This document shows, in pieces, positions 1 through 40,415 of a DNA stretch of 40,415 nt. Position 1 is the stretch's first letter. Each line of letters begins with the position of its first letter. This DNA is from an uncultured Halomicronema sp. (GTDB lineage Bacteria > Cyanobacteriota > Cyanobacteriia > Phormidesmidales > Phormidesmidaceae). Made by a program: the position numbers and the translations under genes. Below the pieces are notes generated by a model. That model saw nothing but the letters and a program-made list of their open reading frames with translations, had not been told where the DNA came from and did no database searches. The stretch lies in NCBI GenBank assembly GCA_937899725.1, contig CALCCA010000023.1, forward strand, positions 1-40,415, in the 5' to 3' direction.

Positions 1-67
1 TGGAACTTCTTTCGAGAAGCGCCAGTTCGGTTTTTTGTTTTAAAGGCAATTGGTCCACCATCCGGCG
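1..67 (+). repeat. Direct repeat copy 1 (contains a terminator hairpin)
   Basis: These 67 bases recur without a mismatch at 501-567, exactly 500 bp downstream. The copy begins at the first base of the window, so its true left end is not visible. It carries the stem CTTCT-TTCG-AGAAG closed by CTGG/CCAG and followed by a T-rich run, which is an intrinsic terminator for plus-strand transcription. The two copies diverge abruptly after position 67. This could be a tandem duplication of a short terminated transcript with unit length 500 bp; the upstream half of the first unit lies outside the window. Confidence 0.85.
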
Positions 68-429
68 GAAGAGGCGATGTTGCAAACAAGAGGGTTCGGT
101 TCTCTGAAACCAGACGACAACTCTGAGCCCTTTGCCCTGATCTTGCGTTTTCAAGATTTCAGGGAAAGTCCGATCCCCGAGCAAGGTATCCTCCCTAGGG
201 CCTGAAAGCCGCTTTTATACCGATTCTCTAAAATCTGGCTACACATCCTTTCCCCTTCGCCCCCTTGCTCCCATAGCCCTCCACTACAATCTTGTAGCTC
301 TATTCTGGAGAACTGGTATTAAGGCCCCCGCCGGTCTTGACACAAGCCATCAACAGACTTCACTTCGGGGGATCATTTTCCGGTATTTTTCAGGAATACC
401 CGAATTTAACTGAACTTATCCCCATGGCC

Positions 430-540
430 GTTACCCAAGGCCTGAGTCACTATGAATACATCCTGTAGACTCGCGTGTGCTCCTATGAGCACGGCCGGGC
501 TGGAACTTCTTTCGAGAAGCGCCAGTTCGGTTTTTTGTTT
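430..540 (+). ncRNA. Possible small RNA ending in the repeated terminator
   Basis: Just upstream of the second repeat copy is a compact hairpin, GTGCTC (477-482) and GAGCAC (487-492) with a four-base loop. It is followed by the terminator stem at 499-525 and T-rich bases to 540. Another hairpin lies at 382-400 (GGTATT/AATACC). No convincing reading frame covers the stretch; a 73-codon frame from 452 has no recognisable protein character. Terminated, structured and partly duplicated sequence without a gene suggests a short RNA. I do not recognise a known family (not tmRNA, RNase P or SRP RNA), and the 5' end is a guess. Confidence 0.25.
499..540 (+). terminator. Intrinsic terminator (second copy)
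   Basis: The stem is formed by GCTGG (499-503), CTTCT (506-510), loop TTCG, AGAAG (515-519) and CCAG (522-525), with two small internal mismatches. It is followed by CGGTTTTTTGTTTT, giving the U-rich tail expected of rho-independent termination on the plus strand. Confidence 0.7.
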
Positions 541-567
541 TAAAGGCAATTGGTCCACCATCCGGCG
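501..567 (+). repeat. Direct repeat copy 2
   Basis: Identical to 1-67. The shared part covers the terminator hairpin, its T-run and about 27 bp beyond it, ending at TCCGGCG. Because identity continues past the terminator, this is a DNA duplication and not merely a similar terminator. Confidence 0.85.
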
Positions 568-652
568 AGAGAGGGGTGAGGGCGATCGCCCCGACTTTTC
601 GAAATCACCGCTGAGAGACAGGCCGCAACCAAGTGCATCTCACTTTTGCTTG

Positions 653-783
653 CTAGGGCCTGTCATCATTTAGCGGTTGAGTCCTGATGCTGAAAGCGGT
701 TCAGCCTCTAGCTAGGTTTACGGAGCGGGCGCGGTAATGTCCATCGTCAAAGCGCTCTGGACTTAATTGAGAATGCGCCCTAG
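653..783. mobile_element. 131-bp MITE-like element, copy A
   Basis: This segment matches 5497-5627, which has the same 131-bp length. My hand alignment without gaps gives roughly 79% identity, with the left 90 bp clearly better conserved. The ends are inverted: CTAGGGC at 653-659 and GCGCCCTAG at 775-783. An internal hairpin GCTGAA/TTCAGC sits about 38 bp in. There is no coding capacity. Small size, terminal inverted repeats and two intergenic copies fit a miniature inverted-repeat element; no transposase is present here to name a family. Confidence 0.6.
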
Positions 784-791
784 GCTTGCTC

Positions 792-808
792 GCGGGCAAG
801 ATGCCCGC
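792..808. repeat. Short perfect hairpin GCGGGCA-AGA-TGCCCGC
   Basis: A seven-bp perfect stem with a three-base loop lies between the MITE-like element and the 3' end of the DUF5996 gene. It has the same design as hairpins at 5647-5669 and 34734-34754: a GC-rich stem ending GGC(A), a trinucleotide loop, and placement just after genes. It has no U-tract, so it is more likely a dispersed palindrome or mRNA 3'-end stabiliser than a classical terminator. Confidence 0.5.
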
Positions 809-877
809 CCTCAACACATTGATGGATTTATAAATCTGGAATACGCCCCTGCAAATCGCCTGGTCTCTAAAACAGAC

Positions 878-1804
878 TTACTTAAATGAGGTTTGGCGAA
901 GCGCGACTTGATCCCAGTTGGCCAGGTTGGCCGCCGCTGCATAGGTGCTTTCTAAAAAGGCCAGCAGCGTTTGATCGGGGTCGGTGGCTTCTCGCACGGC
1001 ATCGTAGGGCAGGATGAATTCTCCCATGGCGTCTAAAAAGAACGCGGCCTCTGGACGCACCGGAGCCTCCTTAAATTTGTCAGGAGTGGGATAGGCGTAG
1101 GAGTAAAAGGCCGGATACCCCAGCCCCGCCCCCGGCCAGAAACCAGCGCTGCTGACCTCGTGGGAATAGGCTTCTTTGGCCACGTCATCGGGGAGATGGG
1201 GCACACCGCCGGGATGTTCTGGCGCTGTTCGGCCCGAAAATCGCGTGACGGCTAAATCGAAACTGCCCCAGAAAAAGTGCACGGGGCTGACCTTGCCGCA
1301 AAAGTGGGACCGAAAGTCGCTGAAGACCCGCTCGCTTTGCAGCAAGATTCGCCAGAACCGATGGGCGTAGTCGGCATCGTAGGCCGCGTGGGTTTCATCT
1401 TTTTCAAACGCAATGGGGTCAGCGATTTCGTTGGGCAGGGTGTTGATGGCGATCGCGATATCCAGGTTGGCCAGCGCTGCCATCACAGCGGCATAAAAAT
1501 CCGCGACGGAACGCGGCTCTAGCGGAAGGGTTTGGGTCTGTCCGTCACTGGTTGCAATGATGAGCTGATGCGCGACAAAGTCAAAGTCGATCTGCACAAT
1601 GCGGTTGCCGTAGGGCATCGTGCTGGTGGTAAGGCCCCGCGCCGTGAGATAGAGCGGTATGTGCCAAGAATGGTTAATCCACGGGGTTTGTACGAGGCGA
1701 ATTTTGCCAATAATCTGAGTCCACAGGTGGAGGGTAGTGTAGGTGTCTTGCCACGCCTCTAGCGGCAAACTGGGCCAAGCATCAGTCATGAGTTTTGTCG
1801 CCAT
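878..1804 (-). CDS. DUF5996 family protein
   Basis: This encodes 308 residues and is a good match by eye to the DUF5996 family. Hallmarks are the N-terminal stretch WPSLPLEAWQDTYTTLHLW, then WINHSWHIPLYLTARGLTTS, a central HFFWGSFDLAVTRFSGR motif, and a C-terminal aromatic-rich FYSYAYPTP. The biochemical function is unknown. There is no signal peptide or membrane segment, so it should be cytoplasmic. An internal Met at residue 6 (position 1789) begins MTDAWPSLPLEAW, where homologues usually start, and may be the true start. The gene is separated from bioF by about 130 bp, so cotranscription is possible but not compelling. Confidence 0.85.
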   Translation of the reverse strand: MATKLMTDAWPSLPLEAWQDTYTTLHLWTQIIGKIRLVQTPWINHSWHIPLYLTARGLTTSTMPYGNRIVQIDFDFVAHQLIIATSDGQTQTLPLEPRSVADFYAAVMAALANLDIAIAINTLPNEIADPIAFEKDETHAAYDADYAHRFWRILLQSERVFSDFRSHFCGKVSPVHFFWGSFDLAVTRFSGRTAPEHPGGVPHLPDDVAKEAYSHEVSSAGFWPGAGLGYPAFYSYAYPTPDKFKEAPVRPEAAFFLDAMGEFILPYDAVREATDPDQTLLAFLESTYAAAANLANWDQVALRQTSFK

Positions 1805-1936
1805 AAGTTGGGGGGATAGACGTCACGAAGGCAGGAAACCGACAGCAGACGCCTCCATTCTAAGGGTGCTGGCGGCTACTTTTTTGAGCGTATCGCCACC
1901 AGCATGATTGGCTCTGAGAGCGTGCCTGCTTAAGCA

Positions 1937-3157
1937 TCAATCCGGCTCTACCCGGCCACCCAATGCTGATGAACTCGCAATTTGTGTCAGGGTCTGCAGC
2001 AGTTGCTGCATGTGGTGCGGCTCATGGGTTGCCATGACCGTGAAGCGCAGCCGGCTGACGGGGACGGTCGGCGGTCGGACGGCAGAGACCAAACAGCCTG
2101 CTTGTTTGAGCTGTTGCCCCAGGTGCAGAACGATCGCGGCATTCGCCACCTCCACACAGAGAATCGGCGAGTCTGAGGGCAGCAGCCGCTTGAGCCCACC
2201 GTCAGGATAGTTAATCAACAGCTTCTGTAACCCTTGCTGCAGCTGCTGAACATTGTGCCAAAGGGCTTGGCGACGCTCGGGTTCAGCCTGGACGATCGCG
2301 ATCGCCGCCTTGGCGGCGGCGGTGTCTGCCGGAGTCAGGCCAGTGGTGTAAATCCAGCTGGGGGCGCGGTTGCGTAAAAAGTCAATCAGGCGGGCGGAGC
2401 CGGTGACATAGCCGCCGAGACTGCCCAACGCCTTGCTGAGGGTGCCCATCTGCACGAGAGGACGGCCCCGACAAGCCCAGTGCTCGACGGCACCCGAGCC
2501 CGTGGCCCCAAGCACACCCGTGCCGTGGGCCTCATCGACCAGCACCATGCAGTCAAACTCGTCGGCCAGATCCAACAGCTGGGGCAGGGGGCAGAGATCA
2601 CCATCCATACTAAATACGCTGTCGGTGATGATCAGGGCGCGGCGATAGTGCGATCGCCCCGTGCTGAGCTGCTGCCGCAAATCTTCTACATCATTGTGGC
2701 GATAGGTTTGCAGGGTGGCACCACTGAGTTTGGCCCCGTTAATTAGGCTGGAGTGGTTGTATTGATCCGACAAAATTAGGTCACGGGCACTGACTAAAGC
2801 GCTGATCGTGCCCAGGTTGGCCAGGTAGCCCGAGCTAAAGACGATCGCGTCTGCGGTGCCTTTCCATTGGGCAATCGCCTGCTCTAGCTGTTGGTGTAGT
2901 TCGCGGCTGCCGCTCAGCAGCCGCGAGCCGGTGCTGCCGGTGCCGTAGGTTTCAATCGCGGCGATCGCGGCAGCGGCCAAGCGCGGGTCACCCGCCAGCC
3001 CTAAATAATCATTGCTGGCAAAATTGAGCAGCGATCGCCCGGCCAGTTGCATCACTGGCCCTGCTTTGCCCGCCAGCGGCTGCACCGTGCGGTGCCAGTG
3101 CGCCTTGTGAATCGTCGCGAGAGCGGGCTCTAGCCAGTCGTAAGCTTGGGTCGTCAT
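1937..3157 (-). CDS. bioF: 8-amino-7-oxononanoate synthase
   Basis: This PLP enzyme (406 residues) condenses pimeloyl thioester with L-alanine in the first committed step of biotin-ring synthesis. Family signatures are clear: [11 protein letters not shown] near residue 45, [14 protein letters not shown] near 71-84, [10 protein letters not shown] at 208-217 and the PLP-lysine motif [14 protein letters not shown] with K242. The open frame runs upstream to 3409, but that extension only shadows the TRIC gene in another frame. The ATG at 3157 overlaps the preceding stop as ATGA, which decides the start and implies translational coupling. It is the last gene of an apparent three-gene unit. No other biotin gene is visible here. 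Confidence 0.93.
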
Positions 3158-3777
3158 GGCTGCCGCGTGTCGGTAAAGCGATAGACCGGCAGGCGTAGGC
3201 CCCAAATAATCGCCGCCAGCCGCAAACTCATGATGGCAGCCATGCCCAGCAGCGCCGACGCCGTGTCGCTGACGCCGACCTTTTGCAGTGCTAAGTCGAG
3301 GGCCACCCCGGCGATCGCCGCCGTCGCATAAATGTTGCCTCGCTTGAGAATGATCGGAATTTCGACCAGCAGCACATCGCGAATCACACCACCGACTACC
3401 CCTGAGCAAGTGCCCATTAAAATCACCACCAAACTGCTGAACTGGGCCGCTGCCGCCACTTGGGCACCGCTGATGCTAAACAGCGCCAGTCCGGCTGCAT
3501 CAGCAATCAGTAGCGCTCGCTTGGGTGGCCGCCAACAGTGGGTATACAACACGGTCAGCAAACCCGCACCAATAGCAACTAATAGATAGTCGGGCTGCTG
3601 CACCCAAAACACCGGGGCGCGATCGAGCAGCAAATCCCGCAGAGTGCCACCACCGAGGGCCGTGACGATGGCAATCACCATGACGCCCAGCAGATCTAAA
3701 TGTTTGCGCCCCGCCGCGAGCGCACCACTCACCGCAAATACCGCCACGCCCAACAAATCTAAGCCATAGAGAACCAT
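3154..3777 (-). CDS. TRIC/UPF0126 family membrane channel protein
   Basis: This 207-residue integral membrane protein has about seven hydrophobic segments and a clear internal duplication. The halves carry related glycine motifs, [14 protein letters not shown] near residue 40 and [14 protein letters not shown] near residue 127. The twin GGG(x)RD motif defines the UPF0126 family (E. coli YicG/YadS), now grouped with trimeric intracellular cation channels. It probably forms a cation-permeable pore in the plasma membrane; physiological ion and role in cyanobacteria are unclear. It starts 10 bp after the desaturase/SDR gene and its stop overlaps the bioF start, so it is the middle gene of a compact unit. 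Confidence 0.88.
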
Positions 3778-3787
3778 CGATTTTGAA

Positions 3788-4963
3788 CTAATGAGAAAAC
3801 AGCCGAAAGTACCAGGACTGGGCCGTTTCCTTCACCGGAAACGCCAGATACGTGAGGGGATTAATCGTGACGATAATATTGCGGATGTCGCGCTGAGCCA
3901 GGGCCACGATCGCCTTGGCCACCCACGGGGCTGACATCACCCCAATCGGGTTCAAATTGCTTTTGAACGGCCCCAAAATCAGCTTACGAATCATGCAGGG
4001 AGCATCTTGGCGTTTGAGGGTGACCAGATCACCCGTCAGGCGTTTCGACACCTCGTACAGAGGGCTAAAGGCAGGCCCGACTTCGGCCTCTGACGTGTTG
4101 ACCCACAGTTCTTTAGTCGCAGCTCCGGTAGGGGTGTCCACCGTGGCGAGAAAGGCGTCCATCAGCGCCAGCACCGAGAGCGAATTGACCTGCAAAGAGC
4201 GCTCGATCGCCGCAGGGGTGCGATCGCCGTGCACATTGATGCCGTGGTTGATGATAAGAATATCGACCTTGCGCAGGGCCGCCTGCAGTTCGCTCTCTTG
4301 TCCGGGCTGCCAGGTGAGCACCCGCAGCGACTGCGGAAAGGGGGCCTCAGGCGAAGTCGTGATGGCGACCGGTTTGGCCCCGTGACGGGCCAGCTCAGTC
4401 AGCAGGGCTTGGCCCAGCGTGCCCGAGGCTCCGGTGACGGCGACGGTCTTGTTTTTGAGCGAAAGCGCCGTGCCCATAAGCTTGTCTAAAAAGGTGAAGT
4501 GGCCCGCGTAATAAGCGTTGACGTTGTCGAAATGATGTTTCCAATGATAGCTGCGGTTGACCCGCCACAAACCGGGAATCTCTCGCAGGGGGCCGGGCTC
4601 ATGGGTGAGGTCGGTGGTCAGCAGCCAGCCCTGTGATCGCGCGATCGCCCCCCCCAAAAAGCCTGCGCCATACAGACAGCCCACCCACAACCCCGGCTGC
4701 CAAAGCAGCGCCATGAGCGCCATGACGCCCATCATCGCCAATGATTCGGGCACGTCATTATAGAGCTGCGCCTTGCTATAAAGTTCGGCACTGATCGGCG
4801 TAAAGTCTTTTTTGTAGGCGCGATGATGCCAATTATGTAACGTTTGCAGCGGTGCCCAAAGGTGGCTAGCGATGTGATAAGCGTCTCGCACCATCTCGAC
4901 GATGACGATTGACGAGATCGCCCACAAGCTTTGTACAATCACTGTCTCCAGCACGATGTTCAC
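3788..4963 (-). CDS. Bifunctional sterol desaturase-like / short-chain dehydrogenase
   Basis: This is a two-domain protein of 391 residues with the start used here. Residues 1-165 form a membrane fatty-acid-hydroxylase-type domain with His clusters H30xxxH34, H43xxHH47 and H140xxHH144 that would bind a di-iron centre. Residues 172-390 form a Rossmann SDR domain with TGASGTLG (177-184), NHG near 239 and catalytic Y303xxxK307, with S291 as the probable third residue. The substrate is unknown; a membrane lipid or carotenoid-like molecule is plausible. The frame also allows a GTG start at 5035, but that would leave only 12 bp to the divergent gene. The GTG at 4963 follows a GTGAGG and begins where I expect family members to start. 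It is first in the unit with TRIC and bioF. Confidence 0.82.
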   Translation of the reverse strand: MNIVLETVIVQSLWAISSIVIVEMVRDAYHIASHLWAPLQTLHNWHHRAYKKDFTPISAELYSKAQLYNDVPESLAMMGVMALMALLWQPGLWVGCLYGAGFLGGAIARSQGWLLTTDLTHEPGPLREIPGLWRVNRSYHWKHHFDNVNAYYAGHFTFLDKLMGTALSLKNKTVAVTGASGTLGQALLTELARHGAKPVAITTSPEAPFPQSLRVLTWQPGQESELQAALRKVDILIINHGINVHGDRTPAAIERSLQVNSLSVLALMDAFLATVDTPTGAATKELWVNTSEAEVGPAFSPLYEVSKRLTGDLVTLKRQDAPCMIRKLILGPFKSNLNPIGVMSAPWVAKAIVALAQRDIRNIIVTINPLTYLAFPVKETAQSWYFRLFSH

Positions 4964-4989
4964 GGCCTCACGGGGGTTAGTAGATGACA

Positions 4990-5011
4990 CAGACGTTACA
5001 GTAAACGTCTG
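4990..5011. promoter_or_regulatory. Perfect inverted repeat in a divergent promoter region
   Basis: CAGACGTT (4990-4997) and AACGTCTG (5004-5011) form an eight-bp perfect inverted repeat with a six-base spacer. It lies between the 4963 start of the minus-strand unit and the 5048 start of the plus-strand PPC gene. The size and spacing suit a dimeric repressor. If the desaturase really starts at the upstream GTG (5035), the palindrome would be coding. No regulator family can be assigned. Confidence 0.4.
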
Positions 5012-5047
5012 ACAGGACAGGGTAATCTCTCGCACTCAGCATTATCC

Positions 5048-5500
5048 ATGACAGACAGCGCCTTTGCATCTACCGGTCTGACGCCCTATGCGTTGCGCCT
5101 CCCCCCGGATGCCGATCTCAAAATCAGCCTGCAAACCTTTACGCAGCAGCACCAGCTGGCCGCCGCCTGCATTTTGACAGCGGTGGGTAGCCTCACTGTG
5201 GCCCAACTGCGCTTTGCCGGACAAGCCACCTCGACAGTGCTGCCGGAGCGCTTTGAAATTGTTTCTCTAGTGGGGACGCTGTCGGTCGCGGGCCTGCACC
5301 TGCATCTAGCGATCGCTAATGCTCAGGGGCAGCTATGGGGCGGGCACCTGATGCCGGGCTGTCGGATCTACACCACCGCCGAAATCGTCGTAGGGGCGCT
5401 GCCGGGCTTGCGCTTTCAGCGATTAGCCGATGAGCAAACCGGGTATCGCGAGTTAGCGATCGCGATCGCTCAGCCTCAGACACTGGAGCCGAATCTCTAG
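5048..5500 (+). CDS. PPC domain (DUF296) protein
   Basis: This 150-residue protein consists almost entirely of one PPC/DUF296 domain. The match rests on the N-terminal LRLPPDADL, the central GSLTVAQLRFA, and the conserved core EIVSLVGTL...HLHLAIANAQGQLWGGHLMPG near residues 75-115. In plants this domain accompanies AT-hooks in DNA-binding proteins and forms trimers. Bacterial versions stand alone and their function is unclear; no AT-hook is seen here. It is divergent from the desaturase unit with a palindrome between them. Its TAG stop lies within the terminal CTAG of the 131-bp MITE-like element, so the insertion may have reset the C-terminus. Confidence 0.85.
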   Translation: MTDSAFASTGLTPYALRLPPDADLKISLQTFTQQHQLAAACILTAVGSLTVAQLRFAGQATSTVLPERFEIVSLVGTLSVAGLHLHLAIANAQGQLWGGHLMPGCRIYTTAEIVVGALPGLRFQRLADEQTGYRELAIAIAQPQTLEPNL

Positions 5501-5627
5501 AGGCTGTCATCATTTAGCGGCTGAGTCCTGATGTTGAAAGCGGTTCAGCCTCTAGCTAGTGTTACGAAGCGGGCGCGATAAGGCCCATACTGTAAGGCTT
5601 TCGAGTTTAATTAATGACGCGCCTCAG
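5497..5627. mobile_element. 131-bp MITE-like element, copy B
   Basis: This is the second copy of the element at 653-783, in the same orientation and of identical length. Its ends are inverted: CTAGAGGCTGTCAT at 5497-5510 and ATGACGCGCCTCAG at 5614-5627, which pair well with one gap. The hairpin near position 38 is kept as GTTGAA/TTCAGC, where the C-to-T change still allows a G-U pair. The left end overlaps the stop codon of the PPC gene. It has no coding capacity. Confidence 0.62.
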
Positions 5628-5646
5628 GACAAAAATATTTTCTGCA

Positions 5647-5669
5647 GGGGTTGGGCAATGCCCAACCCC
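5647..5669. terminator. Strong hairpin between convergent genes
   Basis: GGGGTTGGGC (5647-5656) and GCCCAACCCC (5660-5669) make a perfect ten-bp stem with loop AAT. It lies between the convergent PPC and DUF1499 genes, where a bidirectional terminator or 3'-end stabiliser is expected. It lacks a U-tract. The same AAT-loop design recurs at 34734-34754. Confidence 0.5.
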
Positions 5670-5715
5670 CACGATCAGGACACGATGTTTGAGCAACTCC
5701 ACCAGTTCTCAGCGG

Positions 5716-6237
5716 CTAGGCGGAAAAAGCCGACCGAATCGCTTCAATGCGCTTGCGGTTCACGCCTAGGTCAGACTGGCCTAGCCGCGCGGCTGATCGC
5801 ACGTGAACCGTACCGGCGGCATCTGTCGGCAGATAAAACTCCACATCATCGACATAGCCCATCAGCTTTGAGGTGAACTCAGCGTAGAGATAGGTGTCGG
5901 TTTGCTCGATCACTGCACTGCCATCCTGCGCTTCGATGACCTGGCGCAGGGTGGTCATAGCGGCGGCGGCATCACCGGTGTAGCTGAGGGGCGCGATCGC
6001 ATGCTCGGCGTCAGTATCGCCCTGGCTCACTACACAGTTCGGGCTTTTCGGGCAGGCCTTTAGCTGGCCTGCTTTAACGCCGATATCGGTGGGGCGAGTA
6101 CCGCCAAACAAAGCTTTGAATCCAGGTAGTGCAGCAATCATAGGTGAAATCTCAGCGTGGGCAGGTTGGGGAAATCCGAAAAAGATGAGGGCTGCGAAGA
6201 GGCTCGACAGCACAACGGTCTGGAATGCCGTGACCAT
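5716..6237 (-). CDS. Exported DUF1499 domain protein
   Basis: This 173-residue protein has an N-terminal signal peptide: a hydrophobic core VVLSSLFAALIFFG followed by PAHAE, a good signal-peptidase I site. The mature part is a DUF1499 domain, marked by the CPKSPNCVVSQ motif near residue 62, then a YLYAEFTSKLMGYVDDVEFYL stretch typical of the family. The function is unknown. In other cyanobacteria similar proteins are thought to be thylakoid-lumenal or periplasmic. It is divergent from the DUF2358 gene (85 bp gap) and convergent with the PPC gene. Confidence 0.85.
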   Translation of the reverse strand: MVTAFQTVVLSSLFAALIFFGFPQPAHAEISPMIAALPGFKALFGGTRPTDIGVKAGQLKACPKSPNCVVSQGDTDAEHAIAPLSYTGDAAAAMTTLRQVIEAQDGSAVIEQTDTYLYAEFTSKLMGYVDDVEFYLPTDAAGTVHVRSAARLGQSDLGVNRKRIEAIRSAFSA

Positions 6238-6322
6238 AGAATTAAGGATGAGGACAGGATAGAGATGAAGGCAGAGCGCTCATCAGGCTCATCAGCAGTT
6301 TAACGGAACCCTGGCGGAAACT

Positions 6323-6760
6323 ATGGCGATCGAGCTGAATTACGACCCCATTTTAGAAACCTTGCGCCGCGATTTGCCGACGCTGTTTGAGCACGACATT
6401 TCCTACGACATCTATACGCGCGACATCTTTTTCAAAGATCCGGTCAATCAGTTCAAGGGCAAGTTGAACTACCGCATCATTTTTTGGACGCTGCGGTTTC
6501 ACGGTGGGCTGTTCTTTAGCGACCTGCACTTCGATCTGCACGATGTCCGGGTTGAGCAAGACGGCGTGATTCGCGCCGATTGGACAGTGCGCGGCACCCT
6601 GCGATTGCCCTGGCGACCGCCGCTGCTGTTCAGCGGGTATTCGCTCTACACGCTCAATCAGGCAGGCCAAATTTACGAGCATCGCGATACCTGGGATCGA
6701 TCGCCCCAAGCAATTTTGCGACAGTTTTGGCCCCATACAGACGAAAACTCGCTTCCGTAG
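6323..6760 (+). CDS. DUF2358 (NTF2-like fold) protein
   Basis: This 145-residue soluble protein belongs to DUF2358, a family of cyanobacteria and plastids with an NTF2/SnoaL-like fold. The match rests on LPTLFEHDISYDIYTRDIFFKDPVNQFKG near the N-terminus, IFWTLRFHG, and WTVRGTLRLPWRPPLLFSG in the C-terminal half. No catalytic residue set can be inferred. The ATG precedes GCGATCGAG and there is no strong Shine-Dalgarno sequence. It stands alone between the divergent DUF1499 gene and the downstream SLH gene, with about 215 bp after it. Confidence 0.85.
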   Translation: MAIELNYDPILETLRRDLPTLFEHDISYDIYTRDIFFKDPVNQFKGKLNYRIIFWTLRFHGGLFFSDLHFDLHDVRVEQDGVIRADWTVRGTLRLPWRPPLLFSGYSLYTLNQAGQIYEHRDTWDRSPQAILRQFWPHTDENSLP

Positions 6761-6975
6761 GTTCCGCAAAACCCGTGCCTGATTAAACACTCATAACACC
6801 GAGTTATTTTTGGGAACCCCAGCAAACTTTTTCGGTCAATAGCTTCAAAGGGGCAGGCATACTGCCGTCAGCGATCGCTCTTTTGCACAACCTGACTGTT
6901 TTTAAGCCGAGGCTTCACTTTTTGAAGGCTCACAGCTCTTTTTGCCAATTTTTGTTTACACGTGGGTATTTAATC

Positions 6976-8004
6976 ATGGGTCAACTGTTTTATCGTCTTT
7001 TGTTGAATGGGACTTCTTTAGCAACTTTGGTCGCCATTATGGCACCCCTATCGACCGCGCTAACGGCCCTCACCTTCACCGCTCAACCCGCCTCAGCAGC
7101 CACCCTCGCAGCTGACGCTGAGGCGACTCAACTGGCGGAACTATCCGACCAGCAGCTGAAGGATGACGACGATGATGACGATGATGACGACGATGATGAC
7201 GACGACAAAACTGAACACCAGGAAACGCGCGAAAGCACGACCACAACCACCACGACGACCACGACCACCGTCACCCAAGTCACCTACACCGACGTCACCA
7301 CTGACTATTGGGCCAGCGAGTTTATCTATCGCCTCGCCTCGATTGATATTGTTTCGGGCTACCCCGATGGTGAGTTTTTGCCCAACACCTATCTCACCAA
7401 AGCTCACTACGCCGCCATGGTCACCAAGGCTTTCAACAAGCGCGCCGTGCGAGAGACCGTCAACATTCGCAACGTGTCTCAATTTTATTGGGCCTACAAC
7501 GCACTAGAAACGGCCTATGCTCAGGGCTTTATCGACTTAACGTCGGATAATACCTTCGACCCTGAAGCCAACATGACCAAGTTGGAATTCTTTGTGATGC
7601 TGGCTCAGTCGCTGGACTATACCGAAGTGACGTCCACCACTTACACCGTTGAAGAGCTGCTCAGCGTGTTTAGCGATGCGGATACGATTCCCACGGAATA
7701 CCGCGTCATTATTGCGGCGTTGGTAGAGAAGGGCGTCATCGTCAACTATCCCACTCTGACCCGGCTCAATCTCTTTGAACGAGTCACTCGGGCTGAGGCC
7801 AGCTCGTTTATCTACCAGGCGATGGCGAGCAAGAGTTTGGTAGAGACGATCTACTCTGAATACATCGTCGATGTGGTGGGTCTGTTTGAGGAAACCACCA
7901 CCACCGAGACCACCGTTGAAACTGAAACGACTACAGATGTCACGGTTAGCGGCGACGACGACGATGACGATGATGACGATGACGATGACGACGATGGTGA
8001 TTAA
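6976..8004 (+). CDS. Secreted SLH-domain protein with two poly-aspartate tracts
   Basis: This encodes 342 residues from the ATG at 6976; an upstream in-frame ATG at 6883 would put a charged stretch ahead of a good signal peptide and is less likely. Residues 1-42 are a signal peptide ending PASAA. A run of 15 Asp (residues 63-77) follows, then a Thr-rich run. Next come three SLH-type repeats, with landmarks DYWASEFIYRLASIDIVSGYP, FYWAYNALETAYAQGFI and YRVIIAALVEKGVIVNYP. A Thr/Glu-rich linker leads to 14 Asp and a final Gly-Asp. SLH repeats usually attach proteins to the cell wall or outer-membrane region. The acidic tails could bind Ca2+ or other cations, which is inference only. Confidence 0.85.
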   Translation: MGQLFYRLLLNGTSLATLVAIMAPLSTALTALTFTAQPASAATLAADAEATQLAELSDQQLKDDDDDDDDDDDDDDDKTEHQETRESTTTTTTTTTTTVTQVTYTDVTTDYWASEFIYRLASIDIVSGYPDGEFLPNTYLTKAHYAAMVTKAFNKRAVRETVNIRNVSQFYWAYNALETAYAQGFIDLTSDNTFDPEANMTKLEFFVMLAQSLDYTEVTSTTYTVEELLSVFSDADTIPTEYRVIIAALVEKGVIVNYPTLTRLNLFERVTRAEASSFIYQAMASKSLVETIYSEYIVDVVGLFEETTTTETTVETETTTDVTVSGDDDDDDDDDDDDDDGD

Positions 8005-8008
8005 CGCC

Positions 8009-8150
8009 AGTTCGGGTTAAGCCAAACCCCACCTTAGGCACCCCGCCCCAGAGGGGATGGTCGCCTCAACTGGCGGGTCAGCGGGCCTCATGCCCTGATC
8101 CCGAACTCAGTAAATTGCCGTCGGGCAATCAATAGGCGCTTCGGCGCTTA
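8009..8150 (+). ncRNA. Highly structured non-coding stretch (possible sRNA or 3'UTR)
   Basis: Just after the SLH stop codon the sequence folds repeatedly. AGTTCGGG (8009-8016) pairs with CCCGAACT (8100-8107). Inside are CCCC/GGGG around 8041-8056, AGGC/GCCT, and GGGC/GCCC around 8083-8095. These are followed by TTGCC/GGCAA (8114-8129) and a GCGCTTCGGCGCTT hairpin (8136-8149), then the terminator at 8153. CCCGAACTCAG (8100-8110) equals the conserved loop-C segment of bacterial 5S rRNA, but the rest does not align convincingly with 5S. It could be an independent RNA or an elaborate mRNA 3' end. Confidence 0.3.
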
Positions 8151-8152
8151 AA

Positions 8153-8200
8153 AAAGCCTCTGGATTCCCTTATCTGTCAGGAATCCAGAGGCTTTCTTTT
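8153..8200. terminator. Strong bidirectional intrinsic terminator
   Basis: AAAGCCTCTGGATTCC (8153-8168) and its exact complement (8180-8195) form a 16-bp stem with an 11-base loop. It is followed by CTTTT on the plus strand and by a run of T on the minus strand. It ends transcription from the SLH gene side and from the minus-strand small-protein gene at 8290-8400. Confidence 0.9.
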
Positions 8201-8289
8201 AGTGGTTGATCGACAGGCAGGCAACTCGCGGGCGGCAGTGACAAATGCACAGACCAGAGGCGCAGCTGCCGTTGAGGTGATTTGAGGGG

Positions 8290-8400
8290 CTAGCTAAATC
8301 CAGCGAGAATGAGTAGCACTCCCGCTCCCAGAGCAATCAGGGCCAATACGAGGCCCGCATTGGGACTACCTTTCCAAGAATAGTTTTTTTCTTTGGGCAT
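8290..8400 (-). CDS. Small single-pass membrane protein (36 residues)
   Basis: A short frame starts ATG at 8400 and ends TAG at 8290. It encodes a polar, basic N-terminus (MPKEKNYSWKGSPNAG), then one hydrophobic helix of about 19 residues ending LLILAGFS. The sequence AGAGGGA lies about seven bases before the ATG, a good Shine-Dalgarno match. The product looks like the small one-helix subunits attached to cyanobacterial photosynthetic or NDH complexes, but I cannot assign it to a named one. It is followed after 95 bp by the bidirectional terminator. Composition and ribosome site support a real gene. Confidence 0.6.
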   Translation of the reverse strand: MPKEKNYSWKGSPNAGLVLALIALGAGVLLILAGFS

Positions 8401-9126
8401 CGTGATCCCTCTGACAAAGTGCTTTCCCTATTGTGACATTAGTGTTCTGTACTGCATCCATTCGTTGGTTAGAGGCAGCATTAGCGTACTTCAGTCATCC
8501 GCTGGCGACGGTTGGGCTTTCTCCTGGGAAGACGCCTTGAGCACAGGGCCTGCGGTTCAACCGGCATTCACCGCAATTTTCAAGTCAATTAGGAGAACTT
8601 GGGCATAGAGGCTTTTAAGTCAGTTCGGAGATGAGATGGCTGGAGGAGCGATCGCCCCTGCACTTGCCCCCAAACTACGGCAATCAGCCCAATTCGGACG
8701 GTTAATTCGACCCGTAACCCCAGCCAGGGTTTCACGCTGGCCACAGAATAGAGAAGAGAGGGTGCTCAACCTTCACAGCGCTGGAAGCAGACCGGTTTTC
8801 AACAGCGCGATTTTCGCTGCATTACCGGGAGTGAGGGGCGCGATCGCGCGCTGAGACCGCTCATTTTTTTTACCCGGCCTGATGCCACCCATTCACCGGG
8901 GCCAAAACCTCATTGTGAAAGTGTGAAAATTTGCATCGAATTAGACATCAAAACAATCTGAATCGGTAGCGTCAGGCCAGAGGGCTAAGCCCCCAATCAA
9001 AAGAACCTCCTGTGCTTTAGCGGCGGGCGCTGGTTTGTCTGCTACATTAGCTCGATGTCTTACTTTAGAGGTAGGACTTTACGGATACATACCCCATACC
9101 TTTCTCAGCCGTCATGGCTTGTCATC
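8401..9126. other. Gene-free stretch
   Basis: About 0.7 kb between the divergent small-protein and PIN/TRAM genes. Short open frames here (for example 8393-8608 and 8636-8854) have no recognisable protein features. The stretch should contain both genes' promoters, but I find no -35/-10 pair that stands out. HIP1-like GCGATCGC sites are present. Confidence 0.6.
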
Positions 9127-10209
9127 ATGCTAGATGCACTCATCCTATTTTCCTTTGTGATTGCCGGGGCCGGCATCGGCTTTTATGCCCCTGAGCTGCT
9201 ACCGGCAGCCACCCTCAAAGAGGTCAACAGTCTAGAAGGTCTGAGCTCAGTCACGGCGGTATTTGGTGCGCTCATTGGCACCGGCGTCGGCTTAGTCATG
9301 CAGACCAGCTATCGCCGGTTAGAGACCCAAGTGCGAGAGCTGCCGCCCGATCGCCTGCTGAGTCGCGCAGCGGGCTTAGTGGTCGGGCTGCTGATTGCCA
9401 ACCTGATGTTGGCCCCGTTGTTTTTGCTGCCGATCCCCGGTGAGTTTGGGTTCATCAAACCGCTATTGGCCGTCATGGGCAGCGTGATTTTTGCCGTCTC
9501 AGGCATGAATCTGGCCGATACCCACGGGCGATCGTTGCTGCGGCTGGTGAGTCCCGGCACGATGGAATCGACGCTAGTGGCCGAGGGCACCCTGAAGCCT
9601 GCCAAAACTAAGCTACTGGATACCAGCTGCATCATTGATGGCCGCATTGAGGGCCTGCTAGAAACCAGCTTTTTAGAAGGGCAGGTGTTGGTACCGCAGT
9701 TTGTGCTGCAAGAATTGCAGCAGGTGGCCGATGCCTCTAACGATCAAAAGCGCATTCGCGGCAGACGCGGGTTAGACGTGCTCAACCGCATCCGCGAAAC
9801 CTATCCCAGTCGTGTCGTCATCACCTCGATGGATTATGACGAGATTCCGACCGTGGATGCCAAGCTAGTCAGGCTCGCTCAAGAGCTGAATGCGATGCTG
9901 CTCACCAATGACTTTAACCTCAACAAAGTCGCTAGCTTTCAAGAAGTCGAAGTGCTCAACATCAATGAGCTATCCAAGGCGATTCGGCCTAACTTTTTGC
10001 CCGGCGATGATATGGGCTTGAGAATCGTGAAGGAAGGTAAGGAACCGCAGCAGGGGGTGGGGTATCTCACCGATGGCACGATGGTCGTCGTGGAGGAAGG
10101 TCGCGAGTTTATTGGCGGCGAAATTGATGTAGTGGTCACGGGCTCGCTGCAAACCTCGGCAGGGCGGATGATCTTTGCGCGTCCGAAAGATTCTGTCCTC
10201 GCGACTTAG
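9127..10209 (+). CDS. PIN/TRAM domain membrane protein (YacL-like)
   Basis: This encodes 360 residues from the ATG at 9127 (MLDALILF), where homologues begin; an in-frame ATG at 9055 would add 24 residues. It has three or four N-terminal membrane helices (about residues 3-20, 40-60, 80-105 and 113-130). A PIN nuclease domain begins with KLLDTSCIIDGRIEGL and has the acidic positions DTS, E in QELQ, and LLTNDFNL. A C-terminal TRAM domain carries GVGYLTDGTMVVVEEGR. This matches the widely conserved PilT-N/PIN plus TRAM family (B. subtilis YacL), presumed membrane-anchored RNases of unknown target. It is monocistronic, with a large inverted-repeat element after it. Confidence 0.9.
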   Translation: MLDALILFSFVIAGAGIGFYAPELLPAATLKEVNSLEGLSSVTAVFGALIGTGVGLVMQTSYRRLETQVRELPPDRLLSRAAGLVVGLLIANLMLAPLFLLPIPGEFGFIKPLLAVMGSVIFAVSGMNLADTHGRSLLRLVSPGTMESTLVAEGTLKPAKTKLLDTSCIIDGRIEGLLETSFLEGQVLVPQFVLQELQQVADASNDQKRIRGRRGLDVLNRIRETYPSRVVITSMDYDEIPTVDAKLVRLAQELNAMLLTNDFNLNKVASFQEVEVLNINELSKAIRPNFLPGDDMGLRIVKEGKEPQQGVGYLTDGTMVVVEEGREFIGGEIDVVVTGSLQTSAGRMIFARPKDSVLAT

Positions 10210-10267
10210 CGGGGGGGTATGTCAGGTTTGCGAAAGGTCTTTCGGACTGCACCTCTCCGCCTGCGGT

Positions 10268-10467
10268 ACCTCTCCTTACGAAGGCTACGGCTTATACATC
10301 AGTTATTCTTTGGCCCATGCATTGGGCTAGATCCCCCTTAAAAAGGGGGCAATCCAGGTTTGAATTTGAACAGAGCCCCCTTAAAAAGGGGGTAACGACA
10401 GCGGGGGATTGGCCTTTTCGCTGAGTTCTAGAGATGTATATAAGCGGCAGCCTTCGCAAGGAGAGGT
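10268..10467. repeat. Long imperfect inverted repeat with nested C5TTAAAAAG5 hairpins
   Basis: The left arm (10268-10300, ACCTCTCCTTACGAAGGCT and on) and right arm (10433-10467) are inverted copies over about 33-35 bp, with two substitutions and a two-base gap by eye. Between them are two identical hairpins, CCCCCTTAAAAAGGGGG, at 10333-10349 and 10376-10392. There is no coding capacity. The roughly 200-bp element fills most of the gap between the PIN/TRAM gene and hemW. Arms this long suggest a non-autonomous mobile palindrome. The C5TTAAAAAG5 unit looks like a dispersed repeat common in cyanobacterial genomes. Confidence 0.65.
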
Positions 10468-10590
10468 TTAAGAATACTTCGGAGCCTCTTCTTCATAAAG
10501 AGAGGTGAGGTTGCCTCGGCCAGCCAAAACCGAGGTTTTCCAGGTCGATGTGGTTTAACTCAAGGTCTGTCTCCCCAACTTCTCTTACCG

Positions 10591-11787
10591 ATGCACCGGC
10601 CCCAGTCCGCCTACATTCACATCCCGTTTTGTCGCCGCCGCTGTTTTTACTGCGACTTTCCGATCGCGGTGGCGGGCGATCGCGCACGGGGTGAGACGTC
10701 GCCCCGCATCCAGACCTATGTCGAGACCCTCTGTCGAGAAATTCGGGCCACGCCTGCTATCGGTGAGCCGTTACAGACGGTCTTTTTTGGCGGGGGCACG
10801 CCCTCGCTGCTGGCGGTGGCCCAGGTGGAACAAGTCTTGAAGACGCTGACCGCTCAGTTCGGGCTGGCACCCACGGCGGAAATTTCGATGGAGATGGATC
10901 CGGGTACCTTTACCCGTGACGGGCTGCGCTCGCTGCAGCAAGTCGGGATCAATCGCGTCAGTTTGGGCGTGCAGGCCTTCAACGACGAGCAGCTTGCCGC
11001 CTGTGGCCGCACCCATGGCGTTCAAGACGTGCATCAGGCGATCGCCGATTTAACAGCAGTGCAGATGCCCGCCTGGAGCCTCGATTTGATCTCGGGTCTG
11101 CCCCATCAAACCCTGACGGACTGGACAGCGGCGCTGGAGCAGGCAATCGCCTACGCTCCGCCCCATCTCTCGGTCTACGATCTCACGGTCGAGCCGGGCA
11201 CCGTGTTTCACCACCGCTACCGTGCAGGTGAGTCACCGCTGCCCAGCGATGAGCTAACCACCAAGATGTATCGCCTGGCCCAACAGCGGCTGACTCAAGC
11301 GGGCTATCAGCACTACGAAATCTCCAACTACGCCCGCCCCACCTATCAGTGCCAGCACAACCGCGTCTACTGGGAAAATCGACCCTTTTATGGCTTCGGC
11401 ATGGGGGCCGCCAGCTATCTGCACCAGCAGCGCTGGCAGCGACCGCGCACCACCCACGCCTATGAAGCCTGGGTAGACGAATACTGTGAGGCCAACAGTG
11501 CGGCTGAGACTTTACTCGGTGCAGCGGCGACACTGGACGATCGCTGGCTGGATCGCCTGATGATGGGGCTGCGCCTGAGTGAAGGGCTGAGTTTAGACGC
11601 CTTGACCCAAGAGTTTGGCGGCGATCGGGTCGAGCGTCTGCGGCATTGCCTGCAGCCTTACCAACAGCAGCAGTGGGTGGCGATTACCGAGCCCCCGGCC
11701 CCCGTGGTTCAATTCACCGATCCCGAAGGATTTCTGTTTTCTAATGTGGTCTTGGTCAACCTGTTTGAGACCTTTGGTGAGGCCTAA
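10591..11787 (+). CDS. hemW: Radical SAM heme chaperone HemW (HemN-like)
   Basis: This 398-residue radical-SAM protein has the [4Fe-4S] motif C14xxxC18xxC21 (CRRRCFYC) immediately after YIHIPF, the classic HemW/HemN start. Further motifs are FFGGGTPSLL near 66-75, EMDPGTF, GVQAFNDEQL and a C-terminal HemN_C-like region (LDRLMMGLRLSEGLSLDAL). HemW proteins bind heme and pass it to respiratory or cytochrome targets. They are often mis-annotated as oxygen-independent coproporphyrinogen oxidase; the short N-terminus before the cysteines favours HemW. It starts at ATG with no strong ribosome site, and stands alone. Confidence 0.9.
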   Translation: MHRPQSAYIHIPFCRRRCFYCDFPIAVAGDRARGETSPRIQTYVETLCREIRATPAIGEPLQTVFFGGGTPSLLAVAQVEQVLKTLTAQFGLAPTAEISMEMDPGTFTRDGLRSLQQVGINRVSLGVQAFNDEQLAACGRTHGVQDVHQAIADLTAVQMPAWSLDLISGLPHQTLTDWTAALEQAIAYAPPHLSVYDLTVEPGTVFHHRYRAGESPLPSDELTTKMYRLAQQRLTQAGYQHYEISNYARPTYQCQHNRVYWENRPFYGFGMGAASYLHQQRWQRPRTTHAYEAWVDEYCEANSAAETLLGAAATLDDRWLDRLMMGLRLSEGLSLDALTQEFGGDRVERLRHCLQPYQQQQWVAITEPPAPVVQFTDPEGFLFSNVVLVNLFETFGEA

Positions 11788-12088
11788 AATGCCCCCTTCT
11801 GGCCAATCGCCAAAGCGCTGCCCACCGCTTTGAGCTTAGGTCTGACTGCGATCTCGCCCCCGCATCAGGTCGAGGCGGCAACCTCAATGCGGCCCGCCTC
11901 ATCCCCGCCCCTGATTGACCATGGCGCTGAGTATCCGCCGTGTCGGGGTTGCAGTCATAGAGTAAAATGACACCTGGAAAATTCCTGCAGCAACTGATTT
12001 TCAGCCGCTCCCATGAGCAGTTTAAAAACCCGCCAGTTGAGTCATTTTTCCGACTCCACAGCCCTCATTCTTTATCCCTGACAGCACT
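11788..12088. other. Intergenic stretch upstream of serA
   Basis: About 300 bp with no gene. A short hairpin CAAAGCG/CGCTTTG about 25 bp after the hemW stop may mark its 3' end. No riboswitch motif for amino acids or SAM is recognisable ahead of serA, and no clear -35/-10 pair was found. Confidence 0.5.
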
Positions 12089-13669
12089 ATGCCCAAGGTT
12101 CTCGTATCCGACCCCATCGACCAAGCTGGCCTCGACATCTTGTCGCAAGTCGCCCAGGTTGATGTTCAGACCAAACTGCCACCCGAAGAGCTGGTCAAGA
12201 TTGTGGGTGAATACGATGCCCTCATGATTCGCTCGGGCACTAAGGTCACCAAAGAGGTGATTGAAGCCGGTCAAAACCTCAAAATTATTGGCCGAGCGGG
12301 GGTCGGCGTTGACAATGTGGATGTCCCCGCCGCCACCCGCCGTGGCATCGTCGTGGTGAATTCGCCAGAGGGCAATACCATCGCCGCCGCCGAGCATGCC
12401 CTGGCCATGATGCTATCGCTGTCGCGCTACATCCCCGTCGCCGATAAGTCGGTTAAAGCGGGCAACTGGAACCGCAAAGCCTTTACCGGCGTGGAAGTCT
12501 ACAAAAAGACCCTCGGCGTCGTGGGCCTGGGCAAAATTGGCTCCCACGTGGCGACGGTGGCACGCGCCATGGGCATGAAGCTCTTGGCCTATGACCCCTT
12601 CATTTCCGTGGATCGAGCGGAGAAGCTGGGCTGTCGCCTGGTCGATATTGATTTGCTGTTTCGCGAAGCCGATTACATTACGCTGCACCTGCCCAAAACG
12701 CCCGAAACGACTAATATTGTCAACGCCAAAACCCTGGCAGCGATGAAGCCCACGGCCCGCCTAATCAACTGTGCGCGGGGCGGCATTATTGACGAAGTGG
12801 CATTAGCTCAGGCCCTCAGCGAAGACGAAATCGCCGGAGCCGCGTTAGACGTGTATGCCGAAGAACCGTTGGGGGAGTCGCCGCTGCGGGCCTTAGATCG
12901 CAAGATCATTCTCACGCCGCACTTGGGCGCATCAACCGAAGAGGCTCAGGTAAATGTCGCTACCGACGTGGCGGAACAGATTCGCGACGTGCTGCTGGGG
13001 CTGCCGGCGCGATCGGCGGTCAACATTCCCGGTTTGCGGGCGGAAGTCATGGAGCAGATGCGGCCCTATCTGCAGCTCGCCGAAACGCTGGGCAATTTGG
13101 TGGGGCAGCTCGCCGGGGGCCGGGTCGAGTCGCTCAACGTGCAGATGCAGGGCGAGCTAGCGCAGAAAGATAGCCAACCGGTGGTAATTGCGGCGCTGAA
13201 AGGATTGTTGTCCCACGCACTGCAAGAGCGCGTGAATTATGTGAACGCCAACATTGAGGCCAAAGAGCGCGGCATTCACGTGATTGAAACTCGCGACACC
13301 GACATTAAGGACTACACCGGTTCGCTGCGGCTAACGGCCATGGGCTCTCTGGGCGAGCATTCGGTCAGCGGGGTGCTGCTGGGCGGTAGCGAAATTCGGG
13401 TCACCGATATTGATGAGTTTCCAATCAACGTGCCGCCAACCGATCACATGCTATTCACGCTGCACCGGGATATGCCGGGCATCATCGGCAAGATTGGGTC
13501 GCTGCTCGGCAGCTTTAACGTCAACATCGCCAGCATGCAGGTGGGGCGCAAGATTGTGCGCGGGGATGCGGTGATGGTGTTGAGTATTGATGACCCGCTG
13601 CCGGAAGGCATTTTGGATGAAATCACCAAGGTGCCGGGCATTCGAGATGCCTATACTGTGGATCTGTAA
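12089..13669 (+). CDS. serA: D-3-phosphoglycerate dehydrogenase
   Basis: This enzyme (526 residues, the long form) oxidises 3-phosphoglycerate to phosphohydroxypyruvate with NAD, opening the phosphorylated serine pathway. The NAD fold motif is [13 protein letters not shown] (143-155). The catalytic residues R230 (NCARGG), E259 (YAEEP) and H278 (TPHLGAST) are all in place. After the catalytic core come the intervening allosteric-substrate-binding-like domain and a C-terminal ACT domain ([18 protein letters not shown]), which binds serine for feedback inhibition in several homologues. prmA follows directly, the same neighbours as in Synechocystis. Confidence 0.96.
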
Positions 13670-13730
13670 GGGCACAGATTGAGGAAGAATCGGTCGGGCG
13701 ATCGCTGCTGTTTGGAGATAGTCGAGCACT

Positions 13731-14624
13731 TTGGTTAATAGCTGGTGGGAGATTCAGGTTCTGTGTGATCCGGCTTTGGAGGATACCGTTTTTTGGCGGT
13801 TTGAGACCTTCGGCGGTCACGGTACGGTCAGTCAGCGCCGCAAACAACAGCGACAGGTACAAGCCTATTTTCCTCAAGTTGATTTTGAGCTGTTAGATGT
13901 CGCCGCGATGGCCCTGCGCATTCGCCAAGATGCCCTCTGCGCTCAGCTCCCTAATCCCCAGACGACCTGGCAGCTAATCGAAGACGAAGACTGGGCCAAA
14001 AGCTGGAAAGATCACTGGGAGCCCCAGCCGATTGGCGATCGCTTCCTCGTTAATCCAGCCTGGCTAGCCGTGCCCGCCGGAACGGAGCGGCTCGTGCTGC
14101 AGCTCGACCCGGGCGCGGCCTTTGGCACCGGCACCCATGCCACCACCCAGCTTTGCTTAGAATCGTTAGAGATGCGCGTCGGCAGCGATGACGCCAGTCG
14201 CGTAGTCGCTGACATTGGCTGTGGTTCAGGCATCCTATCAATTGGGGCACTGTTGCTGGGGGTCACGCGCTCCTATGCGGTCGATGTGGATACACTGGCG
14301 GTGCAGGCCACAGCCGAAAATGCCGCCCTCAACCAGCTCACCGCCGACGATATCAACGTGCAGCAGGGCAGCCTCGAAACGCTGATGGCAACGCTATCAG
14401 AGCCGGTTGATGGCATTCTCTGCAATATTTTGGCGGAGGTGATTGTTGACCTGATTCCGCAGTTGGGAGAAATTGCCCATCCACAGACCTGGGGCATTCT
14501 CAGTGGCATTTTGCTAGAGCAGTCGAAGCTGGTCGCCGACACCCTAGAACAGCATGGCTGGGTCGTGGCGACGCTCTGGCGTCGCCAGGAATGGTGCTGT
14601 CTCAACATCAGGCGGGCCGGATGA
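13731..14624 (+). CDS. prmA: Ribosomal protein L11 methyltransferase
   Basis: This SAM-dependent enzyme (297 residues) trimethylates ribosomal protein L11. The N-terminal recognition domain begins with NSWWEIQV. The catalytic domain has the PrmA-specific [18 protein letters not shown] near residues 125-142, the SAM motif [11 protein letters not shown] near 162-172 and the product-site motif CNILAEVI. The start is TTG at 13731, reading M-V-N-S-W-W; no in-frame ATG exists nearby and homologues begin at this point. Its TGA overlaps the ATG of the following small membrane gene. It lies 61 bp after serA. Confidence 0.95.
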
Positions 14625-14833
14625 GTCAAACCACCGGGGCAGCTCAAATCGGTTTTGTAGTGAAGGTCATCGGGCTCTCGACCCTGATTGCGATCGCGTT
14701 TAAAACCCTGGCACCGCGCCTCGCGATTCCGGCCACCACCGCCGTCAGTTTGGCTCTGGTGCTAACCCCTTCCCTGCTGTTAGGAGCCTTTTTGACCTGG
14801 CAACTGAGGATAGCGCGTCCCCATTCCCAGTGA
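14621..14833 (+). CDS. Small two-helix membrane protein coupled to prmA
   Basis: This encodes 70 residues from the ATG at 14621, which overlaps the prmA stop as ATGA and implies translational coupling. The frame extends upstream inside prmA, but that part is not expected to be translated. Two hydrophobic segments are visible, [17 protein letters not shown] (about 11-27) and [20 protein letters not shown] (about 40-59), separated by a short basic loop. I do not recognise a named family. A role tied to ribosomal-protein methylation cannot be claimed from position alone. Confidence 0.65.
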
Positions 14834-14922
14834 TCAGACTCCCGAGACCATCCGAGAAACGCTGGGAAACTCAGGAGGCAGGGGCTAGCGTTGTCATCTT
14901 TTTCTAGAGAGCTGGTGTAGCC

Positions 14923-16110
14923 ATGTCGACCCAACGCACCCTCGACGCCATTAACGAGCGCATTCGTCGCCAAACCATCGTCGTCGAAACGGCCGAAGCC
15001 TTCAAAGCGCGAGCCGCTGAGGCGGGGGTTACAGCCGCCTTTGAGGCAGTGGATATCGTCACCACCGGCACCTTCGAGCCGATGGAATCTTCCGGGGCGA
15101 TGCTCAACCTCGGCCATACCGACCCGCCCATCAAGATTCGTGACTGCCGCATTGACGGCGTGCCCGCCTATGCGGGCTTTGGCGCGGTTGATCTATACAT
15201 TGGGGCCGGTCAAGCCACCGAGAACAGCCCGAACGACAGCAGCCCGCTGCGGGAGCGCGGCGGTGGTCATGTCATCGCTGATTTGATTGCGGGCAAAGCC
15301 TTGCCATTGCAGGCGACGGGACAGGTTACCGATTGCTATCCTCGCGGTCGGTTAACCAACACCATTACCCGCGAGACGATCAACCAGTTTTATCTGTTTA
15401 ATCCGCGCAACCTCTATCAAAATTTCATCGTCGGGGTCAACGGCGGCGATCGCCCGCTAGCCACCTATTTAGGCCCGCTACAGCCCAACCTGGGCAATGC
15501 CGTCTATGCCAACTCGGGGGCACTGTCCCCCCTGATGAATGACCCAGAACTCAACGTGGTGGGCATCGGCAGTCGCATCTTTTTAGGCGGCGGGGTCGGC
15601 TACATCGCCTGGGAAGGCACGCAGCATTTTCCTAAACAGCGACGCTTGCCCAATCAGACGCCGATCGGCCCCGCCGCCACGCTGGCCCTGATTGGCGATG
15701 CCAAACAGATGCAGCCGCAATGGGTGCGAGGCTGTTATTTCAAGGGATATGGCCCTTCTCTGATGCTGGGGGTGGGCGTGGCGATTCCCCTGCTCAACGA
15801 ACGGATTGCCACCCACTGCGCCGTGCAAGATCAAGATTTGGTTGCCCCCGTGATGGATTTCTCGATTCCCCGGCGGGTGCGGCCCACCTTTGGGCTGGTC
15901 AGCTATGCCCAGTTAAAATCGGGGCAGCTCACCCTCAATGGCCAAAAAGTCCGCACCGCGCCCCTGGCCAGCATTTACCTGTCGCGGCAGGTGGCTAGCG
16001 AACTCAAAGATTGGCTCACCACTGGCCAGTTTGAATTAACGCAACCGGTCGCGCCCCTAGCCCGCGATCGCGCCTTTCTTTCCCAAGACACCTGGAATCC
16101 GCAGACTTGA
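14923..16110 (+). CDS. Homocysteine biosynthesis family protein (DUF39/HcyBio)
   Basis: This encodes 395 residues with the DUF39 pattern: RTLDAINERI at the start, MESSGAMLNLGHTDPPIKI near residues 54-72, GAGQATE, GGGHVIADLIAGK near 113-125, INQFYLFNPRN, and a C-terminal PVMDFSIPRR. In methanogens and some anaerobes this family takes part in making homocysteine from aspartate semialdehyde and a sulfide donor. The partner ferredoxin/NIL protein known there is not visible in this window. The cyanobacterial role is inferred from the family only. It starts 89 bp after the small membrane gene and converges on the EAL gene with 11 bp between stops. Confidence 0.85.
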   Translation: MSTQRTLDAINERIRRQTIVVETAEAFKARAAEAGVTAAFEAVDIVTTGTFEPMESSGAMLNLGHTDPPIKIRDCRIDGVPAYAGFGAVDLYIGAGQATENSPNDSSPLRERGGGHVIADLIAGKALPLQATGQVTDCYPRGRLTNTITRETINQFYLFNPRNLYQNFIVGVNGGDRPLATYLGPLQPNLGNAVYANSGALSPLMNDPELNVVGIGSRIFLGGGVGYIAWEGTQHFPKQRRLPNQTPIGPAATLALIGDAKQMQPQWVRGCYFKGYGPSLMLGVGVAIPLLNERIATHCAVQDQDLVAPVMDFSIPRRVRPTFGLVSYAQLKSGQLTLNGQKVRTAPLASIYLSRQVASELKDWLTTGQFELTQPVAPLARDRAFLSQDTWNPQT

Positions 16111-16121
16111 TTGCCCGGCCA

Positions 16122-17741
16122 TCACAGCGGCGAGCTATCGGCCACAAACAGCGCAAACTCATGGGCTGGCATGGGACGCGACCACAAATAGCCCTGACCG
16201 TAGCGGACGCCCTTTTTGATCAGCGTCTGCCGTTGCGCTTCGGTTTCAACGCCTTCGGCCACCACCGTCATCTGGAGGCGATTACCCAGATCGATAATGC
16301 CCTCTAACACCGTAGCCGTTTGGGCCGTGACGTCACTCCCAGAGACAAATTTGCGATCAATCTTCAGATAATCCACATTCAGCTTTGACAGGTAATTAAT
16401 CCCGCAGTAGCCAGAACCAAAGTCGTCTAGCGCGAGCTTGGCCCCGCAGGCCCGAATACTCGCCAGTGCCTCAGGAATATGCATCTGGGCATCCTCAACC
16501 AACACATTTTCCGTGATTTCAAACAGCAGATGCGGCGCTATTTCTGGATGGGTTGTTAACAGGCTCAGAATGCGCTTGCTATGAGCCTCTGAGGTGATCT
16601 GAACCGGTGATAAATTAACGGAAATGTAGAGATGAGGATTTTTTTTCAACAGGTCTGCCTGGGTTTGCAGTACTTGTTTGATCACCCATTCCCCAATTTT
16701 GACAATCAGCTTGGTCTTTTCCGTTAGGGGAATAAAAGCGTCCGGCAGCAACAGCCCCCGCGTCGCATGCTGCCAGCGAATCAAGGCTTCGGCCCCGACG
16801 CACTGCTCCGTCTCGATATCTAATATGGGCTGATAGTACAGTTCCAGCTCATCACTCGCGATCGCCTTGCGTAAATCTTGCTCCATCTGGGCTTTGAGCG
16901 CCACAAAATGACCGGCGGCGAGCGCCATCAGACTGCTCGACAACAGAGCGATGGGCACGCCGAGCTGAAAAAAGCTCCGCCAATCTCGGAGAATCCAAGC
17001 TCGCGAAACATTGACCACAATCGTCACGCCAATGTCGTCTAGAGACTGACTCAGCTGCAGGCGATCGCGGGCCGGTTGAGCCGATAAAATATTGCCCTCA
17101 CGGGGCAGCTGTCCGGCGCCGTCGATAATCTCTTGGTCAGCCGTTCTGACAAAGGCAATATAGCCGTCAGGGCCTAATTCTAGGCCGTTGATTTCCAGCC
17201 AATGACTCAAGAGAATGGGGTCTACCAGAATGTTGATTTCCCCTTGGCCTTGAGTTGGCAAGGCTAACACCAAAGACCGTTCTTGCATGACCTGCGTGGT
17301 CAACGGCCCTAGAATCTGCAGTTCTTTTTTCGACAAGTCGAGGCGAGCCCGGTCTTGCAACAAGATGGGCGGCTCGATAAATCCCAAGCTCGTCAAATAT
17401 AAGGCACCCGCTTCATTGACCACACCAATTTCTCGAAAGCGCGGATCACGGTAGACCGTTCGCTGCAACAGCTGCAGGTGCCGGGCATCATTGAGTCGAT
17501 CTTGGCTGAAGTAGGTTTCTAGATCCTTTAGCGTGATTTCGGCGGCCCGAATCAGACTCGTCATCTGTCGAGCACTCAACGACGCGATGGACTGCAATTC
17601 GTTGCGTTCGTAAGTCAGGGCGTGAACATAAGACAGTCCTAACAAAGCCATCTGAGGCAAAAGGGTAATCCCAAAAGCCCCCAAAGCCAATACCTTAGAA
17701 CCCCTAAACCATCGATAATGCAGGAGCTTTTGCAGCATCAT
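16122..17741 (-). CDS. Membrane-anchored EAL-domain c-di-GMP phosphodiesterase
   Basis: This encodes 539 residues. One transmembrane helix near 20-40, a periplasmic sensor domain of about 220 residues, and a second helix near 257-277 precede a C-terminal EAL domain (about 285-535). There is no GGDEF domain. Residues needed for c-di-GMP hydrolysis are present: E in GAEALIRW, N in SVNLSP, E in FEITENV, DD in LDDFGSGY, K in DYLKIDRKF, E in VAEGVET and Q in GQGY, so activity is likely. The layout recalls CSS-motif PDEs, but the paired periplasmic cysteines of that group are not seen. It probably lowers c-di-GMP in response to an external or redox cue. Confidence 0.9.
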   Translation of the reverse strand: MMLQKLLHYRWFRGSKVLALGAFGITLLPQMALLGLSYVHALTYERNELQSIASLSARQMTSLIRAAEITLKDLETYFSQDRLNDARHLQLLQRTVYRDPRFREIGVVNEAGALYLTSLGFIEPPILLQDRARLDLSKKELQILGPLTTQVMQERSLVLALPTQGQGEINILVDPILLSHWLEINGLELGPDGYIAFVRTADQEIIDGAGQLPREGNILSAQPARDRLQLSQSLDDIGVTIVVNVSRAWILRDWRSFFQLGVPIALLSSSLMALAAGHFVALKAQMEQDLRKAIASDELELYYQPILDIETEQCVGAEALIRWQHATRGLLLPDAFIPLTEKTKLIVKIGEWVIKQVLQTQADLLKKNPHLYISVNLSPVQITSEAHSKRILSLLTTHPEIAPHLLFEITENVLVEDAQMHIPEALASIRACGAKLALDDFGSGYCGINYLSKLNVDYLKIDRKFVSGSDVTAQTATVLEGIIDLGNRLQMTVVAEGVETEAQRQTLIKKGVRYGQGYLWSRPMPAHEFALFVADSSPL

Positions 17742-18269
17742 TTAAAAATCAATTATTGCTGATAAAAAAGGATTGCTCTTAGTGACGCTACCCACGGCAC
17801 AATACCCACAGACTGATGCTCCTTTGCGCTATCGGTCTGCTACCAAGTCAAAAAATCCCAACAACAATTCAGCCCATACGGGGGGTGAATATTTAGGAAA
17901 TCGCTTTGACCCTTTTCAAAATAGGCAGACAAGGAATAATTTGAAGCTCGATGCGGGTCACTGCCCCGATTCAACGCCCGGTTGACAGGCTCTAGCCGTT
18001 GAACGTCCAGTTTTTTCGACACCTGTGATCGGGCTTAGGGGAACGCCGTCGGCAGGCGGGTCAGCGATCATAGGATTTTTTCTTCTAGAGGATACTTATC
18101 CTTTAGCCCTACTATCCTCAGTGATTACTGATCGATGTCTGGTGATCTAAATCACAAATAGATGAGTAGAACTCAATGACTAATGCCTCCCCAAAATAGG
18201 CTCAAAATCAGAGCCCGGCTCTTGCTCAAAGTCGAAGCAATTTGTGTAGATGCGAGATGGCGGTCAAGT
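17742..18269. other. Gene-free stretch upstream of the EAL gene
   Basis: About 530 bp between two minus-strand genes, notably more AT-rich than its surroundings. It holds the EAL gene's upstream region and a CRP-like palindrome at 18141-18156. A 70-codon frame at 17773-17985 has no protein-like features. Confidence 0.55.
18141..18156. promoter_or_regulatory. CRP/SyCRP1-like binding site
   Basis: GGTGATCTAAATCACA matches the TGTGA-N6-TCACA consensus of cAMP receptor proteins at nine of ten half-site positions and is a near-perfect palindrome. Cyanobacterial SyCRP1 uses the same consensus. It lies about 400 bp upstream of the EAL phosphodiesterase start and about 115 bp from the 3' end of the HEAT-repeat gene. 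The distance makes direct control of the EAL gene uncertain. Confidence 0.4.
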
Positions 18270-19241
18270 TTATGGGTCAAATGTTAATTCTGGCCGCTGT
18301 TCTAGAATAGCCTGCACTTTTGACCACAGAAAATTCTCTTGCTGATAAAGCCTGAGCGCTTCTAAAGCCGCTTTTGCATCTCTCAATGAGCCCTCAGCCA
18401 GCAGCTGCAGCAGCCACTGCAGGGCATCATCTTGGCGCAGCGTCGCGATCGCCAGCAGGCCCGTTTCACGCAGGTCGCGGTGAGTAATTGTTTGCCACCA
18501 AGTTTGCAGCACCGGCAGCGCGGCGGGCAGGCGCGACTCACCGAGCACGAGGGCAATCACCTCGGCTCGTTCGATCACCTCGCGCGGATCAGACTCTTTT
18601 GTGCCTGCATGGAGCAATGTCGCCGCCAGGGGCAGGGTGTCGGGCACCGATAGCTGCAGTAATGCCGCCATGCATTCCCCAACCACGGTGGGGGTATCGC
18701 CCACCTTGATGCGCAACCGCAGCAAAGCTACCCCAAACGGATTTTCGCTATAGGCGATCGCGCGGGCGGCCCCGATGCGGGCTTCGACTTCGGGATCGGC
18801 GAGCAGGTCGGCCAGTTCGATCAGAGCGTTGCCGTAATTCATGCGCACCAGTCCCAGGGCACAGAGGCCGCGCAGCTTAGGGGCCGTATCCACCTGTGCG
18901 CCCCAGGTAGGCTCCCACTGCACATGGCGAATCCCCTGCAGAAAGAGCCCCTCGTCGGCGTGCTCGAGCCGATACAGGCTGTCGGCGATCGCCGCCTTGC
19001 CCCGGCAGCCCGGATCGCGGTCTTTGGCTTTGACCATCAGTCGGTCAAAGGCGCTCACCAGGTCAGGCATGAGGGCGCGAATTTCAAACTCCCCCACCAA
19101 GCGAGCCGCCTGAGCGATCGCAATGCTATGGCGACTAGCCATGATTTGACTCAAGGTAGCTAGGCCCAGCTCAGAGGTGGGGGCAGAGCGAATTTGGTTG
19201 AGTTGGGCGATCAGCGCTTCGAGCTGGCGTGACTTGGGCAT
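18270..19241 (-). CDS. HEAT-repeat protein
   Basis: This 323-residue soluble protein is built of helical repeats. Pairs of amphipathic helices rich in Ala/Leu recur about every 35-40 residues, for example LIELADLLADPEVEARIGAARAIAY, followed by similar units to the C-terminus. This is a HEAT/PBS-lyase-like scaffold of the kind cyanobacteria use for protein interactions. The canonical phycobilin lyase residues cannot be judged, and no phycobiliprotein gene is near, so lyase activity is not claimed. The ATG at 19241 begins MPKSRQLEALIAQLNQI. Confidence 0.75.
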   Translation of the reverse strand: MPKSRQLEALIAQLNQIRSAPTSELGLATLSQIMASRHSIAIAQAARLVGEFEIRALMPDLVSAFDRLMVKAKDRDPGCRGKAAIADSLYRLEHADEGLFLQGIRHVQWEPTWGAQVDTAPKLRGLCALGLVRMNYGNALIELADLLADPEVEARIGAARAIAYSENPFGVALLRLRIKVGDTPTVVGECMAALLQLSVPDTLPLAATLLHAGTKESDPREVIERAEVIALVLGESRLPAALPVLQTWWQTITHRDLRETGLLAIATLRQDDALQWLLQLLAEGSLRDAKAALEALRLYQQENFLWSKVQAILEQRPELTFDP

Positions 19242-19643
19242 GGTTCACAGGGGGCAGTTGTGAAGACATGACTCCAGCATAGTTCATAAGTACTTAATCC
19301 GGAATGTCTAACGCCGCGTTGACAGTCACGTCACCGGAGTTTGGGATAAGAATAAGTAACGCTTTTACCCACCGATGGAGCCTCAAATCCCCTCTCGGGA
19401 GGGGCAATATCCGGCTTCGGTTTTAACCCGAACTGACGTTAGCATCACCTCTTCTTGCCCCCTAGCTCCCCGACCCCCAGCGTTAGTCCGTTGCAAAATT
19501 AATGATGCTCTGTACGAGGGAGCGCGATCGCGATGATCTAGCGCTGGCCCGAGCGGCGGCAATGCTGAGGTGGATACTCTACCCGTCAACCTAAATCGGG
19601 TAGGATGGCCGCGATCGCGGCGGATAGTAGAGGGTCGAAGTCG
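19242..19643. other. Divergent intergenic stretch
   Basis: About 400 bp between the HEAT-repeat and glucosidase genes. It contains a small hairpin CCCCTC-TCGG-GAGGGG (19389-19404) and HIP1 sites. A TTGACA at about 19318 lacks a well-spaced -10 partner. The open frame at 19383-19589 shows no protein-like composition. Confidence 0.5.
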
Positions 19644-21689
19644 ATGCTGCAGTTTGGCCGAGAGATTTGTGGTGACTTAGCGACGGCAACGACGCGCGAA
19701 TGGCTGGTGACCAATGGCATCGGCGGGTATGGCTGCGGCACGATCGCGGGCGTGCTCACCCGCCACTATCACGGCCTGTTAATCGCCGCGCTGAAGCCAC
19801 CCGTAGGCCGCACGCTGCTGGTGACTAAGCTAGAGGAAACAGCGACTTATCAAGACCAAACCTATGCGCTGCACTGCGATCGCTGGGCTAGCGGCGCGAT
19901 CGTCCCGCAGGGCTATCGTCACCTGGAACGGTTCGCACTGCAGGGCACCATCCCCACCTGGGTTTATGGGCTGGCCGATGCGCAGCTCGTCAAGCAGGTG
20001 TGGATGGAGCAGGGCGCGAACACCACCTATGTGCGTTACCACCTGCAGCGGGGCAGCGGTCCCGTGCAGCTAGCGCTCAAGGCCCTGGTGAACTGTCGCG
20101 ATCACCACCACAGCACGCGGGGCACCGACTGGCGCATGCCAATTACGGCATTACCCCACGGCGTAAAGGTGCTGCCGGCAAAGGACGCGACGGCCTTTTA
20201 TCTGGTGAGTGATCGCGGTGACTGCACGCCCCAGCACGAGTGGTACACGGGTTATGACCTGGCGGTAGAACGAGATCGCGGCATCGACCCTCACGATGAC
20301 CACCTGCACGGGGCGACTTTTCGAGTGACGTTGGCGGTCGGAGAGACAATTACCCTTGCCGCCACGACCGCACCGCCGGCAACGATCGCGTTTCAAGACG
20401 CCCTGACCCGACAGCACCAGCACGAACGGCAGCTCTTAGCAGCCTGGCAAACGGATTGGCCCTCGCCTGACCCAGCCCCGACTTGGGTATCGCAACTGGT
20501 GCTGGCAGCCGATCAGTTTGTGGTGTCGCGATCGGTGGCCGGGCACGCGGGTAAAACGGTAATCGCGGGTTATCCCTGGTTTGGTGATTGGGGACGCGAC
20601 ACAATGATGGCGCTGCCGGGGCTGGCGATCGCGACGGGGCGACCGGACATCGCCCGCCCAATTCTGCACACCTTTGCTCAATATATTGATCAGGGCATGT
20701 TGCCCAACACCTTTCCTGAAGCGGGAGAGGCTCCGGCTTACAACACAGTTGACGCCGTGCTCTGGTATTTCGAAGCGCTGCGCGCCTATGTCGCCGCCAC
20801 CGCTGACAATGCACTTGTCGAGGAACTGTTTCCGGCCCTCGCCGACATCATTCGCTGGCATCAGCAAGGCACTCGCTACGACATTCGTCTCGCCGCTGAC
20901 GGTCTGATTCAGGCGGGGGAACCGGGTTCACAGCTCACCTGGATGGATGCCAAGGTGGGCGATTGGGTTGTCACCCCGCGCGTGGGCAAGCCAATTGAAA
21001 TCAATGCCCTGTGGTACAACGCGCTGCTGATTATGGCCCAGTTTGCCGAGCAGGTGGGCCGCGATAGTGCCCCTTACCGCCAGCTGGCCGCCCACACCCG
21101 CCAAGGCTTTCAGCGATTTTGGTCAGACGAGCTGGGCTACTGCTACGACGTGCTTGATGGCCCGCAGGGCAACGATGGCAGTCTGCGCCCCAACCAGATT
21201 TTAGCGATCGCCCTACCCACGTCCCTCAATTCACCCGAGACAGGAATCACCGCCGCCCCATTGCTCTCACCGGCCCAGCAAAAAGCCGTCGTTGATGTCG
21301 TCGCGCGTCAGTTGTTGACGTCCTATGGGGTGCGATCGCTCGCGCCCCACCATACCGATTATCAAGGCCACTATGGCGGCGACCCGCGCACCCGTGACGG
21401 CGCTTACCATCAGGGCACCGTCTGGGGCTGGCTGATCGGCCCATTTGTGCAGGCGCACTGGCAGGTTTACCGCGATGCGGCCTTGGCGAGCAGTTTTTTG
21501 ACACCGTTTACCGCTCATCTCCGCAGTGGCTGCATTGGCACCGTGAGCGAAATTTTTGACGGCGACCCGCCCTTTGCCCCGCGCGGTGCCTATGCTCAAG
21601 CCTGGTCAGTGGCTGAGGTGCTGCGGGCCTGGCGATTTTGTGCCGCCATGGAGCACTTGTCGGACAACGAAATTAAGCATTTCGTGTGA
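19644..21689 (+). CDS. Amylo-alpha-1,6-glucosidase (glycogen debranching enzyme, GDE_C type)
   Basis: This encodes 681 residues from the ATG at 19644 (MLQFGREICGDL), where homologues start; the frame opens at 19605. The N-terminal domain has the family opener TREWLVTNGIGGYGCGT with TRHYHGLLIAAL. A C-terminal (alpha/alpha)6 barrel carries FGDWGRDTMMALPGL, LPNTFPEAGEAPAYNTVDAVLWYFEAL, TWMDAKVGDWVVTPRVGKPIEINALWYNAL, and near the end SEIFDGDPPFAPRGAYAQAWSVAEVLR. These match GH133-type glycogen debranching proteins. It probably trims alpha-1,6 branches during glycogen use in the cytoplasm. It is monocistronic; a strong hairpin follows about 150 bp after the stop. Confidence 0.9.
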   Translation: MLQFGREICGDLATATTREWLVTNGIGGYGCGTIAGVLTRHYHGLLIAALKPPVGRTLLVTKLEETATYQDQTYALHCDRWASGAIVPQGYRHLERFALQGTIPTWVYGLADAQLVKQVWMEQGANTTYVRYHLQRGSGPVQLALKALVNCRDHHHSTRGTDWRMPITALPHGVKVLPAKDATAFYLVSDRGDCTPQHEWYTGYDLAVERDRGIDPHDDHLHGATFRVTLAVGETITLAATTAPPATIAFQDALTRQHQHERQLLAAWQTDWPSPDPAPTWVSQLVLAADQFVVSRSVAGHAGKTVIAGYPWFGDWGRDTMMALPGLAIATGRPDIARPILHTFAQYIDQGMLPNTFPEAGEAPAYNTVDAVLWYFEALRAYVAATADNALVEELFPALADIIRWHQQGTRYDIRLAADGLIQAGEPGSQLTWMDAKVGDWVVTPRVGKPIEINALWYNALLIMAQFAEQVGRDSAPYRQLAAHTRQGFQRFWSDELGYCYDVLDGPQGNDGSLRPNQILAIALPTSLNSPETGITAAPLLSPAQQKAVVDVVARQLLTSYGVRSLAPHHTDYQGHYGGDPRTRDGAYHQGTVWGWLIGPFVQAHWQVYRDAALASSFLTPFTAHLRSGCIGTVSEIFDGDPPFAPRGAYAQAWSVAEVLRAWRFCAAMEHLSDNEIKHFV

Positions 21690-21836
21690 CCCAGGGCCAT
21701 CAATTCTCAGTGATCGGACGCTCGCTGCCAGCTGGGCCATGCCGGAAAGCACCAGTTCGACAAATTACAGCGACACAGATAAGTCGGCTTTCTCCCAGTA
21801 GGAGACACTGCGTGTTGGCCTGGCCTGCCCGTCGGG

Positions 21837-21880
21837 CTTTCGACTCCGCTCAGCCGACGTTCCTTGAGCGGAGTCGAAAG
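21837..21880. repeat. Perfect 16-bp inverted repeat
   Basis: CTTTCGACTCCGCTCA (21837-21852) and TGAGCGGAGTCGAAAG (21865-21880) pair perfectly around a 12-base loop. It lies in the roughly 435-bp gap after the glucosidase gene. The arms resemble a dispersed cyanobacterial palindrome. There is no U-tract beyond it, so a terminator role is uncertain. Confidence 0.6.
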
Positions 21881-22125
21881 GAAAATCTGTAGCAAGGAAG
21901 ATCGGTAGTCCAGCTGCAAAGAATTGGGATTGGGGACATCCGGCCGATTTATCGGCTTGTTTTCAGAGCATCGTGATAACGTCACGCAGTTGGCCGATCG
22001 GATCCAGGGCTATGCCGCCCATAGAACTTGTCAGTTTCTCAGCCTTGAGAAAGGTAAATGATCCGCCTTATGGCAGTAAGATGACCCCATAAAGCTCTCC
22101 TTTGTGACGTCGCTGCTTCAACATC

Positions 22126-23232
22126 ATGGTCAATCTGCCCCCTTCTGGCTCCGACCCCAACGACAGACAACCCCCAGCCCGCCGCCGCGACAACGATGAA
22201 GCGATCGCAGTGGCGATCGCCTTCTTGTCAATTGGGACGGTCCTTTGGTGGGGGTGGAGCCGGGGCTCACAATCATTTCTATCGTCATCGCCGTTGCCCA
22301 CCGTCTCAGCGCCGGCCTTAGTCGAGGAAGGTCCCCTCACTGGTGGGGGGGAAGACGCCGAGCGCCTGCTGAGGCCGAGCGATCGCGACTCCGCCCGCTT
22401 CGACGCGGCCACTGAAGCGGATGCAGAAAGGCTAGAAGCAGACCGCCGAGAAGACCGGTCGCTGTTTACTCCGGCTCCCCAGCAGGATAACCGGGCCAGG
22501 GTCAACACCGATCTTGCCGCACCGTCGGACGCTGTCACCGCGCCCCCGCCGAACCTCTCCACCTCGGAAGCAGCCATTGACAGTGAGCCCTCAGCGACTG
22601 ACAGTGAGCCCTCCGAAACCGCCACCCCACCGCCCCTCGATATTTCTGACATTGCCCCCGACTATTGGGCCTATCCTTACATTGCCAGCCTTTACGAACG
22701 CGGGTTGCTGCCTGACCTGCCCGAGGGGCGACTCAACCCTGACCAAGAGATGACCCGAGCCGAGTTTGCCGCCCTGCTCAACAGTTCCTTTGTAAAGGAT
22801 GAGCCGACCCAGCGATCGCTCAGCTTTGCTGACATAACGCCAGATTTTTGGGCAGTGTCCGCGATTGATCAGGTCGTTAATGCTGGCTATATGTCGGGCT
22901 TTCCCGACGATACCTTCCAGCCCGATCAGTTAGTGCCGCGTTATCAGGTGTTAGTCACACTCTCGACCGGCCTCGGTTTAGCGGCTCCGGGGGACGTGGA
23001 TGGCCTGCTGAACCAGTTCAACGGCGGTAACGACCTCCCCAACTGGTCAAAAGCCAAGGTAGCTGCCGCGATCGACCAAAACGTGGTCGTCAACTATCCC
23101 GAACCCCAAGCCTTAGAACCGCAACGACCCGCCACCCGCGCCGAAATCATCGTCATGATTCATCAGGCTTTGTTAGCACAAGGGGAAGTCGAGCCGATCG
23201 AATCGCCTTATGTGAACCCAACCAACGAGTGA
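22126..23232 (+). CDS. SLH-domain protein with N-terminal membrane anchor
   Basis: This encodes 368 residues. A basic N-terminus (PPARRRDND) precedes one transmembrane segment, AIAVAIAFLSIGTVLWWGW (about 26-44). A long Pro/Ser/Thr/Glu-rich linker (about 50-170) follows, then three SLH-type repeats. Landmarks are DIAPDYWAYPYIASLYERGLL, DITPDFWAVSAIDQVVNAGYMSGFPD, and a degenerate third repeat with ATRAEIIVMIHQAL. Unlike the SLH protein at 6976 it has an uncleaved-looking anchor and no poly-Asp. Cell-wall or outer-envelope association is likely; no enzymatic domain is present. It is followed by a small gap and a lipoprotein gene in the same direction. Confidence 0.85.
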   Translation: MVNLPPSGSDPNDRQPPARRRDNDEAIAVAIAFLSIGTVLWWGWSRGSQSFLSSSPLPTVSAPALVEEGPLTGGGEDAERLLRPSDRDSARFDAATEADAERLEADRREDRSLFTPAPQQDNRARVNTDLAAPSDAVTAPPPNLSTSEAAIDSEPSATDSEPSETATPPPLDISDIAPDYWAYPYIASLYERGLLPDLPEGRLNPDQEMTRAEFAALLNSSFVKDEPTQRSLSFADITPDFWAVSAIDQVVNAGYMSGFPDDTFQPDQLVPRYQVLVTLSTGLGLAAPGDVDGLLNQFNGGNDLPNWSKAKVAAAIDQNVVVNYPEPQALEPQRPATRAEIIVMIHQALLAQGEVEPIESPYVNPTNE

Positions 23233-23514
23233 TCTGTCAGGCTTGATGGGGTCGGTTAGGTGAGCGCTAGCCCTGTCATCAGCAAAGTGGGTGGTCGTCA
23301 TTATCGTCGGGTGCATTGTTGTTTAACGACGGCTCTCGATCGCAATTCAGGCGATCGATCGTGATGCTTAATCGTCTTAGGGTACTCAAAAACTCCCCTG
23401 CCGATGGGCTCAAAAAGAATGTCCACTGAGTTGATGTGGTCAGACAAACAGGTTGATTAAGATAGAGAGCCGTAGCTGTGGAGTCACATCTCGAAAGCCA
23501 TTTTCGATCAGCAA

Positions 23515-24183
23515 GTGAGACCAACCACCCCACTCAGATCATGGATGGGCTTCGGCCTATTGCTAGCTTTATCGGCTTGTACGCGGGGCCCGTCTGAGCC
23601 ACCAACGGCCCCCGCGACTCCAGCATCGGAGAACAGCGAGAGAGCCGACGCCACCAATGAATTAACGCCCCAATCTCAAGTCACCTTTGCGGGCATCGGG
23701 CCGATTCAAATTGGCATGACCGTTGCTGAAGCCGAAGCAGCAGCCAATATCGAGTTGGTCGTGAGATATTTTGACTACGCGGGAACAGGTGAGCCCAGCC
23801 GCTGTGCCTACGCCAGACCGACAGCGGGGCCACCCGAGCTGGCTTTGATGGTGATAGAAGGTCGCAGCACCCGCGTCGACATCAGTTACCTCACTCGCCA
23901 AGAGGTCGATGGCCAACCGGTTGCCGTTGAGGTGGAAAGCAGCCAAATCACCACCCCCGAAGGGATTGGGTTATGGACCTCAGAAGCTGACGTGAGCGCC
24001 GCCTATCCAGAAGCAGAAATCACGCTGCATCCCTACGTCGAGGGCCATTGTCTCACCGTGATCGATCCCAATCCGCCGTATCACAGCCTCATCTTTGAAA
24101 CCAACGCTGACCAGGGCAATCAGGTGATGAATTTTCGGAGTGGGCGATCGCCCGAGGTGCAATGGATCGAAGGCTGTAGTTAA
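23515..24183 (+). CDS. Putative lipoprotein
   Basis: This encodes 222 residues, starting with GTG at 23515. The N-terminus (MRPTTPLRSWMGFGLLLALSAC) is a lipoprotein signal with lipobox LSAC, so Cys22 should be lipidated. An ATG at residue 11 would leave no basic n-region and is less likely. After a Pro/Ser/Thr linker comes a globular domain beginning GIGPIQIGMTVAEAEAA, a motif shared by a loosely defined group of bacterial lipoproteins. Four further cysteines are present (in SRCAYA, GHCLT and EGCS among them), so disulfides are possible. Function is unknown. Confidence 0.7.
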   Translation: MRPTTPLRSWMGFGLLLALSACTRGPSEPPTAPATPASENSERADATNELTPQSQVTFAGIGPIQIGMTVAEAEAAANIELVVRYFDYAGTGEPSRCAYARPTAGPPELALMVIEGRSTRVDISYLTRQEVDGQPVAVEVESSQITTPEGIGLWTSEADVSAAYPEAEITLHPYVEGHCLTVIDPNPPYHSLIFETNADQGNQVMNFRSGRSPEVQWIEGCS

Positions 24184-24259
24184 ACCGGTAGGAGGCCATT
24201 ATGCTTGCCAGCAATAGACTCGCACAGGTTTAACCATACCCTGACTTTTTCTCCCACCT

Positions 24260-24709
24260 TTAGATTGGCGAATGACAGGAACCGCGCCAAACCCAAGGAA
24301 TCGCATCGGCATGCGGGGGGCGAAACCCAAACTGCGAGTAAAAATCGGGGACGCCGCTGCAGTCATTCAACGTGACAGAAACGTAGTTTGACCGCCAAAG
24401 ATAAGCCAGAACACCGAGCATGCAGCGGGTCGCAATCCCTTCACGGCGATAAAGCGGGTGAGTCATCACGTCCAAAACTTGAGCGACGTAAGGGTCACCG
24501 CAAACTCGCGCAAACCCCACTAAAAGATTATTTTCGGCGTAAGCGGCAATGTAGTAGTGACTCAGCCGCAGCATCTCTGCTGTTTTCTCGTCGGTTCTTT
24601 GTTCCCCGGCATCCCAGTCACAAATTTGATAGAGAATGTTCAGCTGCTCGACATCAACCTCTTCATTTTCGACAAAGATGACATCGGTTCGAGTAACGCA
24701 GGCTTGCAT
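24260..24709 (-). CDS. GNAT-family N-acetyltransferase
   Basis: This 149-residue protein has one GNAT fold. The acetyl-CoA pyrophosphate-binding loop appears as HPLYRREGIATRCM near residues 82-95, a good Q/RxxGxG/A-type match. It is preceded by strand VAQVLDVMTHP and followed by a C-terminal VPDFYSQFGF typical of the family. The substrate cannot be inferred. It is convergent with the lipoprotein gene, and a large gene-poor gap lies upstream. Confidence 0.85.
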   Translation of the reverse strand: MQACVTRTDVIFVENEEVDVEQLNILYQICDWDAGEQRTDEKTAEMLRLSHYYIAAYAENNLLVGFARVCGDPYVAQVLDVMTHPLYRREGIATRCMLGVLAYLWRSNYVSVTLNDCSGVPDFYSQFGFRPPHADAIPWVWRGSCHSPI

Positions 24710-25653
24710 GGTATTACACCAGTCTGAAACAACAAATGGGCTAACGGGCGATCGCCGCCACAGGACGCCGAGGGCAAAACAAATCAGTGTGTATCACCAT
24801 AACCAGCGCCCTTGGGGCTAACGGCCCAGTTGCTAAATCAGCAACGACCGACCGACGATAAACTAAGTAATGCTACGGGCATCGTCAGACCCGGTTCAGC
24901 CGTTTTTTGACGAGCCCAGCGATCGCCAACTAGCGCGATTAACGCTCTCAGGCAAACACCGACACCGATGAAGGCTGGCCCAGGCTAGTCACCCGCGATC
25001 GCCGGTCAACCGCTGGCTCAAAACCGCCTTCACCCAGGAGCCAAGGGGATTGAGGGCAAAATCTGCTAGGCATTGCTCCCCGCCCCAAGGCTGAACTGCC
25101 AGCTGATCAGCAGAACTGTCCTCGACTAAAGCCGACAGGGCCAAGTCTGGCCCCCTCTAATACTTGAGCAATCTTAGAGAAATTTACTTATGTAGCAAAT
25201 CACCCAACTGGCTATTTTTGGCATCAGTTGGGTGAGTACGGGTAGCAGACCTCTCCTCTGTAAATTTCTTGATCACGCTAAGGGGCCAGAGGCCAGGTAG
25301 CAGATATAGCAATCACCAGTCCGGTTAGGACCAGACTTTTGTAGCTTAGATGCTGCCAGGATGGGGCTGTCCCAATACCGTCTCCGAGGATGTTCGGGTT
25401 GACTCCAAATTTCAACCGTTCTTTCCATATGCTCGAGTCGGTGTCCCGTCAGTGCGAGACGCCGCGATCGCCCAGCAAAGAGATAGCCACGAGCAGTTGT
25501 CTTCTCGACCGGTCCTCGGCAGACTGCTGAATCGCTACGGTCACCGACATCGAAACCCCTTAAGACCCAGTCGTTGCCGGGCTCGGCTGGGACAAATCGA
25601 GCGGGAGTTCGCTAGAGTCATTTCGTAAGCCGGAAGCATTTTAAGGAGCCCCC
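24710..25653. other. Gene-poor gap of about 0.95 kb
   Basis: No convincing gene. A minus-strand frame of 51 codons (24989-25144, no ATG) reads like the C-terminal part of a protein (LADFALNPLGSWVKAVLS) and may be a decayed remnant. A nested inverted repeat lies at 25178-25269. A plus-strand frame at 25350-25628 is rich in Arg, Pro and Ser and is probably chance. Confidence 0.5.
25178..25269. repeat. Nested inverted repeat
   Basis: The outer arms AGAAATTTAC (25178-25187) and GTAAATTTCT (25260-25269) are perfect complements. Inside them, TCACCCAACTG (25200-25210) and CAGTTGGGTGA (25225-25235) are also perfect. The words GTAGCA or GGTAGCAGA recur at about 25192, 25241 and 25295. Two concentric palindromes in a gap without genes could be a regulatory RNA, a protein-binding array or the end of a degenerate element. 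Confidence 0.5.
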
Positions 25654-26613
25654 ATGAAAACGCTGCCCTTTCCAAACGGTGATGAGATGCCCATGCTCGG
25701 ACTGGGGACCTGGAAATCTCAGCCGGGCGATGTTTATCAAGCCGTCAAAACTGCCATTCAGCTGGGCTATCGACACATTGACTGCGCCCTGATTTACGGT
25801 AATGAAGCCGAAATTGGTAAAGCCCTCACCGAATGCTTCCAAGAGGGGCTGGTGACGCGTGAGCACCTGTGGATTACCTCCAAGCTGTGGAACGATGCCC
25901 ACGCGCCGGAGCATGTGCAGCCCGGAATTGAGCAGACTCTGGCGGACTTGCAGCTTGATTATCTAGACCTGTATTTGATGCACTGGCCGGTGGTCATCAA
26001 ACAGGGCGAGAGCTTCCCGCTGACGAAAGAAAAGCTGCTCTCGCTAGACGAGTTGCCGATCGCCACTACTTGGAAAGCGATGGAAGCCCTCGTGGACAAA
26101 GGCTTGACGCGACACATTGGCGTGTCTAACTTTAGTGAGAAAAAGCTTCAGCAACTGCTAGCCACGGCTCAAACTCCGCCCGCGATGAACCAGGTCGAGC
26201 TGCATCCTTATCTACAGCAAAACTCGCTGCTGGAATTTTGTCAGCAGCAGCAAATTCACCTGACCGCGTATTCCCCACTTGGGTCTGCCGATCGCCCCGA
26301 TTCCTTAAAAGCCGCCGATGAACCCGTCCTCTTGGCCGATCCGAAGATTGGTGAGATTGCCCAAAAGCACGGTATTACCGCCGCTCAAGTATTGCTCGGG
26401 TGGGCGATTAATCGGGGGACTGTCGTGATTCCCAAATCGACTAATCCTGATCGCATTGCGCAAAATCTCAAGGCGGCCGACGTGACGCTGACAGAGGCGG
26501 ATATGACCGCGATCGCCGACCTAGATCGTCATCGCCGCTATGTGGATGGCTCAATTTGGGTGGTCGCAGGTGGCCCTTACACCCTCGAAAATCTTTGGGA
26601 TGAGAGCGCGTAG
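25654..26613 (+). CDS. Aldo/keto reductase
   Basis: This 319-residue NADPH-dependent oxidoreductase has an aldo/keto-reductase (beta/alpha)8 barrel. The catalytic tetrad falls at D43, Y48, K77 and H110, matching standard AKR numbering (RHIDCALIYGNE, ITSKLW, LYLMHWP). The signature VSNFSEKKL and the cofactor motif IPKSTNPDRIAQNL near residue 264 are present. Likely substrates are aldehydes or sugar-type carbonyls; specificity cannot be read. It begins ATG after AAGGAGCCCCC, a good Shine-Dalgarno site. It is monocistronic in a sparse region. Confidence 0.95.
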   Translation: MKTLPFPNGDEMPMLGLGTWKSQPGDVYQAVKTAIQLGYRHIDCALIYGNEAEIGKALTECFQEGLVTREHLWITSKLWNDAHAPEHVQPGIEQTLADLQLDYLDLYLMHWPVVIKQGESFPLTKEKLLSLDELPIATTWKAMEALVDKGLTRHIGVSNFSEKKLQQLLATAQTPPAMNQVELHPYLQQNSLLEFCQQQQIHLTAYSPLGSADRPDSLKAADEPVLLADPKIGEIAQKHGITAAQVLLGWAINRGTVVIPKSTNPDRIAQNLKAADVTLTEADMTAIADLDRHRRYVDGSIWVVAGGPYTLENLWDESA

Positions 26614-26753
26614 GGGATGCTGTTGGCGATCGCTTAAGCCCTCAATTCTGGCCAGCGGGACTGAAACTTTTGAGGTTGCACTTCAAAACACCGGTGAGCG
26701 CTCCTCGGTGTTCTCAGCCAAGTGGGCAGCGCATAATGGCACCACCGCCTAAA

Positions 26754-27401
26754 TCAGGTTTGGGTTTCCTGGGTTTGCTCTCGAATGAGCGCACTCCAGT
26801 TGTCATCACTCATAGCGGCAGCCAGATCAGCTTGAGGATTGGCAACATCGCTGGCCGGGTCCGCAGTCGGCTGGGTGGCCAGGACGTCGTCGGCCATTGC
26901 CCGCTGGAGCTTCAGCTTTTTTGCTTCGTAGGCTTCTTGCTCGGCGACAGACATCACCTGGGTTGCGGCTTCGCGCACGGTACTGGCCCAAGTGCCATCA
27001 ACATTGCCGGGTGGGGGGCTGGGTAGGGTCGCAATCCACTCATCGCGCAGAACGGTCATCGCATCTCGTTTGGGCACCTTGAAAGTCTGCACCTTGACTA
27101 GGGCGCAAACCGTGTCTCCTTTTTGGGCAAGATGGCCACGTAAGGAGAGCGAGACGTTACGAGAGAGGCCAATAAACTGGGTTTGTCGATCGCGATCAAG
27201 CACTGCATAAACGCCCGCCACTTTCGCATTTTGAGCTTGGTCACACCAATCCAAGATCGGCATCTCATCGGTTGCTAACACGGGAGCAGCAGTCGTATCG
27301 GCAGCATGTTCGTCAGCAGCGCTATACAAAAAGTCGTGGAGACCCTGGTGGGCTTGAGGAATATGCTGATGCTCGATCGCGTCTGATTTTTGGGGATCCA
27401 C
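26754..27401 (-). CDS. GIY-YIG-like nuclease-superfamily protein
   Basis: This 215-residue protein starts with GTG (27401). A GIY-YIG-like core is visible near residues 62-90: AGVYAVLDRDRQTQFIGLSRNVSLSLRGHL, with GVY for GIY, FIG for YIG and an Arg at the expected helix position. After it a basic/acidic helical tail (AEQEAYEAKKLKLQRAM) leads to a low-complexity end. Similar proteins occur across cyanobacteria and plants with unknown roles; nuclease activity is not assured. The first 22 codons are duplicated about 0.8 kb away (28116-28180). Confidence 0.7.
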   Translation of the reverse strand: MDPQKSDAIEHQHIPQAHQGLHDFLYSAADEHAADTTAAPVLATDEMPILDWCDQAQNAKVAGVYAVLDRDRQTQFIGLSRNVSLSLRGHLAQKGDTVCALVKVQTFKVPKRDAMTVLRDEWIATLPSPPPGNVDGTWASTVREAATQVMSVAEQEAYEAKKLKLQRAMADDVLATQPTADPASDVANPQADLAAAMSDDNWSALIREQTQETQT

Positions 27402-27652
27402 GGCAACTGCTGCAATAACGACAGATCTCTATTATCAGTGGAAAGCGTCTGATCGCCACATCGACGGCGACTGATGCTTTTTAGCGGGCATTACGGTGGG
27501 GAAAGGCGCAGCCGCAGGCTTGGCCTCATTGCCCATAGCCACGCACAGGCCAAGAGGGGTGGTCGTCAAAAAACTAGCGGGTACGCTGAGGGAGAAATGA
27601 GCCAAAGCACTAGCCCGGCAACTTGGCCAGCTTCGACAGAAGAGGATGAACC

Positions 27653-28075
27653 ATGCCATCTGCACTAAAACTAACCCTGGCCGCCAGTGCGATCGCGGCC
27701 AACCTTCTGGGGTGGAGTTGGCCCACCGCCGCTCGACCTTACCCTGATCGCTTAGGCATCTGCTACTTCTATGAGGGGGAGAGCCAAGAAACCCTAGAGC
27801 CCTGCGTCATTGGTAGCGGGTACGGGGCCGGAGCCCACTACACCACCTTGCATTGGTCAGATGGTGTCGTCACCCGCATTGACCTGATTAATGCCTGCGA
27901 GCCCGATGAGTTTGATGCCCGTGGCTTTTGTGCATACACCGTTGATGACTCTGTGGCCGCCCCCTATGAACGCGACGTTTTCCTAGAAATCACAACGGTT
28001 GAGGACCCAGATAATTTATCTTGCTACCGCGTGATCGAGACCGATAACAGCGTCTGTTTCCGCTTTGAGGGATAA
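27653..28075 (+). CDS. Small secreted protein of unknown function
   Basis: This 140-residue protein has a signal peptide: LKLTLAASAIAANLLGW, then PTAARPY. The mature part has six Cys (in GICYF, EPCVI, NACEP, GFCAY, LSCYR and SVCFR), which could form disulfides in the periplasm. The middle, HYTTLHWSDGVVTRIDLINAC, resembles small secreted proteins annotated only as hypothetical in cyanobacteria. No catalytic motif is seen. The ATG at 27653 follows AAGAGGATGAACC, with an AGAGGA ribosome site. Its 3' end overlaps a duplicated fragment on the opposite strand. Confidence 0.7.
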   Translation: MPSALKLTLAASAIAANLLGWSWPTAARPYPDRLGICYFYEGESQETLEPCVIGSGYGAGAHYTTLHWSDGVVTRIDLINACEPDEFDARGFCAYTVDDSVAAPYERDVFLEITTVEDPDNLSCYRVIETDNSVCFRFEG

Positions 28076-28191
28076 CTGACAGAGCGCCCCATCAGAGATT
28101 TGCTCAAGTCGCGGCGACCCTGGGGGGCTTGAGGAAGATTCTGGTAGGCGATCGCGGCTGATTTTTGAGGATTCAGGGCAGCGGCTGTCAT
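28024..28191 (-). pseudogene. Duplicated 5' fragment of the GIY-YIG-like gene
   Basis: A minus-strand frame from the ATG at 28191 reads NPQKSAAIAYQNLPQAPQG near its start. The GIY-YIG-like protein reads DPQKSDAIEHQHIPQAHQG at its own start. At the DNA level 28116-28180 matches 27341-27405 with about 85% identity by eye, in the same orientation. After this the frame diverges and ends at a TAG (28024) inside the secreted-protein gene. It is therefore a 55-codon truncated copy, probably not functional. A shared leader element of some other kind is the alternative. Confidence 0.55.
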
Positions 28192-28354
28192 GGCCGCAGG
28201 ATTTCATCATCGGGCGAAAACAGCTGATTGGCTGATGGGGCATTAAGCGACATTCATTCAGGCCCATAATTCAGACTGATTTTGAGGCGGCGGCAGTTCA
28301 AAATCAGGGAGCAGCGATCGCTAGAATGAGGGCAAAGACAGCGGGCACTCGGTC

Positions 28355-28963
28355 ATGAAACTGCATCAGGGGTTATTGATATTAGGCATTGTGGCGATTG
28401 GGGTCGGCGCGCTGGTGCTCTGGACCTACAGCGCCGCCTCGGCCCCGTTGCCCGAGGGCTTTCCACCACCGACAGCGGCAGGCGCGATCGAGATTAAGCA
28501 GTATCCGGCTTACCGCGCTGCCACCGTGCAGGTTACCGGCGATTTGGCGCAGGCGCCCTCGCGGGGCTTTTCACCGCTGTTTCGCCATATCAGCAGCAAC
28601 GATATCTCGATGACCGCGCCGGTCGAGACTCGGTATCCCATTGCCACACTAGAGGCTGAAGCGGCGACCGCAGGCGATGCGACCGTTTCGTTTTTATACC
28701 GCAGCTTAGAAATCGTGCCCGAAGCAGTGGCCCCAGATGTGCAAATCGAGGACATGCCATCCATGACGGTGGTGAGCGTCGGCGTTCGCGGCGGCTATGG
28801 CTATGACGTTTACACTGGCGGTATTGAGCAGCTGCAGACGTGGCTAGCCGCGCATCCTGACTACGTAGTGACCGGGCCGCCACGCCGGTTTTTCTATGAT
28901 GGCCCCTATGTGCCTGATCCGCTGAAGCGAAGTGACATTCAGATTCCCGTTCAGCGCCAGTGA
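28355..28963 (+). CDS. SOUL-family heme-binding protein
   Basis: This 202-residue protein has an N-terminal membrane anchor or signal (LLILGIVAIGVGALVLWTY, about 7-25) and then a SOUL domain. Family landmarks are IEIKQYPAYRAATVQV, GFSPLFRHISSNDISMTAPVE, the central MPSMTVVSVGVRGGYG, and the C-terminal RRFFYDGPYVPDP. SOUL proteins bind heme or tetrapyrrole, and bacterial ones are poorly defined. Placement at the membrane or in the periplasm is likely. The gene is monocistronic. Confidence 0.9.
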   Translation: MKLHQGLLILGIVAIGVGALVLWTYSAASAPLPEGFPPPTAAGAIEIKQYPAYRAATVQVTGDLAQAPSRGFSPLFRHISSNDISMTAPVETRYPIATLEAEAATAGDATVSFLYRSLEIVPEAVAPDVQIEDMPSMTVVSVGVRGGYGYDVYTGGIEQLQTWLAAHPDYVVTGPPRRFFYDGPYVPDPLKRSDIQIPVQRQ

Positions 28964-29314
28964 CTGGCAGCTTGGCCTAAAGGGCTGAAGATGAGGGAAG
29001 AAGCAGATGTATCCGCACAATTTACCGCGATCGCCGGCATCAAACAATTTTTTCCTGGCCGCTTAGAATAGGAAGGCTTTGCCAAGACATTGACTCACTG
29101 ACCGATTCACCGTTTGAGCAACGGCATTCTGCCGCCGCTTTTTGTCAACCTCACGATGATGTCAGTTCGGCATCAGACGCCGCCGCTGTTCATCCCTATT
29201 TCAGCTCAGAATTTGGTGAGCGAAATCTGCTTTGCCCACCCATTTGCCCCCTCCCCGAGAGAGAATTCTTACGCGGCCTTGTTGATCACAATTGCTTGAG
29301 GATAGCCCCCCACA
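28964..29314. other. Intergenic stretch without a gene
   Basis: About 350 bp between the SOUL and response-regulator genes. The 61-codon frame at 29114-29299 has no protein character. No clear terminator or promoter pair was found. Confidence 0.5.
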
Positions 29315-30976
29315 ATGTCTAAGCCCGCCATCTTAACCGTTGATGATGATGCTGAAGTGCTGCAGGCGATCGCCCGTGATCTGAGACAGCAATACGGCGA
29401 TCGCTATCGCATTGTCCGCGCCAATTCCGGCCAGGACGCCCTCGAAGCAGTGCAGCAGTTGAAGCTGCGCAACGACACGGTAGCCCTGTTTTTGGCCGAC
29501 CAACGGATGCCTCAAATGAGCGGCGTCGAGTTTTTAGAACAGGCCACAGCAGTGTTTCCGGAAGCCAAGCGGGCGCTGCTCACCGCCTACGCTGATACCG
29601 ATGCCGCCATTCGCGCCATTAACGCCGCCCATTTGGATTACTACCTGCTGAAGCCCTGGGATCCCCCCGTCGAAAAGCTCTATCCCGTGCTCGACGACCT
29701 GCTGAATGACTGGTTAGCCCATTTCCATCCCGAGTTTCAGGGCATTCGGGTGATTGGCGATCGCTGGTCGGCCAACTCCCATCGCATTAAAGACTTCCTG
29801 GCTCGCAACCAAATTCCCTACCGCTGGCTCGATGTTGAACGCGATGCCGATGCCCAAAAGCTGCTGACCTATGCCGAGGCGAAGACGCCCTGTCTGCCGC
29901 TGGTGCTATTTGCCGACGGCGAGGCGCAGCCCAACCCTGACAACTTGCAAATTGCCGAGAAAATTGGTCTCCAAACCCAAGCCGCCAATCCGTTTTACGA
30001 TTTAGTCATCGTCGGGGGTGGACCAGGGGGGTTGGCCGCCGCCGTCTATGGCGCATCCGAAGGGTTACGCACCGTTATGATTGAGCGCGAAGCCCCCGGT
30101 GGGCAGGCGGGCACCAGCTCCCGGATTGAGAACTATTTGGGCTTTCCGGTCGGGCTGAGCGGCAGCGATCTGGCGCGGCGGGCGGTGACCCAGGCCAAAC
30201 GCTTTGGCGTCGAAATCCTAACGCCGCAGGAAGCCACTGGCATTCGCCTCAAAGATGATTATCGAGTCGTGACCTTAGCCGACGGCAGTGAGCTCGCCAG
30301 TCATGCCGTCATTTTGGCCATGGGGGTCTCTTGGCGACGGCTCAACGTGCCCGGCACCGAGCGCTTGACCGGTGCCGGGGTGTATTACGGGGCAGCTCAA
30401 ACTGAGGCGATCGCCTGTCAAGGCGAAGAGGTGTTTGTCGTGGGCGGTGCCAACTCCGCCGGGCAGGCCGCCATGTATTTCTCGCGCTTTGCGAGCAAAG
30501 TCGTCATGCTGGTACGAGGCGAATCGCTCACCAAGAGCATGTCGCAATATCTGATTGAGCAAATTGACGCCACCGACAATATCGAAGTCTGGACTCATTC
30601 CAGCGTGATCGAGGCCAAAGGGGACAGCAATTTAGAAGCGCTGACCATTCAAAACTCGCAAACCGGCGAGGCCCAGATTCTGCCGGCCAAGTCGCTGTTT
30701 ATCTTTATCGGGGCCCGCCCCTACACTGATTGGCTGGGCGAAGCTATCACCCGAGACGAGCGCGGCTTCATTCTTACCGGGCCCGATCAGACCCTCAGCC
30801 ACCAGACCGCCGCACCGTGGCAGCTAGAGCGCGCGCCCTATCTGTTAGAAACAGCCGTACCAGGCGTCTTTGCCGTCGGCGATGTACGTCATGGCTCGGT
30901 CAAACGCGTGGCCTCTGGTGTGGGGGAAGGCAGCATTTGTGTGCAGTTTGTTCACCAATATTTGAGTAATCTCTGA
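29315..30976 (+). CDS. Response regulator fused to thioredoxin-reductase-like flavoprotein lacking CxxC
   Basis: This encodes 553 residues in three parts. Residues 1-125 are a receiver domain with D10-D12, phospho-acceptor D62 (LADQRM), T90 and K113 (LLKPWD). Residues 140-222 look like a thioredoxin/glutaredoxin fold without a redox cysteine pair. Residues 226-553 are a two-dinucleotide-fold flavoprotein with FAD motif GGGPGG (234-239), GGQAGTSSRIENYLGFP, and NADPH motif VVGGANSAGQAA (375-386). In true thioredoxin reductase CATC follows the GVxx strand; here it is GAAQTEA (359-365). The enzyme therefore cannot reduce thioredoxin by the classical route. Phosphorylation-controlled NAD(P)H oxidation with an unknown acceptor is the best reading. 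Similar fusions are known in cyanobacteria, with function unsettled. Confidence 0.9.
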   Translation: MSKPAILTVDDDAEVLQAIARDLRQQYGDRYRIVRANSGQDALEAVQQLKLRNDTVALFLADQRMPQMSGVEFLEQATAVFPEAKRALLTAYADTDAAIRAINAAHLDYYLLKPWDPPVEKLYPVLDDLLNDWLAHFHPEFQGIRVIGDRWSANSHRIKDFLARNQIPYRWLDVERDADAQKLLTYAEAKTPCLPLVLFADGEAQPNPDNLQIAEKIGLQTQAANPFYDLVIVGGGPGGLAAAVYGASEGLRTVMIEREAPGGQAGTSSRIENYLGFPVGLSGSDLARRAVTQAKRFGVEILTPQEATGIRLKDDYRVVTLADGSELASHAVILAMGVSWRRLNVPGTERLTGAGVYYGAAQTEAIACQGEEVFVVGGANSAGQAAMYFSRFASKVVMLVRGESLTKSMSQYLIEQIDATDNIEVWTHSSVIEAKGDSNLEALTIQNSQTGEAQILPAKSLFIFIGARPYTDWLGEAITRDERGFILTGPDQTLSHQTAAPWQLERAPYLLETAVPGVFAVGDVRHGSVKRVASGVGEGSICVQFVHQYLSNL

Positions 30977-31022
30977 GTTCAGAAGCCGGGGTTGGGAGTT
31001 CGGAGTTCAGAATTAGGAGTGC

Positions 31023-31054
31023 GGCATTAGTGGCGGCGTAGCGGCACTAATGCC
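31023..31054. terminator. Hairpin after the flavoprotein gene
   Basis: GGCATTAGTG (31023-31032) pairs perfectly with CACTAATGCC (31045-31054) around a 12-base loop that is itself GC-rich. It lies about 45 bp after the stop of the RR/flavoprotein gene. No strong U-run follows, so termination is possible but not certain. Short GAGTTC words before it (GGGAGTTCGGAGTTCAG) resemble simple dispersed repeats. Confidence 0.45.
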
Positions 31055-31191
31055 ACAATAAAACCCTCCCCAATGCACCGTAAAAGCCATTGAGGAAGGC
31101 ATTTTAGACATTAAATCAGGCTAGCACCCTGATCAGCAGCGACTAGCCTTGGGCGCGATCGCGTCATTCAGCGGGGCGATAGGATTCGGGC

Positions 31192-31611
31192 TTAGGAATG
31201 CTTGCCGAGGACCTGATCTTTCAACGCGGTGAAGTTTTCCGTCAGCTCTTGCCGGTTCGCATCTTTGAGTAAAAAGCGATAGACAAACCAACCGCTATAA
31301 CCTAAACCCACCAGTTCAAAGGTCGGTGCCAGCAAAGGCACCTCGTTGACGGCATGCAAAATGGCTAGCAGCAGCTTGACCGAAACGAACGCCGCCAAAA
31401 TCAAGCCCACTGTGATCAGCGGACGCTGGTATTCCTTAAAGAAGTCCGTCACGTAGTCTGGCAGATTGGCCAGAATCCCGGAAACTTTGTCCAGAACCTG
31501 CTGCACCTGAGGGTTGGTGCCAGTTTCTTCAAGGGGTTCGGTATGCAGCGATGGATTTTCGACTTCGGGAACTTCGGGGATTGTCGTCTCAGAATTAATG
31601 TCTGTGCTCAT
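31192..31611 (-). CDS. CAAD domain membrane protein
   Basis: This encodes 139 residues from the ATG at 31611 (MSTDINSETT); the frame runs further upstream to 31707 but that part lacks the acidic start typical of the family. A disordered acidic N-terminus precedes two transmembrane helices, PLITVGLILAAFVSVKLLLAIL and APTFELVGLGYSGWFVYRFLL. The second motif defines the CAAD domain, first seen appended to cyanobacterial aminoacyl-tRNA synthetases and also existing alone; the plant homologue is CURT1-like. A thylakoid-membrane-shaping role is plausible from those relatives. It is monocistronic. Confidence 0.85.
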   Translation of the reverse strand: MSTDINSETTIPEVPEVENPSLHTEPLEETGTNPQVQQVLDKVSGILANLPDYVTDFFKEYQRPLITVGLILAAFVSVKLLLAILHAVNEVPLLAPTFELVGLGYSGWFVYRFLLKDANRQELTENFTALKDQVLGKHS

Positions 31612-31965
31612 ATTTGTACGGTAGCTCACTACCCGGAATGACGTCTCTAAGAATAGATATTCCCTTGCAGTTAGACCAAAAACGGTAACGTTTCTGTACA
31701 GACTCACGAGGGGCTTGGCGATTACCGCAAAGCGATAGCAGATTTATAGTCTGAAACCGTTCAAATTTCAAACCCTATTGTGAGGAAATGTATGGAAAGG
31801 TGAATTAAACGCCACTTCATTGAGCGCGGCCAAAAGTTTCGTAAACGGGCTGGATCGGCCCTCTGAGAGCCTGTTTCAGGCGACTTTTTACCTCTATACC
31901 GGCCCGCTTTTGCGGCCCCGGCGGCGGCGCGGCCCCAAGGCACCCCACAGCAAAATTCCATTAGG

Positions 31966-33690
31966 ATGGGATTCAAATCCATTTTGCGAGGAGAGTCAGG
32001 ACTCATCGAGACGATTTACGGCGACCTACGAGGACTCAAGCCCAACCAGCTGAAGCAACTCCAGCGACTGTATCATCAGCGCTTACCGGGCGATCGCTTC
32101 ACTACGCCAGAGTTTGCGCAACGGTTGGCGGCCATTAGCACGGACTTAGGCCAGCCGCTCTGCCTCTATTTAAACCGCCGCGGGCAGGTAATTCGCGTTG
32201 GGGTGGGCTCACCTCGCCAGACCCAGATTCCCCCCATCGAGCTGCCCCGGTATGGTGCCGAACGACTCAGCGGCATTCGCTGCATTGCCACTCAGCTCAA
32301 GCAAACGCCGCCCAGTACCAGCGACCTGACCGCGATGGCCATGCAGCGGCTTGATGCGCTGGTGTTAGTCACCCTATCGGGGGAAGGCTTTGAGCGGCGC
32401 GGTGGTGGCGCCACGGGCTACATTCGCCAGCTGTATCTGGCCCATTTGATCCCCCATCCCGAAGCGCGCTGGACGGTCTCAGACGCGCTCAGTCTGGAAA
32501 CCGTCGCCCAGCAAGATTTTGTCGAACGCACCGAAGCGCTCGAAGCCGAGTTTCGCCGGGTGTTTGTGGCCCAGCAGGTCGATACCGACCATGATCGCGT
32601 CATCGTGGTCGGTTTGGTCACTGGCAAACTGTCGAAGTCGCAGTTTCGCTACAGCCTGATGGAAGTCGAGCGCCTGGTAGAAACGGCGGGGGGTGAAGTA
32701 TTAGAAACGCTTTCTCAGCGCCGCGATCGCCCCCATCCGCAAACGGTGCTCGGGGCCGGTAAGGTACAGGAAATCGCCCTTGAAGCGCAGACCCTGGGCG
32801 CGACCCTGGTGGTGTTTGATCGCGATCTATCACCGGCTCAAGTGCGCAACCTAGAGCTGCAGATGGGCGTGCGGGTCGTCGATCGCACCGAAGTCATTCT
32901 CGATATTTTTGCGCAGCGAGCCCGCAGCGGCGCGGGCAAACTGCAGGTCGAGCTGGCCCAGTTGGAATATCAGCTACCGCGTCTGACCGGTCGGGGCCAG
33001 GCCATGTCTCGCTTAGGCGGCGGCATTGGCACCCGCGGCCCCGGTGAGACGAAATTAGAAACTGAGCGGCGGGCCATTCAGCGCCGCATTTCACGCCTGC
33101 AGCGAGAGGTCAACCAGTTGCAGGCCCACCGCGATCGCCTGCGACAGCGCCGCCAGCGCACCGACATTCCATCCATTGCCGTGGTGGGCTATACAAACGC
33201 GGGCAAATCGACGCTGCTCAATGCCCTGACCAATTCCGAAATCTATGCGGCTGACCAGCTATTTGCCACCCTCGATCCCACTACTCGACGACTCAGCATT
33301 CTCGATAGCGCCACGCAGGTGCAAACCCAAATGGTGCTCACCGACACGGTCGGCTTTATCCGCGATCTGCCCGAGTCGCTGGTCGATGCCTTTCGCGCCA
33401 CGTTAGAAGAGGTCACCGAGGCGGATGCGTTGCTGCATGTCGTCGATCTATCCCATCCGGCTTGGCTAGATCAGATTCGGTCAGTCATGACCATTTTGGG
33501 TGAGATGCCGATTACGCCAGGCCCCATTTTGCTGGCGTTTAATAAGCTGGATCAGGCCGATAGCACAGCGCTCGCGCTGGCGAAAGAGGAATTTCCTCAG
33601 GCGGTGTTCGTATCAGCGCAAGATCGCATCGGGCTCGAAACGCTCAGAGCAAAGCTGATCGAGCTGTCGAGCTACGCCCTTTGTCAATAA
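31966..33690 (+). CDS. hflX: GTPase HflX
   Basis: This 574-residue GTPase binds the ribosome and is linked elsewhere to rescue of stalled ribosomes. A cyanobacterial extension of about 190 residues precedes the HflX nucleotide-binding N-domain (GKVQEI near 265, DRDLSPAQVRNLE, GTRGPGETKLETERR near 355-370). The G domain has Walker A GYTNAGKS (408-415), DTVG (460-463) and NKLD near 536. All guanine-nucleotide motifs are intact. Family members of normal length are about 430 residues, so the added N-terminus is notable but common in cyanobacteria. It is monocistronic. Confidence 0.95.
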   Translation: MGFKSILRGESGLIETIYGDLRGLKPNQLKQLQRLYHQRLPGDRFTTPEFAQRLAAISTDLGQPLCLYLNRRGQVIRVGVGSPRQTQIPPIELPRYGAERLSGIRCIATQLKQTPPSTSDLTAMAMQRLDALVLVTLSGEGFERRGGGATGYIRQLYLAHLIPHPEARWTVSDALSLETVAQQDFVERTEALEAEFRRVFVAQQVDTDHDRVIVVGLVTGKLSKSQFRYSLMEVERLVETAGGEVLETLSQRRDRPHPQTVLGAGKVQEIALEAQTLGATLVVFDRDLSPAQVRNLELQMGVRVVDRTEVILDIFAQRARSGAGKLQVELAQLEYQLPRLTGRGQAMSRLGGGIGTRGPGETKLETERRAIQRRISRLQREVNQLQAHRDRLRQRRQRTDIPSIAVVGYTNAGKSTLLNALTNSEIYAADQLFATLDPTTRRLSILDSATQVQTQMVLTDTVGFIRDLPESLVDAFRATLEEVTEADALLHVVDLSHPAWLDQIRSVMTILGEMPITPGPILLAFNKLDQADSTALALAKEEFPQAVFVSAQDRIGLETLRAKLIELSSYALCQ

Positions 33691-33800
33691 GTTTTGCTGT
33701 TCAGCCATAAACTCCGGGCCGGCCACCCGACTCTCGGAAATGTATGGGGTAACCTGGGTTAGGGTTATGACGTAGCTAGACGTTTTGAGCGGTTATTTGC

Positions 33801-34733
33801 ATGGATTTGCTTCGGGTAGGCGATCGCATCCTTCAGTCAAACGACCTTGTTCCGCTGCTGAGCAAGACCAATCTGCTGTCACGGGTGATTCAAGAAATCA
33901 TCATTGATGACGCGATCGGCGATATTGAACTGACCGCTGAAGAAATTCAGGCCGCCGAAGTTGCCTTTTGCCAGCGCAATAAAATTACCAGTGCCGAAGA
34001 GGCCAACGCCTGGGCGCAGCAACAATATGGCACGCCCGACCTGATTCGGACGACCGCCATTCGTGAGCAAAAGCTGGCCAAATTCAAAACGCAGGCCTTT
34101 GCCAAGGAAGTGGATTCCTATTTTCTGCAGCGCAAAGGACGGTTAGACAAGGTGCTGTACTCGCTCATTCGCACCAGTCAGCTAGGGCTCGCCCAAGAAC
34201 TCTATTTTCGCGTCCACGATGATGGACAATCCTTTACCGAGCTGGCTAAGGAATATTCCGAAGGGCAAGAAGCCAAAACCGGTGGGCTCATTGGGCCGGT
34301 TGAACTCAGCGTGCCCCATCCCGCCTTGGGGGGGCTGCTCTCGGTCAGCAAACCCGGTCAAATTTGGCCCCCCAAACGCATTGGTGAATGGTACGTGGTG
34401 GTGCGCCTAGAGAAGTTTTTTCCGGCTCAGATGGACGAGCCAACCAAACAGCGGCTGCTTGATGAAATGTTTCAAACGTGGATGCGCGAGCAACTGCAAA
34501 ACTCGCCCGTCAGCGTCCCCGGTAGCGACACCCTGGCCGTAGCGGCTCAACCCGTGCCGCCCCCGGCAGCGGCCGCCATCCCGATGAATCAAGCCGCGAT
34601 CGCGAAAGATACCGTCTCTAAGCCCAAAACACTGACGACGACAACCCCTCCCACTCCAGAGTCGTCCCCGACGGCAGCCAGCCAGCCACCGGCCTCAGAC
34701 CCGACATCGGACAAGTCTGATCCCTGGTCTTAG
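33801..34733 (+). CDS. Parvulin-type peptidylprolyl isomerase
   Basis: This encodes 310 residues. An N-terminal helical region (about 1-110, with SNDLVPLLSKTNLLSRVIQEIIIDD) resembles the chaperone part of SurA/PrsA proteins. A rotamase domain follows (about 125-215, with AQELYFRVHDDGQSFTELAKEYSEGQEAKTGGLIGPV and the closing VRLEKFFPA). It ends in a low-complexity Pro/Thr/Ser tail of about 70 residues. There is no signal peptide or lipobox, so it may be cytoplasmic. In other cyanobacteria such isomerases often sit beside type I secretion ABC/HlyD genes; none are here. Confidence 0.85.
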   Translation: MDLLRVGDRILQSNDLVPLLSKTNLLSRVIQEIIIDDAIGDIELTAEEIQAAEVAFCQRNKITSAEEANAWAQQQYGTPDLIRTTAIREQKLAKFKTQAFAKEVDSYFLQRKGRLDKVLYSLIRTSQLGLAQELYFRVHDDGQSFTELAKEYSEGQEAKTGGLIGPVELSVPHPALGGLLSVSKPGQIWPPKRIGEWYVVVRLEKFFPAQMDEPTKQRLLDEMFQTWMREQLQNSPVSVPGSDTLAVAAQPVPPPAAAAIPMNQAAIAKDTVSKPKTLTTTTPPTPESSPTAASQPPASDPTSDKSDPWS

Positions 34734-34754
34734 GGATTTGGCAATGCCAAATCC
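34734..34754. terminator. Hairpin directly after the isomerase stop
   Basis: GGATTTGGC (34734-34742) and GCCAAATCC (34746-34754) form a nine-bp stem with loop AAT. It begins on the first base after the TAG. CCAAATCC occurs again about 14 bp later as part of a direct repeat. It has the same style as 5647-5669. Confidence 0.5.
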
Positions 34755-34992
34755 TTGCCAAATCCCTTCGCCAGATATCCCTTAGCAGCGGCATGGACTG
34801 ATGACGTAGCGCTGGCTATTTGCTAAGGCCATCGAGGAGCACTCTGAATCCTGTGCACATCCGCAAAGTGGCTCCGCAGTCTTGTCTGAACTGAACTAGC
34901 GACTGCGATATTGGCCGCTTAAGGCTTGTTCATCGCGTTGAACCAGACTCTCGACTGCACCTCAGGCAACGGAGATCAGACAAGACAAAAAT

Positions 34993-35022
34993 CGGTTCCC
35001 TGAGAGAAATCTCAAGGAACCG
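34993..35022. terminator. Thirteen-bp imperfect hairpin between convergent genes
   Basis: CGGTTCCCTGAGA pairs with TCTCAAGGAACCG around loop GAAA, with one central mismatch. It lies in the roughly 410-bp gap between the isomerase and PatU-like genes, which converge. It lacks a U-run; a role in 3'-end formation is plausible. Confidence 0.45.
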
Positions 35023-35096
35023 TCATGACCGTCAGTATTTGATTTATCCAGTCGGCACAGAGGGCAAACGCCAGTTTAAGACTCTGCTTCTAACGA

Positions 35097-35114
35097 GGTT
35101 GGGAGTCCCCAACC
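35097..35114. repeat. Short hairpin GGTTGGG-AGTC-CCCAACC
   Basis: A seven-bp perfect stem with a four-base loop lies about 30 bp after the stop of the minus-strand PatU-like gene. The GGTTGGG/CCCAACC arms match the core of the palindrome at 5647-5669, suggesting one dispersed family. Confidence 0.45.
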
Positions 35115-35145
35115 CCAGAGATTGGCGGCTCTTTTAAGGCCAGCT

Positions 35146-36180
35146 CTAAGCTTCGTTCCAACTGATCACAAAGGTCAACGGTGGCGCCTCAGCGTCGCCC
35201 AAGCGAATTTCTAACGGATACGCTACACCCGCTGCGGGCGTGGGCAGCACCAAGGTAACCTCACCCGCCTGAGTTTGAGTCTGCGTCTGGCCAAGGCTCG
35301 GCAAACTCAGTTGACCAGCTTGGGGCACTGTGACCACCAGACTGATTTGCTGGGGCGCATCGGTCTGTAGCTGCGCTGACAGCGTCACCGGGCCTGCAGT
35401 GGTGAGCCACTCCCGCTGGCCGGAGGGAGCCTCAGGCGTCAGCGTTAGCGTCAGGGTATTGAGGATATCCTTCGCCGCGAGCATGGTCAAAGTGACTTGC
35501 TGCTGCGGGTTAGCCCCTGCGTAACCATCAGGGAAAGCGGCTTTCAAAGCTTCTGGATCGCGCGTAGCAGTACTACGCACGGTGGCATCCGCCAAGACCA
35601 GCCCAGCAATTTGATTCATGGCTTGGGGTTGGTCAGGAAACAGATGCTCGACCGCTTTAACAAGCTGAATGCCGGGCTGTAGGGACTCCGCGACGAGTTC
35701 TTGGCAGCGGTTGAGCAGGCCCACCAAGATATCTTCGGGCAGATCCGTCGGTAGCTGCAGCGATCGCAACTGCCGCATCCAGGGTAAGGGGCTGAGGGCA
35801 GTCAGTTCGGCGGGATATTCCTGCAGTTGTGATTCCCAAGGAAACAGGGGGGGATTTTGACTGATTTCGATCTCGAGCCGGCGTTTTAGCACCGTTTGAA
35901 AATGGTCTTGCACAGCAGGTAACTCTCCAAGTTCAGAAATGGGGGGCATTTCGATGGACATGTCGTTGATGAAGGTTGAGGATACGGTCTCGTCGGCCGC
36001 CAGGTTGGAAACACCTTCGGCCTCGGGACGAGGGGGATGCATAGTTTCGGGAGAGAGTTCTACTTGCGAGGATATTCCGTCTAAATCGTCAACCTTCCCT
36101 GATGGCGAGGAATCTGTCCGACTAAAGTGCTCAAGGAGCCCAAGTAGAAAACTCCGAATCATATCTGGGTCACTTTTCAT
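35146..36180 (-). CDS. patU: PatU-like protein
   Basis: This encodes 344 residues from the ATG at 36180, preceded by GGAAGGGGG as ribosome site; the frame allows a TTG at 36210. An acidic, disordered first 110 residues precede a globular part with PLFPWESQLQEYP near 132, MRQLRSLQLPTDLPEDILVGLLNRCQEL, and a C-terminal beta-rich region of about 110 residues. I do not see an enzyme motif. Position directly after a hetZ-like gene in the same direction, and size, fit PatU, which in Anabaena affects heterocyst pattern and is otherwise found in filamentous cyanobacteria. The assignment depends mainly on context. Confidence 0.6.
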   Translation of the reverse strand: MKSDPDMIRSFLLGLLEHFSRTDSSPSGKVDDLDGISSQVELSPETMHPPRPEAEGVSNLAADETVSSTFINDMSIEMPPISELGELPAVQDHFQTVLKRRLEIEISQNPPLFPWESQLQEYPAELTALSPLPWMRQLRSLQLPTDLPEDILVGLLNRCQELVAESLQPGIQLVKAVEHLFPDQPQAMNQIAGLVLADATVRSTATRDPEALKAAFPDGYAGANPQQQVTLTMLAAKDILNTLTLTLTPEAPSGQREWLTTAGPVTLSAQLQTDAPQQISLVVTVPQAGQLSLPSLGQTQTQTQAGEVTLVLPTPAAGVAYPLEIRLGDAEAPPLTFVISWNEA

Positions 36181-36263
36181 CGCACGTAGGCCCCCTTCCG
36201 GACAATTCAAATCAAGAACACAAAGAATACAAATCTCAGGAACACGCCGCCCTCAGATAGCCG

Positions 36264-37472
36264 CTACAGATTACGAATTTCCCAAGCTTGCTCCAGCAGC
36301 TTGGTCCACTGCTTTTGCAGCTGAGTTGAGCTGATCCCCAACAGCTTCGCAATTTCGGTGTCATCATTGCCATCTTTTTTTAGATGCAACAGCTTCGTCT
36401 GAGTTTCGTTGATGGCTTGGTGCAGCTGATCCCACTGCTGGGGTGCCAAGCCCAGATTACGTTCCAAATCGGCTTCCAGCCACTCATGCACAATGTCCCA
36501 GTGATGAGAGAGGGCAAATCGCACCAAGTGATATTTAAACCGCTGCTGCAAATAGTCTCTCTGACGGGGGGTAAGTTTGAGCAGAGCTTCAATTTCTACC
36601 GTAGGCAGATCCAATAGACGGAGGGTGAAATAGTCAGCACAGTCTTCCTGATTGCGCTCTTTCAAATAGCTCAGCAAAGCTTCAATGACCCGATTGCGCA
36701 GCACCTCTTCTGGCAAGCTGTCTTGCTGGGCGACCAATTCTTCCCGCAGCCGGCGAATGGGCACCGAATCTCTGATGTCCTCAGCATCGCTGCTGCCACC
36801 ATCGGCCGCCTGCTCAATGTCAACGGTTGCTTCTGGCGGCTGCTGTTTGGCAAAGGTCTGTGCCCGCAAGATCACTAACTGCTGACTGCGGCGACCCGGC
36901 AGAGGAATTCGGCGCTTGCCGTATCGCTCGGTGAACGCCATATACTCCGCTAGCTCTAGCAGCGTGCGAGGTTGATAATCAGTCGAGGTTTCCGTTTCCC
37001 GCCGAAAGGCGTTGAGCGCCTCCAGGTAAAAATTCTGCAAAAAGTCTTCAATCAGGGTGAGGCGCGCCTGATAGCTGGCTTGGGCATGGGGCAGTGAAAT
37101 GTATCGGTATACGATCGCACTGAGGGTGCTGTGTAGTTCTACGCGTCCCTTAATCGAGCCCAATCGGTAGTACTTAAGACATTGATTGAGGCGATGCATA
37201 CCCAGGTTTTGCGCCCAAGTTTCCACCTCGCCAGAATCTTGAATGCGCTGACTCTGGGTACAGATCCGCTGTACCTCTTCACTTAATCGCTCTGCCGTGG
37301 CTCGGCTGCTTTTATCAGAAGCCCGAGTGGCTTGCTTAAGCTCTTGGTAAAGTTTGTCTGAAAGTGCTTCCACGCGTCGGAAGATCAACCCCGATGCAGA
37401 TGATCCTTCAAACACTAACACAGGAAACTTTATCGAGGGTAATATCTTTAACCGCTGTGCGGAGATCCTCAT
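36264..37472 (-). CDS. hetZ: HetZ-like transcriptional regulator
   Basis: This encodes 402 residues from the ATG at 37472; other starts at 37484 (ATG) and 37514 (TTG) are possible, but this length fits the usual HetZ size of about 400. The core stretch MHRLNQCLKYYRLGSIKGRVELHSTLSAIVYRYI and then MAFTERYGKRRIPLPGRRSQQLVIL look like the conserved HetZ region. The final 50 residues form a sigma-region-4-like helix-turn-helix (DDTEIAKLLGISSTQLQKQWTK). HetZ binds DNA and acts early in heterocyst commitment in Anabaena; homologues in non-heterocystous filamentous species have unclear roles. It is followed by patU after 83 bp. Confidence 0.7.
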   Translation of the reverse strand: MRISAQRLKILPSIKFPVLVFEGSSASGLIFRRVEALSDKLYQELKQATRASDKSSRATAERLSEEVQRICTQSQRIQDSGEVETWAQNLGMHRLNQCLKYYRLGSIKGRVELHSTLSAIVYRYISLPHAQASYQARLTLIEDFLQNFYLEALNAFRRETETSTDYQPRTLLELAEYMAFTERYGKRRIPLPGRRSQQLVILRAQTFAKQQPPEATVDIEQAADGGSSDAEDIRDSVPIRRLREELVAQQDSLPEEVLRNRVIEALLSYLKERNQEDCADYFTLRLLDLPTVEIEALLKLTPRQRDYLQQRFKYHLVRFALSHHWDIVHEWLEADLERNLGLAPQQWDQLHQAINETQTKLLHLKKDGNDDTEIAKLLGISSTQLQKQWTKLLEQAWEIRNL

Positions 37473-37589
37473 ATTGCACGCCATGACTGTCGCGATCGCG
37501 CCGGGCTTTCCCAATAGCCGTTGGCCACCGCGCCTTCAGTTCCCTGCCGCCGATGCTTGGTTCCGCGAGTCCTTACTATCTTTTCAACC

Positions 37590-38273
37590 ATGGCCTTAAC
37601 CCTTAACGAGATCGTGCCTTGGGGACGCTCCTATGAAGAATATCAGCAGATGTTTGCGCTCACCGACATCGAACTCGGGCAGCGGATTTTAGGCTGCGCC
37701 GATGGCCCCGCCGCTTTTAATGCCGGGTTGACGCAGCGCGGGGGGCAAGTGATTTCAGTCGATCCGCTTTATGCCTTTACCGAGCTGCAAATTCGCGATC
37801 GCATTGCCGCCACCTACGATACGATTTTGCTGCAGCTGCAGCATTCTCAGGCCGATTATGTGTGGGAGGCGATCGCCTCGGTCGCAGACCTGGGCCGGGT
37901 ACGCATGGCGGCCATGACGCAGTTTTTAGCCGACTATGAGGCGGGCAAACAGGCGGGCCGCTACCGCCCCGGCAGTCTGCCCGCCTTGCCGTTTGAGAAT
38001 GATTACTTTGACCTAGCGCTGGTCTCGCATTTTTTGTGGCTTTACAGCGATCACCTCTCTTGCGAGTTTCATCAACAATCGCTGCGGGAGCTGCTGCGCG
38101 TTGCTCGTGAAGTGAGACTTTTCCCCCTGCTCACCCTCGACTGTCAGCTTTCACCGCACCTATCCGCCGTCACCGCACAGCTGCTCAGGGACGGGTTCAC
38201 GGTTTCTCGACAGCGCGTTGACTACGAGTTTCAACGTGGGGGCAACGAAATGTTGGTCGTTCGGGCGGCTTAG
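37590..38273 (+). CDS. Class I SAM-dependent methyltransferase-like protein
   Basis: This encodes 227 residues from the ATG at 37590 (MALTLNEIVPWGRS); an upstream frame to 37521 overlaps the hetZ promoter region and is unlikely. The Rossmann motif I region reads ILGCADGPAAFNAGLTQRGGQVISVDPLY near 31-60, a variant of the usual GxGxG. Motif IV appears as FENDYFDLALVSHFLWLYSD near 137-156. The substrate is unknown. Divergent from hetZ with 117 bp between starts, it may share a control region with it. Confidence 0.75.
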   Translation: MALTLNEIVPWGRSYEEYQQMFALTDIELGQRILGCADGPAAFNAGLTQRGGQVISVDPLYAFTELQIRDRIAATYDTILLQLQHSQADYVWEAIASVADLGRVRMAAMTQFLADYEAGKQAGRYRPGSLPALPFENDYFDLALVSHFLWLYSDHLSCEFHQQSLRELLRVAREVRLFPLLTLDCQLSPHLSAVTAQLLRDGFTVSRQRVDYEFQRGGNEMLVVRAA

Positions 38274-38338
38274 CGGCCTCCAGCGGCAAACCGCCCGGCC
38301 CCCAACTATCTCCAAGGGGAAATAAGGGTTACGCTGAA

Positions 38339-39898
38339 ATGCAGCGTTTGCAGACTTGGTCAACCCCTATGGATTCCAACATCGCCCCCCAGTTGCCGCT
38401 CACCCTCCGCCGGGTGACGCTCTTTGTGATCACCTTGGTGGTGGGCATCGTCATGGGGAGCAGCCTCATTGCCAGCTGGAATGAACCGCAAGTCGCGAGT
38501 CGACTAGAACTCTACCAAACTGATTTGCTGCTGCGCACCACCGCTTGGGATGGTGGGAACCTCTCGGACGAGCAGGCGATGCTGGTGCGACAAAATTTGC
38601 TGGGCGACCAGCCCCTGCAGGATGCGCAAAAAACCTATGATTCGGTGCGCACCACGGCCCTCAAAACGATTGCAGACAACACCGCTGAAACCGCTACGGT
38701 CGCGCCCTCACCCCGATTGCAAGCCGCCCTCACCGAGCAAGCCGAACTCCTCGATCTGCTCGATTTGCGATTGGGCATTCTCAATGCCGAACAGGGAGAT
38801 ATCGCTGCGGCCCAAGCCAACTGGGAGGCCGTCAAGGCCCGTCAGGCCAGAGGCGATGACCTGTGGCGCACCGCCGACACGCTGAACTTGCTGTGGCAAG
38901 GTGACGCCGTGCCCGCTGACAGTGCCGCGCTGCTGCAATCGACGCTGCAGGGCTGGTTTCGCGATCGCGCTCTAACCGAACTGTACAATCGCACCGCCGC
39001 CGCCGAAGCCCTAGCCCAGCTGGAGCAAACGGAAACCACCACCGCGCAGAGTCTCGTCGTCACCTTGGCGGCGGTGGGGGTCGTGCCTGTAATCGGCACA
39101 GTGCTCGGAATTGGGGTGCTGATTTTCGCCGGCATTCAACGCTTACTCAAGGGCGCCGACTCGCTGCTAGCTCAAAATCGCGATCAAGGCTGGGAAACCC
39201 CGTGGTCGGTCGAAACCGTATGGCTGGTCGTGGTCGGCGGCTTTTTATTTATGGGCCAGCTGATCGTGCCGCTCCTGATCATGCCCCTGAGAAGTCCCCT
39301 AGCGGCCTTTGGTATTCGCGGTCAGGCGTTGTTTGCCCTCGCCTATTACCTGATGATGTCGGCGGGGGCGATCGCAGTACTGTTTTTCGCCATTCGCAGC
39401 TATCGACCCCTACCTAAGGACTGGTTTCGCATCAATCTCAAAGGCGGTTGGCTGCTGTGGGGACTGGGTGGCTACCTGGCGGCGCTGCCGCTGATGCTGA
39501 CCGTTTCTCTGCTCAACCAGCAGATCTGGCAGGGGCAAGGCGGCAGCAATCCGCTGCTGCAGACCGTTTTAGAAGCGCAAGACCCGTGGGCGCTGGCGAT
39601 CTTTTTTGCCACCGCGTCTCTCGCTGCGCCGCTGTTTGAAGAGTTCTTGTTTCGTGGCTTTTTGCTACCGTCGCTGACGCGCTATCTGCCCGTATGGGGG
39701 GCCATTCTCGTCAGCAGTCTGGTATTTGCGATCGCCCACCTAAGTCTCTCGGAGATGCTGCCGCTCACTGTACTCGGCATGGTTTTGGGGATTGTCTACA
39801 CGCGATCGCGCAATCTGCTGGCCCCGATGCTGCTGCATAGCGCCTGGAATAGCATCACGATGCTGGGGCTATTTTTGCTGGGCAGTAGCGCCAACTAA
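38339..39898 (+). CDS. CPBP-family intramembrane metalloprotease
   Basis: This encodes 519 residues. A membrane helix near 25-45 precedes an Ala/Gln-rich soluble helical region of about 190 residues. Six to eight further transmembrane helices follow. The CPBP (Abi/CAAX-like) protease motifs are in the last third: FEEFLFRGFLLPSL (EExxxR), FAIAHLSLSEM and LLHSAWNSI. The catalytic Glu pair, Arg and two His are all present, so activity is likely. Cyanobacterial members of this long form are annotated as CPBP glutamic-type intramembrane proteases with unknown substrates. The ATG at 38339 is preceded by AAGGGG; a second in-frame ATG at 38369 is possible. Confidence 0.88.
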   Translation: MQRLQTWSTPMDSNIAPQLPLTLRRVTLFVITLVVGIVMGSSLIASWNEPQVASRLELYQTDLLLRTTAWDGGNLSDEQAMLVRQNLLGDQPLQDAQKTYDSVRTTALKTIADNTAETATVAPSPRLQAALTEQAELLDLLDLRLGILNAEQGDIAAAQANWEAVKARQARGDDLWRTADTLNLLWQGDAVPADSAALLQSTLQGWFRDRALTELYNRTAAAEALAQLEQTETTTAQSLVVTLAAVGVVPVIGTVLGIGVLIFAGIQRLLKGADSLLAQNRDQGWETPWSVETVWLVVVGGFLFMGQLIVPLLIMPLRSPLAAFGIRGQALFALAYYLMMSAGAIAVLFFAIRSYRPLPKDWFRINLKGGWLLWGLGGYLAALPLMLTVSLLNQQIWQGQGGSNPLLQTVLEAQDPWALAIFFATASLAAPLFEEFLFRGFLLPSLTRYLPVWGAILVSSLVFAIAHLSLSEMLPLTVLGMVLGIVYTRSRNLLAPMLLHSAWNSITMLGLFLLGSSAN

Positions 39899-39975
39899 GC
39901 TAAAACCTACCGAACTTCTCAAAAGTGTGAAGTTCACTGAAACATTGAGGCTTTCTCCAGAGAGCAACAATATTT

Positions 39976-40407
39976 ATGTCTATGTACATCTCAGATTTAA
40001 AGTACTTTGTTTTCTGCGGTGCCGTATTAATTCTGCAGAGCTGCACTAGTTCTTACGAAAATACTTCCTCTACGGAAGCTCTGTTGACTGCTCCTGCCAT
40101 AGAAAATGAACAGGCTGCTGTCTCTGAGCAGATCTATCAACAGGCAACTCAAGAGAGCTTTTCCCCGGATGTCTCTGAGGTTTCTTTACTTAGTGTAAGA
40201 CTGCTCAACTATTTAGCTCAGCAGAACGACAGAACCCGTCTATGCGAGGGAGAAACTTATGAACTCTTGCTGTTGCAATACTTTCCCAAACTGTATAAGC
40301 TCACCTCTCAAAAATATCTTGTAGAGCAAATTTGCGGTTCAGGAACATACAACACCTCGTATACAGCGTTTCTCACTCTGGCGAGGTACAGTAACAGCAA
40401 TTTGTGA
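39976..40407 (+). CDS. AT-rich putative lipoprotein
   Basis: This encodes 143 residues. The N-terminus MSMYISDLKYFVFCGAVLILQSCTSS has a lipoprotein signal with lipobox LQSC. The mature part is helical and rich in Leu and Gln, with TRLCEGETYELLLLQYFPKLYKL near the middle and a Cys pair (RLCEG, QICGSG). I do not recognise a family. The gene is visibly richer in A+T than the rest of the window and its codons favour A/T endings, so it may be a recent arrival. It ends eight bases before the window edge. Confidence 0.6.
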   Translation: MSMYISDLKYFVFCGAVLILQSCTSSYENTSSTEALLTAPAIENEQAAVSEQIYQQATQESFSPDVSEVSLLSVRLLNYLAQQNDRTRLCEGETYELLLLQYFPKLYKLTSQKYLVEQICGSGTYNTSYTAFLTLARYSNSNL

Positions 40408-40415
40408 ACCAGTGT

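Follow-up and report, generated by a model that had tools for sequence, protein, structure and literature searches.

Thioredoxin-disulfide reductase chemistry needs a pair of cysteines. Response regulators whose output is a redox enzyme seem to be little studied, and to our knowledge none has been characterised in the literature that could be reached; a full-text search of papers available without subscription found no functional study of a receiver fused to a thioredoxin reductase (TrxR)-like protein. Response regulators of the type REC-thioredoxin reductase have been named a 'Mycobacterium-like combination', in a description whose available part does not mention missing cysteines (PMC5847659). 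TrxR-like ferredoxin/flavodoxin NADP+ reductases (FNRs) without a CxxC appear in the accessible passages of PMC8564101, where FNR3, a member of this group, is assigned the function of a bacillithiol disulfide reductase. CxxC-less TrxR-like enzymes are known to reduce non-thiol partners (PMC8564101, PMC10294844, available sections of both), and TrxR-like FNRs carry beyond the TrxR helix a C-terminal FAD-covering subdomain with an FAD-stacking residue (PMC10294844, same sections). The available portion of a paper on Deinococcus thiol reductases contains neither 'cyclic nucleotide' nor 'fused', and 'response regulator' in its references only (PMC8945050).

Here we describe a regulator gene in a stretch of 40,415 nucleotides (hereafter the window) from an uncultured Halomicronema sp. 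(contig CALCCA010000023.1 of assembly GCA_937899725.1). An ORF check and translation gave an open frame of 553 codons on the forward strand (29315-30976) with start and stop as given, in which a receiver and a TrxR-like module are fused, as in the REC-thioredoxin reductases. The following features were assigned:

29315..30976, + strand: gene for a REC - glutaredoxin-fold - TrxR-like flavoprotein, 553 aa (ORF, Pfam, relatives)
29330..29665, + strand: receiver domain, residues 6-117 (Pfam Response_reg, E 3.7e-14; five invariant residues, see below)
29723..29989, + strand: predicted glutaredoxin-fold domain without cysteine pair, residues 137-225 (profile against 2lqo, AF2, Foldseek)
29765..29779, + strand: W151-S155, at the place of the glutaredoxin WCxxC, both Cys replaced by Ser (alignment of 109 proteins)
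29990..30970, + strand: TrxR-like FAD/NAD(P)H module, residues 226-552 (Pfam, profiles, structure match)
30014..30031, + strand: FAD pyrophosphate motif GGGPGG, residues 234-239 (sequence and conservation)
30389..30409, + strand: GAAQTEA, residues 359-365, where TrxR has CATC (aligned to the CATC-type TrxR of this genome)
30416..30418, + strand: C368, single conserved Cys just past the lost pair (Cys in 104/109)
30443..30466, + strand: GGANSAGQ, residues 377-384, glycine motif for the dinucleotide in the NAD(P)H domain (motif table)
30515..30517, + strand: R401, sole kept Arg of HRRXXXR (109/109)
30785..30844, + strand: insertion of ~20 residues that TrxR lacks, at about 491-510 (W502 and R506 do not vary among 51 cyanobacterial sequences)
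30869..30889, + strand: second FAD motif FAVGDVR, residues 519-525 (alignment and conservation)

A flavoprotein without its cysteine pairs behind an intact receiver

The receiver residues D10, D11, D62, T90 and K113 are intact, as originally predicted, and show no variation among 88 distinct full-length sequences from cyanobacteria, one of which is the window's; they provide the acidic pair, the putative phospho-acceptor Asp, the Thr/Ser and the Lys expected of a response regulator. The 89-residue middle domain is weakly matched by Pfam as glutaredoxin in 51 of 51 sequences when E values up to 1 are admitted (the best being 5.4e-5), and the window's own copy stays below the cut-off of 22.9 bits (16.7 bits, E 0.0085). 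Its profile matches mycoredoxin-1 (2lqo) at E 3e-8, and an AF2 model of the domain alone (pLDDT 84.0) leads in Foldseek to redoxins and glutaredoxins (best E 1.4e-4). As far as profile and predicted model can tell, the domain is a glutaredoxin fold.

For the flavoprotein part, Pfam Pyr_redox_2 covers residues 228-539, the best solved relative by sequence is the TrxR 4gcm (E 5.2e-46), and the C-terminal part of the predicted model matches thioredoxin reductases with Z about 24 over about 290 residues; sequence and model thus agree on a TrxR fold with its FAD and NAD(P)H domains. Modelled at full length, the protein reached a modest confidence (pLDDT 73.6, pTM 0.51), and the best Foldseek matches of this model by E-value are to AhpF, with a large rmsd of 17-26 A. 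Parts of the FAD region and of the region around the lost cysteines have pLDDT values under 50, so that the model does not allow an acceptor pocket to be described. Within the cyanobacterial alignment of the fusion, conservation is highest in the flavoprotein part.

The prediction that GAAQTEA replaces the TrxR active-site CATC was confirmed by alignment with the CATC TrxR of the same genome (L130, G000:C95:38359-39225, where G000 is the window's own genome), which places CATC against residues 359-365 with one gap. T363 stands opposite the second Cys, and E364 opposite the Asp after it. That Asp is an acid catalyst in the E. coli enzyme. An active-site CxxC is found in 0 of 109 aligned family members. 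Of these, 88 are distinct full-length receiver versions from cyanobacteria, with the window's among them; the other 21 are 11 plasmid-record proteins whose alignment extends over the receiver region, six proteins with a cyclic-nucleotide-binding (CNB) domain and four without a sensor. The loss is common to all three versions and therefore a family trait, and a one-off loss in the window protein is rejected on the same count. Five of the 109 carry a CxxC elsewhere, from about residue 426-430 in the NAD(P)H domain and outside the active site.

The claim that the middle domain also lacks a cysteine pair held as well, with the fold now read as glutaredoxin: the WCGYC of mycoredoxin-1 aligns in the profile with W-S-P-x-S. 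Position 152 is Ser in 95 of 109 members, Asn in 10, something else in 4 and never Cys, and position 155 is Ser in 92 and Cys in 6, so that neither the catalytic CxxC nor the CxxS of glutaredoxins and mycoredoxins is present in the window's domain. With the CATC and WCxxC sites lost, both relays of an AhpF-like design are gone.

FAD and NADPH motifs had been called intact. This is correct for FAD, for which GGGPGG and FAVGDVR are conserved, and too strong for NADPH. HRRXXXR, the motif for the NADPH 2'-phosphate as defined in the accessible part of PMC8564101, is reduced to its first Arg, R401 (109/109), the only one kept of three, and the glycine motif GxGxxA reads GGANSAGQ, with N380, S381, G383 and Q384 in all 109 members. 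The conservation of GGANSAGQ and R401 makes NAD(P)H binding by the module likely, while the sequence does not choose between NADPH and NADH. That the FAD motifs, the glycine motif and R401 are conserved despite the CxxC loss argues for a kept catalytic core. The genome's CATC TrxR itself lacks both HRRXXXR and the usual glycine motif; hence it may be of the ferredoxin-dependent type, like that of Gloeobacter, and not NADPH-dependent.

Matches to the regulator occur in 20 of 39 genomes (the window's own, which is among the 20, and relatives); the receiver is covered wholly or partly in 19 of them, and G017 has a sensorless version only. Together with the 80 loci kept of 200 found, which encode proteins 69-96% identical to the window's, this is conservation far beyond chance. 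A chance ORF or pseudogene is rejected in view of the 553-aa open frame, these relatives and the invariant motifs. The nearest regulators are those of G002, a near-identical uncultured Halomicronema assembly (96%), followed by LEGE 07170 and Oscillatoria CS-180 (84-85%). The G002 copy (L023/L136, near 4880) has an internal TAG stop inside the receiver, which may stem from an error in sequencing or binning. In an even draw over Cyanobacteriota, with only four candidates scored per genome, 15 of 292 genomes match, 12 of them with a full-length protein and the window's own among them; one match is a fragment with a stop.

Full-length relatives outside Cyanobacteriota were found in Deinococcus, Caballeronia, Paraburkholderia, Streptomyces, Nonomuraea, Tsukamurella and Nocardia, all from records filed as plasmids, some of chromosome size. 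The actinobacterial, deinococcal and betaproteobacterial proteins are 53-61% identical, and full-length members occur in at least four bacterial phyla. The glutaredoxin-fold plus TrxR-like unit also occurs with a CNB domain instead of the receiver (six aligned plasmid proteins) and without any sensor (four cyanobacterial proteins of 424-435 residues); in a 38.7% identical relative of Streptomyces NBC_01001 (L122) Pfam found no receiver. A tree of the receiver, CNB and sensorless versions has a largely unresolved backbone and thus gives no order in which the regulatory domains appeared.

Around the window gene, a SOUL-family heme-binding protein is encoded on the same strand at 28355-28963, 351 bases upstream. 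A promoter and terminator scan around the regulator gene gave no more than shuffled sequences give.

A candidate partner kinase on another contig

The original prediction had noted that no cognate kinase gene is adjacent. This applies to the window, where no kinase gene adjoins the regulator, and does not apply to most relatives examined; moreover, the same genome carries a kinase gene on another contig. The proposed search for conserved kinase neighbours was productive: a histidine kinase with a CNB-type domain is encoded directly downstream in seven of seven receiver-type loci outside Cyanobacteriota (Deinococcus, Caballeronia, Paraburkholderia, Streptomyces, Tsukamurella, Nonomuraea and Nocardia; the Paraburkholderia, Nonomuraea and Nocardia records are unannotated, and they too encode a homologue in this position). 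The same position is taken in two of three cyanobacterial plasmid loci (Nostoc sp. C052 and Gloeothece). Nostoc edaphicum differs: its nearby kinase carries a receiver instead of the sensor domain, and two genes lie between it and the regulator. The next gene is labelled 'ATP-binding protein' in the Deinococcus, Caballeronia, Streptomyces, Tsukamurella, Nostoc sp. C052 and Gloeothece records; a domain scan of these six plasmid kinases gave cNMP_binding and HATPase_c, and an HE[LM]NNP box is present in 52 of 52 aligned kinases.

The kinase cluster is represented in 59 of 80 named cyanobacterial loci. Among the 66 loci with at least 1500 bp on both sides, a kinase gene lies within 400 bp of the regulator in 39, farther away within the fetched flank in 12 and nowhere in the flank in 15; of the 39 close kinase genes 35 are downstream on the same strand. 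The flanks of the receiver-less relative L122 gave no kinase match. Two or three such kinase genes lie close to one regulator gene in several cyanobacteria (L028, L096, L070, L097), and Caballeronia and Paraburkholderia have one on each side of the regulator.

The window's genome holds a single full-length match to this kinase, G000:C187:2261-3748. Its identity to the kinases encoded beside the regulators of LEGE 07170 and Oscillatoria CS-180 is 74% and 72%, respectively, and in a quick tree it grouped with these two and with Leptolyngbya FACHB-8 in a four-row set with 99% SH-aLRT. Regulator and kinase, called present at E-value limits of 1e-60 and 1e-70, occur together in 18 of the 39 genomes; the regulator only is found in 1 (G022, where it lies near a contig end), the kinase only in 2 and neither in 18 (Fisher p 5.8e-8, without kinship correction). 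Kinase and regulator distances correlate with r 0.63 (n 52), a value reached in 0 of 2000 permutations. Both the correlation and the co-occurrence partly reflect species kinship. The kinase encoded on C187, whose gene is unlinked here, is the likely candidate for the partner of the window regulator; the genomic evidence for the pairing is strong and consists of its relatedness to the adjacent kinases, the position of such kinase genes beside the regulator in most relatives examined, and the co-occurrence counts.

Other arrangements were considered. An orphan regulator without a kinase is unlikely for this genome, given the full-length C187 kinase and its relatedness to adjacent ones. The next strongest match, on C160, comprises the kinase core only and adjoins receiver genes of its own; in the stretch L118:2140-5909 this second related kinase gene stands beside a receiver-only gene and a receiver-GGDEF-like gene, with domain names read from sequence. 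A kinase gene split off by misassembly is also unlikely, as G002 has the same stretch of kinase, VOC-family gene and ltrA on a separate contig (G002:C1002, L135; 92-93% identical). Gene order around the G002 regulator matches that of the window up to 31045, and the G002 contig ends soon after the regulator, so that linkage beyond its end is not fully excluded. No relic of the regulator was found by tblastn beside the C187 kinase.

A phosphate-cassette Arg is a feature of cyclic-nucleotide binding by CRP. Such an Arg is not common at that place in the 52 aligned kinases, and from sequence cAMP sensing by the kinase is neither supported nor excluded.

On C187 the kinase gene, a VOC-family gene (so labelled by its sequence match) and ltrA lie together, away from the regulator (L117:109-3748). 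After the kinase, the next neighbour clusters of the cyanobacterial loci are a VOC-family gene (13 of 80) and a short-chain dehydrogenase (12 of 80), and no gene for a redox partner or acceptor is conserved near the regulator there. The VOC genes near regulators are 32-37% identical to the one on C187, and ltrA was matched in only two of the cyanobacterial loci searched. It also recurs in three plasmid loci: in Nostoc C052 it comes after the kinase gene, and the Deinococcus and Nostoc edaphicum loci have it downstream. As conserved partners in cyanobacterial chromosomes the VOC gene and ltrA are therefore weak candidates.

Further neighbours recur on plasmids. On three cyanobacterial plasmids (L104, L108, L109) glgX and an AGE-family epimerase gene precede the regulator as a sugar-related cassette. 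UBP-type zinc-finger genes recur in Actinomycetota and Rhizobium (L106:9110-9463, L107:9137-9487, L124:3294-3557, L128:3219-3527). Where the locus is of the receiver type (Streptomyces and Tsukamurella) they adjoin the kinase gene; in Streptomyces and Rhizobium they adjoin the CNB versions. Some loci of CNB versions have the UBP zinc-finger gene, trxA and clpB as neighbours, with trxA adjoining the CNB version in two Streptomyces plasmids.

Proposed electron transfer and alternative readings

We propose, giving it an even chance, that the window protein is a phosphorylation-gated NAD(P)H flavoenzyme which passes FAD electrons directly to a non-disulfide acceptor. It would then be the responding half of a two-component system that acts through an enzyme. 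D62 would be phosphorylated by a cytosolic histidine kinase that carries a CNB-type sensor, here probably the one encoded on C187, and the phosphorylated receiver, packed on the cysteine-free glutaredoxin-fold domain, would free or align the TrxR-like module. NAD(P)H would reduce the FAD, and the FAD would hand its electrons without a disulfide relay to an acceptor other than thioredoxin, for which a small molecule (quinone or flavin) or a protein carrier (ferredoxin or flavodoxin) may be considered. Such a direct transfer to non-thiol partners has precedents among the CxxC-less relatives of TrxR (PMC8564101, PMC10294844, available sections). The NADPH-fed enzyme under two-component control with a non-thioredoxin acceptor that was originally proposed is thus still the best reading, except that a preference for NADPH cannot be read from the sequence. 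Several results count against the gated flavoenzyme: 15 of 66 loci have no kinase in the flank, the one nearby in Nostoc edaphicum is of another type, only one of the three Arg for the NADPH phosphate is kept, and a conserved redox partner gene is missing nearby.

The loss of every CxxC relay, the lack of a conserved acceptor gene and the occurrence of the same flavin unit with a receiver, a CNB domain or no sensor would also fit a redox sensor rather than an electron supplier. The NAD(P)H pool or oxidants would then determine the state of the FAD, and this state would alter phosphorylation or interactions of the receiver and feed back on the kinase. We consider this unlikely, since it is the flavoprotein part that is most conserved, and an N-terminal receiver together with a kinase that has its own sensor-type domain is the usual layout with the receiver as input and the enzyme as output.

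Retained thiol chemistry, either via C368 or with the flavin itself attacking a disulfide or a low-molecular-weight thiol disulfide, appears more doubtful still. In its favour are the conservation of C368 just past the lost pair, the trxA genes beside the Streptomyces CNB versions and the bacillithiol disulfide reductase FNR3, which likewise lacks a CxxC (PMC8564101, available part); against it, C368 is missing in 5 of 109 members and lies beyond the CxxC site, and both glutaredoxin-domain Cys positions are Ser in most members. Least probable is a catalytically dead scaffold or regulator that binds nucleotide or flavin and interacts with partners depending on phosphorylation, as the removal of two redox centres and the weakened NADPH phosphate motif might suggest, because strong conservation across phyla extends to the flavin motifs, the glycine motif, R401 and the remodelled segment at the active site, features that a scaffold alone would not have to retain.

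Beyond the gated flavoenzyme itself we tentatively suggest a two-component pathway with electron flow as its direct output, in which an environmental signal, relayed by the CNB-type kinase, would open a cysteine-free flavoenzyme; electrons would then pass from NAD(P)H directly to a non-thiol carrier, with no transcription involved. If this is true, the flavin unit would be a switchable redox valve that reuses an AhpF-like scaffold stripped of every CxxC relay, and a general one, since it also occurs with a CNB domain in the receiver's place. The window's genome supplies its own candidate kinase for the regulator. Assaying one kinase-regulator pair would show whether two-component systems gate electron flow directly, and would fix the annotation of many genes.

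Comparison with known systems

Compared with low-Mr thioredoxin reductases, the window protein is alike in fold and FAD/NAD(P)H layout, and differs in the absence of the redox-active CxxC from the NADPH domain, where GAAQTEA stands instead, the loss of most of HRRXXXR, the insertion of ~20 residues and two extra N-terminal domains. It stays below the cut-off of NCBIfam TIGR01292 (224.2 bits vs 343.45). With AhpF it shares a thioredoxin-fold domain ahead of the TrxR module, whereas it has no CxxC in either module and a receiver at its N-terminus; the N-terminal cysteine pair that feeds AhpC in AhpF is absent, and TIGR03140 gives 168 bits vs 502.9. Mycoredoxin-1 and glutaredoxins share the fold and the position of the active-site Trp with the middle domain, in which both catalytic Cys are Ser.

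The TrxR-like ferredoxin/flavodoxin NADP+ reductases (YumC/FNR2, IruO, Bdr) have, according to the parts of the cited papers available, the TrxR fold without CxxC, as found here. They are a far weaker match than TrxR (5xhu, E 3.7e-16, vs 4gcm, E 5.2e-46). By its length and model, the window protein lacks their C-terminal FAD-covering subdomain, as this is described in the accessible sections; it ends with the TrxR-type C-terminal helix (H535-552 of 553), and the TrxR alignment reaches residue 552. Since it is closer to TrxR and has no such C-terminal part, we do not file it with the TrxR-like FNRs.

Relatives in the plasmid records are annotated 'FAD-dependent oxidoreductase', and some records name relatives 'thioredoxin-disulfide reductase' despite the missing cysteine pair. 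The 'cyclic nucleotide-binding domain-containing thioredoxin-disulfide reductase' has the same glutaredoxin-fold plus TrxR-like unit, also without the active-site CxxC, and differs in having a CNB domain in the receiver's place. The closest described system remains the REC-thioredoxin reductase response regulator, which, by the available part of its printed description, is the same fusion of receiver and TrxR-like module (PMC5847659); we find no difference in kind, apart from the unlinked kinase gene of the window. The architecture is thus already in print; the loss of the cysteines is a trait of the whole aligned family, and the chief new result is the candidate kinase.
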